Origin: Nitrospina sp.
Lineage (GTDB): Bacteria > Nitrospinota > Nitrospinia > Nitrospinales > VA-1
DNA length: 64,000 nucleotides
NCBI GenBank assembly: GCA_018673915.1
Contig: JABHBK010000047.1
Span: 62,001 to 126,000 of the forward strand
Direction: 5' to 3'
Shown here: positions 1-64,000 of the stretch, in pieces
Layout: every line of letters begins with the position of its first letter
How positions within the stretch are numbered: the first letter of the stretch is position 1
Program-made: the position numbers and the translations under genes
Notes under the pieces: model-generated
What the model was told of the DNA's origin: nothing
The model's input: the letters and a program-made list of their open reading frames with translations, nothing else
The model's database searches: none

Positions 1-1833
1 GTCAAGCACCATGTCATAGGTGTCGTCGGCTTCCGGGTCAAGGAGCATCAGGTCATACATGGTTAAATGTTTTTCCACTAAAAAGGATACATCATCCACT
101 CTTTTGGGTTTGTCGTTATAGCCCAGATTATTCAAAATCTCCGGAATCATTTTTGCACCGACCAACTCTTCGTTCTGGTCGCCAACTTTTGCGCCCTTGC
201 CAATATCGTGTAGTAAAACGGCCAGTTTGAGAGCAGTTTTATCCCTTTGGGAGTGATAAAGTTCTGACAGAAAAGGGTCAGCGGTTTCTCGAAACTCTAA
301 TCTATTTAAAACGTCCAGAGCAGAAAGAATATGGATGTCAGTAGGAAATTTATGTACATAAACATCCTGCAGAATGCCTTTCAGATCATTAAATGCGGGA
401 ATGAAGTAATCCCCCAATATTCCGAATTCATGCAGCAGGCGAATGGATTTTGAAAAGTGTTTTCCTCTGATAATGCGTTTAAAGCAGTTCTGGATTTCCA
501 GTTTGGCTTCTTCATCCATGAAAATGGGATACGCCTGATCAACATGCTGCTCAATGGCTCGTGTCACTTCATAAGACAAGTAATAATCTCTTTCAGCGAC
601 CCAGATAAAAACCTTGAATAGCCATAAGGGTTCCTGGGCGAACAGTTTTTCTGGGCTTTTTTCGAAATAAATTTGCTGCTGCGTATTGAGGGCAAAGAAC
701 TCTGAAAGGTTTTTAATTTTTTTTGTATCTACCGCCATACTCTCCCAGTAAAGGTTCCGGCTGAAACGCTTGAGGGGATAAACGGCATCAAAAAAATATT
801 TTTGGAAAAAGGTTTTAACATCGAACCCCATAGACTGGGCAATCTTTTCCCGAACTTCATAGCTCATGGTATCCCGGTGTGTGCCTTTCTGGAAAGTATG
901 CAGAAATAGCCGGGTGCGGGATAACAGGTGGAGGCCATTTTGCATGCTCTTAAAAGCAAGTGGACTCAGCAGGTTTTTAGCAAACAATTCGTTGAGCAAT
1001 TCAAACTGATTAGTGGTATTCAGATTTTGAAGAAATCGAATGGATACCAATGCCCAGTAGAGGCGACGCATTTCCTCTTTAATATTTGGTTCCTGCTGAA
1101 AGACTGTATTTTGGACTTCATAACATCCTTCATGGCTCAAACAATGTTTTTGAATCTCGTCTCGGTAAAGCAGGCTGACAGTTTTGATAGAACTTTTAAA
1201 TTCGCCATAAACCAGGGAGTTGCCGGCAACAAACCGATGTTCCAAAAGAGCCATAAACTCGGAAACTTTGGCGGGATCCAGATCTCTCTCAAATGTTTCG
1301 TTCTCGGTGTAACAGGAGTTGCTTGAGGCAGGGAATATATCCTGAAAGATAAACAGGTACTCAAAATGCCGAATAATTTCCTCTGCAGTTTTTTTGTCCT
1401 CATCACTGAGTGAAGATTGGGAAACGATTTGGATATCTACATCTGAGCGGAAATACATTTCCTCCCGGCCATAACCACCACGAGCAACAATTGCAATGGG
1501 CACGGATTGCGTTGTCCATTCCTGATTATTTTGGTGATTGAAGTACCAGACTGCGGAATAAAAACTTGCCTGCACGAGAGTGTCTACCAATGCGGTTTGC
1601 TTAAGCAATAACAAGTGACAGTTTTCAGATTTGGAGCACTCTTTTTGGAGCAGGGCGGTTTCTTTTTCAACCAGATGAATAGCCCGATCTTTAAAATCTA
1701 AATAAAATTTCTGCGGATCAATTTCAGAATTGTTGGGCGATTGTCCTGCTTGATGAAGAGAAACTAATTTTTGTTGAAGCTGTTGCCGATAGGTTTCGAC
1801 AAGTTTGCGGTTGGATTGATATAAATCACTCAT
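1..1833 (-). CDS. glnD: [Protein-PII] uridylyltransferase / uridylyl-removing enzyme (GlnD-like), C-terminus outside window
   Basis: The frame is open from an ATG at 1833 to the left edge without a stop, giving 611 codons; the C-terminus lies outside. About 120 residues in, the reading GGYGREEMYFRSDVDI matches the nucleotidyltransferase active site of GlnD-type enzymes (GGYGR...SDxD). Near the left edge LLHDIGKG followed by VEKHLTM is the HD phosphohydrolase motif. Nucleotidyltransferase followed by HD is the GlnD order; full-length GlnD is usually 850-930 residues with C-terminal ACT domains, which would lie beyond position 1. Known role: uridylylates and deuridylylates PII proteins in response to glutamine. 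It follows aroF on the same strand, but a hairpin between them suggests separate transcription. The N-terminal 110 residues are family-variable. A DUF294-type relative remains possible because the ACT domains cannot be seen. Confidence 0.82.
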   Translation of the reverse strand, partial: MSDLYQSNRKLVETYRQQLQQKLVSLHQAGQSPNNSEIDPQKFYLDFKDRAIHLVEKETALLQKECSKSENCHLLLLKQTALVDTLVQASFYSAVWYFNHQNNQEWTTQSVPIAIVARGGYGREEMYFRSDVDIQIVSQSSLSDEDKKTAEEIIRHFEYLFIFQDIFPASSNSCYTENETFERDLDPAKVSEFMALLEHRFVAGNSLVYGEFKSSIKTVSLLYRDEIQKHCLSHEGCYEVQNTVFQQEPNIKEEMRRLYWALVSIRFLQNLNTTNQFELLNELFAKNLLSPLAFKSMQNGLHLLSRTRLFLHTFQKGTHRDTMSYEVREKIAQSMGFDVKTFFQKYFFDAVYPLKRFSRNLYWESMAVDTKKIKNLSEFFALNTQQQIYFEKSPEKLFAQEPLWLFKVFIWVAERDYYLSYEVTRAIEQHVDQAYPIFMDEEAKLEIQNCFKRIIRGKHFSKSIRLLHEFGILGDYFIPAFNDLKGILQDVYVHKFPTDIHILSALDVLNRLEFRETADPFLSELYHSQRDKTALKLAVLLHDIGKGAKVGDQNEELVGAKMIPEILNNLGYNDKPKRVDDVSFLVEKHLTMYDLMLLDPEADDTYDMVLD

Positions 1834-1859
1834 TGGGAGTGCAAACTAAAAAGTTATTG

Positions 1860-1887
1860 AACCGGATCAAGAGATCATGATCCGGTT
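1860..1887 (-). terminator. Hairpin between aroF and glnD
   Basis: Perfect 9-bp inverted repeat AACCGGATC / GATCCGGTT with a 10-nt loop, about 80 nt downstream of the aroF stop and just upstream of the glnD-like start. On the minus strand it is followed by CAATAACTTTTTAG, only a weak U-tract. It could be a terminator of aroF or a structure in the glnD leader. Confidence 0.45.
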
Positions 1888-1967
1888 ATTCATAGCTATA
1901 AAAGCTGATTCAGAATAAACCTAAAATACTAAAAATTCAAGGGTTTACCGGCCAGTTGGCCCCACGC

Positions 1968-2987
1968 CTAGTGGAGGGTGCGGCCCATTAATTCGGCGAA
2001 GGGGCGCAGGTTTTCCATGAGTCGGTCAAATTTTGCTGGCTTTAAGGACTGGGGTCCATCGGAAAAAGCTTTTACGGGATCGGGGTGAACCTCAATGATC
2101 AGCCCATCAGCACCGGCCGCAATGGATGCGCGTGACATGGATTCAACCATCTCCCAATGGCCGGTCGCATGGCTGGGGTCTACGATGATGGGGAGATGAG
2201 TTTCCCTCTTCAAGACCGGTATACAGCTGATATCCAAAGTATTTCGGGTAGCGGTTTCGAAAGTGCGAATGCCCCGTTCGCAAAGAATCAGCTGATTATT
2301 GCCTTCGGAAAGTACATATTCTGCAGACATCAGAAACTCCTGAATGGTGTTCATCATGCCCCGTTTCAAAAGAATAGGTTTGTCTATTTTCCCCAGTTCT
2401 TTTAATAGTGAAAAATTCTGCATGTTTCGGGCACCCACCTGGATGACGTCGGCATATTTCGCGACCAGATCGATTTCGCGTGGATTCATAACTTCGGTGA
2501 CAATAGGTAGCCCAGAAACCTCTTTGGCAGAGGCCAGGAGCTTGAGCCCGTCTTCTTCCATTCCCTGAAAACTGTAAGGAGAAGTTCGCGGTTTATAAGC
2601 ACCCCCCCGTAAGAAATTGGCTCCGGATTTTTTAACCAAATTTGCGGTGGTGCAAATCTGTTCTTTGCTTTCTACTGAGCATGGGCCAGCGATGATGGCG
2701 ATAGCAGAACCACCGATGCCAACCCCACCCACCTCAATGATCGAATTGGTGGATTTCACTTCTCGACTGGCAAGCTTGTAAGGTTTGAGAATGGGAAATA
2801 CACTTTCCACTCCGCCCATAGTTTCTATGGATTGCAGGCGGTCTTTTCCACGTTCGTCACCCACGGCCCCGATTACCTTGCGTTCAACACCGACAATTTC
2901 ATGCGGGGTGTAACCAAGTTCCCGGATGGTGTTTTCTACCTTTTCTATTTCCTCCGGCGTTGCATCCGAAGACATTACGATGATCAT
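1968..2987 (-). CDS. aroF: 3-deoxy-7-phosphoheptulonate synthase (DAHP synthase, type I beta with N-terminal regulatory domain)
   Basis: Catalyses condensation of phosphoenolpyruvate and erythrose 4-phosphate, the first step of the shikimate pathway, in the cytoplasm. The 339 residues match the Thermotoga-type enzyme length. Residues 1-70 form a ferredoxin-like (ACT-type) regulatory domain starting MIIVMSSDATPEEI; the barrel follows with IAGPCSVES near residue 95, GGAYKPRTSPYSFQG (PEP binding), VDPSHATGH and EVHPDP near the C-terminus (metal and substrate binding). The N-terminal domain normally confers feedback inhibition by aromatic amino acids, which is inferred here. It appears monocistronic: a hairpin follows it and an 81-nt gap separates it from the nitroreductase gene upstream. 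Confidence 0.95.
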   Translation of the reverse strand: MIIVMSSDATPEEIEKVENTIRELGYTPHEIVGVERKVIGAVGDERGKDRLQSIETMGGVESVFPILKPYKLASREVKSTNSIIEVGGVGIGGSAIAIIAGPCSVESKEQICTTANLVKKSGANFLRGGAYKPRTSPYSFQGMEEDGLKLLASAKEVSGLPIVTEVMNPREIDLVAKYADVIQVGARNMQNFSLLKELGKIDKPILLKRGMMNTIQEFLMSAEYVLSEGNNQLILCERGIRTFETATRNTLDISCIPVLKRETHLPIIVDPSHATGHWEMVESMSRASIAAGADGLIIEVHPDPVKAFSDGPQSLKPAKFDRLMENLRPFAELMGRTLH

Positions 2988-3068
2988 TGAATATTTGCCT
3001 CTATATTGGGAATAAAAAGCCAGTATAACATTTCAGATTAAGTTTCAGGAGAGTAAAGTAAAGGCCAA

Positions 3069-3689
3069 CTATCCCATTAATCCGGGGCCATCCAGCGTGT
3101 TTATTCGGACTATTTCTTCGATGGGTCTGCGATAATCTCTGGGTCGCGGATCATCTTTCTTATACCCCAGGGTCATCAGCATTGCTGGGATATAATTGGG
3201 TCTGAGATTTGCCAGCTTGGAAACCGCTTCGGGGTCAAATCCGATCATCGGGACAGTTGCCCACCCTCGATTTTGGGCCGCCAGCATCAGAATCATAGCC
3301 GCCAATGAGGCGCTGCGAATTGCTTCATCTCTCTGAAGCTGACCCTTGCCGTCATAGAAATCTTTTATAATCGGAAGAACCTTTTCCTGAATTCCCTGAG
3401 GAGTATCCTTGTAGATTTCAGGGGCATCCTGATAGGCGTTTAATTTTCCGCAAACAACAAGTAACACAGAGCAGGTCAGGACCTGCTCCTGCCCCCATGC
3501 CGCAGCCTGGATTTTTTCTTTAAGACTATTATCCCTGACTGCGATAAAGGTCCAGTGTTGCAGGTTAAAGGAGCTTGGACTCAATACCACTTCCTGCATT
3601 AATTCCTTTAGCTCTGCATCGCTTATTTCCTTATCGGGAAGGTAGGATTTTATAGAACGGCGTTGTTGAACAATCTCTGAAAATTCCAT
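3069..3689 (-). CDS. Nitroreductase-family flavoprotein
   Basis: 206 residues, the usual size of single-domain FMN-dependent NAD(P)H nitroreductases. The N-terminus MEFSEIVQQRRSIKSY carries the RRSxxxY phosphate/FMN-binding signature, SPSSFNLQHW is the second FMN-contacting segment, and a C-terminal LGYKKDDPRPRDYRRP tail is typical of the family. Family members reduce nitro compounds, quinones or flavins; the substrate cannot be assigned. It is the last gene of a five-gene minus-strand run (VOC, pirin, DoxX, MBL-fold, nitroreductase) with gaps of 12-40 nt, so it is probably co-transcribed from the sigma54-type promoter at about 6.53 kb. Confidence 0.9.
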   Translation of the reverse strand: MEFSEIVQQRRSIKSYLPDKEISDAELKELMQEVVLSPSSFNLQHWTFIAVRDNSLKEKIQAAAWGQEQVLTCSVLLVVCGKLNAYQDAPEIYKDTPQGIQEKVLPIIKDFYDGKGQLQRDEAIRSASLAAMILMLAAQNRGWATVPMIGFDPEAVSKLANLRPNYIPAMLMTLGYKKDDPRPRDYRRPIEEIVRINTLDGPGLMG

Positions 3690-3725
3690 GATGCTTTCCT
3701 CGTATATGTTTTTGTATCGGTAGTG

Positions 3726-4706
3726 TTATTTAGAAAGGTCTTTGAAAGTATTCGGGACATTAACTCCAGTATGGACCCAGTCCCACAAGGCATAACCTTG
3801 AAAATCCTTCATGGTGATGTATTTTTGTGCATCCTCTAATGCCATGTATTTGTCAATGGAACTTTTAACTTTCACATGCAACGTCTCAAGATAACTGATT
3901 GTGAAATCGAGATTTTTGGGTTCAATGGGAATCCCATGTCCCGGAACAATAATTGCGTCCTGGGGCAGGAACGAACGAACCTTTTTCATCGTTGCCAGAA
4001 CTTCTTCATGTTTCCCGTCCAATAACCAGGGGAGGGCAGGTGGCATAGCCACAATCGGATTGCCCGTCCAGAAAACTTTTTCTCCAGGAACCCAAACAAA
4101 TAGATCTCCTTCTGTTTGGGCAAACCCCAGATGCATGATCTCAACCTTTTTATTGCCAAGGTCGATGCTTTTCTTGTCATCGATGATGATATCTGCGGTG
4201 CGGGCGATAACGTCTTCAATGCCACGGCCGGCTCCAAAATATTGAGCCATAAACTTTTTATCTGCTTCAAAAGCTTCCTTGTTCTCCATAAATGCTTTGG
4301 TTTTGCTGTGCTGGATGATTTTTGCTGTTTTTGGGAAGGCATAGTTTCCATAAGCATGATCGCCATGGTAGCTGGTGTTGACGACATAGCGGATGGGTTT
4401 GTCTGTCACCTGTTTTACGAAACCGATAACCTGTTTTGCCAGCCGTTTGTTTACCATTGACTCGATAACCAGTACTTCGTTGTCCCCAACAACAAAGCCG
4501 CCGGATGTTGCAACCGGATAGCCCTTCTTATTTTTGACTTTGGCGTCGGTGGGGTAAACAGCATAAACCCCAGTAGCCAGTTTTTCGAGTTGGAGTTGAA
4601 CGGTTCCCGCATCCCATACCAGATTTTCTTTTTTCTCTTCGGCTTTTGCCAGTCCCGTATAGGAAAACATAAGGGTGATAGCCAGAAAGGTAATCATTCT
4701 TTTCAT
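3726..4706 (-). CDS. Secreted metallo-beta-lactamase-fold protein with degenerate metal site
   Basis: 326 residues with an N-terminal signal peptide (MKRMITFLAITLMFSYTGLAKA, cleavage near residue 22), so periplasmic. The MBL fold is visible from residue 40 to 260. The HxHxDH signature reads S112-Y-H114-G-D116-H117, so the first His is Ser. The usual GxxHTxGD segment reads GFAQTEGD, with Gln197 in place of the metal His, and the TGD strand reads TGN (Asn216 for the bridging Asp). D116, H117 and H258 (GHG) of the second metal site remain. The nearest relatives by feel are the SoxH / quinoprotein-relay secreted MBL proteins, but that is not certain. The changes suggest a one-metal or non-hydrolytic protein. 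It lies 36 nt upstream of the nitroreductase gene and 39 nt after doxX. Confidence 0.85.
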   Translation of the reverse strand: MKRMITFLAITLMFSYTGLAKAEEKKENLVWDAGTVQLQLEKLATGVYAVYPTDAKVKNKKGYPVATSGGFVVGDNEVLVIESMVNKRLAKQVIGFVKQVTDKPIRYVVNTSYHGDHAYGNYAFPKTAKIIQHSKTKAFMENKEAFEADKKFMAQYFGAGRGIEDVIARTADIIIDDKKSIDLGNKKVEIMHLGFAQTEGDLFVWVPGEKVFWTGNPIVAMPPALPWLLDGKHEEVLATMKKVRSFLPQDAIIVPGHGIPIEPKNLDFTISYLETLHVKVKSSIDKYMALEDAQKYITMKDFQGYALWDWVHTGVNVPNTFKDLSK

Positions 4707-4745
4707 TTATCTCTCCTTCTATAAATTGTCTTGATTAATTGTTGG

Positions 4746-5213
4746 TTACTTGTTTCCACCCAGTAATAAGGAGAAGCGTTTTACAATAAAACCATCAGCC
4801 GAGAATCGGCCTCCGCCACTGATCAAAAGGGGCAGGCATAACCCAATTGCGAGAATGTGATATTCGAAACCTTCTCCACCCTGTTTGCCGGACCAGTTCA
4901 TAAAAAAGCCATTGGCAGCGTGTGACATTACGACAGCCCCTGACATAATCATTAAAACACCCGCCGCGCAGAATCGGGTCAGGAACCCGGTGATTAATCC
5001 CAACGCCCCAAGGGATTCACCGAGGATAACCAGCACGGCAATGACCATTGGCACTCCCATTTGGTTAGTAAAAAACCCCAATGTGCCCTCAAGCCCGTAA
5101 CCCCCAAACCATCCAAGAAGTTTTTGGGCGCCATGAGGGAACATCACCATCCCCAGCATTACACGAATAATAAGATTGTTTATGTTTTCATCTGTTTGAA
5201 AAAAGGCCCTCAT
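4746..5213 (-). CDS. DoxX-family integral membrane protein
   Basis: 155 residues with four hydrophobic segments (about 15-35, 52-75, 80-105, 118-140) and the DoxX hallmark near the N-terminus, RVMLGMVMFPHGAQKLLGWF, followed by GFFTNQMGVP. DoxX proteins are small inner-membrane proteins often co-transcribed with pirins, oxidoreductases or thiol/sulfur enzymes and linked to oxidative or electrophile stress; the exact activity is not established. The next gene upstream (pirin) ends 13 nt before this start, supporting an operon. Confidence 0.9.
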   Translation of the reverse strand: MRAFFQTDENINNLIIRVMLGMVMFPHGAQKLLGWFGGYGLEGTLGFFTNQMGVPMVIAVLVILGESLGALGLITGFLTRFCAAGVLMIMSGAVVMSHAANGFFMNWSGKQGGEGFEYHILAIGLCLPLLISGGGRFSADGFIVKRFSLLLGGNK

Positions 5214-5226
5214 ATAATTCTCCTTT

Positions 5227-6021
5227 CTATTGATTGCGGTAGAGGGGATAGTCTACCTGCGCCGGCACTTCAATTGTCGCGATACGTAAGGGAGAACTGG
5301 AGTCGGCTTGTATTGAAATTTCCCCTCGCTGTTTGGCATGAATCACTGCAAAGTCCTGTTTGTTGACATGATGCTTTGCGCCGGTTTGTTTGTCGAATAA
5401 AATTCCTTTGCCAGAAATAATCACCACTGCCAGTGTTCTGTCCTGAGCAAGTACGTATTGGTATAGCCGGTCATTCTCAATGGAAATATCTTGCATAATT
5501 ACTTCTGATTCAAGGTAAATGGGTGATCCATTGCCAAGGATGGTCTTTAGAGTAACGCCATCTTGGTGTTCAATGAGAAAGTCATCGTTTTTAAACTCAT
5601 TGTAAGTAGGATTATTGTGAATAGTTTTGCGAATATTGGGATCAAACCAGATTTGAAAAAAATCAGTGAACTCTCCAATCGTTTCTTCTTCATGAGAAAT
5701 TCCCGCTCCCGCCTGTATGACTTGCGCACCTCCGGCTTGAACCCGGCTCCGGTTTCCTAAAGAATCGTAATGTCCTATTTCTCCTTCGAGAGCATAGCTC
5801 ATGATTTCAAACGCCTGATGGGGGTGTAGAGCAATTTTCCCATAGCCTTTGGCGGTAGCCCAGGCCCAGTAAAACAGGGGCCCCAAATTTTTTATTGGTG
5901 GGCCTTCATGAGGAAAGCCGATGGGTTTAACTTCAGTGATGCGACCGCCATCAAACTGGCCTACTGCCTGAGCTTCAGGAGGATAGATTTTAAAATTTAA
6001 TGCGGCTTTATTTTGGATCAT
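5227..6021 (-). CDS. Pirin-family cupin protein
   Basis: 264 residues with two cupin halves. The N-terminal half shows the pirin metal-binding pattern: HPHQAFEIMSYALEGEIGH contains the His and Glu ligands, and AGAGISHEE is the second cupin motif. Pirins bind Fe(II); some oxidise quercetin, others act as redox-sensitive regulators. The family is abundant in bacteria and its role here is unknown. Second gene of the minus-strand operon: 27 nt after the VOC gene and 13 nt before doxX, and its neighbours are typical electrophile/oxidant detoxification genes. Confidence 0.92.
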   Translation of the reverse strand: MIQNKAALNFKIYPPEAQAVGQFDGGRITEVKPIGFPHEGPPIKNLGPLFYWAWATAKGYGKIALHPHQAFEIMSYALEGEIGHYDSLGNRSRVQAGGAQVIQAGAGISHEEETIGEFTDFFQIWFDPNIRKTIHNNPTYNEFKNDDFLIEHQDGVTLKTILGNGSPIYLESEVIMQDISIENDRLYQYVLAQDRTLAVVIISGKGILFDKQTGAKHHVNKQDFAVIHAKQRGEISIQADSSSPLRIATIEVPAQVDYPLYRNQ

Positions 6022-6048
6022 GACTTCATACCTTAAAAATATTTAGAT

Positions 6049-6468
6049 TTATTCTGAAAAATGAATTTCCAAATTGTGGCCATCTGGGTCGTAAAAGTAG
6101 ATGGATGTTCCACCCGGATGATTCCTGGGCTCCCCATCCAGCTCTACATCGTTGTCTTTGAAGTTTTGAATAATATCTTCATACTGTTCCGTTTTGGCTT
6201 CAAAAGCAAAATGCAGAAACCCGTCATCCGTCATGACCCTTTGGGCTGAATCGAAATCCAGATCGGGAGACTCAAATAAAGCCAGGACTACATTCCCGGT
6301 ATCTATTTCAAAATGTTTAATGCCTGAACGGGTTTCGGTTCTATTAATCACCGGAAACCCTAACACTTGCTGATAAAATTTTTCCGACCTCTTCATATCT
6401 TTAACGTTCAAGGCAAAATGATGCAGGCCTTTTAATTTGATTTGGGTGGGGTTGGTTTTTAATGTCAT
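6049..6468 (-). CDS. VOC-superfamily (glyoxalase/dioxygenase fold) protein
   Basis: 139 residues, one vicinal-oxygen-chelate module. The N-terminal GLHHFALNVKDMKRSEKFYQ carries the first metal His; HFAFEAK and YFYDPDGHNLEIHFSE supply the other His and the C-terminal Glu. It could act on a thiol conjugate, an epoxide or an antibiotic; the substrate cannot be read from sequence. It is the first gene of the five-gene operon. Its start is fixed by a strong AAGGAGAG 5 nt upstream of the ATG, about 50 nt downstream of the expected start site of the sigma54-type promoter. Confidence 0.9.
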   Translation of the reverse strand: MTLKTNPTQIKLKGLHHFALNVKDMKRSEKFYQQVLGFPVINRTETRSGIKHFEIDTGNVVLALFESPDLDFDSAQRVMTDDGFLHFAFEAKTEQYEDIIQNFKDNDVELDGEPRNHPGGTSIYFYDPDGHNLEIHFSE

Positions 6469-6527
6469 GGTGGCTCTCCTTAAATATGACTAAATTTTAT
6501 TTATCAATATCTCTTGTGACTATAGAT

Positions 6528-6543
6528 AGCAGGTATCGTGCCA
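6528..6543 (-). promoter_or_regulatory. Sigma54-type (-24/-12) promoter of the VOC-pirin-doxX operon
   Basis: On the minus strand the sequence reads TGGCACG-ATAC-CTGCT. The sigma54 consensus is TGGCACG-N4-TTGCW, so the GG and GC cores and their spacing match and only the first T of TTGC differs. Expected transcription start is near 6517, 49 nt before the first start codon. The gene on the other side encodes a sigma54-dependent activator, which supports the call. Confidence 0.8.
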
Positions 6544-6600
6544 TTCTTAACTCGCTGAAATTCCTTTATATTTTAAAGGTTTATGGGTGGTTAGCTAAAA

Positions 6601-6652
6601 TACTATATTTCGTATATTATGAGATTTAGTAGTATAATAACGAAATTAAGTA
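6601..6652. promoter_or_regulatory. Large inverted repeat, candidate activator-binding (enhancer) site
   Basis: Left arm 6601-6620 and right arm 6634-6652 are near-perfect inverted copies: both share TACT, ATTTCGT and TATTAT blocks, with one inserted base and one inverted dinucleotide. The site is centred about 85 bp upstream of the -24 element, a normal distance for a sigma54 activator, and about 90 bp upstream of the regulator's own start, so it could also serve autoregulation. Confidence 0.65.
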
Positions 6653-6715
6653 GAATTTGTGTTTTTTTGATTTAGAGGATTTGGGGAGTGACACCGACAC
6701 AAGAAAAGAGGAAAT

Positions 6716-8164
6716 ATGCGGAAAAAAATCGATATTGAGACGAATCAGGAGTTAGCGCAATTCACCATCGAACGCTCTGCGGATTCAATTATCTGGCACG
6801 ATTGTGCGGCAAATATTAAACGGGTCAATGAGGCGGCCTGCAAACTCCTCGGATACCCGAGAGAAGAATTGCTAGGTTTGACCATTCAGGATATCAACCC
6901 GAGTTCCAATAAAAAAACCTGGGCTAAGTTCTGGAATCGATTACGCAAAGATAAAGTTGTTCAGTTTGAAGACTCTAATTTACAAAAAGATGGAACGACT
7001 ATTCTCACAGAGGTCACTGCTAACTTCATTGAATTCGAGGGCCAGGAATTTGCAGTTGGATTTTCCAGGGATATTTCAGAGAGAAAACGAAATGAAGAGG
7101 AGAGGGCCTGTGCTCTGCGTGAAATCGAAAAACTAAAAACAGAATTAGAACTTCAAAATGAATACTTACAGGAAGAGGTGATAGAGCTACAGGATTTCGG
7201 AGATATTGTTGGGAAAAGTCCCGCCTTACAAACGATTCTCAGTCAAATTGAAATGGTTGCCCCAACGGATGCAAGCTCTCTCATTACAGGTGAATCTGGG
7301 ACGGGGAAAGAATTAATCGCCCTTGAGATTCATAATCGGAGTCCGCGAAACAGACATGCAATGGTTCGGGTTAATTGTGCCTCCATCCCCCGGGAACTTT
7401 ATGAGAGTGAATTTTTTGGTCATATTAAGGGCGCTTATACAGGGGCGCTTCGGGATCGGATAGGTCGTTTTGATTTAGCCAATCAAGGAACGTTGTTTCT
7501 GGATGAGATCGGTGAAATCCCTTTGGATTTACAAAGCAAACTATTGCGGGTGTTACAGGAAGGGACCTTCGAGAGGGTAGGGGATGAAAAAACCCGTAAG
7601 GTAGATGTGCGAATCATTGCCGCCAGCAATCGAGATTTAAAGGATGAAGTGGAACAGGGAAATTTTAGAGAAGATTTGTATTATCGTCTAAATGTTTTTC
7701 CTATCAATGTGCCACCGCTCAGGAAAAGAATCGAGGACATCCCTTTATTAGCTACTTATTTTTTAAGACTAGCTTCAAAGAAATTCAAGAGACCCGAGCC
7801 CAGGTTAACAAAAGCCAATGTTCTGCAATTAACCCAATATGATTGGCCGGGAAACGTGAGGGAGCTGCAAAATATCATTGAGCGCTCTGTGATAATTTCT
7901 CAAAAAGGGAATTTGAGGTTTGATTTGCCTAAAACACAAAGTGGAAAAAAAATAATCATAAATTCGGGCTGGGATAAAAAGGAAAATCAGAACATATTGA
8001 CTTTTGCGGAGATCAGGAGTTTGGGGCAGAGAAATATATTAAAAGCCCTGCAGAAAACCGGTTGGAAAGTTTTTGGTGCTAATGGAGCGGCTCAATTATT
8101 AGGCACTCCTCCTACAACATTGCTATCCCAAATGAAAAAATTGGGTATCAGAAAACCCGCATAA
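6716..8164 (+). CDS. PAS-domain sigma54-dependent transcriptional activator (NtrC/NorR-type enhancer-binding protein)
   Basis: 482 residues. A PAS domain (about 12-125) is followed by a coiled coil (130-160) and an AAA+ domain with Walker A GESGTGKE (192-199), the sigma54-contacting loop as GAYTGA (239-244, Tyr variant of GAFTGA) and Walker B TLFLDE (259-264); the R-finger region FREDLYYRLNVFPI is intact. A Fis-type helix-turn-helix closes the protein (about 445-478). There is no receiver domain, so the PAS presumably senses a ligand or redox state directly. It is divergent from the VOC-pirin operon, whose promoter is sigma54-type, so it is the obvious regulator of that operon (inference). 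GAGGAA lies just upstream of the ATG. The stop is only 3 nt from the end of the convergent lipoprotein gene. Confidence 0.95.
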   Translation: MRKKIDIETNQELAQFTIERSADSIIWHDCAANIKRVNEAACKLLGYPREELLGLTIQDINPSSNKKTWAKFWNRLRKDKVVQFEDSNLQKDGTTILTEVTANFIEFEGQEFAVGFSRDISERKRNEEERACALREIEKLKTELELQNEYLQEEVIELQDFGDIVGKSPALQTILSQIEMVAPTDASSLITGESGTGKELIALEIHNRSPRNRHAMVRVNCASIPRELYESEFFGHIKGAYTGALRDRIGRFDLANQGTLFLDEIGEIPLDLQSKLLRVLQEGTFERVGDEKTRKVDVRIIAASNRDLKDEVEQGNFREDLYYRLNVFPINVPPLRKRIEDIPLLATYFLRLASKKFKRPEPRLTKANVLQLTQYDWPGNVRELQNIIERSVIISQKGNLRFDLPKTQSGKKIIINSGWDKKENQNILTFAEIRSLGQRNILKALQKTGWKVFGANGAAQLLGTPPTTLLSQMKKLGIRKPA

Positions 8165-8167
8165 TTT

Positions 8168-8527
8168 TTAGTTATTCTTCAAAAGCTCATTTAGGAAAGG
8201 AGAATTAAGAATTTCTGCGTTTCCTTTTGCTAGTTTTCGAGCTTGCCTGAAATTTTTGATAGCCTTTTCTTTTTTATCTTCTTGAAAATAGGCCAGGCCC
8301 AGATTGAAATGAATTTCTCCAGAGGTCGGATCGGCGAAATTGGCTTGATTGAATTGGAGCAAAGCATCCCAGTATCTTCCGGCTTTATAGTGTTCGATTC
8401 CAAAATCGTTACGCATTTTAGCTGAAGGCTCGGCACCCACCCGTAATGTCAGGGGAAGTTCCTCCAGACTTTTTGAACAACTGGAAAGTCCCAAGATCAT
8501 TATTAGAATTAAAAATAAGCGTTTCAT
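8168..8527 (-). CDS. Small TPR-containing lipoprotein
   Basis: 119 residues starting with a lipoprotein signal peptide and lipobox LSSC (Cys17). Residues 45-105 contain one or two tetratricopeptide repeats: YKAGRYWDALLQFNQANFA and FNLGLAYFQEDKKEKAIKNF. It is probably anchored in the outer or inner membrane and acts in protein-protein contacts; no specific partner is evident. It stands alone, convergent with the sigma54 activator and divergent from the cytochrome c peroxidase gene. Confidence 0.8.
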   Translation of the reverse strand: MKRLFLILIMILGLSSCSKSLEELPLTLRVGAEPSAKMRNDFGIEHYKAGRYWDALLQFNQANFADPTSGEIHFNLGLAYFQEDKKEKAIKNFRQARKLAKGNAEILNSPFLNELLKNN

Positions 8528-8761
8528 AATGTTTGCAAGGCAACTTAAATCAATGTGCTAATAGGTGGAGAGGTTACCATCGCAAGGTGGAATAATAAAT
8601 AAATATTTATCATGTTATAGGCTGACCAGAGGAACCATTTGGTGGGTATGAATCCATATTGATAAACTATATGCAAAGAGTCTATGAATGGGTTGACAGT
8701 TTCCATTGATTGACTGAGACTAGACAATGAAGGTTATTATGCAAAACGAGGCAAATTTTCA

Positions 8762-9757
8762 GTGAAATCAATTAGCTTTAAAAAATATTCTGTAGTTTTT
8801 ATGGTCCAGGTTTTAGTTTTGACGAGTTCTGTTGCTTGGGCGGTGGTCTATGACCCCTTGCCTGCTATGCCTTACCCTGCCGATAATCCTCCCACAGCTG
8901 AAAAGGAGAAACTGGGTTCTGCTTTGTTTTTTGATCCGAGACTATCCGGTAACAATAAGGTCAGTTGCTCGACCTGCCATCTTTCAGATAAAAACTGGGT
9001 GGACCAAAAACCAAGGTCTATAGGGATTGACGGCAAAGAATTGCGGCGCAATTCACCCACCCTATTGAATAGTGGTTATAGCTCTTCTCAATTTTGGGAT
9101 GGACGCGCCGCAAGTCTGGAGGAGCAATCTTTGATGCCTATTCAAGATCCTTCAGAGATGAATCAATCCCTCCCAGAATTGTTTGATGAATTGAGCGCGG
9201 TACCAGAATATCTTTCCATGTTTAAAACGGCATTTGGTGACTCTAAGATTACAGCCGAAAGAATATCAAAAGCTATTGCCACATTTGAGCGGACTTTGAA
9301 AACGCAAGAAACAAATTATGATCTCTATTGGAAGGGAGATAAGTCCGCTATATCTTCCTCGGCGCTTAGAGGAATGAACCTGTTTTTTGGTAAGGCCAAG
9401 TGCTCCATTTGTCATAATGGCCCTAGGTTTACCGATGACCATTTTCATAATATAGGGGTTTCTTTCACACAAACCGCTGAAAAAGATGTGGGAAGGAATA
9501 AAGTAACGGGAGAACTATTTCATTTGCGGGCTTTCAAAACACCGGGCTTGCTTTATGTTTCGCGAACGGCTCCGTATATGCATGATGGTTCATTGGATAC
9601 TCTGGAGGAGGTTGTAGAGTTTTATGACCTGGGGGGGGATGACGACCCTTTAAAGAGCCCGTTTATTTCGCCGATTGGATTAACTACAATTGAAAAACAA
9701 GATATTGTTGAGTTTATGAAAGCTTTAGACAGAAAAGAATCTTCTTATGAAAAGTAG
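8762..9757 (+). CDS. Periplasmic di-haem cytochrome c peroxidase (CcpA/MauG family)
   Basis: 331 residues with a signal peptide ending SVAWA near residue 27. Two c-type haem sites are present: CSTCH (69-73) and CSICH (214-218). The segment FKTPGLLYVSRTAPYMHDG (M273/H274 region) is the conserved ligand/activation loop, and the length is typical. Known role: reduces H2O2 to water in the periplasm using cytochrome c or a cupredoxin; MauG-like oxidations cannot be excluded. GTG is the start codon, with a weak AACGAGG upstream. A hybrid kinase gene follows after 78 nt. Confidence 0.93.
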   Translation: MKSISFKKYSVVFMVQVLVLTSSVAWAVVYDPLPAMPYPADNPPTAEKEKLGSALFFDPRLSGNNKVSCSTCHLSDKNWVDQKPRSIGIDGKELRRNSPTLLNSGYSSSQFWDGRAASLEEQSLMPIQDPSEMNQSLPELFDELSAVPEYLSMFKTAFGDSKITAERISKAIATFERTLKTQETNYDLYWKGDKSAISSSALRGMNLFFGKAKCSICHNGPRFTDDHFHNIGVSFTQTAEKDVGRNKVTGELFHLRAFKTPGLLYVSRTAPYMHDGSLDTLEEVVEFYDLGGDDDPLKSPFISPIGLTTIEKQDIVEFMKALDRKESSYEK

Positions 9758-9835
9758 GAACAAAAATCAAAAGCGAACTGAAAACTTGACCCCGATGAAA
9801 ACAGAAAATGAATTTGCCAAACTAAGGATGGGAAG

Positions 9836-12133
9836 TTGAATCTAAATAATGGTGTGTCTTTAAAAACAAACTCATCGCATCTGAGCTATGTGATCCTTCT
9901 GTCCTTTATTATTTTGATTGTCCTTGCGGGATTAGGTTGGTTCGGGTTATCTCATATTGAAAAGGAAATCCAATCCAATGTCTTGAGCCAACTTACCGAC
10001 AGGCTCCCTCACTCCATAAAGATGATCAAAATCTGGAAGCGAGGCGTCAAAATGGATGTGTCGACCATCGCCTCCGATAAGAACCTTCAAAGTAAAATTC
10101 ATGCTCTCATAAAACACGCCCAGGAAGTTCAAGGTGATGCATCCGGTATAGTGAGATCTGAAGAATTAAAGGCGATCCGACAATATCTGGAACCGATACA
10201 AACAAACAATTCTTTCACAGGATTTTCAATCCTTAATGAAGAGGGTTTTGAGATCGGGTCTCTTGGTGATGAGGGGATTGGAGCTCAGCGTTTGGTCAAT
10301 GCTCCTGAGGGTGAACGTCTTTTGAAATTTGCCAGCCTTGGGAATACCTTCATTACGCTTCCATTTAAAAGTGAATTTTCTCGTCCAGGAAAGAAGGGAG
10401 CTTTAATGTTAGTGGGCTCGCCAATTTACCAATCGACGGGGAAATTTGTTGCTGTCCTTATATTTTATCTTCAACCGGAAGCGGTGTTTACGGAAATTTT
10501 TGGTATTTCCCGATCCGGAAAAAGCGGCGAAACCTATGCGTTTGACTATAAAGGAAGACTTCTCACTAAAAGCCGATTTGAAGCTGATTTAAGACAAGTG
10601 GGAAACCTTGAGCCTTCTGCCTCCTCGATACTGAATATAACGATTAAAGATCCTGGAGGGAACTTGCTTGAAGGGCATCAGCCTTTACTTGCACCCGATG
10701 AACAACCCTTTACCCGGATGGCCCAGAGTGCGCTTAAGAAAGAATCGGGTTTTGATATTGAGGGGTATCGAGATTATCGAGGTGTGAGGGTGGTTGGGGT
10801 ATGGAGCTGGTTATCAGAATTTCGGTTTGGAGTTGCCAGTGAAATTGAATACGAGGAAGCTTATAGTCTCTTATATGAGATAAAGAAATCTTTTTATGGA
10901 GTATTTGGATTTTTGGTGCTTGCGGCATGTGGGGTCATTGGGTTGGCATGGCGACAGGGGCAAATTAACTTAGCCCTGGTCGAAACTACTGAAATGGCGA
11001 GAAAAGCCAATCTTGCGAAATCCGAATTTCTTTCCAGGATGAGCCATGAGCTGAGAACTCCTTTGAATGCTATTTTAGGGTTTTCCCAGTTGTTACAAAT
11101 GGGTTCTGAATACAAGCAATCATCAGATGTGCAAAGTAAGGTCGACCCTATTTTGAAGGCAGGAAATCATTTATTGGAGCTTGTTGACGAAGTTCTGGAG
11201 CTTTCTAAAATCGAGGAGGGGAAATTAAAAGTTTCAATAGAGCCAGTAGAAACTTTTGAAATAAAAAATGAAGTGCTCGATCTTGTGAAGCCTATGGCTG
11301 AACAGGAATCTGTTGTTCTGATTGATCAATGTCCAATCGAAAATTCCCTTTTTGTGATGGCCGACAGGCTTAGATTGAAGCAGATATTGGTCAATCTAAT
11401 AACCAATGCCATAAAATACAATAAAGCCGGGGGGTCTGTAACACTTACTCAAAAAATTGAAAATCAAAATCTTATATTTCGTGTAGAAGATAATGGGCCT
11501 GGAATCAAAGAGGAAGATAAAACTCTCATTTTCAAACCATTTGAACGGTTGGGAGCGGAAGGTTCTGGGGTGGAAGGAACGGGAATAGGGTTGTCGATAG
11601 CCAAAAATTTGATTGAATTGATGAATGGATCGATTGGATTTACCAGCGAAGTAGGAAAAGGAAGCTGTTTTTATTTTGCTCTGCCATTAACAGATAAGCC
11701 TTCTAACTTCGAAGAAAAAACTGATCAAAAACCCGGAAACTTTGATACCTCAAAGAATATCAAGACTGTTTTATATATAGAGGATAATCCTATTAATCTG
11801 GAATTGGTTGAACAAGTCCTAGGAGGTGAAGAACATATCAGGTTGATAGCTGCTTCTAATGGAGGCTTGGGGATCCAGGCAGCAAGAGAGCAAAGTCCTA
11901 ACCTTATTTTACTTGATATAAATCTCCCTGATACAGATGGAATTAGTGTCTTTAAAAAATTGAAGTCCTTTGACAATACCTCACACATTCCGGTAATTGC
12001 GTTGAGTGCTGATGCTATGGAATCGGATAAAAAGTTGGCAATGGATTTAGGGTTTTATTCATATATCGCCAAACCCATTGATATCTCAAACTTCAGAAGA
12101 TCAATTGATGACGCATTGTCGAAAACAAGCTGA
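9836..12133 (+). CDS. Membrane-bound hybrid histidine kinase (periplasmic sensor, HisKA, HATPase, receiver)
   Basis: 765 residues. TM1 about 18-40, an extracytoplasmic sensor of about 300 residues (Cache-like by length and by the SRSGKSGETYAFD segment), TM2 about 350-372, HisKA with [19 protein letters not shown], HATPase with NLITNAIKYN (N box), DNGPGI and GTGIGLSIAK, and a C-terminal receiver (phospho-Asp in LILLDINLPDTDG). The start is TTG: an in-frame stop lies 27 nt upstream and no ATG intervenes, and GGATGGGAAG precedes the TTG. The gene lies 78 nt after the cytochrome c peroxidase gene, so they may be co-expressed. Ligand unknown. The protein has no DNA-binding domain, so signal output needs a separate Hpt or regulator. 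Confidence 0.9.
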   Translation: MNLNNGVSLKTNSSHLSYVILLSFIILIVLAGLGWFGLSHIEKEIQSNVLSQLTDRLPHSIKMIKIWKRGVKMDVSTIASDKNLQSKIHALIKHAQEVQGDASGIVRSEELKAIRQYLEPIQTNNSFTGFSILNEEGFEIGSLGDEGIGAQRLVNAPEGERLLKFASLGNTFITLPFKSEFSRPGKKGALMLVGSPIYQSTGKFVAVLIFYLQPEAVFTEIFGISRSGKSGETYAFDYKGRLLTKSRFEADLRQVGNLEPSASSILNITIKDPGGNLLEGHQPLLAPDEQPFTRMAQSALKKESGFDIEGYRDYRGVRVVGVWSWLSEFRFGVASEIEYEEAYSLLYEIKKSFYGVFGFLVLAACGVIGLAWRQGQINLALVETTEMARKANLAKSEFLSRMSHELRTPLNAILGFSQLLQMGSEYKQSSDVQSKVDPILKAGNHLLELVDEVLELSKIEEGKLKVSIEPVETFEIKNEVLDLVKPMAEQESVVLIDQCPIENSLFVMADRLRLKQILVNLITNAIKYNKAGGSVTLTQKIENQNLIFRVEDNGPGIKEEDKTLIFKPFERLGAEGSGVEGTGIGLSIAKNLIELMNGSIGFTSEVGKGSCFYFALPLTDKPSNFEEKTDQKPGNFDTSKNIKTVLYIEDNPINLELVEQVLGGEEHIRLIAASNGGLGIQAAREQSPNLILLDINLPDTDGISVFKKLKSFDNTSHIPVIALSADAMESDKKLAMDLGFYSYIAKPIDISNFRRSIDDALSKTS

Positions 12134-12276
12134 ATGCGGTAAAAGGTGTGCCAATTTAATTTCCACGAACCTATTTTCCCGATTAGGAAGTCTGTATAAT
12201 GAGCTATTAGCATTAATAGATTGATCTCATTTTGTGAAACTGTGGTTGATAAATTTTTGATTTGAGGGATTGACTC

Positions 12277-13602
12277 ATGTCTAGCCAAGTCCGTTTAATA
12301 TTTCTTTCTGTAGTATTTCTGCTGATAGGAGGGGCAAATATTTTATCGGCGGGAGAAAACTTTGGGTCTCTGGAAGAGGGTGAAAAGGCATTTTTGCTGG
12401 GGGAGTACAAGAAAGCTGAAAAAATTTTCCATTCGATTCTCGAAAAAGAACCGGATAACTATATTGTGTTGAAAGCCCAGGCTAATACGAAAATAAAACT
12501 TAAAAAATATATTGAGGCGGAAAAACTACTGGACAAAATTCTTACCATGCCCATCTCTACCGGTCGAAATATCCTGATTTATACCGATGGCAATTCGGAG
12601 GCTCTTGAAGCCGAACTGGTGGATGAAATCGTAATGGCTATGGATGAATCTAAAAAAGATGATGAGTTCAGCAAATTTTTAAAGAAAGATAGTGAGGGAC
12701 CCGTTCCACATTACCGCGCATTCTTAAAAAAGTCCGGGAAGATGAAGCTATTTCCCAAAAGCCGAACCCGAATCCAGTTTTCAGGAATTCCAGCGGCTAC
12801 CCGTGAAAAAGTTGAAACCCTGAAGGCTAATGTGAGGAAAAAATCTATTTCTAACAGTAAGGCGAAACCCGATGGAGAGCTGGTCGCGATACCAGGCGGA
12901 TGTTTTCAAATGGGGAGCCGATCAGGTGATCCGGATGAGCAACCTGTCCATAAAGTTTGTCTGTCTCCTTTTAAGATGTCGAAAAATGAAGTGAGGCAAA
13001 AATTTTTCCAAACAGTTATGGATTACAATCCTTCCCAATATGTTGGCGGGGATTTACCTGTTGATTCGGTGTCCTGGGAAGGAGCCCGAGACTATTGCAA
13101 AAAAATGGGTTTACGATTGCCTACCGAAGCGGAATGGGAGTATGCGGCCCGTGGAGGAACGCAGGGGGAGTATTATTGGGGGAAAAATATGACCGGCAAA
13201 GAAGCCAATTTTTGTGATAGCACGTGTGATCTAAATAATCGGAGCTCAAAATTCACAGATGGTTTTAAGAATTCCGCCCCTGTGGGGTCTTTTCCTCCCA
13301 ATCCTTTTGGGCTCTATGACATGTCGGGTAATGTCAGCGAATGGGTGTTCGATTGGATGGCTATCAATGCGAACTATTATTTGATGGGCCCAGAAAAAGA
13401 CCCGCGTGGGCCGCGGCCGGAACTGAACGCTTGCAGTGGGGCGAATTGTGTTGGGTCAATTTCCATCACCTATAAGGTTTATCGTGGTGGGGGTTGGAAC
13501 CAAGGTATTTCGGCTATGAGGTCAGCCAACCGCAAGGCCGCACATTTTCAACTTAAGGAAGATGGGACCGGTTTTAGATGCGCCACAGATCAAAAACCAT
13601 AA
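12277..13602 (+). CDS. Exported TPR plus formylglycine-generating-enzyme-like (SUMF1/FGE-sulfatase) domain protein
   Basis: 441 residues. A signal peptide (about 1-25) is followed by a TPR-like segment (EEGEKAFLLGEYKKAEKIF and following helices, 30-90), a linker, and an FGE/SUMF1-type domain from about 205 to the end. Domain hallmarks are IPGGCFQMGSRSGD, LRLPTEAEWEYAARGG, FGLYDMSGNVSEWVFDW, YRGGGWN and GFRC. True FGEs activate sulfatases, but most bacterial FGE-fold proteins have other or unknown roles; no sulfatase is encoded in the window. It follows the hybrid kinase by 143 nt and is convergent with the aldehyde dehydrogenase gene (18-nt gap). Confidence 0.88.
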   Translation: MSSQVRLIFLSVVFLLIGGANILSAGENFGSLEEGEKAFLLGEYKKAEKIFHSILEKEPDNYIVLKAQANTKIKLKKYIEAEKLLDKILTMPISTGRNILIYTDGNSEALEAELVDEIVMAMDESKKDDEFSKFLKKDSEGPVPHYRAFLKKSGKMKLFPKSRTRIQFSGIPAATREKVETLKANVRKKSISNSKAKPDGELVAIPGGCFQMGSRSGDPDEQPVHKVCLSPFKMSKNEVRQKFFQTVMDYNPSQYVGGDLPVDSVSWEGARDYCKKMGLRLPTEAEWEYAARGGTQGEYYWGKNMTGKEANFCDSTCDLNNRSSKFTDGFKNSAPVGSFPPNPFGLYDMSGNVSEWVFDWMAINANYYLMGPEKDPRGPRPELNACSGANCVGSISITYKVYRGGGWNQGISAMRSANRKAAHFQLKEDGTGFRCATDQKP

Positions 13603-13620
13603 TCTGTTTAGGTTTCTGAA

Positions 13621-15015
13621 TTAGATAAGTTTTGAACGGAACACCATCATTTTTCCTTCTGTCATTTCCATCATGGTGGGCAGGATTCCCCCAACACCTA
13701 TTCCAGATGCTTTACGCCCTCCAAATGGCATCCAATCGACCCGAAACGCAGTATGATCGTTGATCATGACAGTGGTCGCATTGATTCTTTTTGCTGTATC
13801 CAAAGCGGTATCCAAGTTTCGGGTAATCACTGCGGCCTGAAAAGAAAAAGGAGTGCTATTGGCCCTATCAATAGCTTCTAAGCGGTCTTTAAAGGGATAA
13901 ATATTGATGACCGGCCCAAAAATTTCACAGGCAGATACATTTGCTTTATCTGAAGGATTAAGAATAACGGTTGGAGCGTAACAGGTTGTTCCTATTTTTT
14001 TTCCACCCGTTAGTATTTTTGCTCCTTCGCTTTTCGCTTCCTGCACCCATTGATCTACGCGATCTACTTCTTTTTCGTTTATGAGTGGGCCGACTTCGGT
14101 TTTTTCATCAGCCGGGTCACCCACCACAAGTTTCTCAGCTAACTCGACTAATCTTTTTGAAAATTCATCGACAAGGTTTTCGTGTACATATACTTTTTGT
14201 ACAGAAACACAAACCTGACCTGCGTGATAAAAACCACCTTTAGCAAGTAAGGGCAGGGTGTCTTCCAAATCTGCATCGTGATCGACAATAACTGGAGCCG
14301 CCCCGCCATGCTCCAGAGCGCATCGGGTGCCTGGGGCCAGCATGGAGTGGAGCTTCCACCCTATCGCTCCTGATCCTATAAAAGTGAAAAAAGCGACTCG
14401 AGGATCGGTCACCATCTTTTCTGCCAAAGAACTTTCGCAAACGACGGCACGGCACCATTCTTTGGGCAGCCCTGCTTCATACAGACATTGAACGAGATTA
14501 AGGCATGAAAGAGGTGTGGCGCGTGCAGGTTTAACAATGACCGGGCGCCCTACTGCTATCGCCGGAATAACCTGATGGACGATTAAATTGAAAGGGTGGT
14601 TGAAAGCACTGATGGCGGCGACCACACCAATCGGTTCCCGAATTGTTAGGGCCATCCTGTTCATGGATGAAGGATTCAGGTTCATGGGAATTTCATGGCC
14701 GGTCAACTGATTGACAGAATGTGCGGCTTCGCGAATGCCCTGAACCGCTCTCGCAAGTTCAATGCGGGAGTCAGCCAAAGGTTTCCCACCTTCTTCTGCC
14801 GCTTGACGGGCAAATTCCTCTGATTTGGCCTCAACCAGATTTGCAGTTTTCTCCAGTATTTCAATTCTCTGATGAGTGGGAAGGATTTTGTCATAATCCC
14901 TTGCCAACTGATAAGCGGTTTCCAGAGCATTCTCTATCTGGGTCGCGTCATCCATATCAATTTCGGATATCAAATGACCATCATAAGGGGAGTTTACCTT
15001 CAAGCGTTTAGTCAT
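13621..15015 (-). CDS. NAD(P)-dependent aldehyde dehydrogenase
   Basis: 464 residues, full ALDH superfamily length. Catalytic residues are present: N139 in SAFNHPFN, K162 in VKPARATP, E235 in LEHGGAAP and nucleophile C269 in HAGQVC; FIGSGAIG is the cofactor-loop glycine motif. It resembles the lactaldehyde / succinate-semialdehyde / phosphonoacetaldehyde group, but the substrate cannot be fixed. It lies downstream of an acetolactate-synthase-like gene on the same strand, 143 nt away with a long hairpin between, so the two may act on related keto or aldehyde compounds. Confidence 0.9.
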   Translation of the reverse strand: MTKRLKVNSPYDGHLISEIDMDDATQIENALETAYQLARDYDKILPTHQRIEILEKTANLVEAKSEEFARQAAEEGGKPLADSRIELARAVQGIREAAHSVNQLTGHEIPMNLNPSSMNRMALTIREPIGVVAAISAFNHPFNLIVHQVIPAIAVGRPVIVKPARATPLSCLNLVQCLYEAGLPKEWCRAVVCESSLAEKMVTDPRVAFFTFIGSGAIGWKLHSMLAPGTRCALEHGGAAPVIVDHDADLEDTLPLLAKGGFYHAGQVCVSVQKVYVHENLVDEFSKRLVELAEKLVVGDPADEKTEVGPLINEKEVDRVDQWVQEAKSEGAKILTGGKKIGTTCYAPTVILNPSDKANVSACEIFGPVINIYPFKDRLEAIDRANSTPFSFQAAVITRNLDTALDTAKRINATTVMINDHTAFRVDWMPFGGRKASGIGVGGILPTMMEMTEGKMMVFRSKLI

Positions 15016-15093
15016 GGGGTTGTCCTCACTAAAAGTTAACCCCTTTTTAGGGAGGGGTTGCTTTTTCTATTGTGCCAGTGGTAACTAGCTTTA

Positions 15094-15154
15094 TCTGGCG
15101 AGAAAACGATAGAGACCGCTTGACGGGCTCTTGCTATATGCCTCTCTCGCCAGA
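15094..15154 (-). repeat. Long stem-loop between the TPP-enzyme and aldehyde dehydrogenase genes
   Basis: Perfect 10-bp inverted repeat TCTGGCGAGA (15094-15103) / TCTCGCCAGA (15145-15154), enclosing a second stem AGAGACC...GGGCTCT with one mismatch. It starts a few bases after the stop codon of the TPP enzyme. No U-tract follows on the minus strand, so it is not a simple terminator; it could be an mRNA-stabilising or processing structure, or a small dispersed element. Confidence 0.55.
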
Positions 15155-15158
15155 GGGT

Positions 15159-16799
15159 TTACTGGATACAGGTTATGGAGTTCAATTCGTCAATCAATAC
15201 CTTTTTGTTTTCCGAATAATCCACTGGAATTTCGACTAAATGGACGCCTTGACCACTTAAACATTCCTCGAGCAGTGCAGGCAATTGATCGGTTGCCTGA
15301 AGGCGATGTCCATGGGCTCCGTAGGACTCTGCGTATTTAACAAAATCCGGGTTTCCGTAGTCTAAGCCAAAATCGGGAAAACCCATTCCAGCTTGTTTCC
15401 ATTTGATCATTCCATAGGCATCATCGCGGAGAACCATTACTACCAGGTTTAAACCCAAGCGAACAGCGGTTTCCATTTCCTGAGAGTTCATCATGAATCC
15501 TCCATCCCCGCAAATAGCCATTACTTTTCTATCGGGATGCACAATTTTGGCGCCAATAGCTGAAGGCAAACCGGCCCCCATTGTAGCCAGAGCATTATCT
15601 AATAAAACAGTATTTGGCAAGAAGGCTTTATAGTTTCTGGCGAACCAGATTTTGTAGACGCCGTTATCCAGCGCGATGATTCCATCTTTTGGCATGGCTT
15701 TACGAACCTGTGCGACAAGATGCTGAGGAATTACAGGAAAGCGGACATCATCAACTCCTTCACTTAGATGAGACTCAACGTCTTCTTTAACACGCTCGAA
15801 ATAACTAAAGCCCCAGTGCGCGCATTTATCTACCTTTTTGGCGAGTTGTTCAATGCTTCCCGCAATGTCTCCAACCACATCTAATTGCGGGAAATATACT
15901 TCATCGACATTGGAAGAAAAATAATTTATATGGATAACCTTTGCTCCTCCCGCAGACATGAAAAAGGGAGGTTTTTCGATGACATCATGACCGACATTAA
16001 TGATCAAGTCGGCGCGATCAACGGCACAGTGAAGGTAGTCTTTGCTGGAGAGCGCGGCAGTGCCGAGAAAATAAGGTTCGCCTTCATCCACCACGCCTTT
16101 ACCCATCTGGGTGTTGAAGCAAAAAATTCCAGTCTTATTGATAAGTTTCGTCAAAGCCTCTGAAATACGATTTCGGTTGGCACCGGCACCGATCAGTATT
16201 AGGGGTAATTTTGATGCATGAATCATCTCCACCGCTTGATCAAGCGCTTTGTCATCAGCTGTTGGTCTTCGTGTTGAGATGGTATCAAAGGGGATAGCAG
16301 AGCACTCTTCTGCGGCAATATCCTCCGGCAACTCCAAATGCACGGCCCCCGGTCTTTCTTCCCGTGCAAGGCGCATGGCTTCATGGACCAGCACGGGTAT
16401 ATTGTTTCCATGCACAATCTGTTTGGTAAACTTTGTTAGAGGCCGCATCATTTCGACAACGTCAATGATTTGAAAACGTCCTTGCTTGCTTTTTTTAATG
16501 GGTTTCTGACCAGAAATCATGAGGATGGGCATGGCACCCAGTTGTGCGTAGGCGCCAGCAGTCACAAAATTTGTCACGCCGGGGCCCAGTGTGGAGAGAC
16601 AAACCCCAACTTTTCCGGTGAGGCGCCCATAGGTGGCGGCCATGAATCCTGCACCTTGCTCGTGACGGGTCAGAATGAGTTTGATTTTGGAACCTCTTAA
16701 AGACTCCAGAAAATCAAGATTTTCTTCTCCGGGGATACCAAAAATATATTCCACTCCCTCTTTTTCAAGGGATTGGACAAAAAGATCAGACGCTTTCAT
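15159..16799 (-). CDS. Acetolactate-synthase-like thiamine-diphosphate enzyme (catabolic/AlsS-like large subunit)
   Basis: 546 residues, the full three-domain TPP-enzyme length. The N-terminal TPP-activating Glu is E47 in TRHEQGAGFMA; STLGPGVTN follows, and the C-terminal ThDP/Mg motif CGDGGFMMN...E is present near residue 430. No small regulatory subunit gene (ilvH-like) is adjacent, which fits a catabolic acetolactate synthase or another TPP carboligase rather than the biosynthetic IlvBH pair. No acetolactate decarboxylase is nearby. Upstream of its start lies a GC-rich hairpin ending the nirK transcript. Confidence 0.85.
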   Translation of the reverse strand: MKASDLFVQSLEKEGVEYIFGIPGEENLDFLESLRGSKIKLILTRHEQGAGFMAATYGRLTGKVGVCLSTLGPGVTNFVTAGAYAQLGAMPILMISGQKPIKKSKQGRFQIIDVVEMMRPLTKFTKQIVHGNNIPVLVHEAMRLAREERPGAVHLELPEDIAAEECSAIPFDTISTRRPTADDKALDQAVEMIHASKLPLILIGAGANRNRISEALTKLINKTGIFCFNTQMGKGVVDEGEPYFLGTAALSSKDYLHCAVDRADLIINVGHDVIEKPPFFMSAGGAKVIHINYFSSNVDEVYFPQLDVVGDIAGSIEQLAKKVDKCAHWGFSYFERVKEDVESHLSEGVDDVRFPVIPQHLVAQVRKAMPKDGIIALDNGVYKIWFARNYKAFLPNTVLLDNALATMGAGLPSAIGAKIVHPDRKVMAICGDGGFMMNSQEMETAVRLGLNLVVMVLRDDAYGMIKWKQAGMGFPDFGLDYGNPDFVKYAESYGAHGHRLQATDQLPALLEECLSGQGVHLVEIPVDYSENKKVLIDELNSITCIQ

Positions 16800-16943
16800 G
16801 GACGAACCTCCAGTTTCAGAATCAGGATATAGGGGAATCGCAGAGTAGAATTTACTCTATAATTCAATTGAGTTCAATCTCTATTGATTATGAGGTTTTG
16901 TTACAGGGCAATATAGAAGGGGGGATATTTAAGGAGATCAGAC

Positions 16944-16968
16944 AGTCGGGGGCAGAGTGCCCCCGACT
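16944..16968 (-). terminator. GC-rich hairpin downstream of nirK
   Basis: Perfect 10-bp stem AGTCGGGGGC / GCCCCCGACT with a 5-nt loop (AGAGT), 30 nt after the nirK stop. On the minus strand it is followed by TGTCTGATCTCCTT, a poor U-tract; on the plus strand by TTTAATCC. It probably ends or protects the 3' end of the nirK message. Confidence 0.65.
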
Positions 16969-16997
16969 TTAATCCGATTTGAATCAGGAAGGTGAAG

Positions 16998-17981
16998 CTA
17001 TTTTCCCTGGCGGATGATTTTAGGGTTTGGATCCCCTTCAACCACCAAATGTCCAATGGCACCTTTGGCAACTCTGTAAATGCTATGGTCTACCAGAGCA
17101 TAAGCTCCTGGCACATCGACTTTAAACTCTACGATTGTTGCTCCGGCAGAAGGAACCAGTGTGGTCTGAATGCCCTTGCCGACGGCTCCGCCAAATCCGC
17201 CTTCGTTGTAAACCTTGTCGAAGATTTCCCCAATGATATGAAAGGAAGAAATTCCGTTAGGTCCGATGTTTCCAAAATAGATTCTTACGGTCTCACCGAC
17301 TTTGGCTTTCAAAGCATTAGCGCCGAGCAATCCGCCTTCTTTCCCGTTAAAAACGACATGGGATGCGTGCTCATCAAGGCCCTTCTGGATATCAAATGCC
17401 GCAACGCCATTTTCTGGATCGGAGGCGAAAAACTCACTTTCCATGACATAGTATTCCCGGTCAACGCTTGGAAGTCCGCCTTCGGGTTCGACTAGGACCA
17501 GGCCGTACATACCATTGGAGATGTGATCAACAATGGAACCTGCCGCACAATGGTAGATAAAAAGTCCCGCCGCTTTGGCTTTGAAAGTGAAGACTTTCTC
17601 TTCACCAGGGTCTACTGTTGTGAACGCAGCGCCTCCACCGGGTCCGTTTACTGCATGAATATCTATATTGTGAGGTTGAGTGTTGCCCTTTGCGTTGGAT
17701 AAATGGAATTCAACGCTGTCTCCCACACGAACTCGTGCCATCGGACCGGGAACGGTTCCGCCAAAACTCCAGAAACTATATTTCACATCTGTAGCCAGTT
17801 CCCCAACGTATTCCTTGGCCTGCAAATGAACGACAACGGTGTCTGTTCCACGCTTTACGGCAGGGGGAACATTGGGGGCGGTGGTCAGCTTGGCCGTAAC
17901 TTCAGCCAGAGCGGAAGTTCCGCCAAACCCAACAACCAGGGTAAAGGCAAATAAAATACTCAAACCAAATTTTTTATGCAT
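16998..17981 (-). CDS. nirK: Copper-containing nitrite reductase (NO-forming)
   Basis: 327 residues: signal peptide (about 1-26, ending SALA) and two cupredoxin domains. All expected copper and catalytic residues are visible: type 1 Cu H104, C145, H153, M158; type 2 Cu H109, H144, H299; catalytic Asp107 (PHNIDIH) and His248 (SSFHII). It reduces nitrite to nitric oxide in the periplasm with electrons from a cytochrome or cupredoxin. In nitrite oxidisers of the Nitrospinota and Nitrospirota it is often present with an uncertain physiological role. AAGGAGAG lies 8 nt before the ATG. It is divergent from an Rrf2 regulator that is the likely controller, with a palindrome between them. Confidence 0.94.
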   Translation of the reverse strand: MHKKFGLSILFAFTLVVGFGGTSALAEVTAKLTTAPNVPPAVKRGTDTVVVHLQAKEYVGELATDVKYSFWSFGGTVPGPMARVRVGDSVEFHLSNAKGNTQPHNIDIHAVNGPGGGAAFTTVDPGEEKVFTFKAKAAGLFIYHCAAGSIVDHISNGMYGLVLVEPEGGLPSVDREYYVMESEFFASDPENGVAAFDIQKGLDEHASHVVFNGKEGGLLGANALKAKVGETVRIYFGNIGPNGISSFHIIGEIFDKVYNEGGFGGAVGKGIQTTLVPSAGATIVEFKVDVPGAYALVDHSIYRVAKGAIGHLVVEGDPNPKIIRQGK

Positions 17982-18129
17982 TATTAACTCTCCTTAAAGA
18001 TTGAAAAAGTTTAAACGGTTTTTAAGTTGATCTATTTTTGTGTAAAAAAATGCATTCCCCAGGTTTTTACTGGGGCCTGCTATTGAAAGCCTAAAAACTA
18101 CCTAAATTTATTCAGGTGGTGATATTAAG

Positions 18130-18155
18130 ATAAAAGGATATATATATCTTTTTAT
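18130..18155. promoter_or_regulatory. 26-bp palindrome between nirK and the Rrf2 gene, candidate operator
   Basis: ATAAAAGGATATA...TATATCTTTTTAT is its own reverse complement except for one pair (positions 7 and 20 of the repeat). It lies 65 bp upstream of the Rrf2 start and about 150 bp from nirK. Rrf2 proteins bind as dimers to such AT-rich dyads, so binding by the adjacent regulator is inferred. Confidence 0.6.
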
Positions 18156-18219
18156 ATGTTTTGAGTTTATGTTATGCTAATTTCATTGTCAATATAATTT
18201 TTATATTTTAAGGGGTTCT

Positions 18220-18651
18220 ATGATTTCCCAAACAGCTGAATATGCTTTACGAGCCGTAGTATGCTTGGCGCAAAACCAGGATAAACCCCATACGACAGCG
18301 GAAATTGCTAGTTGGACTAAGGTTCCCGAGCATTATTTGTCTAAGGTTTTGTTGGCACTGGCAAAGCATGAGGTGGTTTTTTCCAAAAAAGGCTTGCATG
18401 GAGGCTATGTGTTGGCACACGCTCCTGAGAATCTTCCTTTGCTAAATGTTATCAATGCGGTGGACCCTATCAAGAATATTAAGAGCTGTCCATTGAAGTT
18501 AAAAACCCATGGCACAAACCTTTGCCCATTGCATAAAAAAGTCAACGAATCGATTGACGTGATGCAAGAGATGTTCAGAACCTCTACCGTAGCTATGATT
18601 TTGAATGAGCCCACAAAAAGTATTCCTCTTTGTGAGGCCATTAAAAATTGA
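18220..18651 (+). CDS. Rrf2-family transcriptional regulator (NsrR/IscR-like)
   Basis: 143 residues, one winged-helix domain. MISQTAEYALRAVVCLA is the family start and the recognition helix region is PEHYLSKVL; KKGLHGGYVLA is the wing. IscR and NsrR carry three closely spaced cysteines for an iron-sulfur cluster. Here C90 (KSCPLK) and C102 (NLCPLH) are present but the middle cysteine is absent, so cluster binding would need another ligand (C15, C138 or His105 are candidates). Divergent from nirK, which suggests control of nitrite/NO metabolism (inference). AGGGG precedes the ATG. Confidence 0.9.
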   Translation: MISQTAEYALRAVVCLAQNQDKPHTTAEIASWTKVPEHYLSKVLLALAKHEVVFSKKGLHGGYVLAHAPENLPLLNVINAVDPIKNIKSCPLKLKTHGTNLCPLHKKVNESIDVMQEMFRTSTVAMILNEPTKSIPLCEAIKN

Positions 18652-18792
18652 AATCTCCTTGGTGTCTAAAAAATATGACTTCTGATAAATTGATTTGTTT
18701 GGCAACCTGCTTTTTGATCGTTTAAAGTGTCTAAAATGTTTTTGTTTATTAAAGTTGGGTATTGATGAATCAATTTTTTAGAGGAGAAAAGA

Positions 18793-18954
18793 ATGTCTGA
18801 GAATTCAGAAAAGGATACTGTGAATGAGGAAGAAGCGATTCAGGAAAACATGTATCAGGTTTCTGCCCTCATCGCAGTGCTAGAGCAGAAAGGAATATTG
18901 ACGCGTCAGGAGGTAAAGGATGAAGCTGAGGGGCTAAGAACCAGATACCCCTGA
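18793..18954 (+). CDS. Small conserved-looking hypothetical protein (53 residues)
   Basis: ATG at 18793 is preceded by GAGGAGA at good spacing, and the frame ends TGA at 18952. The product begins MSENSEKD, is rich in Glu, and contains an amphipathic segment VSALIAVLEQKGILTRQEV that resembles the helix seen in small proteins annotated near nitrile hydratase subunits or in unnamed families (ALxxLLxEKGxxTxxEx). No signal peptide, no membrane segment. It lies 141 nt after the Rrf2 gene on the same strand. Function unknown; the ribosome-binding site and codon pattern argue that it is real. Confidence 0.65.
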   Translation: MSENSEKDTVNEEEAIQENMYQVSALIAVLEQKGILTRQEVKDEAEGLRTRYP

Positions 18955-19005
18955 GTCCATCCTGAAAAAAACGGTTTTCAACAAGGTGGTTCACATTGAT
19001 GTTGA

Positions 19006-19419
19006 TCAAACCTTGCTGAATTTGTGAACGTAGAATTTAGCAATATCTTTTATTGATAGCACACCTGTAACAATATGGCTTTCTTTGACAATTAAATGGC
19101 GAATATTTTTTGTCTGCATCTTAAGAAATGCCGCCACCATGGATGACTCAGAATCTATATAAACCAGTTCTTTCGTCATCACCTTAAAAACGGTTGTGCT
19201 CCCGGGATATTCATTTTGAGCCACTACCTTTTTCAGCAAATCCGCCTCAGTAAAAATCCCTACAAAACGTTTTCCCTCGGTAACCAGAATTGAACCCACT
19301 TTTTGTTTTTTCATCCTTTTGCATGCTTCGAATACAGATAAAGTAGCATTAATTTGGATGAGGGGCGGTGTAATAAAATGTTTGACCTTGTCTTTTACCT
19401 CGTCTTTGACCTTGTTCAT
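19006..19419 (-). CDS. CBS-pair protein, copy 1
   Basis: 137 residues forming two CBS motifs (about 15-65 and 80-135): ATLSVFEACKRMKKQKVGSI, VGIFTEADLLKKVV, then MVAAFLKMQTKNIRHLIVKE and TGVLSIKDIAKFYV. Stand-alone CBS pairs bind adenine nucleotides or S-adenosylmethionine and regulate partner proteins. It differs from the second copy at 21119-21532 at only 22 of 137 residues, and the upstream DNA is also duplicated. It is divergent from the pentapeptide-repeat gene. No catalytic domain is present. Confidence 0.92.
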   Translation of the reverse strand: MNKVKDEVKDKVKHFITPPLIQINATLSVFEACKRMKKQKVGSILVTEGKRFVGIFTEADLLKKVVAQNEYPGSTTVFKVMTKELVYIDSESSMVAAFLKMQTKNIRHLIVKESHIVTGVLSIKDIAKFYVHKFSKV

Positions 19420-19659
19420 GGCATGTTCTCCCCAGAACCTTAATCATACCCTCACTATATTTGATAAAATTTGATAGTAAATTATTCCCTTTAGAATGAA
19501 GGGAATAATGAAACTTGGAATTTAGGCAGTAGTTTAGAAAAGATACAAGGAAATGAGTTTGTAGCAGGGTCTACGGTTTCAATGGTCTCTGCATTTTCAA
19601 TTTGCTCAGCAGTATCATAGACTAAAGGACAAGGACTCCATGATAATTGAGGGCTGGGG

Positions 19660-21012
19660 ATGGATAGAGCCGAATTATTGAGATTCAACTTTCGCGGGGC
19701 CAACTTGGCCGGGAAGAACCTTTCCCAATTGAACCTTTCAGGGAAGGATCTGAGCGGGGCAATATTGGCAGGGGCTAATTTTTCAGGTGCAAACTTGACG
19801 GGAGCGGACCTGACCGATTCCAACTTGGACGAAGCTAATTTGAGTGAGGCTGTTTTGAGCCGAACCGTTTTTCGTAAGGCCAGTCTTATAAATTCCTGTT
19901 TGAAGGGGGTGAACTTGGAGGAGGCTAACTTGAGTCTCGCCAATTTAAGCCGGGCCGATATAAGTGATGCCAATCTCCACAAAGCCAAACTGAGTGAAGC
20001 GGTTCTTAAGGGAGCGAACCTTAATCAGAGCTTTTTACAACATGCCAACATGTGCTCAGCGAATTTCGAAGGAGCCAATCTTTCGGGAGCGGATTTGAGC
20101 GGCGCCAATTTGGAACATGCTAACTTGAGCGAGGTCGATCTGCGCAATGTGACCCTAAGCAGAGCCGACCTGCATAACGCCAACCTTAAAGGGGCAAACA
20201 TGAGCGAGGGCATTCTCGATCACGCTTTGCTACGGTGTGCCGATCTCAGTGGCGCTGATCTAACCGAAGCGAACCTGAGTGAAGCCAATTTCAGTCAGGC
20301 GACTCTTTCCGATTCTATTCTCACTAAAAGTAATTTTAGTTATGCTTTTCTGGCTGGAGCCAATTTGAGTGGTGCCAACCTCACCCAGGCGAATTTCGAA
20401 GGAGCGGATTTCTATCATGCGATTATGGTCGGGGTAGATTTGAGTGGGACGGACTTGAGCGGAGTTCATTTGCGACGCGCTGACCTGAGTGACTCCAACC
20501 TAAGTAAAGCCATATTGCTCAAGACCGATCTCCGGGAATGTCAATTGGTCAAAAGTAATCTTAGCAGGGCTCATCTGGTGGAGGCTCATCTAAATAATGC
20601 GAACCTGAATCATGCTGATCTCAGTGGAGCGGATCTGAGCTTGACGGTAATGCGCGGAGCCGACTTGCGTGGGGCAGATTTACTCAAAGCCAATCTCGTG
20701 CGGACTGACCTCAGCGAAGCCAATTTGACCGGGTCACATTTGGGAGGAACAAATCTTCGCGGTGCCAAGCTGAGGGAAGCCATTTTGGTTAATGCAAATT
20801 TAAGTGGTGTCAACGTCAGAATGGATGACCTGTCTGGCACTGATTTTCGAGGAGCCAATCTTCGCCTGATACACAACCTGTCCAGTGAGCAAATCCAATC
20901 GGCCGTTATCGATAAGTATACCCAACTCCCGTCAAGCTTGAAAATAACATGGACCTCCGAAACAAGCTTCATATGCGAGGAAATTGAACAGAAGAGGAAA
21001 GGCTCTGATTGA
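19660..21012 (+). CDS. Long pentapeptide-repeat protein
   Basis: 450 residues, of which about 4-415 are an almost unbroken run of A(N/D)LXX pentapeptides (for example GANLSGADLSGANLEHANLS), roughly 80 repeats, enough for a right-handed quadrilateral beta-helix of about 20 coils. The C-terminal tail SSEQIQSAVIDKYTQLPSSL is the usual cap of this family. No signal peptide or membrane segment, so cytoplasmic. Some pentapeptide proteins mimic DNA and protect gyrase, but most, including long cyanobacterial types, have no known role. Flanked by two duplicated CBS-pair genes on the opposite strand. GAGGG and GGGG lie upstream of the chosen ATG, but the exact start is not certain. Confidence 0.92.
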   Translation: MDRAELLRFNFRGANLAGKNLSQLNLSGKDLSGAILAGANFSGANLTGADLTDSNLDEANLSEAVLSRTVFRKASLINSCLKGVNLEEANLSLANLSRADISDANLHKAKLSEAVLKGANLNQSFLQHANMCSANFEGANLSGADLSGANLEHANLSEVDLRNVTLSRADLHNANLKGANMSEGILDHALLRCADLSGADLTEANLSEANFSQATLSDSILTKSNFSYAFLAGANLSGANLTQANFEGADFYHAIMVGVDLSGTDLSGVHLRRADLSDSNLSKAILLKTDLRECQLVKSNLSRAHLVEAHLNNANLNHADLSGADLSLTVMRGADLRGADLLKANLVRTDLSEANLTGSHLGGTNLRGAKLREAILVNANLSGVNVRMDDLSGTDFRGANLRLIHNLSSEQIQSAVIDKYTQLPSSLKITWTSETSFICEEIEQKRKGSD

Positions 21013-21118
21013 TACCCTTCGGGTGAAAGGGGCATTAATCTCTTATGGATCAAGAAAATTTTTGGAGAAAAAGCCCGTGAATAACCGCTTATTCCCAAGG
21101 GGGTCTACCCAGGTTTTT

Positions 21119-21532
21119 TCAAACCTTGCTGAATTTTTTCACGTAAAATTTAGCGACATCTTTTATGGACAGGATGCCGCCAATTTCATTGCTATCTTTG
21201 ACAATTAAATGGCGAATATTTTTTGTCTGCATCTTAAGAAAAGCCGCCACCATAGATGACTCAGAATCTATATAAAGTAGTTCTTTGGTCATCACCTTGA
21301 AAACAGTTGTGCTGCCCGGCAACTCATTTACGGCCACCACCTTCTTTAGTAAATCCGCTTCCGTAAAAATCCCGACATAATTTTTCCCTTCGGAAACCAG
21401 AATAGCGTCCACGTTATATTTTTTCATCCTCTTGCACGCCTCGAATACAGACAAAGTAGCGCTAATTTGGATGGGGGGTGGATGAATAAAATGTTTGACC
21501 TTGTCTTTAACTTCGTCTTTAACCTTGCTCAT
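21119..21532 (-). CDS. CBS-pair protein, copy 2
   Basis: 137 residues, about 84% identical by direct comparison with the product of 19006-19419 and the same length. Both CBS motifs are intact. Differences cluster in the N-terminal motif (RMKKYNVDAILV against RMKKQKVGSILV) and in the segment before the last motif, which are ligand-facing in CBS pairs, so the copies may bind different nucleotides. About 85 nt upstream of the start, including TATATTTGATAAAA and TTTAGAATGAAGG, are also shared with copy 1, so the duplication included the promoter. Confidence 0.92.
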   Translation of the reverse strand: MSKVKDEVKDKVKHFIHPPPIQISATLSVFEACKRMKKYNVDAILVSEGKNYVGIFTEADLLKKVVAVNELPGSTTVFKVMTKELLYIDSESSMVAAFLKMQTKNIRHLIVKDSNEIGGILSIKDVAKFYVKKFSKV

Positions 21533-21788
21533 GGCATGTTCTCCCCAGAACTTTTTTCATATCTTCAGTATATTTGATAAAAATTGATACTAAATTATTC
21601 CTTTTAGAATGAAGGTCAAAATTTGGATATATGGGTTGTAAAAAGCAAAGAAGTGAGAGGCGGGGCCAAGAAACTTACGAGCTATGCCTGAATGATATCA
21701 ATGGTTTCAAGGGATTTAGCTGCATTAATGGGTTAGGTTGTATAAGAGTGGATCCTCCAATTCAGGGCTTTATTAGTATCAGATTCTA

Positions 21789-24032
21789 TTATCCGGCGAA
21801 TTTTAAAAAGTTTTGCACAATTCTTTTTATATTTATTGTATCTATCACAGAATTGTTAGTGATAATGTTTCCCATTATGTTTGAACCCTCAATGGCCCGT
21901 TTATTGTTTATTTTTCCCTGAACAATATCCAATATCTTTTCTACAATCAGGCCCAGACTTTTACCCTCGTGAATGTGTACCACCACATTAAGTGTGTCGT
22001 CAGCTTTCTGAAGTCCCTCTGCAGAGTGAAATATTTTTGGAATGTCGATCAGAGGCATAATTTCATTGCGATACTGAACGACACACTCTTTACCAGAGGA
22101 TTCTAGATCAGAACGTTTTACCTCTTCCAAGCGAACAACATCTGAAAGTCTGATTGCCATTCTTCGGTTATTCCCCAGGCTAACGATCACCATTTCCTGA
22201 GTCTCCTCATCCCCCTTTAGGGAAGAGGAAGCAGACTCTATAAGTGTATTCTGAGAAACTTTGCCCGAAAGAATTTGGGCATTTTGAGCTAGGCCCATCA
22301 CTTCCAGAATGAGGATGATTTCTCCATCTCCCATGATTGTGGCTCCGTTATATACCTTGATATTATTTAGCTGTTTCTCCAAGGTTTTGACGACGATCTC
22401 TTGGGTGTTGTGAATTTTGTCTACTAATAAGCCAAACTGAGTGTCATCTATCTGGAGTACCACTATATTCAATTCAGAGGAATTTTTTTGGATGTCATGT
22501 CCAAGAATTTGGTTGAGTTGAATCAGTGGCAACAAATTTTCCCGCAACCGATAGAACTTGCTGCCCTCGATTTCCTCAGTACGTTGAAGACCCTTCTCCC
22601 CATCCATGCGTATTAACTCTTTAATATTAATCTGTGGAATCGCAAAACGGTTTGGGCCGCTGGAAATAATTAATGCTGGAATAATTGAAAGGGTTAGAGG
22701 AATTTTTATTTTTAGATTTGTTCCCTGTCCTGACTGAGCATCTATATCTAAAGTGCCGCCAATCTTTTCAATCAATTCCCGGGTTTGGGTCAGGCCTTGC
22801 CCCTTTGTCGGCTTCATCAAGCTATGTTGGGTTATGGCAAATCCTTTCATAAACAGAAGTTTTCCACTATCTTTGTCACTTAAATGCTCTGCTTGATCAG
22901 AGGTGATACGCTTTTCATCTAAAGCTTGGTTTTTAACAGCCTGAAAATCAATACCACGACCATCATCCTGAATTTCGATATGTACTTGTCCGCCTTGATT
23001 GTAGGCTTGGAGCTTTATGGTTCCCTCTTCTGCTTTCCCCAAGCTTCGACGTTCTTCAGCGGGTTCAATGCCATGTATGATGGAGTTTCGTATAATACTC
23101 ATCAGAGGATCCTGGATAGCTGTTATCAGGGATTTATCCAGGTCCGAATCTTGCCCTTCCATTTCCAGGTGAGCTTTGTTTCCACAGGTTAGAGAAAGGT
23201 CGCGAACCATTCGAGGAAGTTTGCCCCAGACATTCTTAATGGGCTGCATTCGGGCTTTCATCACGACTTCCTGAAGTTCGGCGGTGACCCGATTGAGACT
23301 TACCGAAGCTCCTTGAATTGTTGAGTCGCTATTATTCTGGATAATGCGGGAAAACTGGTTGCGGGCAAGAACCACTTCTCCTACTAAATCCATTAAAGAA
23401 TCTAAAAGTTCAACATCGACACGAATATTTGCACCCTCTGATCTATCTTCCTTGGCATCTTGGGCTGGGTTGCTGTTGTCTTCTTTGGTTGGGGCTCCAC
23501 CCGGAGCCGGGGAAATAGCAGTGGACGAGGCAATACCTATTTCCTCTGCTTCTTCCAGGAATTCGGTAATGAGAGAAGCCTCGACAGGAGGTGAATTGGA
23601 ATCATCCAAATTCTGCGTGTCGGTGAGTTGATTGTCTTGAGAGGGCTCACCTTTTTCCAATTGGGCCAGAGCTTCAATCAGAACAGAATAGTCCGCGTGA
23701 CCTTCATGGCTGTCTTTTTTAAGGCTGGATATTGTCTTCCGTATCGCATCCATCATTTCCAGCAGGGTGTTGACCATATCAGGCCTTAAAGCCAAGTCCC
23801 CATCCCTCAATAGGCCCAAGAGATTTTCGCCAGCATGAGTGATTGATTCTAGTTTGTTGAGACCGAGAAGGCCACAACTCCCCTTGATGGTGTGGAGATC
23901 GCGAAAAATTTCCGCAAGACAATTCTCGTCAGAAGGATTTTGTTCCAGAAGCACGAACTGGCGGTCCAATTGATTAAGAGTTTCGGAAATTTCTTCCAAA
24001 AATTCCATCAAATATGAAGTTTCATCATCCAT
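21789..24032 (-). CDS. cheA: CheA-type histidine kinase with two CheW-like modules
   Basis: 747 residues. Hpt domain with phospho-His47 (LHTIKGSCGLLGL), a linker, P3 dimerisation helices (about 205-270), an HATPase (about 275-450; DPLMSIIRNSIIHGIE N box, QDDGRGI G1 box), a CheW-like P5 domain (about 460-595) and a second CheW-like domain (about 615-745, beginning EEMVIVSLGNN). The ATP-lid glycine box, normally GRGVGMDVV, reads TKGQGLTQTREL, an unusual change that may affect turnover. No CheW gene and no intact chemoreceptor adjoin it, so it more likely serves a non-chemotactic or Tfp-type sensory system. Its receivers may be the stand-alone CheY-like proteins at 44.9 and 52.5 kb (inference). 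Confidence 0.9.
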   Translation of the reverse strand: MDDETSYLMEFLEEISETLNQLDRQFVLLEQNPSDENCLAEIFRDLHTIKGSCGLLGLNKLESITHAGENLLGLLRDGDLALRPDMVNTLLEMMDAIRKTISSLKKDSHEGHADYSVLIEALAQLEKGEPSQDNQLTDTQNLDDSNSPPVEASLITEFLEEAEEIGIASSTAISPAPGGAPTKEDNSNPAQDAKEDRSEGANIRVDVELLDSLMDLVGEVVLARNQFSRIIQNNSDSTIQGASVSLNRVTAELQEVVMKARMQPIKNVWGKLPRMVRDLSLTCGNKAHLEMEGQDSDLDKSLITAIQDPLMSIIRNSIIHGIEPAEERRSLGKAEEGTIKLQAYNQGGQVHIEIQDDGRGIDFQAVKNQALDEKRITSDQAEHLSDKDSGKLLFMKGFAITQHSLMKPTKGQGLTQTRELIEKIGGTLDIDAQSGQGTNLKIKIPLTLSIIPALIISSGPNRFAIPQINIKELIRMDGEKGLQRTEEIEGSKFYRLRENLLPLIQLNQILGHDIQKNSSELNIVVLQIDDTQFGLLVDKIHNTQEIVVKTLEKQLNNIKVYNGATIMGDGEIILILEVMGLAQNAQILSGKVSQNTLIESASSSLKGDEETQEMVIVSLGNNRRMAIRLSDVVRLEEVKRSDLESSGKECVVQYRNEIMPLIDIPKIFHSAEGLQKADDTLNVVVHIHEGKSLGLIVEKILDIVQGKINNKRAIEGSNIMGNIITNNSVIDTINIKRIVQNFLKFAG

Positions 24033-24295
24033 GGGAATAACGATAATAAAAAGTCTGCTTGCTGTTGAATGTAGTGCTCTTATTTATATTAACAGGGACT
24101 GTTTATTATGTGGGATATAAATGAAAATTTGAAGAGAGAAACGACATGCGGTTTTGCTTCGCATTTAATATTATTGCGCGAGCCTGCAGAGGGAGCATAG
24201 CCTTAAATACGCTATAAAACAGTGGCTTATGTGCGAGCTTTGCCAGAATTTCCCAGGAAGCTTGCAATAAGGAAGGAAGTGTTTTTAATTGGGAA

Positions 24296-25363
24296 TTAAT
24301 CTAATATTTTTTTCATATCCAAAGCGATTTTCCGTAATAATTTCGGCTTATCGGTAACAATTCCATCGACCCCCAGGTTAATCAGGCACCTCATTTTTTT
24401 CTCGTCATTAATGTTCCAACTAATAATATTTATATATTGGGAGGAGCTTTTTTTGTAGTTATCTCGAATTCTAAAATCCAGAGTTAAAATATACTTATAA
24501 ATCAACCATGGTTCCGGGGTAGGGTGGGTGCGAGTGTCAGCAAGAAATGGAAGTCCGATACTCGCAAAACTGTTTTTAAAGTCTATGGCAATGGGAACTG
24601 TGGTAAAGGAATGATAGTTTGTGATTTCGTTGGGGAAAACTTCCCGATCATAAGAAAACAAAAATTCGTTAAATTGATTCTTTACCAAATATAAAATTTC
24701 TTTATGCGGAGTCAAGAAGACGAGTCGAAAATGTGGGTTTGGATAAATACTGCCAACTATTTTCCTTATTTCTTCAAGCATGACTGAGGCCAAACGTCCT
24801 TCTTCAACTGGAATCTTTAGCTTCAGTAATACCAGTTTGAGCTTATTTTGCTGTGCCGCCCATTTTATAAATTCATGAAAGGTGGCAATTTTAATATTAG
24901 ATTTAGCTTGAGTGATTTTATTTTCATAGCCGTAGTGGTCCAATAATTCAGTTAAAGAAAGCTCACTGACTTTTTTTCTCCATCTTGACTCCTTTAATTT
25001 GGGGCCAAAAGGCTTAAATTTTTGGATCGGCTCTCCTTTCTCTTGCCTGATCAATGCTATGGGACTGTTGGGGTCCCAGTCGTGCCAGAGAACCACCTTT
25101 CCATCTCGAGTTAGAGAAATATCTGCTTCCAAAGCATTGGCACCTTCCACGTTCAAAGCCTCATTGAAAGCTGGAAGAGTATTTTCTGGGAATTTGGTGG
25201 CGGACCCTCTATGTGCGATCACGGAAAAATGTTCTGGGATGTAAATAGAGCCCATCCTTGTTGGGCACTTGGCCGTAGCATAATGACTAGAGAAGTTTAA
25301 AAGTATCAAAACTGCCCAGCCACAGACAAAGAACTTTACGCAATTTTTCTTTTTATGCTTCAT
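24296..25363 (-). CDS. Exported glycerophosphodiester phosphodiesterase (GDPD family)
   Basis: 355 residues from the ATG at 25363, chosen over an upstream ATG at 25411 because GAGG lies 7 nt before it and the product then begins with a signal peptide (KKKNC...LILLNFSSHYATA). The GDPD core is clear: VIAHRGSATKFPENTL (catalytic His and metal Glu), LEADISLTRDG and VVLWHD; the C-terminal LGVDGIVTDKP closes the barrel. Hydrolyses glycerophosphodiesters to sn-glycerol 3-phosphate and an alcohol in the periplasm or at the outer membrane; some members act on other lipids. It lies alone, divergent from a GT39-type membrane transferase. Confidence 0.9.
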   Translation of the reverse strand: MKHKKKNCVKFFVCGWAVLILLNFSSHYATAKCPTRMGSIYIPEHFSVIAHRGSATKFPENTLPAFNEALNVEGANALEADISLTRDGKVVLWHDWDPNSPIALIRQEKGEPIQKFKPFGPKLKESRWRKKVSELSLTELLDHYGYENKITQAKSNIKIATFHEFIKWAAQQNKLKLVLLKLKIPVEEGRLASVMLEEIRKIVGSIYPNPHFRLVFLTPHKEILYLVKNQFNEFLFSYDREVFPNEITNYHSFTTVPIAIDFKNSFASIGLPFLADTRTHPTPEPWLIYKYILTLDFRIRDNYKKSSSQYINIISWNINDEKKMRCLINLGVDGIVTDKPKLLRKIALDMKKILD

Positions 25364-25541
25364 GATTGCCTCAATGTTAAAACATTGACTCGTCCCAATA
25401 CTTTTCTCCAACCCAGGAGATTTCTAAAAAGATGCCTCCGGTGGTTTGCTATAATTCTGGTGGTATGACTGCATCAATTGGTTCGGGTTACCATCAAGGT
25501 AACAGCCAGGTTAAAGCTAGAAGGCCACCCACTATAGAGAA

Positions 25542-27233
25542 ATGATCGAATCTCCAATAAAGCATCGTCTTATTAATTCGCCCGTGTTCATGGTAGCAAT
25601 AATAACTATTGTATCGCTCCTGCCATTTATCACAAAAGCATTCAATATGGATGAACCTCTTTTTGTGTGGGCGGCCAGACAGATACAGTTAAATCCGCTG
25701 GACTTTTATGGGTTTAAGGTGAATTGGTATGGTTTTGAAATGGATATGTTTTCTGTCAATCAAAACCCTCCCTTTGTATCTTATTACATTGCACTCATTA
25801 CAGGCTTGTTTGGCTGGAATGAGCCGGTTATCCATTTCTTTTTTCTGATCCCGGCTTTAGGCTTAAGTTTGGGAACATATTTTTTGGCTCGTTCTTTTTG
25901 TTCCTTGCCTCATCTTGCAGCTATTCTTACTGTATTCAGCCCGGTCTTTCTCATATCCAGCGCGTCTGTGATGTCCGACACAACAATGCTTGCCTTTTAT
26001 GTCTGGGCTATATTCCTTTGGCTGGAAGGTCTGAAGAGGGGAAGCTTGCCGTATCTTTTCCTTTCCGCAATTTTTATTGCCCTCTCAACGTTAACAAAAT
26101 ATTTTGGCGCAACATTGATCCCGCTTCTACTGGTGTTTACTCTTGTTGAGAAGAAGTTTGATTATAGGATATGTATTTTATTCATACCGGAATTGTTTGT
26201 CGTGGGTTACGAGTGGTTGACCTACAGCCTTTACAATCAAAGTTTAATTTCGGATGCAGCGGCATACGCCGCGGGCAGTTGGGTAAAGCCTTCGCAATTC
26301 CTGGATAAAACTTTAACGGGACTTTCTTTTGCGGGAGGTTGTTTAGTAGGGGTAATATTTTTTGCCCCTCTTTTATGGCCTCGGCGCACTTTTTTTTTCA
26401 TGGGAGCAATATTATTAACTCTATCCCTATCAGTCCTTCTCTCAGTAAATACTATTGGTAGCATCCAGTTATATGATGAACTGGGCTCTTCAGTTTTTGA
26501 TTCTGGAATTCGTTGGGGTCTTGTTTTTCAGCTCACCCTGTTTATTTCTGCAGGTATGCATATTCTTATTCTTGCCATAACCGACTTGATGAGACATAGA
26601 AACGCCACGTCAATGCTGCTCTTTCTATGGATTATGGGTGCTTTTATATTTTCGAGTTATATTAATTGGACGACAAGTGCCCGCAACATCTTACCTATGC
26701 TTCCTGCTGCCGCCATACTTGTGATGCGCCGCTTAAATTATTTGAATGAAGAATCAAACACATTTTTTTCTCGAAAAGCCATCTGGCCCTTGTTTCCTGC
26801 GGCTCTAATTTCTATTCTGGTAACCTGGGCGGATGTGTCATTGGCAAATAGCCAGCGATCTGCCGCAAACACTATGGATGTCAGATTTAAAGCTTATCAA
26901 TACCCGGTAAAATTTCAAGGGCATTGGGGGTTTCAGTATTATATGGAGGGCATGGGCTACGAAGCGGTTGATTTCAGGAAGGAACATTCGGAGGGCGATA
27001 TTATGATCATTCCGAGCAATCAGTCGAATACAATTTGGCCGCAAAAAAATCAGGGAAGGTGGCCGCAGGGAGATCGGTTTATACCGATTGAAAAATTCCA
27101 GGAACAAACTTTGCGCTGGTTATCTGTAATGCGATTGGGCGGGGCGGGTTTTTATTCCTCCCAGGCCGGGCCGCTTCCGTTTGCCATGGGCGAGGTACCA
27201 CCAGAAGAGTACATTGTTTTCAAGGCAAAATAA
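25542..27233 (+). CDS. GT39/ArnT-type integral membrane glycosyltransferase
   Basis: 563 residues with ten or more hydrophobic segments and a C-terminal soluble part (about 440-563). The first periplasmic loop carries the Asp-Glu of the family (FNMDEPLFVWAARQI, residues 33-47) and QNPPFVSYYIALI, as in protein-mannosyltransferase / ArnT-like enzymes that use polyprenyl-phosphate sugars. Acceptor and sugar unknown. No other envelope glycosylation genes adjoin it. The gene is convergent with the kinase at 27262 (28-nt gap). Confidence 0.82.
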   Translation: MIESPIKHRLINSPVFMVAIITIVSLLPFITKAFNMDEPLFVWAARQIQLNPLDFYGFKVNWYGFEMDMFSVNQNPPFVSYYIALITGLFGWNEPVIHFFFLIPALGLSLGTYFLARSFCSLPHLAAILTVFSPVFLISSASVMSDTTMLAFYVWAIFLWLEGLKRGSLPYLFLSAIFIALSTLTKYFGATLIPLLLVFTLVEKKFDYRICILFIPELFVVGYEWLTYSLYNQSLISDAAAYAAGSWVKPSQFLDKTLTGLSFAGGCLVGVIFFAPLLWPRRTFFFMGAILLTLSLSVLLSVNTIGSIQLYDELGSSVFDSGIRWGLVFQLTLFISAGMHILILAITDLMRHRNATSMLLFLWIMGAFIFSSYINWTTSARNILPMLPAAAILVMRRLNYLNEESNTFFSRKAIWPLFPAALISILVTWADVSLANSQRSAANTMDVRFKAYQYPVKFQGHWGFQYYMEGMGYEAVDFRKEHSEGDIMIIPSNQSNTIWPQKNQGRWPQGDRFIPIEKFQEQTLRWLSVMRLGGAGFYSSQAGPLPFAMGEVPPEEYIVFKAK

Positions 27234-27261
27234 CTTTCTCGATTACCTCGAAATATCAAAG

Positions 27262-29118
27262 TCACTTTTGTCCATTCTGGACTTTCTCCAAAATATCAAG
27301 AATGCCTTTTATATTATATTGGGCTAACAAGGGAGCGAGATAATCAACCAGTGCCTTTCCGTCATTGCTCTCTTCCTCCAACTGCTTAAAGTATTTCTCC
27401 AGTTTGCTAATCTGATACGTTTCCGCTGCGTCTTTTAAAGACGTATAAAGGTCCTTGGAAATATTGATTTTGGATATTTCGATTTCAGGAGTTAGCGGTT
27501 TTTCTTCTTCGGCGGTTGTCTCATATTCATATTCGATTTTGAGCAAATCCTTAATACACTCAAACAATTTGTCTGTTTGGAATGGCTTGGAAATAAAACC
27601 GTCGGCGTCCGATTCGGCGATGAATTTACGCTCCTGCAACAAAACACCAGCGGTGATGACCACAACCTTGACCTGGTCGCTGGAATACTTACTTTTAATT
27701 ATACGTGTTGCCTCCGTACCGTCCATTACTGGCATACGATTATCCATGAATACAATATCGGGAACGAATTTCTGGACCATGTCCACAGCCTCTTCACCGT
27801 TTTTAGCCGTAATAACTTCAATTCCCACAGACGTAAGAGTTTTTTTCAAGACGTCCCGATTCAGCTCCACGTCATCAACAATCAGAGCTGTCACCTTATG
27901 TCCCTTAGCCAGACGGGAAACTTTTCTCCTGGTACTCTCGGTCGTCTTGGCAGGTACGGTTTTTAACGCAGAGGGAAGCCTCAGGATCAGAGAAAACTTG
28001 GACCCTTTCCCCAATTCCGAAACCAATGCCAGTCGACCATTCATACGTTCCGCTTGCCCTTGGGCAATTGCCAAACCCAAGCCTGTGCCGCCTTTTTCCC
28101 GCCCTTCGCTGTCCTGCTGGAAAGGATCGAATATGGATTTCTGTGCCTCCGCCGGAATCCCTTTCCCGGTATCGGTAACGTCGAATTGATATTGATCATT
28201 ATCTGTAATCGAGATATTTAAACCAACTACTCCCGATTCGGTAAATTTAACGGCATTGCCGAGAAGATTTATCAATATCTGTCTGATTTTGGTTTCGTCA
28301 CCATTCACCAAAGCAGGGGACTCAGTCATGCCCTCCACTTTAAGAACAAGACCTTTCTCATTACATTTTGGATTAAACATACCTGTCAGAAAATGAATCA
28401 CTTGGGTCAGATCAAAATCCTCCTGGACCACTTCCGCTTTTCCCGATTCGATTTTGGAAATATCGAGGATATCGTTAATCAGGGCAAGAAGGTGATTGCC
28501 ACTGGAAAGAATGTGCCCGACCGATTTTTTGTCATCTGCTTCCAGGTTTTTCCCTTGCAGAATCTGCGCATACCCCAAGACGGCGTTCATAGGAGTGCGG
28601 ATTTCATGGCTCATATTAGCAAGAAAGATGCTTTTGGCCTGGTTAGCTGAATCGGCTTCTATTTTAGCGTTTTCAAGTTCTAGTTCGGTGGCTTTGCGCC
28701 TTGCAACTTCTTCTTCTAATGCTCTCCGCTGAAGATTCAGTCTCAAGAATACATTAACCTTGCTAATCAGGATGTTCGAATCCAAGGGCTTAAACAGAAA
28801 ATCCACCGCTCCCAATTCATAACCCTTAAAAACATATTTTTGCTCTTTGCTGAGTGCCGTCACAAAAATGATAGGAACATCCTTGGACTTTTCTACCCCT
28901 CGGATTAATTCAGCGGCTTCAAATCCATCCATTCCCGGCATTTGCACGTCCATCAGAATGACCGCAAAATCATGATCCATCACCTTGGACAACGCCTCTT
29001 CACCGGAAGCCGCCGTGATTAGTTGACAATCTTCATCTTCCAGAAGATTTACCATTACAATCAGATTGGCTGGCGTGTCATCAACGATAAGAACTTTTGG
29101 CGCCGTTAGTTCGTGCAT
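27262..29118 (-). CDS. Soluble hybrid histidine kinase: receiver-HisKA-HATPase-receiver
   Basis: 618 residues without membrane segments. N-terminal receiver (phospho-Asp in VILMDVQMPGMDG), coiled-coil linker, HisKA with FLANMSHEIRTPMNAVLGY, HATPase with NLLGNAVKFT, DTGKGI and GTGLGLAIAQG, second receiver (phospho-Asp in DIVFMDNRMPVMDG) and a helical C-terminal extension of about 90 residues. The N-terminal receiver probably takes phosphate from another kinase in the cluster. It starts 2 nt after the cheB stop, so it belongs to the cheR-cheB operon. Confidence 0.93.
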   Translation of the reverse strand: MHELTAPKVLIVDDTPANLIVMVNLLEDEDCQLITAASGEEALSKVMDHDFAVILMDVQMPGMDGFEAAELIRGVEKSKDVPIIFVTALSKEQKYVFKGYELGAVDFLFKPLDSNILISKVNVFLRLNLQRRALEEEVARRKATELELENAKIEADSANQAKSIFLANMSHEIRTPMNAVLGYAQILQGKNLEADDKKSVGHILSSGNHLLALINDILDISKIESGKAEVVQEDFDLTQVIHFLTGMFNPKCNEKGLVLKVEGMTESPALVNGDETKIRQILINLLGNAVKFTESGVVGLNISITDNDQYQFDVTDTGKGIPAEAQKSIFDPFQQDSEGREKGGTGLGLAIAQGQAERMNGRLALVSELGKGSKFSLILRLPSALKTVPAKTTESTRRKVSRLAKGHKVTALIVDDVELNRDVLKKTLTSVGIEVITAKNGEEAVDMVQKFVPDIVFMDNRMPVMDGTEATRIIKSKYSSDQVKVVVITAGVLLQERKFIAESDADGFISKPFQTDKLFECIKDLLKIEYEYETTAEEEKPLTPEIEISKINISKDLYTSLKDAAETYQISKLEKYFKQLEEESNDGKALVDYLAPLLAQYNIKGILDILEKVQNGQK

Positions 29119-29120
29119 GA

Positions 29121-29756
29121 TTAAACCTTCTTCCTTAAAAGTTTCCCAACCCCAATGGCCTTGTTCAAAAAAAACCCGATTTGTTTGGGGGGCAAAACTA
29201 AATCGACCTGTGTCAATTCTAAAGATTTCTTGGGCATATAATTGATCTTGGCATCAGCGGGGTCTTGAACTATAGAAAATCCGCCCCTGTCCTTTATTTT
29301 TTTTAACCCTCGACAGCCATCACTATTTGCGCCGCTTAAAAGAATTCCCATTAGGTTGGGGCCATAAGCCTCAGCGGCCGTTTCAAACAACTCATCGATC
29401 GATGGACGTGAGAAGTTCACCGGCGGAGCAGTGGACAAAGCAAGAGTTTTATCCTTTTCGATGAGCAAGTGATAATTAGCCGGGGCGAAATAAACGACCC
29501 CCGGTGCGGGATGTTTTCTCTCTATATTTTCTTTAACTTCAATTTTGCATTGCTTGTTTAAATCATTGGCAATAGTTCCATCCTGATTCCTGTTTAAATG
29601 CATCACCACCATGATGGGGCAGGCAAAATGCTGGTGAAGAGAGGAGAGAATTATCTGAATAGGGTCGTAGGATCCGGCAGAACCGCCAATCACGATGGCC
29701 TCATACCGTCTTGCTGATCGTTTCTCGGACAGGTGTGCAGGTTTAAATATTGCCAT
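29121..29756 (-). CDS. cheB: CheB-type methylesterase without receiver domain
   Basis: 211 residues from the ATG at 29756, which overlaps the cheR end by 14 nt; a TTG at 29801 would add 15 residues but has no ribosome-binding site. The catalytic triad of CheB is visible: S26 in IVIGGSAGS, H53 in VVMHLNRNQD, D146 in LSGANSDGCRG, followed by QDPADAKINYMP. The spacing matches CheB (S164/H190/D286 in enteric enzymes). The usual N-terminal receiver is missing, so control must come from another protein; a CheB-type receiver alone is encoded at 44920-45306. It removes methyl (or amide) groups from glutamate residues of receptors. Confidence 0.88.
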   Translation of the reverse strand: MAIFKPAHLSEKRSARRYEAIVIGGSAGSYDPIQIILSSLHQHFACPIMVVMHLNRNQDGTIANDLNKQCKIEVKENIERKHPAPGVVYFAPANYHLLIEKDKTLALSTAPPVNFSRPSIDELFETAAEAYGPNLMGILLSGANSDGCRGLKKIKDRGGFSIVQDPADAKINYMPKKSLELTQVDLVLPPKQIGFFLNKAIGVGKLLRKKV

Positions 29757-30594
29757 GGATCGTTTTTCGAAAAATCTTTTGTTTGTTTTCAGCGCGTTCA
29801 AAATAATTTGAATATTTCAACTTTAAAAGGGACTCCTGGGCACCCAAACATAAGTATCCTTGACGGCAAAGACTCTCATGAAAAATTTTGAGAACTTGTT
29901 CCCGCAAACTTTCGTTAAAGTAAATAAAGACATTGCGACACATGATCAAATTCATCTCACAAAATACTTTGTCCGTTACCAGATTATGGTCACAGAAAAG
30001 GATATTCTTTTTTAGAGAACGGTTTATGATGGCGTTCTTATGATCTGTGGTGTAATAATCGGTTAAGGTTTTCTCGCCTCCCGCCTGCTGGTAATTTGCT
30101 GTGCCCTCTTTGAGGCTGCTAAGGCTATAGATTCCTGCTTTTGCTTTTTCCAGAGCCACCTGATTAACATCGGTTGCATAGATTTGCGTTTTTTCATACA
30201 ACCCTTCTTCTTTGAGCATAATCGCAAATGAATATACTTCCTGACCCGTTGCGCATCCGGCATGCCAGATATTAAGCTGGGGGTAGGTCTTTAAAATCGG
30301 GAGCACTTCCTTTTTTAGTGCCAGGTAAAACAGGGGGTCGCGAAACAGTTCGGTAACATTAATAGAAAGATCGCCCAATAGTTTATTAAATAAATCTTTA
30401 TCCTTCAGTATCTGTACCTGCAGTTCTGTAATAGACTTCAATCCCTCTTGCTCAAGCCGGTTCAGGATTTGTCGTTTCAACGAGACCTGGATGTAATCTC
30501 TGTAATCGTAACCATATTCTTGATAAATGGCTTCCAGGAGCAATTCAAGCTCAACATCGGCAGTTTCCTGAGGAATTGGTTTTTCTGTTTCCAT
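29743..30594 (-). CDS. cheR: CheR-type protein-glutamate O-methyltransferase
   Basis: 283 residues. N-terminal helical domain (1-90) and SAM-dependent methyltransferase domain with IWHAGCATGQEVYSFAI (SAM site) and the family motif MCRNVFIYFN. It transfers methyl groups from S-adenosylmethionine to glutamates in coiled-coil signalling proteins. It starts 20 nt after the large hybrid kinase and overlaps cheB. No intact chemoreceptor is in the window, so the likely substrate is a kinase of this cluster (inference). Confidence 0.94.
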   Translation of the reverse strand: METEKPIPQETADVELELLLEAIYQEYGYDYRDYIQVSLKRQILNRLEQEGLKSITELQVQILKDKDLFNKLLGDLSINVTELFRDPLFYLALKKEVLPILKTYPQLNIWHAGCATGQEVYSFAIMLKEEGLYEKTQIYATDVNQVALEKAKAGIYSLSSLKEGTANYQQAGGEKTLTDYYTTDHKNAIINRSLKKNILFCDHNLVTDKVFCEMNLIMCRNVFIYFNESLREQVLKIFHESLCRQGYLCLGAQESLLKLKYSNYFERAENKQKIFRKTIHGNI

Positions 30595-30614
30595 GGTTTA
30601 TTTTTATTAGAATA

Positions 30615-33600
30615 TTAGCGGGATAGCCACACCTTCATTTGTGATAGTAATTTATTTGTTACCACAGGCTTGGTTTGGTAATCATTAGCTCCTGCCTGAA
30701 TACATTTTTCACGGTCACCCTTCATCGCCTTTGCCGTCAAGGCAATGATGGGAAGGTTTTTGAAGCGGTTTTCCTTGCGAATCAATTTCATGGCTTCATA
30801 ACCGTCCATTTCCGGCATCATAATATCCAACAGAACAATATCAATTCCATTATTTTTTTTGAGTAACTGCAAAACTTCCTTGCCGTTCCTGGCGGTCAGG
30901 ACGTTCATTTCCTTAGACTCAAGAACACTTGTGAGAGCAAACACATTGCGCATGTCATCGTCCGCCAGCAATACTTTTTTCCCCTGCAGGATGGAATCCT
31001 GACCCGGATGTTGGGTTGCGTCCTCGTTTGGATCATTAACCCGTCGTTTAAGGCTATGAAGGAATAAATGGGTTTCATCCAGTAATCTCTCAGGCGACTT
31101 GGCACTTTTGATAATAATGCTGTCGGAATATTTTTTTAATTGCATTTGATCCGCTTTTGAAAGGTCTTTTCCGGTATAGATAATGATTGGAGGTGGGGTG
31201 AATGATTTTTGTGCGTCAATTTTTTTCAGCAAATCAAAGCCTGACATGTCCTCCAACCCCAGGTCCAAAATCATGCAATCGTACACTTGGGTTGCGAGGA
31301 GGTCTAAAGCCTCTTGCCCCATGGACACGCTGGTAATTCCCACATCCTCCTTCTTCAAAAGTTCGATAATGCTGGTTCTCATCTTTTCATCGTCTTCCAC
31401 CAGCAGGAGATTTTTAGGAGTTCTAGAAATCATGTTTTCTAATTTACCAAAAACGCCAGCCAGTCCTTCCGGGCTTATGGGTTTGCTTAAAAACCCAACG
31501 GCACCCTTTTTCATTGCCTCCTCGGACTTGTCCATGGCGGAGAGGAAATGAACCGGAATATCACGCGTTTGAGGATTTTCCTTGATTTTATCCATGACGG
31601 TCAAGCCGTCCATGCCCGGAAGTCCGATGTCCAGAAGGATTGCTGCCGGTCGGTGTTGCGCTATAAGTGTTAGTCCCGTTTCACCATCTGAAGCGATTAT
31701 TGCCTCAAAGCCATTATCCTGGGCCAGCTCGAATAAAATATTTGCAAACTTGGGATCGTCTTCAACGATCAATATCAGGTGGTCCGAGCCCGCTGTTTTT
31801 GGCGCGTGGCTCTGAAAATCACTGGCGGAAACGGGTGTGGTTATTTCGCCTGTTTCATCTTTCTCTGCCAACTTCCTTCCAACAACCTTCCTGGGAATAT
31901 AAATGGTGAACGTACTGCCGTTCCCGAGCTGGCTATCTATATGAATTTCACCATTCATGAGCTTGACAAACTCCTTGGAAATAGAAAGTCCCAGCCCGGT
32001 TCCTCCGTATTTTCGACTGGTACTGCCATCTTCCTGCTGAAAAGCCTCGAAGATAGCGTGCTGTTTATCTTTGGATATCCCGGACCCGGTATCGGTGACC
32101 GAAATGGCCAGGCTGTCCTGGTGTTTTTGGCTCATATGTGAAAATACTACTGAAGAATCGACCGGCTGAAACTTTACTGTGATCCCTCCTTTGGAGGTGA
32201 ACTTAAAGGCATTCGAAAGCAGGTTTTTGATAACCTGATTAAGCCGTACCGAATCGTTTCTAATAGAAACGGGCAAACCTTTATCAGACTCAACTTTCAG
32301 GAATAAGCTTTTATCCTCAGCCACATGTTTGAAATTTGACTCGATGGAGGCGGCTAAATCGCTAAGGGCCACCTCTTCGAGATTGAGATCTAACTTTCCT
32401 GCTTCCACCTTGGAAAGATCCAGAATATCGTTGATCAATGTTAAAAGATCCGACCCGGAACCATGGATCGTATTGGCAAATTCGAGCTGTTTTTCCGTAA
32501 GGTTCTTATCTTTATTCTCTGCAAGGAGTTGGGACAGGATCAAAAGACTGTTCAAAGGGGTCCTCAATTCATGCGACATATTCGCCAGAAATTCGGATTT
32601 ATACTTACTCGCCGATTCTAATTGTTTGGCTTTTTCTTCGATAACACTATTTTGCTTAGCAAGGTCTTGTTGTTTTTGGAGGAGTTCATGCTCAGATTTT
32701 TGTAACTCAGATGACTGCGATTCCAACTCCTCGTTGGTGGCCCGCATTTCTTCCTGTTGCGATTCCAACTCCTCGTTGGTGGCTCGCATTTCTTCCTGTT
32801 GCGATTCCAATTCCTCGTTGGTGGCCCGCATTTCTTCCTGTTGCGATTCCAATTCCGTCGCCTGCTTTTGGGTTTCCTTGAGTAAGCGTGCCATTTGTTC
32901 CCTTGACTCAGCGGATTTAAGGCTGCTGCCTAATATCCCCAGGGCCTGATTAAGAAGTTGGTTTTGCAAATCATCGAACTCATTAAATGAACCCAATTCA
33001 ATGACCCCTTCAAGTTCCTCTTCAAATAATAAGGGCATCACCATAATATTTTTAGGAACGGCTTCCCCCAATCCAGAGCTCACACTTATGTAGTCATCGG
33101 GAACTTTAGTTAAAATGATTTCCTTTTTCTCCAAGGCGACCTGTCCCACCAGGCCTTCACCCAGACGAAACTCGTTACCCAAAATTTTCCGTTTGTTGTA
33201 GGCATAACTGCTTACCATTTTCAGTGTGTCGCCCTCAACCAAATAGAATGCGCCAATTTGTGCCTTTAAAGCAGGTACGAGATACTGAATTATGTTTTGA
33301 GCCAGCTCCATAGGTGTTTGCTCACCTCGTATTATGTCGGCCAATTCCCCTAAACTTGTTTTGACCCAGTTTTGACCTTCAAGGTCCTTGGATTTAAGTT
33401 CCGCTTCCTTTTTAGATGCATTCAGTCCATTAAGCATTTCGTCGAAAGCATTCCCCAGTTGGCCAACCTCGTCCGAGGAACTCAAGTTTGCGCGGGCATT
33501 GGTATCGCCTTCCAAGACCCGCTTGCTGACAGCGCTTAATGACATTATGGGTCGGGTGGTAAATCTAGATATCCAAAAGGTGCCAAACAGAGTTAACAAG

Positions 33601-34205
33601 ACTACTAAGCCAACACCTACTGAAATAATGCTTTTCACCAACGCGTTTTCTTCTTTGGATTCCAATTGTCTTTTTACCAATAGTTTTTGTTCTACTTCCT
33701 TAAATTTACTGAGCCTTACACGGATCTCATCCATGATGACTTTACCTACCTCACTCTCGACCAGAGAGGCCACATCTTCCATTGTTGCTGCTGACTTTGT
33801 TACCCCCCTCCTTAACTGTATTAGAGGTTCGGCTGCTGCGTTAATCCATTCAGTCATCAATATTTCTATTTCATTCAGTTTTCCTACCTGGGCCGGGTTA
33901 TCACCAATCAAATTGCTTAATTCACTAAAAGCGGAACCCAGTTTTTCCTTTCCTGTTTTAAAAGGCTCCAGGAAATTCTCTTTACCCGTTAGCAGGAATC
34001 CTCTTTCTCCCGTTTCCAGATCTATTATTAGTTTCTCGACTGCAGTTGCTTGGGCCAGAACAATATTTGTATGATCAACCCAATGGGCAAGATCATCCAT
34101 TTTTTTAACATTTTCGTAAGAGCTATATCCGAGGATAAGCACCAAAATTATTGGCAGCAAACTCCCTGCCATGATCTTATTTTGCAAGGTCCACTTAAAT
34201 TTCAT
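30615..34205 (-). CDS. Large membrane hybrid histidine kinase: CHASE3-HAMP-GAF-repeat coil-HisKA-HATPase-3 receivers
   Basis: 1196 residues. TM1 about 12-30; CHASE3 sensor (about 35-185, with the hallmark ETGERGFLLTGKENFLEPF); TM2 about 190-212; HAMP about 215-265; GAF about 290-430; a coiled coil (435-545) with three copies of a 14-residue unit QQEEMRATNEELES; HisKA with [17 protein letters not shown]; HATPase with NLLSNAFKFT, DTGSGI and GTGLGLSISK; then three receivers with phospho-Asp in ILLDIGLPGMDG, MILDLGLEDMSG and VLLDIMMPEMDG. Upstream of cheR and cheB in one transcription unit (20-nt gap). The Glu/Gln-rich heptad repeats look like possible methyl-acceptor sites. Confidence 0.94.
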   Translation of the reverse strand: MKFKWTLQNKIMAGSLLPIILVLILGYSSYENVKKMDDLAHWVDHTNIVLAQATAVEKLIIDLETGERGFLLTGKENFLEPFKTGKEKLGSAFSELSNLIGDNPAQVGKLNEIEILMTEWINAAAEPLIQLRRGVTKSAATMEDVASLVESEVGKVIMDEIRVRLSKFKEVEQKLLVKRQLESKEENALVKSIISVGVGLVVLLTLFGTFWISRFTTRPIMSLSAVSKRVLEGDTNARANLSSSDEVGQLGNAFDEMLNGLNASKKEAELKSKDLEGQNWVKTSLGELADIIRGEQTPMELAQNIIQYLVPALKAQIGAFYLVEGDTLKMVSSYAYNKRKILGNEFRLGEGLVGQVALEKKEIILTKVPDDYISVSSGLGEAVPKNIMVMPLLFEEELEGVIELGSFNEFDDLQNQLLNQALGILGSSLKSAESREQMARLLKETQKQATELESQQEEMRATNEELESQQEEMRATNEELESQQEEMRATNEELESQSSELQKSEHELLQKQQDLAKQNSVIEEKAKQLESASKYKSEFLANMSHELRTPLNSLLILSQLLAENKDKNLTEKQLEFANTIHGSGSDLLTLINDILDLSKVEAGKLDLNLEEVALSDLAASIESNFKHVAEDKSLFLKVESDKGLPVSIRNDSVRLNQVIKNLLSNAFKFTSKGGITVKFQPVDSSVVFSHMSQKHQDSLAISVTDTGSGISKDKQHAIFEAFQQEDGSTSRKYGGTGLGLSISKEFVKLMNGEIHIDSQLGNGSTFTIYIPRKVVGRKLAEKDETGEITTPVSASDFQSHAPKTAGSDHLILIVEDDPKFANILFELAQDNGFEAIIASDGETGLTLIAQHRPAAILLDIGLPGMDGLTVMDKIKENPQTRDIPVHFLSAMDKSEEAMKKGAVGFLSKPISPEGLAGVFGKLENMISRTPKNLLLVEDDEKMRTSIIELLKKEDVGITSVSMGQEALDLLATQVYDCMILDLGLEDMSGFDLLKKIDAQKSFTPPPIIIYTGKDLSKADQMQLKKYSDSIIIKSAKSPERLLDETHLFLHSLKRRVNDPNEDATQHPGQDSILQGKKVLLADDDMRNVFALTSVLESKEMNVLTARNGKEVLQLLKKNNGIDIVLLDIMMPEMDGYEAMKLIRKENRFKNLPIIALTAKAMKGDREKCIQAGANDYQTKPVVTNKLLSQMKVWLSR
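32717..32856 (-). repeat. 42-bp tandem repeat inside the hybrid kinase gene
   Basis: Three nearly identical 42-nt units (32717-32758, 32759-32800, 32801-32842) and a 14-nt partial fourth. Each encodes 14 residues (QQEEMRATNEELES), exactly two heptads, so copy-number change by slippage would keep both frame and coiled-coil phase. Confidence 0.95.
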
Positions 34206-34506
34206 TTTTGTTAATTTCCTCTGAGAGGGTCTATGAAAAATTAAAAAATTCTTTTTAAAATATTGGGTTCAGTGGTTTTCTTATCTTCGCATTCGATTTA
34301 GGGCAATCCCTTCAAAGCATTCATAATTTCTCATGTTTGAAGGAATTGGAAATGAAACAATCGGCTCCCAAACCGGCGACGAAATTACCCTGCTGGCCGA
34401 GTAAAAAATGCTCCACACCAGAATCGCATACGTAAATCTTTCAGGCATGCTATAGAACATGGGCTCAACCACCTGGTGGGGTAGGAAAATTTGATCTAAA
34501 AAACTT
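34206..34506. other. Intergenic stretch without recognisable gene
   Basis: 301 nt between two hybrid kinase genes on the minus strand. It would form the leader of the large CHASE3 kinase. An overlapping minus-strand frame at 34281-34556 has no family features. I see no strong hairpin or promoter consensus. Confidence 0.5.
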
Positions 34507-36147
34507 TCACTCTCCGGCACTCTCCAATTCGAAGGTAAAGCAGGTGCCTTTGCCAAGGTCGCTTTCTACGTAAATCCTGCCGCCAATCAATTCAACGAGC
34601 CGCTTGGTGATGGTCAGGCCTATTCCCACTCCTTCAACCTCGGGGTCATTTGTTTCCAACCGGTAAAAGGGGGCAAATATAGTATTCAGTTTTTCTTTTG
34701 GAATCCCATGACCGGTATCAGTGATGGTGATGCGCACCATCCACTCTGAGACCTGCTGGCAATCTACAGTGACGCTCCCTCCCTCTTTATTGTATTTAAT
34801 CGCGTTGGTCATTAAGTTAAGCAATATTTGAGTTAAGCGCAAAGGATCACCTAAAACCAATAATCCAGGATGATTGGAGGTTCGATTGTCCAGGGATATG
34901 TTCCGCTCCTGAGCCATGGAGGTAACTATAGGGAGCACACTCTCTTCTATCATTCCGGAAAGATGTACTTTTTCCATCGAGATATTGGTTGTGCCGGATT
35001 CAATTCCAGAAAGATCAAGGATGTCATTGATAAGCGCCAGTAAATGTTCCCCCGATTTCTGTATGTGGCTCAAGTTTTTCTTTTGGAGTGCCAACTGGTC
35101 CTCATTCTCTAAGTTCAATTCCATGAGCTGAGAGAAACCTAAAATAGCGTTCATAGGCGTCCGTAATTCATGGCTCATTTTGGAAATGAATTCTGACTTG
35201 ACCTGGTTAGCCTGCTCGGCTTCTTCCTTGGCCTGTTCCAAAGAGGAAGTGCGTTCAAAAATCTTCTCTTCCAAATTGCGTTTGGAGGCTTTCAATTGTT
35301 CTGACCAGGTTTCCTTTAGTAATAATAGTTTTCTGAGCTCTAATTGAGATTTGATCCGAGCCAGAACTTCTGCGTGGTAAAAAGGTTTAATGAAATAATC
35401 TACACAACCCAGGGAAAATCCCATTTCGATGTCTTCAGGCTTGTTTTTCGCGGTTGCAAAAATAATTGGAATATCTTTAGTCAGTGGGTCTGTTTTAAGG
35501 ATCCGGCAAACCTCAAACCCGTTTATATTAGGCATCATTACGTCAAGCAGGATAAGGTCCGGTTGAATGCGAGGTGCAAGGTCAACCGCGACCTTTCCAT
35601 CAGGGGACATAGAAATATCCAACTCTAACGGCACCAAAGTTTTTCTCAGGACATCTATATTCAAAGGATTATCATCTACGATCATCAACTTCATTCCGCT
35701 GATCGCTGTAGATTCTTCCTCCTGCAACAAAGTTACTTGTTTTTTTTGCGAACCCAGCAACAGATGAGTTCGAATTCGGTTGTAAACCTCATTGACCTTG
35801 AAAGGTTTGGGGATGTACTCTACGCCACCTGCCAAAAAGCCATTTTCGATATCTTCCTGTTCTGTTTTTGCGGTAATAAAAATAATTGGGATGTTGCAGG
35901 TAACGTCGCTTGTCTTGAGCTTTCTACAAGTTTCAAATCCATCCATCTCGGGCATCACAACATCCAGTAAAATGAGATCGGGTTTGTTTTCATGGGCGAT
36001 CTCCAGAGCCATCTTTCCGCTGGATGCCGTAAAGATATTAAAATGCTGTGATTTGAGAGTTTGAACCAGGAGTTCAATGTTAACGGGATTATCATCCACC
36101 AGGAGGACAGTTTTCCCAGCCAGGTTTTGTTGCTGCAAGGAAGTCAT
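34507..36147 (-). CDS. Soluble histidine kinase with two N-terminal receivers (REC-REC-HisKA-HATPase)
   Basis: 546 residues without membrane segments. Receiver 1 (about 14-130, phospho-Asp in [13 protein letters not shown]), receiver 2 (about 150-270, phospho-Asp in [13 protein letters not shown]), coiled coil, HisKA with [19 protein letters not shown] and HATPase with [16 protein letters not shown] and [10 protein letters not shown]. This receiver-first layout fits a kinase controlled by phosphotransfer from other members of the cluster. It is the first gene of the minus-strand kinase/cheR/cheB run, separated from the next kinase by 301 nt. The region upstream is a 724-nt gap holding tRNA-like relics. 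Confidence 0.93.
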
Positions 36148-36577
36148 TTAAATTCTCTAAAACTTTCCACCTTTATTAATATCTTGCCGATTCAATATTT
36201 AAAGGAACACTAGCAAATTGCTCCAATATTATTGAATATTCATCTCCAGACCTTTTGTAACTTTTTAAAGCTTCAATGAACTACCTCACGCAAAACTCAG
36301 AGGCATCCTTTCAACTAATAATCTTTGTTACAAACACTTCGATAGGAAATCTAATTTATCTATTTTCATATGACTGTGAGGATTATTCATGAATAGTATC
36401 ATCTACCTTAAAATTCTCCAATAACAGAGTTGTCAGGAAAGAAAACAACTCGCCAATTCTTTTCGCAATCATTATTACCTCAGGTATCATTGTGTGGGAG
36501 CGAGGGTTCTGGGAATGCTTGAGTGTTACAGGGAATAGTTAGAAGATATAAATAGTTTTACACATCACAAACAAAAG

Positions 36578-36640
36578 TGGAGCTACGGGGCCTCGACTCC
36601 TGCCCTTTTAAATTTTATTAAGTGCGCTCTTGGACCGCTT
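36578..36640 (-). pseudogene. Decayed tRNA-like sequence
   Basis: On the minus strand the sequence runs GCGGTCCAAGAGCGC (D-arm-like), an AT-rich degenerate anticodon-arm region, GGAGTCGAGGCCCC (T-arm-like) and GTAGCTCCA (acceptor 3' end like tRNA-Ala). The anticodon stem does not pair and no matching 5' acceptor strand is seen, so at most it is a relic. Confidence 0.3.
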
Positions 36641-36698
36641 TCCTTGGGTCTCTTCCGGTGAGTCCGTTGAATTGGATAGATTTTTATACACCGTATAT

Positions 36699-36729
36699 AA
36701 AAAGGACTTATCGGAAAACCGTTAAGTCC
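36699..36729 (-). terminator. Rho-independent terminator on the minus strand
   Basis: Stem GGACTTA-x-CGG / CCG-x-TAAGTCC with an AAAA (plus) / TTTT (minus) loop and one internal mismatch, followed on the minus strand by TTTTTATA. It lies about 10 nt after the CCA end of the tRNA-Pro relic and 143 nt after the stop of the CHASE3 kinase, and can serve either. Confidence 0.8.
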
Positions 36730-36738
36730 CTTCAATAC

Positions 36739-36797
36739 TGGCTAGGGCGAGCACTCATTGAGTAGTGGATTTGAACCTCCGGCCCCCTGGTCCAATA
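36739..36797 (-). pseudogene. Decayed 3' fragment of a tRNA-Pro gene (remnant A)
   Basis: Reading the minus strand: CAGGGGGCCGGAGGTTCAAATCC, then a 14-15-nt insertion containing ACTCA-T-TGAGT, then CTCGCCCT and CCA. Apart from the insertion it matches the clean tRNA-Pro fragment at 55597-55649 closely, including T-arm and acceptor strand, and has the same orientation. The 5' half is absent. Probably an attachment-site scar. Confidence 0.55.
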
Positions 36798-36871
36798 TCT
36801 GATTTTGGGTGTTTTTACAAAATTTTGATTCCAGGCTGCTTTTTCCTATCGCCCCATAAGTTAAAGATGGA

Positions 36872-39547
36872 TTAGGAAATTTTATTCATGGTATTTTTTA
36901 TTCCCTCCATGTCATAACTATTTAGGAACTGCTTCAAAAGACTCGCCAGTTCTTTTCCACCATTTTCTATGGACTTCAAATGTTCATAGGATTTTTCCAA
37001 ACCAGTGATAGAGTGGGAATCAGCGGCATTCAAAATCAGGGTTTTAATTTCGGGGGGGATTTTTACATTGGACCAATCAAAATCATCGGGTATTTCTTGG
37101 GCCGTTGAATTTCTCCCATTTTCTTTATAGTTATATTCAACATTTAAATCCTTTTCCAGAACCTCAAAAATATCACTATGGTTGAATGGTTTTGAAATAT
37201 AAGAATCAAATCCTATATCAAGATATTTTTGCTGTTGATCTCGCAACGTCGATGCTGTAATACAAATTATTTTTATAATATTTTGAGGATATTTTTCTTT
37301 AATTTTGTGGAGCGCTTCAACCCCATCCATCACGGGCATACGAATGTCCATAAAAATTATGTGAGGCTCGACCTGCTCGACTTGTTCCAAAGCCACTTTG
37401 CCATTTTCCGCATTTGTGACAACAACGCCAATACTCCTTAAAAATGCAGTCAAGACATCTCTATTTTCTTTTATATCATCCACAACTAAAGCTTTGATTT
37501 TAAATTCATCTTTGAGTCCAATTATATTGTCATATTTAGTATCCGCGTTTTCAGTAGGCTTTGTCCTGCTCCTCCGGTCAAGCAGTATGGAGAAGTAAAA
37601 CCGTGACCCTTTGCCTGGTTCTGAATCAATTTGTAATTCACCACCCATTTGATTCACTTGTTTGCGGCATATAGCAAGACCAAGTCCGGTACCTCCTTTA
37701 TTAAATCCTTCTTCTTCCTGCATAAAGGGTTCAAAGATAGATTCCTGAGAATCCTTGGGAATCCCGACCTCCGTATCCGTCACCTCAAAAAGGAATTGGT
37801 TGTCAAATTCCTGTTTGCTGAACCTGCACCCCACTGAACCTGAGTCTGTGAATTTAACTGCATTGCCGATCAAATTTATCAAAACCTGCTTCAGTTTTCC
37901 CAAATCACCGTTCACAAGAATTTTGCCTTCAGGGCATTCTTCCATTTCAAACACAAGCTGTTTTTCCTTACATTGGCCAGAAAAAATAGATTTCAACTCC
38001 TTCGTCAATACCCCCAGATCGAAGACGGTCTTATTCAATTCCTGTTTTCCTGCTTCGATTTTTGAAATATCCAAAATATCATTGATCAGTTCCAATAAAT
38101 GGTTGCCGCTTTTATTGATAGTCTGAATGGCCTCATATTGCACTTCACTTAAAGACGAGTCACGCTGAAGAATCTGAGCATATCCAAGAACAGCGTTCAT
38201 AGGAGTGCGGATTTCATGACTCATATTGGCTAAAAATATAGACTTTGCCTTATTGGCTTTATCGGCTTCTTTTGTGGCTATTTCTGCTACTGCTCTAGAT
38301 TTATCCGGTTCTTCCTTGGCTGACTCGGCTTCTTCTATTTTTAACAAAATAGCTTTCTCATTCGACTTTATCTTGCCCACCATATTTTCAAAAGCATTTC
38401 CCAAATCAGCAACCTCGTCTTTTGAATCGATATATAATTTATCTGGGTAGATTCCCTTTCCGACACCGACACTGGCCAATTTTAATAAATTTATGGGTTT
38501 GGAAATACTTCCAGCGAGCCAAAAAGAACCAAATAAAGATATAAATAAAACCATCAAGGTGCCAAAAATGATCACGGATTTAGCAAATGATACCCGATGC
38601 TCAGCTTCCACTTTCCGGACTGCCATTAACTCATGTTCCGTTTGTTTAAATATCAGCAGCTTAGTGCGGAGATCATCTATTATTCGCTTACCGGTTCCCT
38701 TTTCTATCAAAGAAGTAACATCTGACATCTTACTGGACCGTTGATCAATCATCTGACGGGCTTTAATTTCCGGGTTCGCGGCTTTTTCAAGCCATTGACT
38801 AACCAAAAGCTTTATATGATCAATGCTTTGTTTGATTATCCGGCGACCCTTAACGTTCTCCGAAAAATTATTTAATTTTTCAATCTTTCCTTCAAAAGCC
38901 TTCTGACCCTTGGTGTAAGGACTCAGGGATTCCTCCTTACCCGTCAAAAGAAATCCTCGCTGGCCCGTCTCCATGTCCAACAAGGAATTAAAGACATCAA
39001 GGAGAATGATCTTTCCTCTAAAATTTTTTTCCTGATCGAATTCCGAACGGATCACATTGATCTCGTAACGGATATTGTCGAAAATTTCCTTTCCCACCGT
39101 TCGGGCTGCCAACATCTCAAGATTAGAAATGGCTTTGAAATTTCGCGTCACCTCTTTACGTTTTTCTATTTCTGGTATGCCAGCCTTTGCCTGCCAAAGG
39201 TTTATCGCTTTTTCTATTTCATCTAACCTTTCTATCTGTGCAGGGTTATCTGAAACCAGGCTTTTAGTTTTACTCAATACTTTGGACAATAACTGATTCC
39301 CTAATTCATATGGCTCCAGGAACTCTTCTTTCCCAGTAATCAAAAACCCCCGTTCCCCTGTCTCCATGTCTACAATTAATTTCTCAATCCGGGAAGCATG
39401 ATCAAGGACCTGATGGGTGTGCTCTACCCAAGTTGAAGTTTCGACCAGCGATTTAATACTCTGGTTTGCGAAAATAGCCAGAATAGTCACCAGAACCAGA
39501 GACAGGCAACTGCCCAGTACAATTTTATTTTTAATGTTTAGGTTCAT
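36872..39547 (-). CDS. Membrane hybrid histidine kinase with two CHASE3-type sensors (CHASE3-CHASE3-HAMP-HisKA-HATPase-receiver)
   Basis: 891 residues. TM1 about 10-28; a first CHASE3 module with METGERGFLITGKEEFLEPY (residues about 60-80) and a second with METGQRGFLLTGKEESLSPY (about 190-210), both between TM1 and TM2 (about 330-350); HAMP about 350-405; HisKA with FLANMSHEIRTPMNAVLGY; HATPase with NLIGNAVKFT and GTGLGLAICR; receiver with phospho-Asp in IIFMDIRMPVMDG; and a helical C-terminal tail. The last 450 residues closely resemble the kinase at 27262-29118, suggesting domain duplication. The D-box reads DTEVGI where DTGxGI is usual. Monocistronic. Confidence 0.93.
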   Translation of the reverse strand: MNLNIKNKIVLGSCLSLVLVTILAIFANQSIKSLVETSTWVEHTHQVLDHASRIEKLIVDMETGERGFLITGKEEFLEPYELGNQLLSKVLSKTKSLVSDNPAQIERLDEIEKAINLWQAKAGIPEIEKRKEVTRNFKAISNLEMLAARTVGKEIFDNIRYEINVIRSEFDQEKNFRGKIILLDVFNSLLDMETGQRGFLLTGKEESLSPYTKGQKAFEGKIEKLNNFSENVKGRRIIKQSIDHIKLLVSQWLEKAANPEIKARQMIDQRSSKMSDVTSLIEKGTGKRIIDDLRTKLLIFKQTEHELMAVRKVEAEHRVSFAKSVIIFGTLMVLFISLFGSFWLAGSISKPINLLKLASVGVGKGIYPDKLYIDSKDEVADLGNAFENMVGKIKSNEKAILLKIEEAESAKEEPDKSRAVAEIATKEADKANKAKSIFLANMSHEIRTPMNAVLGYAQILQRDSSLSEVQYEAIQTINKSGNHLLELINDILDISKIEAGKQELNKTVFDLGVLTKELKSIFSGQCKEKQLVFEMEECPEGKILVNGDLGKLKQVLINLIGNAVKFTDSGSVGCRFSKQEFDNQFLFEVTDTEVGIPKDSQESIFEPFMQEEEGFNKGGTGLGLAICRKQVNQMGGELQIDSEPGKGSRFYFSILLDRRSRTKPTENADTKYDNIIGLKDEFKIKALVVDDIKENRDVLTAFLRSIGVVVTNAENGKVALEQVEQVEPHIIFMDIRMPVMDGVEALHKIKEKYPQNIIKIICITASTLRDQQQKYLDIGFDSYISKPFNHSDIFEVLEKDLNVEYNYKENGRNSTAQEIPDDFDWSNVKIPPEIKTLILNAADSHSITGLEKSYEHLKSIENGGKELASLLKQFLNSYDMEGIKNTMNKIS

Positions 39548-40164
39548 CTTGTTTTTCTGAGCTTGGGGTTTCTCACCCCATGGATATTCAATCTAACAGG
39601 AAAGAATGCTGGTTGAAGGAACCGCCTTTTGATGCAAAAATATTTTTTAATTGTACTATTAGGATATCAGAGAAGAAAAAATTTAAAACCTTTAAATCTC
39701 TGTATGAAGGAGGTATGAATAAGGCATTTAAAATTTCATAGTCGGACTCATACTAGATTCCATTTTAGTAAGGAAGAATATAACGAGGCCGGAGTTGATT
39801 TTAGTGCCGTCGCACTGGAGCTTCCACAAACCATTTATTTAAAAAGAATTGTTCGAGTCCTGATGATTTTTCAGCGCTTTTTATACGTTTTGTTGTGACA
39901 AAATTTTGGGCAATTTATAAAGTGAGAGCAAAAAGTTAAATGCAGTTTCGTAATCCCATACTTTAGTGCCAAATTTGGGTTACAATTTGCCAAAACTCTG
40001 GCATTATGTGCTTTAAAAGGTGCTTGTAGTTTCTTAGTTAATACAAAAAGCCCTTCTTTTCAGAACCGCTCTTATGATGTTCATAGAGGAAATCTCGGGT
40101 TCAGAAATTCAACAATCCCATTCTCATTTCAAACTAACCAGGCCGGAGTTTTTTACGGTTAAAT
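39548..40164. other. 617-bp divergent intergenic region
   Basis: Separates the minus-strand CHASE3 kinase from the plus-strand GT39-type gene, so it must hold both promoters. An 11-bp sequence AGGCCGGAGTT occurs twice (near 39786 and 40142). A stop-to-stop frame at 39719-39898 has no start codon. No tRNA or clear terminator seen. Confidence 0.5.
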
Positions 40165-42132
40165 TTGATATCACCTGACAAAAATAAGTGTTCATGGAAA
40201 ACATCCGCTTTGTGGGCGTTTTTCTTTGCCCTGCTCTGCCTGCCGGGGCTCAAGGCTCCCCTTAACGGAGATGAGTCGGCAACCTACCTTGAGCACGTCT
40301 CCTCCACGATCTCCAAATTATTGACCCATTACGCAGGACCCAATCAGCACACCTTTTTTTCGATCTTGTCCAATGCATCAATGAAAGCCTTCGGGGAAAG
40401 TGAGGTTGTGTTTCGACTTCCGGTTTTCTTTGCCGCGATTTTTTCCATTTTTCTAATCCACATTCTTGGGCAAAGACTATGGAATAGCAGGGTTGCGGCG
40501 TTTGCCGCTCTCCTGATGATAGGTTCTGCTCCTCACTTTTACTGGGCTCAGCATGGAAGAGGATACGCCTTTTCTGAACTTCTGGCTCTCACTTCTGTTT
40601 TTGGAATGATTCTGCTTTTTGAGGGAAAGTCGAAGGGTGCCTGGGTTTTAATTTTTTCAGGGCTAGGCCTTTGCATCACGTTACCAAGCAACGCCTATTT
40701 TTTGCCCGGATGTGGTCTGGCGTTTATTTTTGTTCTTTGGGAATCAAGGAATCCTGAAATTTCCATTCCATGGATTCATCTAGGCAAAAAAGTTTTTCCT
40801 TTTATATTTCTGGCAACACTGACGGCTGGATATTTCTTAATGATTTACGATGATTTAGTTTTGGGAATTGAGACCTACAAAAAATTCCTTAAGTTAGATC
40901 AAGACATCGGCTTATCAGCAGGAATACCCCAGCAGTATCAGGAAATAGCCCGGAACCTCGCTCAACCCTGGGGCTTGTGGCTTTACATCCCAGTTTGTTT
41001 TGGCTTATGGGCGCTCAATAGAACCCAACGCGGTTTTTTCCTAATTCTTCTCACTACCCCTGGTTTGCTGGTGGTTTTCAGCGGGATGCTAGGACCTTCA
41101 AGGGTTTATTCATACCTGCTTCCTTTTAATTTTCTGCTCGCCGCTTTGGGGATTGATAAAGGAATCGAAATCCTAAGCCGTTTTATGCCTCATTACTTTG
41201 GCAAGGTATTAACTGTTTCGTTGGGTCTGATATTTCTTATTCCATCTTTTTTTAGTCATGCCTCAGACTACCTGAGTAAGAAGGACATCAAGGCCGCTAC
41301 AATGGCAGAATCTCGCGAAGCGCTTCGTTATGTACAGGATGAAACGACCGAGCACGAGTTGCTGGTGATTTCTTTCGAAGATATGGCCTTGCGCCGTACC
41401 CTGGAACCATTGATTGCAAAAAAAATGCTCAATATCTTTCGGGACCGTCAACTTGATGGAATCACCTACCTCGGTCACCGTGACATTCCCGTAAGCCATA
41501 TATCCAGCAACTTTGGACGCCAAGCTCCTGTCCTTCCTAAATCTCTGATGAAAGTGGTCGCTGATATCGGTCGGGTGAGGATATACCGGATGAACGTTGG
41601 GGTCGTCCCCTTACCACGTCAGAAAGGGAATGAAAAATTTTTTGACCAGTGGAGAAAACTCAAAGACCAAGAAGTTTCTTTGTTCAAAAACCAGGAGCAT
41701 AAATTTTTAGGGCAGCAATCTTTGCAGATGAATAAAAACATGAAGGATAGTGCTTTAATCCCTACCCCTTTGACTTACCGCATCCCCTCTCAAGGCAATA
41801 ACTTTATCCTTTACGCCTCAGCAAAGAAGCAACATCAGATGTCTGGAGTGGGCTTATATTCAAATAATGAAGTCCTGAATTCATTTCCAATAAATAATTT
41901 TTTTGGCGTCTACTGGCAAGATAGGGGGAACCTTGTATGGGAACATACCCCTCCACTTTTTCTTTTTCGATATTCCAAAGATAAGGGACCATTTAAATGG
42001 GAAATATTTTTTACGTTGACTCGTTTGAAAAAGGGGTGGAATGAAGTTTCTGAGAAGTTTCATTTATTTGACAAAGTCAGTTACTTCAGCGGTATTCATG
42101 GGTATCTATTGAGTCCAATCGAAGAGAATTGA
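40165..42132 (+). CDS. GT39-type integral membrane glycosyltransferase
   Basis: 655 residues. About ten hydrophobic segments in residues 10-400 and a soluble C-terminal region (400-655). The family-type acidic pair is in the first loop (LNGDESATYLEHV, residues 33-45), followed by GESEVVFRLPVFFAAIFSIF and WAQHGRGYAF, as in the dolichyl-phosphate-mannose mannosyltransferase / ArnT group. Donor is likely a polyprenyl-phosphate sugar; the acceptor is unknown. The start is TTG with only a distant GGAG, so the N-terminus is uncertain, but no ATG follows before the first membrane segment. It does not look like a close copy of the 25542-27233 protein. Confidence 0.78.
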   Translation: MISPDKNKCSWKTSALWAFFFALLCLPGLKAPLNGDESATYLEHVSSTISKLLTHYAGPNQHTFFSILSNASMKAFGESEVVFRLPVFFAAIFSIFLIHILGQRLWNSRVAAFAALLMIGSAPHFYWAQHGRGYAFSELLALTSVFGMILLFEGKSKGAWVLIFSGLGLCITLPSNAYFLPGCGLAFIFVLWESRNPEISIPWIHLGKKVFPFIFLATLTAGYFLMIYDDLVLGIETYKKFLKLDQDIGLSAGIPQQYQEIARNLAQPWGLWLYIPVCFGLWALNRTQRGFFLILLTTPGLLVVFSGMLGPSRVYSYLLPFNFLLAALGIDKGIEILSRFMPHYFGKVLTVSLGLIFLIPSFFSHASDYLSKKDIKAATMAESREALRYVQDETTEHELLVISFEDMALRRTLEPLIAKKMLNIFRDRQLDGITYLGHRDIPVSHISSNFGRQAPVLPKSLMKVVADIGRVRIYRMNVGVVPLPRQKGNEKFFDQWRKLKDQEVSLFKNQEHKFLGQQSLQMNKNMKDSALIPTPLTYRIPSQGNNFILYASAKKQHQMSGVGLYSNNEVLNSFPINNFFGVYWQDRGNLVWEHTPPLFLFRYSKDKGPFKWEIFFTLTRLKKGWNEVSEKFHLFDKVSYFSGIHGYLLSPIEEN

Positions 42133-42479
42133 CTGTGCCTAGTAAAGAGGCCGCATTGAAACCGATAGCAGGGGATAAAGGAAAGAAATATAAGCACGTT
42201 AGATTTGCCCAGTTCTTTTCCGACACTTCCGGTGAGTCTAGAGGCTCCCCATCTCTCCGATGATTTGACTACATCAGTGGTAAATAAAATCATTCCTTGT
42301 TGGACAATAATACATTTGGCCTATTAAACTGGCTTGAATGGGGTGTAAAATTCGGTTCCCTGGGTACCCGGTTTGGACCATGTTTGGATATAACAGTCGG
42401 TGGTATCAAGACTTTCTACGTCGATACCCTGAAAGAAGGAGTGGTTATAAAGTTTTCCAATGGAACGAGATTTTTTCTG
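42133..42479. other. Region upstream of the DevC-like permease
   Basis: 347 nt. An in-frame TTG at 42297 would extend the permease by 61 residues, but that extension is outside the family and is probably leader sequence. No hairpin or promoter stands out. Confidence 0.45.
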
Positions 42480-43643
42480 ATGAGAAGCAATTTTGACTCA
42501 GTTCCAATTGCATGGGCAAACCTGACTCATAATCGAAAAAGCCTGCTTAATGCTCTAGCCGGAATCACCTTTGCCGTATTATTAATGTTCATGCAAATCG
42601 GTTTTCTGAACGCCCTCCTGGATAGCACCATTCAACTATTACAAAAAATAGATGCCGATTTATTCCTTGTGAGCAAAATGACACGCTCGGTTATCGATAA
42701 TCAGGAGCCATTTTCAAAAATACGTATCTCTCAAGCCAATAGATTCCCGGGTGTTTCAAGAGTTGATTATCTTCATATCGACAACAAGGTATGGAAGAAC
42801 CCAGAAACAGGTTATGAAAAAATGATGCGGATAGTCGCTTTTGATCCGAAGAACTCTGTTTTTTTAATTCCTGAAATAGATTCTCATTTAGAGAACCTGA
42901 AAAAGAATGACACCGTTATTATCGATAGACTGTCGAAAAAACTGTTCGGTCCGATTTTTAAAGGAGTAAAGACGGAAATTGGAGGCAAGGCGGTTCATGT
43001 GATAGGAAACTTCACCTTGGGAACAGACTTTGCCGCGAGAGGGACAGTAATGCTGAGTGATGCAAACTATTTGAATATCTTTCAAGACAGAGAGAAAGTG
43101 AATGCAGAAAGAGCAAGAGTCGAAATTGGATTAATAAAAATTCTACCCGGAGAAGATATTCTTCAGATTGCCCGTTCACTGAGACAAGAGTTTTCTGATG
43201 ACCTTCTAGTTTTCACCAAAGAACAAATAATTCAAAAGGAAAGAAACTATTGGCTGGAAGGAACTCCAGTGGGGTTTGTTTTTGGATTGGGCACGGTGAT
43301 GGGGTTTGTGGTTGGAATAATCATTTGTTATCAAATATTATTCACAGATATTATGAATCGTATTGAGCAATTTGCAACTATCAAGGCGATGGGGTACTCA
43401 AACTCATACCTAACTGGAACTGTTATTCGACAGTCCCTGATTCTTGCAACATTAGGGTTTATTCCTGGGCTTATATTCAGCAACCTGATTTATCAAACCG
43501 TTTCAGACTGGCTCCATCTACCAATGATAATGAGCCCGGCCCAGGCAGTAGTCGTATTTGCTTTAACCTTGGTAATGAGTTCCATTTCAGGCTGGATTGC
43601 TTCTCGAAAAGTATTGAGCGCAGACCCTGCGGAGTTATTCTAA
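42480..43643 (+). CDS. DevC-like ABC exporter permease (MacB/FtsX fold)
   Basis: 387 residues from the ATG at 42480, chosen because the product then starts MRSNFDSVPIAWANLTHNRK and matches the DevC length (about 385). TM1 about 20-45 (ALAGITFAVLLMFMQIGFLNALLDS is split here by the family pattern FMQIGF), a periplasmic domain of about 220 residues, then three C-terminal TM segments (about 265-290, 315-340, 350-375) with MGYSNSYLTGTVIRQ. DevC/DevA/DevB exporters of cyanobacteria export glycolipids with an HlyD-like adaptor. Here the ATPase gene overlaps the stop (TAATG), and an HlyD-like adaptor gene lies 1.5 kb further on the opposite strand. Confidence 0.85.
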   Translation: MRSNFDSVPIAWANLTHNRKSLLNALAGITFAVLLMFMQIGFLNALLDSTIQLLQKIDADLFLVSKMTRSVIDNQEPFSKIRISQANRFPGVSRVDYLHIDNKVWKNPETGYEKMMRIVAFDPKNSVFLIPEIDSHLENLKKNDTVIIDRLSKKLFGPIFKGVKTEIGGKAVHVIGNFTLGTDFAARGTVMLSDANYLNIFQDREKVNAERARVEIGLIKILPGEDILQIARSLRQEFSDDLLVFTKEQIIQKERNYWLEGTPVGFVFGLGTVMGFVVGIIICYQILFTDIMNRIEQFATIKAMGYSNSYLTGTVIRQSLILATLGFIPGLIFSNLIYQTVSDWLHLPMIMSPAQAVVVFALTLVMSSISGWIASRKVLSADPAELF

Positions 43644-44815
43644 TGGAAAATTTCGAATTAAGACCTGCAGATCTACCTTCCGAAAGTTCGCTGGTCCATG
43701 ATCAGGCTCCTATATTTGGACTGGATTCCAATCCAGCAATTCAGGTGGAGGGAGTCTCTCATTTTTTTGGCTTAGGAGAAAACCGAAAACAAATTTTATT
43801 TGATATTGATCTGGATATTTATCCTGGCGAATTGGTTATTATGACTGGTCCATCAGGGTCGGGTAAATCGACCCTTGTCTCGTTAATAGGAGCCTTGCGT
43901 ACCGTTCAACAGGGCAACCTGACAGTCGGGGAAAAGAAACTTGATAAATTGGGTTCCACGGATCTGGTTCAATACCGCCAGGACATTGGATTTATTTTTC
44001 AGATGCATAATTTGTTTGAATCACTGACCGCCACGGAAAACGTGAAGATGGCTCTGCAATTAAAACGGCATTCTAAATCTGAGAAAAATAAAAAGGCCCA
44101 GGATATTCTCTCTCAACTTGGGTTAGGGGAGCGTTTAAACTATAAACCTGAATCCCTTTCAGGGGGACAAAGGCAGCGTGTTGCCGTGGCTCGCGCTTTA
44201 GTTAATCGGCCAAAAATTGTTCTGGCCGATGAACCCACTGCAGCATTAGATAAAGAATCCGGGAAGACTGTGGTGGAAATGTTAAAAGAGCTATGTGAAG
44301 CCGAAAATTCCACAGTAATACTTATCACTCATGATAATCGAATCCTGGATTACGCAGACCGTCTAATAAACATGGTAGATGGCAGGATCGTATCCAATAC
44401 TTTGATGGAAGAAGAAATTGAGCTCATTAAATTTCTAAAAAAAACCAAGGCATTTTCAAATCTTTCGGCCAACGAACTAACATTGGTAGCCAGGAAGCTT
44501 AAGAAACAGAAATTCAAATCAGGAGATGTAATCATTAGGCAAGGTGATCCCGGGGAAAACTATTATATGGTTCGAAGCGGATCGGTTGATGTCAAAATTG
44601 ATGATGGGACAAAGTGGGAAAAAGTGGCCAGCCTTGGCCAAGGAGAGGCCTTTGGAGAAGCATCCCTGCTTACAGGTGACCCATGTAACGCAACAGTATA
44701 TGCTAACGTAGCAACTTTCTTCTATGTTTTGGACAAGGAGAGCTTTAAAGAAGCAATTGAACAAAGCCCCACCTTAGAAGAAGAATTGCGTGGAATATTC
44801 TTCCAAAGACAATAA
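43643..44815 (+). CDS. ABC exporter ATPase fused to a cyclic-nucleotide-binding-type domain
   Basis: 390 residues. ATPase part 30-255: Walker A GPSGSGKST, Q-loop IFQMHN, signature LSGGQRQRVAVARAL, Walker B IVLADEPTAALD and H-switch ITHD; it belongs to the LolD/MacB/DevA group. Residues 265-390 form a CRP-type cNMP-binding domain: GDVIIRQGDPGENYYMVRSG and GEAFGEASLLTGDPCNATV. In cNMP binders the last segment reads P-R-S-A-T; here Arg and Ser are Cys and Asn, so binding of cAMP or cGMP is doubtful. The fusion suggests allosteric or localisation control of export. It overlaps the permease stop by one base, so the two are translationally coupled. Confidence 0.92.
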   Translation: MENFELRPADLPSESSLVHDQAPIFGLDSNPAIQVEGVSHFFGLGENRKQILFDIDLDIYPGELVIMTGPSGSGKSTLVSLIGALRTVQQGNLTVGEKKLDKLGSTDLVQYRQDIGFIFQMHNLFESLTATENVKMALQLKRHSKSEKNKKAQDILSQLGLGERLNYKPESLSGGQRQRVAVARALVNRPKIVLADEPTAALDKESGKTVVEMLKELCEAENSTVILITHDNRILDYADRLINMVDGRIVSNTLMEEEIELIKFLKKTKAFSNLSANELTLVARKLKKQKFKSGDVIIRQGDPGENYYMVRSGSVDVKIDDGTKWEKVASLGQGEAFGEASLLTGDPCNATVYANVATFFYVLDKESFKEAIEQSPTLEEELRGIFFQRQ

Positions 44816-44919
44816 AACAAATTCTAATTTTTTAATTTTGGTGACACCTCATTCTTTTGTGGTATATAGAATGATCATTGCACTTTTAATTTGGACTTTA
44901 GGCTTTTGAGGTTATATCC

Positions 44920-45306
44920 ATGCCCATATTTAAAGGATTGATTGTCGAAGATTCTGAGGTTCAGCGCGATGTTCTTAAAGATTTGTTGGAGTCCGATGAT
45001 GAAATCGAAATTATTGGAATGTCAGATAATGGCCAGGAGGCGATACAACTAGCTGCCCAACTTCAGCCCGATTTTATAACTATGGATCTTCAAATGGAGG
45101 GTATGGATGGACTTCAAGCCACTCGAAAAATTTTAAAATCTCAACCCATCCCAATTTTTGTCGTTTCAGCATCAGAAAATGACGAAGTCGTTTTCAAGGC
45201 TTTATCTCTTGGGGCTATTGAAGTTATTTCAAAGTCTGATATGTCTTCCGATAATGCCAGTCACTTGATTCAAAAAATTAAAAAAGTGCTAAGATCTGAA
45301 AAGTAA
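44920..45306 (+). CDS. Stand-alone receiver domain (CheB-receiver-like)
   Basis: 128 residues, one receiver: acidic pocket ED at 10-11 (LIVEDSE), phospho-Asp in FITMDLQMEGMDG (about 56), Ser in VVSASE and the usual Lys in ISKSD. The TMDLQM / VVSAS wording resembles the receiver half of CheB (TMDIxMPxMDG) more than CheY. The only CheB in the window lacks a receiver. It follows the exporter ATPase by 104 nt and may be in the same unit. Confidence 0.88.
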   Translation: MPIFKGLIVEDSEVQRDVLKDLLESDDEIEIIGMSDNGQEAIQLAAQLQPDFITMDLQMEGMDGLQATRKILKSQPIPIFVVSASENDEVVFKALSLGAIEVISKSDMSSDNASHLIQKIKKVLRSEK

Positions 45307-45316
45307 GCGGGTAATT

Positions 45317-46594
45317 CTATAGGTTAGTTGTTACGATTTTGACCCTGACTTCTGGGAAAACTGCTCCTGCCCCTCGGAGGATAAGATCCGCATCCGGTTT
45401 TAATTGTTTCGTAAAATCTTTTATCTCTACAAACCCATTCTTCTCATTTAATGCATGCACTGGAACTATGTGGGCTTTCCCATCTTTTACAATGTACACA
45501 ACCGTTCCCTTCTCAGATATAACCAAAGCGGTGGATGAAACGTGTAATACATTTTTGCGCCTACCCAGGAAAAGATTGGCTTGAAAAGTAAGACCGGGAA
45601 ATAGTCTGGAATCATGTTTTGGCAAGTCAATCCAAAGATAAAAATTCCCGGAATAGATGTTTGCATCCGGTATTACCTGAATACGTTTGCAATGCTCTTT
45701 ATCCAGTCTGATTGTGATATCAAGTTCTTTAATATATATTTCGATGCCTTCTAACCGATTAAGCTTATTACGATATCTTTGGGGTAAAGTCATTCCTGCT
45801 ATCACTTTTGGGGACATTATCATTTCTACAATAGGGGTTTTAGATTCAGCAAACTCCCCCTGATCGATTTTCTTTTTAATGATTACGCCATCGAAAGGTG
45901 CTCGGATTACGGTTTTTTCCAGATTGAGCATAGCTTGATCATACTGTTTTTGTACCCCTTCTATTTGCGCTATATATTGTTCAATATCTTCCTCCCTGGC
46001 CTGCAATCCTGCTTCTCGGTTGGCTTGGCTGGCTCGTAATTCCTCCTTAGATCGATTCACCTCATCCATAGCCGTATCAAGAGTGGATTGCGCCATAACA
46101 CCATCTTCGACTAACGCTTTAATTCTGCTTTGATTTTTTAAGGCAAGATCCAAACTGCTTTTTGCTGCATTTTCTTTTGCCTCAAGCTGTTTACGTACTT
46201 CAGGGCGAGCCCCCGACTTGGCCATTTCCAAATCCTTGGCTGCTGAATCAAGCACATGTTGTAACCTTTCAACTTCAAGTTGATAATCTGTAGGGTCTAT
46301 CCTTGCCAAAATATCTTCCGCTTTAACCTTCATTCCCTCTTCTGAAAAAATATTTATTACTTTCCCTTCGATTTCTGAGGAAATAACCACCCGTTTTTCT
46401 TCCAGCATAACCCCTATGGTCCGCACTTGATCTTCTACGTTCTTATAAACTACTTTTCCAATTTGAACGGGGACAGAAAATTCTCGCTTCTTTTTGGTCT
46501 CCTTTTTGTCTTCTGAGGCTGAGCACCCCACAAACATAAAAATCGCCGAAAAAAGAAGGAAATAAAAATGTTTTATTCTAAAATTTCTATTCAT
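45317..46594 (-). CDS. HlyD/RND-type periplasmic adaptor lipoprotein
   Basis: 425 residues. Lipoprotein signal with lipobox FVGCS (Cys about 24). Barrel-sandwich (lipoyl-like) halves with ISSEIEGKVINIFSEEGMKV, a long coiled coil (about 100-215), then VIRAPFDGVIIKKKIDQGEF and membrane-proximal beta domains. It bridges an inner-membrane transporter and an outer-membrane factor. Candidates are the DevC/DevA-like exporter at 42.5-44.8 kb (convergent, 10-nt gap from the receiver gene) or the RND protein upstream. No TolC-like gene is visible. Confidence 0.88.
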   Translation of the reverse strand: MNRNFRIKHFYFLLFSAIFMFVGCSASEDKKETKKKREFSVPVQIGKVVYKNVEDQVRTIGVMLEEKRVVISSEIEGKVINIFSEEGMKVKAEDILARIDPTDYQLEVERLQHVLDSAAKDLEMAKSGARPEVRKQLEAKENAAKSSLDLALKNQSRIKALVEDGVMAQSTLDTAMDEVNRSKEELRASQANREAGLQAREEDIEQYIAQIEGVQKQYDQAMLNLEKTVIRAPFDGVIIKKKIDQGEFAESKTPIVEMIMSPKVIAGMTLPQRYRNKLNRLEGIEIYIKELDITIRLDKEHCKRIQVIPDANIYSGNFYLWIDLPKHDSRLFPGLTFQANLFLGRRKNVLHVSSTALVISEKGTVVYIVKDGKAHIVPVHALNEKNGFVEIKDFTKQLKPDADLILRGAGAVFPEVRVKIVTTNL

Positions 46595-46696
46595 ATTGGA
46601 TATTTGTTGTTTGGCTGATGACCCTAGTTTATTCTTATCGGATTCTAGGCTTGAGTCCCTGAGATTTATGAATATATATTTTAACCCTTAAAACAT

Positions 46697-46720
46697 ATTG
46701 AGCTCAAAAAATAGCTCAAT
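46697..46720 (-). terminator. Hairpin after the outer-membrane barrel gene
   Basis: Perfect 8-bp inverted repeat ATTGAGCT / AGCTCAAT with loop CAAAAAAT, between the barrel gene end (46816) and the adaptor start (46594). On the minus strand the U-rich stretch is in the loop, so it is a weak terminator candidate. Confidence 0.4.
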
Positions 46721-46815
46721 AATGTATCAGTATTTTTGGTGCCCGTTTAAATAATAGCGTTTGCATGACCGAGGGTCACGTTTTTATGGGTTTGCAAAAA
46801 CCAATGCTCGAGCCG

Positions 46816-48027
46816 CTAGAAGTAGTAGGCGAGTTCTATTTGCAGAATTTCATCATCGCGTTGTTCGAACAAAAAATCTTCGGCAGGCTGGTTGGTGAAG
46901 GTACGGAACTCTGCGGTCAAGAGCAAGTGATCGCCGAACCGATGGCTGGCTTCCAGGAAGAGGAATCGAGCGGAACTGTTTAAATCTTGCACCCAACCGA
47001 ACAGAATTTCTGAGCTGGCCGAGTCATTGAGAGCAAGGCGGAGTGCCCCCGCAAGATCATTCTCAAACGCTGTGGCAGCATCCTCTTCTCGGGTGTCAAA
47101 CATCCATTCTCCGATCACTCCCAGATCTATTTGTGAACTCCAAACTCGGGTGAAGGTGTATTCAAATCCGCCGGTCCAGGCAAAATAATCATCGTCTCCC
47201 TGACCGACGCGATAGAGTGCTTCTCCCTTCCATAACCACTCCCCCGTGACGAAAGAAACGTCTAGGCTGGTTTGCCGGATTTGTTCATAGCGAGGAATTT
47301 TGATGGTATCGCCATTGGAGTCTGTGCCATCGAGCAAAATTGGATCCCGGCTGGTACCGACAAACTGGGAGAGGCCGATGTCCCAATCGCCAAAAAAATG
47401 CGAATAGCGAAAAGCCCAGTCACTATGCCGTTCTTCGGCAGCGCTTTCATACTGAGTACGGTCCTCGTCCACCACAGCAGCACCCCGCAATCTGCCACCT
47501 TTGCCTGTAAAGGTTCTCTCGCGGAAATAGGGCAAAAAATAGAGGTCAAAAGTTCCCCAATCGCGTGAGAAGGATATATTGGCCATGGGTTGTCCGAGTT
47601 TGTCTTCGGCGTCAACATTTTCCACCAAGTCGGTTTGGTTGATGATGTCCACCAGATGCAGGATTTCGGTGGTGCCCCAGAAAACTTTTCGGAACCCCAG
47701 CCTCAGTTCGAAATCATCCTGAAGCCAGAGAAAAGTGAGTTCTCGGATATCAAAATGAGTGCGCTCTCGGTCGGCACTATCGATTCGATAAAAGGGAACG
47801 AAGGTAAAACTGCTGCCGCTCTCGAACTCATGGTAATACTCGGGTTGGGCTACGAAGGAAGCGGACTGATCTTCCTGCCCGAGATATCGGGCGCTGTTTG
47901 GAAATAACCGTGCTTCTGCACCTACAAAACCGGAAAACTCATGCGCCTGAGAATCAGAAACTGTGATGAAGAACATTATTGCAATGAGGAACGGCAATAT
48001 CCCACATTTTGAATCGGACGCATGCAT
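46816..48027 (-). CDS. Outer-membrane beta-barrel protein (DUF1302-like)
   Basis: 403 residues with a signal peptide (ending SDSQAH near residue 29) and alternating beta strands throughout (YYHEFESGSSFTFVPFYRI, FELRLGFRKVFWGTTEILHL). It ends in ELAYYF, the terminal aromatic residue being the usual signal for outer-membrane insertion. It is the third gene of a minus-strand operon with an RND transporter and a LolA-like protein (2-nt gap), an arrangement seen for lipid-transport systems. The exact substrate is unknown. Confidence 0.82.
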   Translation of the reverse strand: MHASDSKCGILPFLIAIMFFITVSDSQAHEFSGFVGAEARLFPNSARYLGQEDQSASFVAQPEYYHEFESGSSFTFVPFYRIDSADRERTHFDIRELTFLWLQDDFELRLGFRKVFWGTTEILHLVDIINQTDLVENVDAEDKLGQPMANISFSRDWGTFDLYFLPYFRERTFTGKGGRLRGAAVVDEDRTQYESAAEERHSDWAFRYSHFFGDWDIGLSQFVGTSRDPILLDGTDSNGDTIKIPRYEQIRQTSLDVSFVTGEWLWKGEALYRVGQGDDDYFAWTGGFEYTFTRVWSSQIDLGVIGEWMFDTREEDAATAFENDLAGALRLALNDSASSEILFGWVQDLNSSARFLFLEASHRFGDHLLLTAEFRTFTNQPAEDFLFEQRDDEILQIELAYYF

Positions 48028-48029
48028 GT

Positions 48030-48812
48030 TTAACGGGCTCGTTTGAGGCTATTCTTGCTAAAATCTTTCTCGCTTAATCCGGTGCGAAACTTATAATTCG
48101 TCCAGGTAAGAAGTGTGCTTTTCCCCGTCTGCAGGTTTTCCATATACATGGTTCCCGGGTACCAGTATTTTCCGAGGTATTGTTTGAAATCGGATTGAAC
48201 CAGCGTTTTTAACGGAGCGTTTTTACGGTCATAAAATTCAATGCGAAGAACTTTATACTCTTTCTGGTCGAGCCACACGACCTGCCGTGTGTATCCTGAG
48301 TTTTTATAAGCTGGATAGCGTTCAAAGACAAAACATTTTTCTCCTTTATGATCTTCGTCACGGATCCATTTATAGGAATATTTTTCTACTTCCTGACTGG
48401 TGACATCCTCGTACGCAAATTCACTGCCCATAAAAGAACCTGACTTGTTGGCAGAACTGATTCGTTTGACACGTTTCAAGCCGGGTAAATATAGCCATTG
48501 ATCATCGGTGCCGACCTTATGCGTATAATTGAGGAGGGTGGTTCCTTTCACATCACGTGGACGATCAAAAATTGAGAGAGATTTGTCGCCATCGTCTTTG
48601 ACTTCCAGAGTTTTATTGCGAATATTGCGAGTGCTTTCTTCGCCTTGTCGGTTTTTTAAAGTCATCACCATGTTTGCAGTGAAATTCTTAAACCCATTGT
48701 CTCGATTATCATCTTCCTGGGCGATCGCCAGCCCTTTTTCTTCAGGAGATTCAGCAAATGTAATCCCGACAAACGATAATGTAAAAATCAGGAACGCTAA
48801 TATAAAATTCAT
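48030..48812 (-). CDS. LolA-like outer-membrane lipoprotein-sorting family protein
   Basis: 260 residues with a signal peptide (MNFILAFLIFTLSFVGITFA). The body is an unclosed-barrel LolA-like fold of the type paired with MMPL/RND proteins: KSLSIFDRPRDVKGTTLLNY, DQWLYLPGLKRVKRIS and GSFMGSEFAYEDV are hallmark segments. Known members accompany RND exporters and probably carry lipids across the periplasm. GGGAGAAG precedes the ATG. It sits 102 nt after the RND gene and 2 nt before the barrel gene. Confidence 0.88.
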   Translation of the reverse strand: MNFILAFLIFTLSFVGITFAESPEEKGLAIAQEDDNRDNGFKNFTANMVMTLKNRQGEESTRNIRNKTLEVKDDGDKSLSIFDRPRDVKGTTLLNYTHKVGTDDQWLYLPGLKRVKRISSANKSGSFMGSEFAYEDVTSQEVEKYSYKWIRDEDHKGEKCFVFERYPAYKNSGYTRQVVWLDQKEYKVLRIEFYDRKNAPLKTLVQSDFKQYLGKYWYPGTMYMENLQTGKSTLLTWTNYKFRTGLSEKDFSKNSLKRAR

Positions 48813-48914
48813 AACAACTTCTCCCGAAGTGAAAAATTAATTTAAAATTTTGAGTTCAATCAGCGGGACTCTGAATTATAGGAATACAGCCCAATTTTCC
48901 CCAGGCTATGGTAT

Positions 48915-51236
48915 TTATCCATTTGCACTCAAAGGGGTAGGGCCCCGTCCTCCAAATTTCATTAATAGAGTTGGCAGAAACAGAAAGTCTGCGACAAGTG
49001 CACATAAAATTGCAATGGTGGTCATGGAGCCTAAGTGCACATTTATTCGAAACCCCGAAAAGGTCAGAACAAAAAATCCACAGACTAAAATAATCGAGGT
49101 TAGGAACAACGCGGTTCCCACAGTATGGAAGGAATAACGGACTGCTTCTTCAGCATTTTTCCCCATCTCCACCCGAGCTCTTCTGTACTTGCTCAGAAAA
49201 TGCACGGTATCATCGACAATGATCCCCAAGGCAACGGGGGCGACGACAGAAACAGCAAGGCCAATATGACCCACGAATATAGCCCATATCCCAAAAGTTA
49301 TAAAAACTGGAACCAGATTAGGGACAGTACTGATGAGTCCCAGCTTAAAACTTCTTAACACTACAATCAAAATTGCTGATATTAACAACAACGCTACAAG
49401 GGTTCCGGTCATCATGCTGTTAATATTGCGCTTGGCAATATGCGAAAACATAATCAAAGGGCTTGCTCCGTGAGCAGTCATCTCAGAGGGCGCATTTTTT
49501 CGCAGCCAATCCTGAGCAGAATTTTCCAGATCCAATGCTTCCTGGGTTGAAACGCTTTCCAGTATAGCCGTGAACCGGGTGGAAGATTTGTCAATGTTGA
49601 TCTGGTTATTCAGATCCAATCCGAAGGGTAGCGACAATTCATAAAGCAGTAGGTATTGGGCCGACAGGTTACGCTTATCAGGAAGACGGTAAAAGGACTC
49701 GTCATCGCCATGCATGTTTTTGTTTAACCGTTTTAAAGTATCAGTCAATGTGCTGACATACATTACATGCGGCTGTTTTCGGTACCATTGAGCGAACTCA
49801 TCGACCTTTGTCAAGTATTCAGGATTGCTGATGCCTCCTGATTCCCCAGCATTTAACGAGTATTCGATGGACTCAAATCCAGAAAGGTTTTTTATTACAT
49901 AATCGTTATCAACACGGAACTGATAGCGAGTGTCAAAATATTCATTAAATCTTTCATCGACTACTATTCTTGGAATCTGGGCTGATAGGAGGACAATGAC
50001 CGTTAGCATCCCCCAAAAAAGGATATTCCGCCTTTGGATAACCCAATCACCAATGATGTCAATGAATCCATTGTCAGAAGAAGAGCTCGCCTTCACTCGC
50101 AGGGGTAAAACAGCGATCATTGCTGGCAGAAAAAAAACGGAATAGAAATAAGCCGCCATCACACCCATTGCAACAATGTTCCCCAGATCGCGAAAGGGCG
50201 GTGAATCGCTAAAATTCAGGCTGAGGAAGCCAATAGCTGTCGTGACACTGGTTATGAATACAGGTTGGTGATTCACGCGTAACGATTCTCTGATAGCCTC
50301 ATATTTTGATTTTCCATGTCTCATCTCATAAAACAGAGTGACCAGAATGTGAATGCTGTCTGCCACGGCAAGGGTGAGAATGATTGTTGGCGCATTGGCT
50401 GAAATTGAGGTTAAAAGAATTCCTGACCAGCCCGCAAGACCCATACCAGTTAGAATCGAAAACCCCATGATCAGAATGGTAACGAAAGTTCCCCAGAATG
50501 TTCTTAGGGTGAGAGCCATAATAATAAGAACAATGCCATACATGAAGGGTACGAGAGATTTCATATCTCCTTCACCAGCTTCGGTAAAAGCGTTGTCCAT
50601 GAACACAACCCCGGTCAGATAAATGTTAATGTCCGGATATTTTTTTTGGAACTTGTCCTTCATTTCTCGGACAAATGCTACAACCTCCGGTGTTTCGGTG
50701 TTGGTTTTATTAGGACGGTTTATAGTGGTATTAATCCCGGTGATATCTGATTTTTTTGTGATCAGCCGGTTCAGCAGGAGAGGTTCAGCAAGAGCCACCG
50801 CCTGAACTTTTTTTAGCTGTTTATCTGTAAACGCTTCAGCGTTTTCGACAAGGTCCTGAACAACCAAATCATCGCCATCGGCCCAGGTGTATTGGAAATT
50901 AGTTATCGAATCGACACGCAAGGAATAAGGAATTTGCCAGGAAGCCTGGGTGATTTCTTCTATGATCGCCAGGGTTTTTTGTGTGAATACTTTGCCATCT
51001 TTGGGTTCCACCACAAACAATACATTGTCATTTTTGGTGTAGGTGTTTTGCAGCGTTTCAAAAGCAACTAATTGCGGATTATCTTTGCTGAAATAGACCC
51101 TGTAGTCGGTAGAAAATTCGAGAAAACGCGCTCCTGATGCTGTTAAAAAGACTAAGGTTAATGTCGCGAAAATTATCCACCAGCGATAGCGGATTACCCT
51201 GTCTCCTAAGCCGTTATTTGAATTATTATCGGTCAT
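48915..51236 (-). CDS. RND-superfamily (MMPL/COG1033) transporter
   Basis: 773 residues with twelve predicted membrane segments in two halves (TM1 about 17-38, TM2-6 about 225-395, TM7 about 410, TM8-12 about 620-765) and two large periplasmic loops. Conserved segments include TIILTLAVADSIHILVTLFYE with the membrane Asp of TM4, and the repeat copy ALGIIVDDTVHFLSKYRRA with Asp-Asp of TM10. This length and duplication fit the hopanoid/lipid exporter group (HpnN-like, MmpL-like) rather than drug-efflux AcrB. Linked to a LolA-like protein and an outer-membrane barrel, so lipid export is likely (inference). Confidence 0.9.
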   Translation of the reverse strand: MTDNNSNNGLGDRVIRYRWWIIFATLTLVFLTASGARFLEFSTDYRVYFSKDNPQLVAFETLQNTYTKNDNVLFVVEPKDGKVFTQKTLAIIEEITQASWQIPYSLRVDSITNFQYTWADGDDLVVQDLVENAEAFTDKQLKKVQAVALAEPLLLNRLITKKSDITGINTTINRPNKTNTETPEVVAFVREMKDKFQKKYPDINIYLTGVVFMDNAFTEAGEGDMKSLVPFMYGIVLIIMALTLRTFWGTFVTILIMGFSILTGMGLAGWSGILLTSISANAPTIILTLAVADSIHILVTLFYEMRHGKSKYEAIRESLRVNHQPVFITSVTTAIGFLSLNFSDSPPFRDLGNIVAMGVMAAYFYSVFFLPAMIAVLPLRVKASSSSDNGFIDIIGDWVIQRRNILFWGMLTVIVLLSAQIPRIVVDERFNEYFDTRYQFRVDNDYVIKNLSGFESIEYSLNAGESGGISNPEYLTKVDEFAQWYRKQPHVMYVSTLTDTLKRLNKNMHGDDESFYRLPDKRNLSAQYLLLYELSLPFGLDLNNQINIDKSSTRFTAILESVSTQEALDLENSAQDWLRKNAPSEMTAHGASPLIMFSHIAKRNINSMMTGTLVALLLISAILIVVLRSFKLGLISTVPNLVPVFITFGIWAIFVGHIGLAVSVVAPVALGIIVDDTVHFLSKYRRARVEMGKNAEEAVRYSFHTVGTALFLTSIILVCGFFVLTFSGFRINVHLGSMTTIAILCALVADFLFLPTLLMKFGGRGPTPLSANG

Positions 51237-51677
51237 ATATAGTAAATAAAACTAAAAATATTTAGTTAGGGGAAAAGAATTTTTAGGTTTTCAATCCCTT
51301 TGTCAACAGTGAGGTTATTCCCATTGCTTCCGTGGCTTCTTCTGCTAATTTCTAAAAATAAAAACTTTCAATAGGGGTATTTAAAAGGGGTATTTAAATT
51401 CATGGAATTATATCAAGTTATGATGACCGGTGAGTTGCCAATTTAGCTTGGTTTTGATTTTGCCATTTTGGGTTTATTCTGTCAATCAATGCGCATCATC
51501 AATGCCTTGGTTGCTAACTATAAGGAAATCGAGACAGCATTTGCTCAGAAAAGAGACAATGTCTGTAATACTGCGGCCCCAAAATTTGATAACGGATTTT
51601 CTTTTCGATGATCTGTTGATATTTTGGGTTTTTTTGGGAGATAGACAGGTGAGAGAATGGTTTCTTCTAAAACTCCA
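51237..51677. other. 441-bp gene-free region
   Basis: Between the RND gene start and the MCP stub end. It contains a direct repeat AGGGGTATTTA (twice near 51372-51398) and AACTAAAAATATTTAGTT, a short dyad just upstream of the RND gene. A plus-strand frame at 51430-51681 shows no family features. Confidence 0.45.
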
Positions 51678-52298
51678 TTAGATTTTAAATCTGTTCACAA
51701 GACCCTGTAGGTCGACTGCGAATTTTGAAAGTTCATTCGCGGCGTCCTTTGTTTGGCTGGAGCCTTGCGTCGTCTCTTCAGCTGCTGCTGAGACGCCGGA
51801 GATGTTTTGAGATATTTCGCCCACTACTTTGGCGGCTTCCGAAACATTACGCGTCATTTCATTGGTGGTCACGCTTTGTTCTTCCACAGCACTTGCTATG
51901 GTGCTTGAGACATCATTTATTTTATTGATGATGTTGCTGATTTCACCAATGGCATCCACCGCATTGTTCGAATCGGTTTGAATCGTCTGGACTTTGCCGC
52001 CGATCTCCTCAGTGGCTTGTGCTGTCTGGTTGGCCAGTTCTTTCACCTCATTCGCTACCACCGCAAACCCTTTACCGGCCTCACCCGCTCGGGCGGCTTC
52101 GATGGTTGCATTCAAGGCCAAAAGGTTGGTTTGTTCCGCGATGGAAGTGATCATTTTAACCACTTCACCGATCTCTTTGGAGCTACCACCAAGCGTGCTG
52201 ATCGTCTCATTGGTTCTTTTCGCGACCTCGACAGCTTCCATCGATACTTTTGCAGCCTGATTAGCGTTATTTGCGATTTCGCCAATACTTGCACTCAT
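51678..52298 (-). pseudogene. Methyl-accepting chemotaxis protein stub (signalling domain only)
   Basis: 206 residues consisting only of the MCP cytoplasmic signalling hairpin: the tip [19 protein letters not shown] is perfect, flanked by [16 protein letters not shown] and long helices to the C-terminus. Sensor, membrane segments and HAMP are missing; the frame upstream of the ATG meets a stop four codons after leaving the helix sequence. Soluble receptors of this type exist but usually have a PAS, haem or other sensor. The ATG overlaps the stop of a short coding-like fragment (ATGA), so it may be a recombination product rather than a working receptor. Confidence 0.7.
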
Positions 52299-52435
52299 TT
52301 GTTTGTCATCGGGTCTTCAAATGCACCATTATGTTTTGGATCAAGTAATTTGGCGTCCAAGCCAGAGCCAGGAATTACGCACTCACTTAAGATTGGAATC
52401 AGGTTGAATCCACCACTATTAAATTAATTACTATT
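52298..52435 (-). pseudogene. Coding-like C-terminal fragment just upstream of the MCP stub
   Basis: A minus-strand frame of about 43 residues, closed upstream by TAA and without a start codon, reads NSGGFNLIPILSECVIPG, then [20 protein letters not shown], ending TNK-stop. The composition looks like real protein. I do not recognise the family. It probably is the 3' end of a deleted gene joined to the MCP remnant. Confidence 0.35.
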
Positions 52436-52544
52436 CCAGAATAGATTTGGCCATGAATATCGGGTAGATTGATTCCTTCTAAAAAAGCGTTTACAATTTG
52501 TTTGTGAATAACAAACCCGGAATCAAATAGGCAGATAAAACACT

Positions 52545-52919
52545 ATGGAAAAAACATTAAAAATTTTAATTGTCGAAGATTCTGATGTCATGAACAAATT
52601 AGCTCTTGAGAATCTTGAAGTTCTTGGTTTTAAAAATGCCACCGGAGTATCCAATGGTGTTGAAGCTATGGCCTATTTAGAAGAAAATCCCGTAGACCTG
52701 ATTATCTCAGACTGGGAAATGCCTAAATTGAATGGGTTAGGTTTGCTTAAGGCCATTAGAAAGACACCCAGCTTACAAGAGATTCCTTTTATTCTTATGA
52801 GCATACACGATGACTTCAATCAAACTTCAGTTGCCAAAAATGAAGGGGTAACAGAATATTTATGCAAACCAGTAACCGTAGAAACTCTTTCAGAGGCCAT
52901 TGAGAAAATATTTAGTTAA
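52545..52919 (+). CDS. CheY-like single-domain response regulator
   Basis: 124 residues, one receiver: ED at 11-12 (LIVEDSDVMN), phospho-Asp in LIISDWEMPKLNG (about 56), and switch residues Ser in LMSIHD and Lys in LCKPVT. No output domain, so it acts by binding a partner, as CheY does, or as a phosphate relay. It is divergent from the MCP stub and may serve the CheA at 21.8-24.0 kb. No flagellar genes are in the window. Confidence 0.92.
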   Translation: MEKTLKILIVEDSDVMNKLALENLEVLGFKNATGVSNGVEAMAYLEENPVDLIISDWEMPKLNGLGLLKAIRKTPSLQEIPFILMSIHDDFNQTSVAKNEGVTEYLCKPVTVETLSEAIEKIFS

Positions 52920-53179
52920 GGTGTGCCACTTTCCAGGCTGGTTTTCTATATCGCACTTATTTTAAAGACTTTACATCCGTTCTGTTAGTTCTGCTAATTC
53001 CAAGATTTCTATTTGGATAAGAAATTTCTATCATAAACTTATCATAGTGCCTGATACCCACATCAAGTAATTTAGTTCGAGATTTTTATATTAAATATTC
53101 TATTTGGTTAAAAATATTCAGGGTCGTTCTCCTAAATAGGGGAAACCTGGATTGGGACACCAATTGCTCGCAGAATTCG

Positions 53180-55051
53180 TCACTCATCGCGAACAGTGAT
53201 TGCCACCTGTTGGCACTCGGACCTTGATGTCTCCCTGTCAACGATACAAACATTCAACGTGTTCTGTGATGGAGCGTCGGCGACAAGTGTGATCAAGCCG
53301 GGTGCTAAGCGGGCGTAGCGCAAGCCCTTGTAGACACAATCGATATCGATTGCGACCTGGCTTCCACCGGTTATCGTAACTTTTTCATTTACCCTCAGCT
53401 CCGTGGCAGAAACGTCCACGCTCAATGGGGATGGGCTTTCTAATGAAATTAGTGTCGCCGGATCAGCAATCATTTCCTGAACCCAACGGGCAAGGGAAAG
53501 AGATTCGTTATCGGCTGAATGAGCCTTTAAATCGACAACCGTGTTGCCATGGACCCATAGATAGCGACGGTAGCCATCATCTTCGAGAACCGCGCTGAAT
53601 TCACCCAGCTCAGCAGGACCGCGGGCAAAGGGTGAGCTTGGCATTTGATGCATACAACCTATACCCAGGAACCGGTGCCGGGAAGTCTCGGAGCTATCGG
53701 AAGCGACAAAGATCGACAGCGATATAGCATTTTCATCCCGCTGCAAACACCAAAATCGACGTGCGTCGGGATAGCCTGGCAATAATTCTTCATACCCTAT
53801 GTCCCAGCCTCCTTCCTTAATCGCAGGACATTCAAGTGGAGACCGCAAAGGTCGAATCCCAGTGGGCGCACTTGGAGCGCCCCAATCAAAACCGGTTAAC
53901 TCAGCAAATTCCGCTACTGGCGAGAACGCCATATCAACTTTAGAACTGTTTGATCCAATGACTAAAGTGACGCCAGGGTTATAAGTCAAATCAGCCTCCG
54001 TTCCCGCGGGCATTTTGGGAGGAGATGGCGTTACAGTATCAACTGACTCATCCCAATAATCTTCGGTTGAAGCAAAGCTAGGGCCTATACAGGCATCCCA
54101 AACCATACCCCCAAATACAACCGCTGCATGGAAAGCGAATGCTGAGCGTCCTGAATCAGTTTGATCCACAACCTGGTCGCGTGTCCACTCCGGGTTGTCA
54201 AAAAATGGATTGTTACATTGCCCTATCCCTATCAAACCTCTTTGATGCAGGTACCCGAAAGCGGACATAAAACCCCACGTGTTTGTCGTATCAAAGCCGA
54301 GTAAACTAAAGTAATACTGCGTTAGAGATGCCGTGTCATAACAGTTCATAGTCGCCCTAGGCCTGTTTGTTTGCGAATAAACATACCAATTATAATACAA
54401 CTCAAGCGTCATCGAACCCGGAGTTGTAGGAAAAGAAGTAAACATGCTGAAATCAGGCAGGCCCCAACGAGCATCGTAAATAGGCGGATTTTGTTCGAAA
54501 ATCCTTTCGACCTGGTGTACTTCAGGTAGGGACGCGCCTGAAACACTTTCATTGACACTAGACAAATCACGCAAAGCGGTCAATGGCACCCCTTTGAAAC
54601 GAAAATCCAATGGCCCGTCGTGAAGGGTAAGAAAGTAAAGCTCGATATCCAGGTCAGAGGTATCCAGTGAGGCAAAGTCTCCTACTGTTTTTACAAACCA
54701 CCGAAGTTTATCATTACTGAATTTCTGAAATCTTTGCGGTTTCGCTGTGAGTTTCGCAACAATAGTTAAGGGTGATTGACCCTGCCCCATAGCTGTTCCA
54801 GAAAACAAGACAGAATCATCAGGAAGGCGAACTTCAAGCTCTACCTTGATGTTGTCGGCAGCAAGCTCGGGCGTTACGTTAAAATCACAAATGAATATCT
54901 CGTCACCCGCGGATAAGTTCGCGAACCCAGCCACTGTGGGCCCAACATGCTCGTTGTGTAGATACACAATGTCATCAGGCGGTAAGACCGTTCTGTTACT
55001 ATCAATGATTGGCGTCGGCCGAACAGCTTGTACCCGTTGTAGGGTTAACAT
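53180..55051 (-). CDS. Orphan protein with transglutaminase-like Cys-His-Asp pattern
   Basis: 623 residues, no signal peptide or membrane segment, no family that I recognise as a whole. Residues 25-165 are beta-rich (adhesin- or Ig-like by appearance). Residues about 215-325 show the order expected of a transglutaminase/papain-like core: C237 in TMNCYDTASLTQYYF, H308 in AFAFHAAVVFGG, D319 in VWDACIG. Residues 430-540 and the last 90 (beta-rich, SVDATELRVNEKVTITGG) are additional domains. GC content and codon choice are visibly higher in GC than the kinase genes nearby, suggesting transfer. Flanked by gene-poor DNA and the tRNA-Pro scar. Function unknown; cysteine protease, amidase or cross-linking enzyme are possibilities. 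Confidence 0.7.
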   Translation of the reverse strand: MLTLQRVQAVRPTPIIDSNRTVLPPDDIVYLHNEHVGPTVAGFANLSAGDEIFICDFNVTPELAADNIKVELEVRLPDDSVLFSGTAMGQGQSPLTIVAKLTAKPQRFQKFSNDKLRWFVKTVGDFASLDTSDLDIELYFLTLHDGPLDFRFKGVPLTALRDLSSVNESVSGASLPEVHQVERIFEQNPPIYDARWGLPDFSMFTSFPTTPGSMTLELYYNWYVYSQTNRPRATMNCYDTASLTQYYFSLLGFDTTNTWGFMSAFGYLHQRGLIGIGQCNNPFFDNPEWTRDQVVDQTDSGRSAFAFHAAVVFGGMVWDACIGPSFASTEDYWDESVDTVTPSPPKMPAGTEADLTYNPGVTLVIGSNSSKVDMAFSPVAEFAELTGFDWGAPSAPTGIRPLRSPLECPAIKEGGWDIGYEELLPGYPDARRFWCLQRDENAISLSIFVASDSSETSRHRFLGIGCMHQMPSSPFARGPAELGEFSAVLEDDGYRRYLWVHGNTVVDLKAHSADNESLSLARWVQEMIADPATLISLESPSPLSVDVSATELRVNEKVTITGGSQVAIDIDCVYKGLRYARLAPGLITLVADAPSQNTLNVCIVDRETSRSECQQVAITVRDE

Positions 55052-55540
55052 ATTGTTTCTCCTCCGGAATACTAAGGGCAGACCCTTAACGAAACCACAC
55101 GATTAATTATAAAAATTTAACCTAAACCATATAGTGAAATATTGTTTATTCTTAAAACATGAACCTGCATGATGAATGGCGATCTGATCTGATGATGTCC
55201 TCAATCAGTGTGGTTCTTTGGATGTCGTCAAATGAAACTGGACAAAAAGTTGATTTAAGCTAGAGACATATTTGGTTTATAGTTCTTCGGTAAACATTAT
55301 TAACGATTCCAAATTTTTGTTAATCCTTATTTTTTCTAAGGAAATTGGGCTATTTTCAAGTGTATTATTCTTTTATATCCTATCAGCTATTGAAAATATA
55401 TAGGAATGTCTAAATAAATGGGCCAGCTTTCAAAGGGAAAAGTGACGCTCTAGGTTCCTGTCACCCCATCAAGGGGTTGAATCCACTATTGACGGTAAGT
55501 TGACCCTACGGTGACCGGACTCCCGTCCGGTGGGGATAGA

Positions 55541-55588
55541 AAAACAAAAAACCGCTGAACCCAAGTGGTTTCCCACTGGATCCAACGG
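55541..55588 (-). terminator. Strong Rho-independent terminator after the tRNA-Pro fragment
   Basis: On the minus strand a stem of about 16 bp (CCGTTGGATCC-AGTGG / CCACT-TGGGTTCAGCGG, with G-U pairs and one bulge) with loop GAAA is followed by TTTTTTGTTTT. It lies 8 nt after the CCA end of the tRNA fragment, the normal place for a tRNA terminator. Confidence 0.88.
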
Positions 55589-55596
55589 CTCGTTGG

Positions 55597-55649
<53 letters not shown>

Positions 55650-55701
55650 TTAAATGTTAACTCTTATATTCATTGGACTTGTGGGAACGCTCGCTGCGAA
55701 C

Positions 55702-55763
55702 TGTGTCAATCTGAGTCGATAAACGCCAAGAAGTGTCTATCAGTTTGACTCACTTTTGACACA
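55702..55763. repeat. Inverted repeat next to the tRNA-Pro scar
   Basis: TGTGTCAATCTGAGTC (55702-55717) is inverted at 55747-55763 (GACTCACTTTTGACACA), sharing TGTGTCAA and TGAGTC with a 2/3-nt difference between them. It lies 53 nt from the tRNA fragment. Repeats of this kind beside tRNA attachment sites can be arm sites for a tyrosine recombinase; no such gene is in the window. Confidence 0.45.
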
Positions 55764-55870
55764 ATGATTCATCAACACTGATTCAAATACCCTCTACCCC
55801 CAAGTAGGAGTCCCAGACTATGCCCTCCTTACTGATATGTATGGGTTGTCTGAAAGAAAAATTTTGTGTT

Positions 55871-58603
55871 TTAAAAGAGGTGTTTTTCTCTTTTTACTTG
55901 GCGTTTGTTCCACCACCGTTTATGCCACTCCATCAACAAAATGCAGGTTGATGCGAGCGCTAATACCAATAGCCATATTTTCCCATCAACCGGCTGGGTT
56001 TTTAAAATCAGTTGTCCGACTGGAAGGTACATAGCCAGAACGTGGCTGAGGAATGCACCTAAGACACCAAAGAGTAAAACGGGATTTTGCATCAGGGGTG
56101 TTTTAAAGGCTGACTTGGTTTCTGAACGACAGTTGAACATATGGATGTTCACAAACAATACGATAAATAATAATAATATGTTTCTAGCTGACTCCAGCGG
56201 GATTCCTGAACCCAGCAATACCTGAAAAAGAATAAAGGCTAACCCCCCAATCCAAACGGCAACGATGGCGGACCGTTCAATCATCAGATGATTGAATATA
56301 GGTTCGTCAACAGCACGTGGTTTACGTTGCAACTCATCTCCTTCGCCGGGTTCGAATCCCATTGAAACATCCTGAATTCCTTGAGTGACCAAATTCATCC
56401 AAAGCAGTTGTACAGGGGTTAAAGGTAAAGGGAAACCCGTGGCCACTGCGAGAGTGACGACGACAACCTCTGCCGCACCGGTTGATATCAACATAAAGAT
56501 GACCTTGCGGATATTTTCGTAAGCGATGCGGCCTTTTTCTACGCCTCCTACGATGGTGGCAAAATTATCATCGCTGATCACCAGTTCGGCGGCTTCGCGG
56601 GCGACGTCGGTTCCGGACTGCCCCATAGCGGCACCGATATTTGCTGTTCGAAGTGCTGGGGCATCGTTCACCCCATCACCTGTGACGGCAACAAAGTGGC
56701 CCGTTGCCCGCATCGCGTTGACCAGGTCCAGCTTTTGATGAGGAGCAACGCGCGCAAAAACACGGGCAGTTTTTACAATCTCCTGAATTTCTTCAGGGCT
56801 CATGTTTTGTAACTGGGCTCCTGTAACAACTTGATCCTCATTGAGATCTAATCCAATATCTCTGGCAATCGTTAAAGCAGTCAGTGGGTGATCTCCTGTG
56901 ATAATCGCTACATCAATTCCCGCTTCCCGGCAGGAGGCAATGGCTTCTGGTACACCTTCTCTCAGAGGATCAATCATCCCCGTGAATCCTAAAAACTCAA
57001 GTTCAGTGGGTTCTGCAGGGGGATGATGAGGGTCCAAGTTTTTGGGTGCTGGTCCGTGGGCGAATGCCAGTACCCGGAAACCTTTAGCTGCCATTTCCTC
57101 GGCGGCCTGAAGAATGGAGTGGTGCTTGTTTTCTCCCTCTGCTTCCTTGCACATTGAAAGGACTTGTTCAGGCGAGCCTTTAACAAAGGTCCTGATCTCT
57201 CCGGTGAGTAATTGATGGAAGGAAGCGGAAAACTGGTATTCCGGCTCAAATGGAATCTGATTCACCTGTGGGCAATTTTCCAGCATATGTTCTTGCCCTA
57301 CTTTGATTTTTTGTCCCAGGCTGAGTAGAGCAATATCTGTTGGGTCACCACGATGCGACCATTCTCCATTATGTGCGTGAAGGTCGCCCTCATTGCATAG
57401 CACTGCAGCGGATATTAACGATTCCAATCCTTCAACTTCGTTTATGGAATTTACACTGTGTTCATTGAATATTATTTTTCCATTGGGAGCAAACCCCTGA
57501 CCAGTGACTTGGCACATCGACCCATTTGGCAGTAGGACTTCTTTTACTGTTAGTTCGTTGCAGGTTAAGGTTCCCGTCTTATCGCTGGCTATCATGGTGC
57601 AACTTCCCAGACCTTCAACTGCGGCAAGGCGGCGCACGATGACACCACGTTCTGCCATACGTTTGGTTCCAATTGCAAGGGCAACTGTGAGAGCGACAGG
57701 CAGTCCTTCAGGAATCACGGCAACTGCCAATGCCACGCTGAACATGAACATGTCCAAAACTCCGTAGCCTTGAAACAGAATCCCCAAAATGCCTACGACA
57801 AAGATGGCCACCATCACAAACCAGGCCAGAGCCTGGCTGAACCGTTCCATACGAATAATAAGTGGAGGCTTGCCTTGTCCTGTTGCCATCATGGCCTTTG
57901 CCAGACTGCCAATTTCAGTTCGCATGCCGGTGGCAATGACAATTCCTCTAGCCCGTCCACGTATGACAATGGAACCGGCATATCCCATATTTAATCTATC
58001 CGCAACAGGTTCAGAACCTTCACCGCTCCATCCTGATTTTTTTAATACTGGTAGAGACTCTCCGGTTAATAGGGATTCGTCAATTTCTAACCCATGTGTC
58101 CTTAACAGGCGTAGATCGGCTGGCACTCGATTCCCGGACTCCAGCCAAACGATATCACCAGGAACCACCTGCTCGGCATCTATTTCAAACACCTGACCAT
58201 CGCGTTCCACCGTGGCGCGAATTTGTAATAGCTTCTGTAAGGCCTGGGCACTTTGCTCCGCTCGCCATTCCTGGATTCCGCCGATGGTGGCGTTCAGACA
58301 CAGTACTCCAACGATGAATCCGGCATCAATGAACTCGCCAATGACAAAAGATGCGATTGCGGCTACGGCGAGAATATAAACGAAGGGGCTTTGAAATTGC
58401 CGGATGGCAATTAACCACCATGCAGGGGGCTCAGCCTGCGGAAGTTGGTTTGGGCCATGTGTCTTAAGGCGTAATTGAGCTTCCTGCTTGGAGAGACCTT
58501 TTGATGTTGCTTCTAGTTTTAAAAATAAATCAGCTTCCTTCTGGGTATGCCAGAATTCGCCAGGAGACGGTGGGGCCGTTTCGGAATGAGATAAAGGGTT
58601 CAT
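55871..58603 (-). CDS. P2-type cation-transporting ATPase (Ca2+/Mn2+ or related)
   Basis: 910 residues with the full P2 layout: cation-ATPase N-terminal domain (about 15-80), TM1-2, actuator with TGES (180-183), TM3-4 with PEGLP (298-302), phosphorylation motif DKTGTLT with D341, nucleotide-binding domain, TGDHPLTA, GDGVNDAPAL, and TM5-10 ending in a basic tail. PEGLP in TM4 is the SERCA/PMR1-type cation site, pointing to Ca2+ or Mn2+, though Na+ or K+ transporters of this group exist. It lies immediately right of the tRNA-Pro scar, 25 nt downstream of the nfnB-like gene on the same strand, so it may be co-transcribed with nfnAB. Confidence 0.92.
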   Translation of the reverse strand: MNPLSHSETAPPSPGEFWHTQKEADLFLKLEATSKGLSKQEAQLRLKTHGPNQLPQAEPPAWWLIAIRQFQSPFVYILAVAAIASFVIGEFIDAGFIVGVLCLNATIGGIQEWRAEQSAQALQKLLQIRATVERDGQVFEIDAEQVVPGDIVWLESGNRVPADLRLLRTHGLEIDESLLTGESLPVLKKSGWSGEGSEPVADRLNMGYAGSIVIRGRARGIVIATGMRTEIGSLAKAMMATGQGKPPLIIRMERFSQALAWFVMVAIFVVGILGILFQGYGVLDMFMFSVALAVAVIPEGLPVALTVALAIGTKRMAERGVIVRRLAAVEGLGSCTMIASDKTGTLTCNELTVKEVLLPNGSMCQVTGQGFAPNGKIIFNEHSVNSINEVEGLESLISAAVLCNEGDLHAHNGEWSHRGDPTDIALLSLGQKIKVGQEHMLENCPQVNQIPFEPEYQFSASFHQLLTGEIRTFVKGSPEQVLSMCKEAEGENKHHSILQAAEEMAAKGFRVLAFAHGPAPKNLDPHHPPAEPTELEFLGFTGMIDPLREGVPEAIASCREAGIDVAIITGDHPLTALTIARDIGLDLNEDQVVTGAQLQNMSPEEIQEIVKTARVFARVAPHQKLDLVNAMRATGHFVAVTGDGVNDAPALRTANIGAAMGQSGTDVAREAAELVISDDNFATIVGGVEKGRIAYENIRKVIFMLISTGAAEVVVVTLAVATGFPLPLTPVQLLWMNLVTQGIQDVSMGFEPGEGDELQRKPRAVDEPIFNHLMIERSAIVAVWIGGLAFILFQVLLGSGIPLESARNILLLFIVLFVNIHMFNCRSETKSAFKTPLMQNPVLLFGVLGAFLSHVLAMYLPVGQLILKTQPVDGKIWLLVLALASTCILLMEWHKRWWNKRQVKREKHLF

Positions 58604-58628
58604 TAGATATAAGTAGATGCTTTCCTGG

Positions 58629-60050
58629 TTAACGACTCATTATGTACTGATGAATTCCCTCTGCAGCTTTTTTACCTGCCCCCATTGCGGAAATAACGGT
58701 TGCGGCTCCGGTGACGATATCGCCTCCGGCAAATACCCCGGGCCGGGAAGTTAAATTAATATTGGGATCGGCTAATTCAATATGTCCGTGGCTATCCGTC
58801 TTTAAATCGGAAGCACTTTTTGCAATTAACGGATTGACTCCACTGCCGAGGGCGATAATAACGGCATCGGTTTTTATAGAGAAGGCACTGTTTTCCACGG
58901 GTCGTGGATGTTTTCGACCGGAGCCATCCGGTTCACCCAACTCCATTTTTTGGCAGACAATCTTGGATACCCAACCGTTGGCACCTTTTATCTCTGTCGG
59001 ACTTTCAAGATAATGAAACTCTATTCCTTCAGCTTCGGCATGTTCGACTTCTTCCAGTCGCGCGGGCAACTCCTCTCGTGAACGCCGGTAAATCAGCATC
59101 ACTTTTTCGGTCGTCGGCAGGCGAAGAGCAGTCCTGGCAGCGTCCAGTGCGGTGTTACCACCACCGATCACGGCAAAGATTTTGTGGTGATGAATGGGCG
59201 TGTCGAACACCGGGAACTCCCAGGCGTGCATTAAATTGATCCGGGTCAAAAATTCATTGGCTGAATATACGCCATTGAGATTTTCACCGGGGATATCCAG
59301 AAAATAAGGCAGTCCCGCACCGGTACCAATGAAGATGGCGTTAAACCCATCCTCTCCCATCAAATCGTCCAGAGTTTTGATTTTTCCAATTACGTAATTG
59401 ACTTTGATCTCAATCCCCAGGCGCTTCAAGTAATCCAATTCAGCCTCCAGAATTTCCTTTGGAAGACGAAACTCCGGGATGCCGTAGAACAAAACGCCCC
59501 CGGGTTTATGCAAAGCCTCAAAGATAACGACTTCATGTCCCAGCTTCGCAAGATCGCTCGCGGCGGCTAATCCTGCCGGCCCGGCTCCAATGATGGCGAT
59601 CTTTTTTCCGGTGGGCGGTGCTGTTTCGATGGTGTTTACTTCTTGGTGTAGGTGTTCGTAATCCGCGACAAAACGTTCCAGCTTTCCGATCGCCAGGGGT
59701 TCGCCCTTGATACCGATGACGCAATGTTTTTCGCATTGGTCTTCTTGCGGGCAGACTCGACCTGTGACAGCGGGCAGCGCGTTAGATTCTTTGACGATAC
59801 GAGCTGCTTCAAGAAAGTCGCCTTTGGCGACCTGTTCAAGAAAGTCCGGGATGGCAACCCGCACGGGGCATCCGATCACGCATTTGGGTTTTTTACATTG
59901 GACGCAACGCGAGGCTTCGAGTTGGGCCATGGCTGGCGTATACCCCAGGCTCACTTCCTGAAAATTTTTGCTTCTCTCTTCAGGATTCTGTTCTGGAGCC
60001 CGAGTCCGTGGTGCTATATATCGTTGTTTGCTTTTTTCATTTTTAGCCAT
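58629..60050 (-). CDS. nfnB: NfnB-type large subunit of NADH-dependent ferredoxin:NADP+ oxidoreductase (GltA/GltD-like)
   Basis: 473 residues. N-terminal iron-sulfur domain with CVQCKKPKCVIGCP (about 49-62) and CPQEDQCEKHC (about 98-108) for two [4Fe-4S] clusters; FAD-binding GAGPAGLAAA (about 153) and an NAD(P) site GGGNTALDAAR (about 297); the C-terminal GVFAGGDIVTGAAT is typical. Alone it could be called glutamate synthase small subunit, but no large subunit is nearby and its start overlaps an NfnA-like gene by 8 nt, so the Nfn assignment is preferred. Nfn couples NADH and reduced ferredoxin oxidation to NADP+ reduction by flavin-based electron bifurcation, in the cytoplasm. Confidence 0.88.
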   Translation of the reverse strand: MAKNEKSKQRYIAPRTRAPEQNPEERSKNFQEVSLGYTPAMAQLEASRCVQCKKPKCVIGCPVRVAIPDFLEQVAKGDFLEAARIVKESNALPAVTGRVCPQEDQCEKHCVIGIKGEPLAIGKLERFVADYEHLHQEVNTIETAPPTGKKIAIIGAGPAGLAAASDLAKLGHEVVIFEALHKPGGVLFYGIPEFRLPKEILEAELDYLKRLGIEIKVNYVIGKIKTLDDLMGEDGFNAIFIGTGAGLPYFLDIPGENLNGVYSANEFLTRINLMHAWEFPVFDTPIHHHKIFAVIGGGNTALDAARTALRLPTTEKVMLIYRRSREELPARLEEVEHAEAEGIEFHYLESPTEIKGANGWVSKIVCQKMELGEPDGSGRKHPRPVENSAFSIKTDAVIIALGSGVNPLIAKSASDLKTDSHGHIELADPNINLTSRPGVFAGGDIVTGAATVISAMGAGKKAAEGIHQYIMSR

Positions 60051-60912
60051 ATATTTGAGATACCTCCGCGATCCGGCACTTCCCTGCAGTATCCTTTAAG
60101 TATTTCTCCTTCGCTTCAGTTTCTTCCGGGATGTAGGTCTTCAGTCGATTGAGCAATCCCTCAAAATCGACCGCATGGCCATCGAACTCCGGCCCGTCTA
60201 CACAAGCGAACTTCATTTCACCGTTCACTGTCACCCGGCAGGCGCCGCACATGCCTGTTCCATCAATCATGATAGGGTTCATACTTAAGAAAGTCGGGAT
60301 CTTGTGAGGTCGCGTCAAGTCTGCCACCGCTTTCATCATGATTAAAGGGCCGATAGCGATGACGCGATTAATGGGTTCCTTTTTATCGATCAAAATTTGC
60401 AGGATATCCGTGACGAGGCCTATTGCACCGTGACTCCCATCATCGGTGACAACGTGAACGTCTGTTGAAGCTGTTCGCATTTCCTTTTCGAGGATCACCA
60501 GCTCTTCAGTTCGAGCCCCTAAAATCGAAATGGTTTTATTTCCCGCTTGCGTCAATGCACGGGCAATGGGGTGGATTGCGGCAATGCCGAATCCTCCTCC
60601 AACAAGAGCAACGGTTCCAAAGAGGTCGATTTGACTGCTATTCCCCAATGGCCCGACAACATCCAAAATAAAGTCACCGGCGTGCATGAGACTCATTTCG
60701 AGCGAAGTCTTCCCCACCGCTTGGACGTAAAAAGTGAGCGTTCCATCGATCGGGTCAAAATCTGAAATGGTGATCGGGATGCGCTCACCCGTCTCATCCA
60801 GCCGAATGATGACGAATTGGCCAGGCAGCGCTTTTTTGGCGATGTCAGGTGCGTGCAGGAGATAATAAAACACTTGCGGGGCTAACTGTGTTTTTTTAAG
60901 AATTTTAAACAT
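60043..60912 (-). CDS. nfnA: NfnA-type small subunit of NADH-dependent ferredoxin:NADP+ oxidoreductase
   Basis: 289 residues, ferredoxin-NADP reductase fold: FAD site with IPITISDFD (about 50-58), NAD-binding VGGGFGIAAIHPIARAL, and C-terminal MCGACRVTV plus FACVDGPEFDGH supplying the [2Fe-2S] cysteines. This domain order is that of NfnA / sulfide dehydrogenase alpha subunit. It overlaps nfnB by 8 nt and is transcribed first. Physiological link: a group 3b hydrogenase begins at the right edge of the window and also uses NADP(H), so both may balance ferredoxin, NADH and NADPH pools. Confidence 0.9.
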   Translation of the reverse strand: MFKILKKTQLAPQVFYYLLHAPDIAKKALPGQFVIIRLDETGERIPITISDFDPIDGTLTFYVQAVGKTSLEMSLMHAGDFILDVVGPLGNSSQIDLFGTVALVGGGFGIAAIHPIARALTQAGNKTISILGARTEELVILEKEMRTASTDVHVVTDDGSHGAIGLVTDILQILIDKKEPINRVIAIGPLIMMKAVADLTRPHKIPTFLSMNPIMIDGTGMCGACRVTVNGEMKFACVDGPEFDGHAVDFEGLLNRLKTYIPEETEAKEKYLKDTAGKCRIAEVSQIYG

Positions 60913-61249
60913 ATCGAGTTGTATTTAATTAGCCACTATTTTCATTGATGTTTCGTTCGATTCTTTCCACTTAACTGCAGCTCTATTTAATTTGATATCC
61001 GATTTGTCAAATATATTCCCATTCAACAGGGTATTCCATGAAATTGAGAGTATCTTTAGTAATTAGATATACGCGCCATGAGGCTCGCCGTGAATCCAGA
61101 AAACCGGTTTGAGGCGATTTCTTCCGCAAAGGATATTGCAAGTCAATAGAGGAAGATTCTGCTGCCCGACCCCATTATTATTAATGGGGAATATTTCTAT
61201 TTGGGTGGTGTCTTATATATAAGAGAACTATTGCATTGGTTTGGAGCCT
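60913..61249. other. Divergent intergenic region between nfnA and the hydrogenase-linked operon
   Basis: 337 nt holding promoters for both directions. A 6-bp hairpin CCCCAT / ATGGGG with an 8-nt loop lies at 61170-61189, 60 nt before the operon's first gene. No sigma54 consensus or tRNA seen. Confidence 0.5.
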
Positions 61250-62575
61250 ATGAAACGAAATAGAGTTCTTATCATGGGAGCGGGAGGGAGGGATTTTCAT
61301 GCCTTCAACACCCGCTTTAAAAATGAAGCGGACTATGAAGTGGTGGCCTTCACCGCAACACAAATTCCCGGAATAGACAACAAGACTTTTCCGGCCAGTT
61401 TGTCGGGAAGACTTTACCCGAAGGGGATTCCCATATTGCCTGAAGACCAGTTGCTGAACTTGATCCGTGATGAATCCATCGACGCAGTGGTTTTTGCTTA
61501 CAGCGATGTCTCCCATGAATATGTGATGCATCAGGCTTCCAGTGTTATCTCCGCAGGAGCCGACTTCTGGCTGTTCAGTGTTTCGGGTTCGATGATCCGG
61601 TCTGAAAAGAAAATCATCTCGGTTTGTGCGGTTCGCACCGGGTGCGGTAAATCCCAGACCTCCCGAAAAATTTCCCGGATTCTTAAGGACCACGGTAAAA
61701 AAGTCGGTGTGATCCGTCATCCCATGCCTTATGGAAATCTGGACAAACAAAAAGTGCAAAGGTTTTGCAGTTTTGCCGATCTGAAAAAACAAGAATGCAC
61801 CATTGAGGAAATGGAAGAATATGAACCTTATGTTGCCATGGGATTCCCTATTTTCGCGGGCGTCGATTATGAAGCCATCTTGCGGGAAGCGGAGAAAGAG
61901 GCGGACATTATTATCTGGGATGGGGGTAATAACGACTTTTCTTTTTATTTGCCGGACTTGGAAATCGTCGTGGTTGATCCCCATCGTGCAGGAGATGAGC
62001 TGTCTTATTATCCGGGAGAGGTGAACTTTAAAAGGGCGGATGTCATCATCATTAATAAGATGGATACGGCAGAAGATTCTGCCGTCCAATTTGTGAAAGA
62101 AAATATTCATACCTGCAATGCGGGAGCGGTGGTTATCGAAGCTTGTTCCCCCGTCCATGCCGAGCAGGGAAAATCGATCTCTGGTCAGCGGGTGCTGGTG
62201 GTGGAAGATGGCCCCACCCTGACGCATGGTGGCATGAAGTATGGAGCGGGTACGCTGGCGGCCAAACAATATGGAGCGAAAGAAATTATTGATCCTCGGC
62301 CCTGGCTGACCGGAACCCTTGTCGACACCTTTAAGAAATATCCTGAGATAGGCAATCTTCTGCCGGCGATGGGGTACGGCAACGAACAGATCAGGGATCT
62401 GGAACAGACCATCAATAAGTCAGACTGTGATCTTGTTGTTATTGGGACCCCTATTGATTTGGCAAGAGTGATCAATATTCAAAAACCATCTGTTCGGGTA
62501 ACATATGAGTTGGAAGAGGTGGGCACTCCAAATCTGGAAACAATTTTAAAGCCTTTCATAGATAATGTCGTTTGA
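61250..62575 (+). CDS. Cyclic 2,3-diphosphoglycerate synthetase-like P-loop protein
   Basis: 441 residues from the ATG at 61250, preferred over a TTG at 61241 because family members start right before the RVLIMGAGGRDFHAFN motif and GGAG precedes the ATG. N-terminal Rossmann-like domain (1-110); P-loop RTGCGKSQ (about 129-136); later IIINKMD resembles a G-protein NKxD motif, and GGMKYGAGTLAA is a family hallmark. The founding archaeal enzyme makes cyclic 2,3-diphosphoglycerate, but bacterial members often sit with carbamate kinase or hydrogenases and their reaction is not established. Carbamate kinase follows after 17 nt, in the same operon. Confidence 0.85.
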   Translation: MKRNRVLIMGAGGRDFHAFNTRFKNEADYEVVAFTATQIPGIDNKTFPASLSGRLYPKGIPILPEDQLLNLIRDESIDAVVFAYSDVSHEYVMHQASSVISAGADFWLFSVSGSMIRSEKKIISVCAVRTGCGKSQTSRKISRILKDHGKKVGVIRHPMPYGNLDKQKVQRFCSFADLKKQECTIEEMEEYEPYVAMGFPIFAGVDYEAILREAEKEADIIIWDGGNNDFSFYLPDLEIVVVDPHRAGDELSYYPGEVNFKRADVIIINKMDTAEDSAVQFVKENIHTCNAGAVVIEACSPVHAEQGKSISGQRVLVVEDGPTLTHGGMKYGAGTLAAKQYGAKEIIDPRPWLTGTLVDTFKKYPEIGNLLPAMGYGNEQIRDLEQTINKSDCDLVVIGTPIDLARVINIQKPSVRVTYELEEVGTPNLETILKPFIDNVV

Positions 62576-62592
62576 GTTCGAATTGAAATAGA

Positions 62593-63561
62593 ATGAATGA
62601 TTTGGATCACAAGCCGAGCTTACTCATCTCTTTTGGAGGCAATGCCCTCAATGTTCCGGATCAGGTTCACGCCCATCAAAAGGAGGAATTTGAAATCGCT
62701 CGAAAGAGTATGAACGGTGTTGCGGACCTTCTTGAAAAGGGCTATAACAAAATAATATTGACGCATGGAAATGGGCCGCAGGTCGGTCAAATTTTTCTTC
62801 AGCAAGAACTCACCAAACTTGAGTTTCCCCGGCAAATCACGTTGGATGTTTGCGTTGCCGACAGCCAGGGAAGAATCGGTTACATTCTGCAAAATGTTTT
62901 TGATAACGTTTGCCAGAAACGGGGGATTGACAAAAGATCCTTTGCCGTGATCACGCAGGTTGTTGTGGATCCTAAAGACCCGGCTTTTGACAATCCTTCA
63001 AAACCCATCGGCGTTTTTTATTCTCAAAAGGATGCGCAAAAATTGACCGAAGAGCTAGGCTGGGAGTTGGTAGAAGATGCGGGTCGGGGTTTTCGCCGCG
63101 TAGTACCTTCTCCGAATCCTTTGGAAATAGTGGAAATGAAAATCTTCCATGAAGTTCTTGAGGCAGGTTTCATAGCCATAGGGGGTGGAGGGGGAGGCAT
63201 TCCGGTAGTTAGAGGATCGAATGGAGAACTAAACGGGGTCGAAGCGGTTATCGATAAAGACCGGACAAGCGCTCTTCTTGCCAATGAAGTGGGAATAGAG
63301 CAACTAATTATTTTGACGGGAGTTGATTTTGCCTGCTTGAATTACAAATCGCCTCAACTCCAACCCATTAAAAATATCACCGTTGATAAAATGGAATACT
63401 ATTTGAAACAGGGCGAGTTCATGGAAGGAAGCATGAAACCCAAGGTGGAGGCAGCAATTGATTTTGTGAAAAATGGCGGCAAGAAGGCGATAATTGCTAA
63501 CCTTTATGACTTGCTTCCGGCCACGGAAGGAAAAACTGGAACCCATATTTCGGCGGATTAA
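62593..63561 (+). CDS. arcC: Carbamate kinase
   Basis: 322 residues, normal length. Substrate and nucleotide signatures are present: LLISFGGNAL (2-phosphate loop), LTHGNGPQVGQ, RRVVPSPNP, GGGGGGIPVV, and VIDKDRTSALLANEV. It interconverts carbamoyl phosphate + ADP and carbamate + ATP in the cytoplasm. No arginine deiminase or ornithine carbamoyltransferase genes are nearby, so a catabolic arginine role is not suggested. Position between a P-loop protein and a hydrogenase subunit (3-nt gap to the latter) suggests it supplies carbamoyl phosphate for HypF, which makes the cyanide ligands of the [NiFe] centre (inference). Confidence 0.94.
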   Translation: MNDLDHKPSLLISFGGNALNVPDQVHAHQKEEFEIARKSMNGVADLLEKGYNKIILTHGNGPQVGQIFLQQELTKLEFPRQITLDVCVADSQGRIGYILQNVFDNVCQKRGIDKRSFAVITQVVVDPKDPAFDNPSKPIGVFYSQKDAQKLTEELGWELVEDAGRGFRRVVPSPNPLEIVEMKIFHEVLEAGFIAIGGGGGGIPVVRGSNGELNGVEAVIDKDRTSALLANEVGIEQLIILTGVDFACLNYKSPQLQPIKNITVDKMEYYLKQGEFMEGSMKPKVEAAIDFVKNGGKKAIIANLYDLLPATEGKTGTHISAD

Positions 63562-63564
63562 TTC

Positions 63565-64000
63565 ATGAACAAACCTGTGATCATTGACCCTGAAGGTTTG
63601 AACCAACTTATTTCCACATTGACCAGGATGGGATTTCAGGTTGTTGGCCCTACGGTTCGTGAGGAAGCCATTGTTTATGAAAAGTTGGAGTCAATAAAGG
63701 ATCTTCCTGAAGGGTTTACCGATGAGCAGGATGGCGGTATCTACCGTTTGAAAAGGCGTTCGGATAAGGCTTTGTTCGGCTATGTCGTGGGGCCGCATTC
63801 CTGGAAAAAGTTTCTGCATCCGCCTGAGCGACGATTGTGGAGTGCCGATTCAGAAGGAAATGATTTCAAGATAAAACCTGAAAAACTGGAGTCGCCAAAG
63901 TTTGCTTTTCTGGGTGTCCGTGCTTGCGAAATGCATGCGATTGCCATTCAGGATAAAGTTTTTATTAATGACAAATATGTCGACCCTGTTTATCAGATTC
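63565..64000 (+). CDS. Group 3b [NiFe]-hydrogenase (sulfhydrogenase) beta subunit, iron-sulfur protein, N-terminal part
   Basis: 145 codons to the right edge; the C-terminus with the ferredoxin domain lies outside. The start is ATG 3 nt after the arcC stop. The segment FGYVVGPHSWKKFLHPPERR and especially AFLGVRACEMHAIAIQDKVF match HydB/HyhB-type beta subunits of cytosolic NADP-linked hydrogenases (GVRxCDLxAIxIQD). In this enzyme type the beta and gamma subunits pass electrons between the [NiFe] alpha/delta core and NADP(H). The remaining subunits would be expected just right of the window. A related 4Fe-4S dicluster protein such as an anaerobic sulfite reductase subunit A is the main alternative. 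Confidence 0.8.
   Translation, partial: MNKPVIIDPEGLNQLISTLTRMGFQVVGPTVREEAIVYEKLESIKDLPEGFTDEQDGGIYRLKRRSDKALFGYVVGPHSWKKFLHPPERRLWSADSEGNDFKIKPEKLESPKFAFLGVRACEMHAIAIQDKVFINDKYVDPVYQI

Follow-up and report, generated by a model that had tools for sequence, protein, structure and literature searches.

The locus lies in a 64,000-nucleotide (64-kb) stretch of the genome of a Nitrospina sp. (contig JABHBK010000047.1), hereafter called the window, and consists of a nirK gene and an rrf2 gene in open, divergently transcribed frames separated by 238 bp (Table 1). The nirK product contains the motifs HNIDIH (position 104), IYHC (142), VDHISNGM (151), SSFHIIG (245) and LVDHSIYRV (296), which we take to be the type 1 and type 2 copper ligands together with the catalytic Asp and His. 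On that assignment NirK retains all copper and catalytic residues, as a first-pass annotation of this DNA had stated. The rrf2 gene was the sole Rrf2 gene found in its own genome, the assembly of which is 92% complete. When 30 loci from relatives were compared, nirK was located inside the 1.5 kb flanks of rrf2 in 18, in one of them in fragments. In genome G033 (loci L015 and L040) the nirK adjoining rrf2 is fragmented, and rrf2 and another nirK elsewhere are kept. Further along the window, two similar CBS-domain proteins of 137 residues (19006-19419 and 21119-21532, both on the minus strand) lie on either side of a pentapeptide-repeat protein of 450 residues (19660-21012, plus strand).

Table 1. 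Genes and predicted regulatory features of the nirK–rrf2 locus (window coordinates)
Feature	Position	Strand	Basis
nirK, copper nitrite reductase, predicted target gene	16998..17981	-	TIGR02376, 300 bits (cut-off 296.3)
Predicted operator dyad, common to both divergent promoters	18130..18155	.	12/13 arm pairs, conserved in relatives
Predicted operator core GGATATATATATCT, form RGAYN6RTCY	18136..18149	.	Recurs ahead of rrf2 in relatives
Second, downstream predicted operator (GATGTCAAGATC in relatives), degenerate in this species	18185..18196	.	Upstream-region alignment
rrf2 leader, purine-rich AAGGGG ahead of ATG	18210..18219	+	Sequence; putative ribosome binding
rrf2, CHCH-type Rrf2 regulator (E7, C90, H97, C102, H105)	18220..18651	+	PF02082, 88.8 bits

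Membership of the Rrf2 superfamily was evident from PF02082 (88.8 bits against a cut-off of 30) and TIGR00738 (98.1 against 73.3). None of the equivalog models accepted the protein, the nearest being the SUF regulator model (65.2 bits, cut-off 110.65); the IscR model gave 45.3 bits (cut-off 207.55), the NsrR model NF008240 gave 31.4 bits (cut-off 182), and scores were far below the cut-offs for RirA and CymR. NF008240 matched 63 of 63 alignment rows, and its cut-off comparison refers to the window protein only. An AF2 monomer model had a pLDDT of 91.5 and matched the Rrf2 fold among known structures. The closest solved structure was RsrR by profile (69 bits) and by Foldseek, and IscR by VIA-align (best Z 16.8). 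Other regulators belonging, like the window protein, to the Rrf2 family are SifR, RisR and RirA, the last two being cluster proteins of Fe-S and iron control (PMC11138216), and CymR, described as having no cluster (PMC9338935).

The first-pass annotation described an Rrf2 protein with C90 and C102 and no third cysteine, and this was confirmed; position 96, where the middle Cys of NsrR and IscR would be expected, is Thr. What it overlooked is the substitution itself: an invariant His97 stands in for the missing cysteine, and the family keeps His105 and Glu7 without exception as well. The motif C90-P-L-X4-H97-X4-C102-X2-H105 (C-X6-H-X4-C-X2-H, hereafter CHCH) was present in all 80 loci of a genome_contigs scan, in which the best 80 of 305 relatives found were kept, and in 29 of the 30 loci from relatives, the miss being an incomplete match. 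Among the same best 80 of 305, position 96 was S, T, A, G or Q and position 97 was always His; the unusual ligand set suggested earlier is therefore supported by conservation. One locus, L049, has an extra, unconserved Cys at position 95. Since the three-Cys proteins L177 and L191 read C-X6-C-X5-C-X2-H, His97 stands at the place of the middle Cys. E7 and R11 were invariant across the 63-row alignment; as one of the retrieval patterns (MISQT[AS]EY) contains E7, its invariance in the genome scan is partly built in, while the Cys and His positions occur in none of the patterns. In our own alignment E7 and R11 fall on Asp8 and Arg12 of ScNsrR, with the numbering shifted by one residue. In ScNsrR, Asp8 ligates the [4Fe-4S] cluster of the partner subunit and is salt-bridged to Arg12 (PMC5411485).

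NsrR has been described with three Cys in proteobacteria, Bacillus and Streptomyces (PMC1274295, PMC4432287). The window protein resembles it in the Rrf2 fold, in the type of regulon, and in carrying an N-terminal acid with an Arg one turn on, as in ScNsrR, but differs in having two cluster-type Cys (C90 and C102) instead of three, in the invariant His97 and His105, and in its placement on a separate branch. With IscR it shares the fold and the C-terminal Cys-X2-His (C104/H107 in E. coli IscR), but the full IscR ligand set of C92, C98, C104 and H107 is not present, as the middle Cys is absent. The likeness to RsrR, a redox sensor of Streptomyces venezuelae, lies in two Cys per monomer and a Glu in helix 1, with E7 aligned to RsrR Glu8. 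The Cys spacing of 11 here nevertheless differs from that of RsrR, which we presume from its numbering to be about 19 residues, and the equivalent of His33 is Thr; position 33 was T in 76, S in 3 and A in 1 of the best 80 of 305 relatives, and never His, so that the RsrR set of two Cys, His33 and partner Glu8 is not reproduced. The [2Fe-2S] cluster of RsrR is ligated by two Cys, a His and a Glu (PMC11138216), a precedent for mixed ligation.

These residues would most likely hold an iron-sulfur cluster bound through C90, C102, H97 and/or H105 and the E7 of the partner subunit, in a site of the three-Cys NsrR/IscR type whose middle Cys may have become His. A less likely arrangement, to which we give perhaps one chance in five, is that the same nitric oxide (NO) regulon is controlled through one metal ion, Zn(II) or Fe(II), bound by C90, H97, C102 and H105, with NO acting on the thiolates or the iron. 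Two Cys and two His, invariant within 16 residues, would suffice for such a tetrahedral site with no ligand from the partner; on the other hand, E7 and R11, the counterparts of the ScNsrR partner-ligand pair, are invariant too, and RsrR, the closest solved protein by profile, carries a [2Fe-2S] cluster (PMC11138216).

CHCH proteins among the best 80 of 305 relatives came from Nitrospinota, Planctomycetota, Melainabacteria, Armatimonadota and Sumerlaeota. In a tree of 48 rows, from which L169, L178, L184, L191 and one row of fewer than 110 residues were omitted, all 31 CHCH rows fell on one side of a branch with support 98/95. E. coli NsrR joined a planctomycete three-Cys protein (L167) outside this branch, although with long branches, E. 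coli IscR was placed elsewhere, apart from the CHCH branch, and L177 was the neighbour of the CHCH branch. In an earlier tree, built on 65 rows, two label changes were required for the CHCH grouping, since the short, fragmentary rows L169 and L178, on a branch 7.08 long, fell inside it; L191 grouped with L177 in that tree. One planctomycete genome, G067, encodes both an NsrR-like and a CHCH protein. A Nitrospinota genome, G060, encodes an RsrR-like Rrf2 protein (L173) with a His near the place of His33, together with two CHCH proteins. No separate CHCH-type protein was listed in the structure libraries, an absence that proves nothing, and a literature search that covered few subscription journals and was judged by titles and the opening of abstracts returned no paper on a CHCH Rrf2 branch and no report of an NO regulator of Nitrospinota. 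A term search of the text of a Nitrospinota genome comparison found nirK mentioned and Rrf2 not (PMC10839748), and nsrR has been named in Hydrogenedentota and Sumerlaeota MAGs (PMC10866078). The CHCH proteins form a widespread branch of Rrf2 regulators that, within the literature covered, had apparently not been described.

Genes of NO metabolism, named by Pfam, were found within about 4 kb of the regulator in 58 of the 80 loci (best 80 of 305). The counts per 80 were RIC/YtfE 25, NirK 17, protoglobin 17, NorB 11, NnrS/DUF1858 8 and truncated globin (trHbIII) 5; the other 22 loci had none of these named genes in the flank, several of the flanks being short. Two CHCH paralogues found via Pfam and missed by the retrieval patterns (L190 and L192) are divergent to NorB and to a truncated globin. 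Within 1.5 kb, L177 and L191 had no match to these NO genes, and the RsrR-like L173 had none by eye. Linkage to unrelated genes, which the first-pass annotation regarded as evidence against its proposal, was not seen overall; away from nirK the regulator often adjoins truncated globin, RIC, protoglobin or NorB. This set corresponds to the NsrR regulon, which includes nirK, RIC/dnrN, norB, nnrS and haem NO-scavengers (PMC1274295), although flavohaemoglobin Hmp was not recognised among the recurrent neighbours. The recurrent neighbour families listed for the flanks also contained no isc or suf cluster, which may be a further difference from IscR. A gene that looks NifU/Nfu-like by eye is close to RIC at one operator place and close to rrf2 in L026/L027. 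In a Melainabacteria locus (L060:2949-3965) a RIC fused to an N-terminal rubredoxin lies just upstream of rrf2 in the same direction. Nine of the 80 loci (L105:1935-3266 and eight others) have, close to the regulator, a protein of some 440 residues that matches no Pfam family; the L056 copy has a CXXCH motif and is possibly a cytochrome of the NO response.

The first-pass annotation reported a 26-bp dyad with one mismatched pair between the two genes, and this dyad was found as described, with 12 of 13 arm pairs and no spacer. Nowhere else in the 64-kb window do 13-bp arms pair without a gap and with no more than one mismatch, and a search with AAARGATANNNNTATCTTTT at up to two mismatches returned no other window match. 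When the 238 bp between the genes were dinucleotide-shuffled 5000 times, 5 of the shuffles gave a comparable dyad. The earlier statement that it differs from the NsrR box was also correct: the intergenic region had no match to the consensus gATGyAT-N5-ATrCATc (PMC1274295) at three or fewer mismatches, as compared with the core GAT-N6-ATC of the dyad, and the 8 box matches across the window stood against a chance mean of 8.32. A promoter scan gave chance-level matches only (2 against 1.7 expected).

In relatives the upstream regions were conserved mainly at the dyad and at a second place closer to the rrf2 start. Many relatives carry a second operator copy about 55 bp nearer rrf2, L021 and L022 carry three copies spaced about 50-55 bp apart, and the rrf2 ATG of many relatives has a site 29-48 bp ahead of it. 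Of 29 Nitrospinota loci, 27 had the core RGAYN6RTCY no more than 150 bp from the rrf2 start (shuffle mean 0.94, largest 6), the misses being L018 and L029, with the incomplete match L030 not counted. The core was also present in 33 of 59 distant loci (shuffle mean 1.97, largest 6), and missing within this distance in 26. Motif discovery in 58 distant loci, without Nitrospinaceae input, gave the palindrome TGGAynTnnAnrTCCA with the same core, the flanks being AT-rich in Nitrospina and TGGA/TCCA in planctomycetes. Since the core recurs in relatives and was recovered independently, the regulator and its operator seem to have been kept together across phyla. A 20-bp operator model, GATAAAAAGATNTTTTTATC, offset 4 bp from the dyad, was dropped because the distant loci and the shared core point to the dyad centre at 18142.5. 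Matches of the de novo motif in Melainabacteria, at about -115 to -140, apparently lie inside the RIC frame by reading and were taken as artefacts.

A search of the organism's own genome with a 20-bp pattern at up to three mismatches gave six matches, against one for the reversed control, and the best non-local match, with two mismatches, was on the same contig at a distance of about 67 kb, where it precedes a RIC gene by 67 nt. A degenerate pattern, searched in 61 genomes with one mismatch allowed, identified 51 distinct places, overlapping two-strand matches being counted once by hand; the reversed control gave 12 uncollapsed matches. Thirty of the 51 were at rrf2 (15), RIC (9), truncated globin (5) or unlinked nirK (1) promoters, six at a LysM/apt junction and 15 elsewhere, 12 of which were inspected and had no NO gene. 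The six apt-gene matches (AAAAGAAAAC[C/T]TTATC and one variant) were judged spurious and not counted as operators, because they run into, or directly adjoin, the 3' end of a LysM-type gene (gene names by eye). At one place (L151, G008:C291:7370-10390) the operator is kept before a RIC frame that contains only residues 1-19 and 218-234, which in this close relative reflects either a large deletion within the gene or a join made in assembly. At another (L160, G036:C343:1-2770) a near-perfect operator-like site at 1253-1274 lies 58 nt before a carbonic anhydrase gene.

With a weight matrix trained on rrf2 upstream sites only, a site was found before unlinked RIC in 14 of 14 genomes with the regulator (lowest score 18.4) and in none of six regulator-free genomes (highest score 6.9), an association with P 2.6e-5 that is post hoc and based on phylogenetically dependent rows. 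Another ten RIC genes of regulator-bearing genomes adjoin rrf2 across a common intergenic region, are internal to an operon or have a doubtful start, and six of these ten scored 10 or less. For nirK, a score of at least 14 was reached by 17 of 23 genes in regulator-bearing genomes and by none of seven in regulator-free genomes; as 15 of these 17 lie across a shared intergenic region from rrf2, only G038 and G017 are separate tests. The check proposed in the first-pass annotation, to look for the dyad upstream of nirK in related genomes, therefore had a divided outcome: it was found upstream in relatives that keep the rrf2/nirK pair, while for unlinked nirK a site was present in G039 and G017 (15.2), weak in G029 and absent in G025 and G021. 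The site was also absent before some nirK genes located downstream in an operon headed by the site. Judging from the matrix scores, nirK seems to be a core target in Nitrospina proper, and RIC to be targeted more constantly.

We regard the dyad as very probably a genuine operator, as it recurs before rrf2 and, genome-wide, before unlinked RIC. That it is a chance palindrome in an accidental neighbourhood is extremely improbable: the region is indeed AT-rich, but the shuffles, the core in 27 of 29 Nitrospinota loci and the sites before RIC all contradict this explanation. If the dyad and the regulator do belong together, the protein might still be an activator or a dual regulator, which we regard as unlikely; activation would also fit a divergent promoter and tandem sites spaced by about 55 bp, but NsrR and RsrR repress from similar positions (PMC5015018, PMC9338935), and the site 29-48 bp before the rrf2 ATG in many relatives also argues for repression. 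Equally doubtful is a sensor of redox or oxidative stress, as in RsrR, or of iron-sulfur status, as in IscR, for which the NO genes would be secondary targets. RsrR is the best match by profile and Foldseek, and mixed-ligand RsrR clusters sense redox (PMC11138216). Against this, His33 of RsrR is replaced by Thr, Ser or Ala, the Cys spacing differs, the targets are NO genes in several phyla, and RIC in the organism's own genome carries the operator; the lack of an isc or suf cluster among the recurrent neighbours listed may speak against iron-sulfur status.

We consider it probable that the window protein is an NsrR-like, NO-responsive repressor of an NO regulon, with a predicted mixed Cys/His metal site completed by the partner Glu7, probably an iron-sulfur cluster. 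The nirK–rrf2 pair would then be one node of this regulon, and Rrf2 a winged-helix repressor acting as a dimer. As long as its metal site is intact, Rrf2 would occupy the dyad centred on GGATATATATATCT and keep nirK and rrf2 off, in many relatives occupying the second copy also. It would also repress RIC/YtfE elsewhere in the genome, and in relatives its targets would further include truncated globin, protoglobin or NorB. NO formed from nitrite would attack the metal site, and Rrf2 would leave the DNA, switching on the NO-handling genes and nirK. Release by NO is proposed for the mixed Cys/His/Glu' cluster by analogy with NsrR, in which NO destroys the cluster and the DNA is released (PMC9338935). 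That NO should raise expression of the NO producer nirK would not be unusual, since NsrR controls nirK/aniA in Nitrosomonas and Neisseria (PMC1274295, PMC4432287). The switch beside nirK most likely senses NO, in line with the nitrite/NO-responsive role first suggested for it, although NO may not be what it senses directly, as a regulator responding to nitrite or to redox state would be expected among the same neighbouring genes. For the branch as a whole, we lean slightly towards an old, multi-phylum group of NO sensors with a centre of two Cys, one or two His and a partner Glu, distinct from three-Cys NsrR.

Among the known nitrite oxidisers of the marine water column, Nitrospinota are the most abundant. 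The majority of them possess nirK, and the analysed genomes are without norBC (PMC10839748), which raises the question of how these bacteria handle their own NO. With a regulator, an operator and a regulon defined, NO handling in Nitrospinota becomes testable. For the Rrf2 field, the question is whether a Cys-to-His exchange keeps NO sensing while altering cluster type, redox coupling or oxygen stability, and for annotators the motif C-X6-H-X4-C-X2-H could name many 'Rrf2 family' proteins more precisely. If our reading is true, Nitrospinota, together with many Planctomycetota, Armatimonadota and Melainabacteria, would use a CHCH Rrf2 protein as their general NO switch, one that has an operator code of its own and a regulon of RIC, protoglobin or truncated globin, NorB and NirK.
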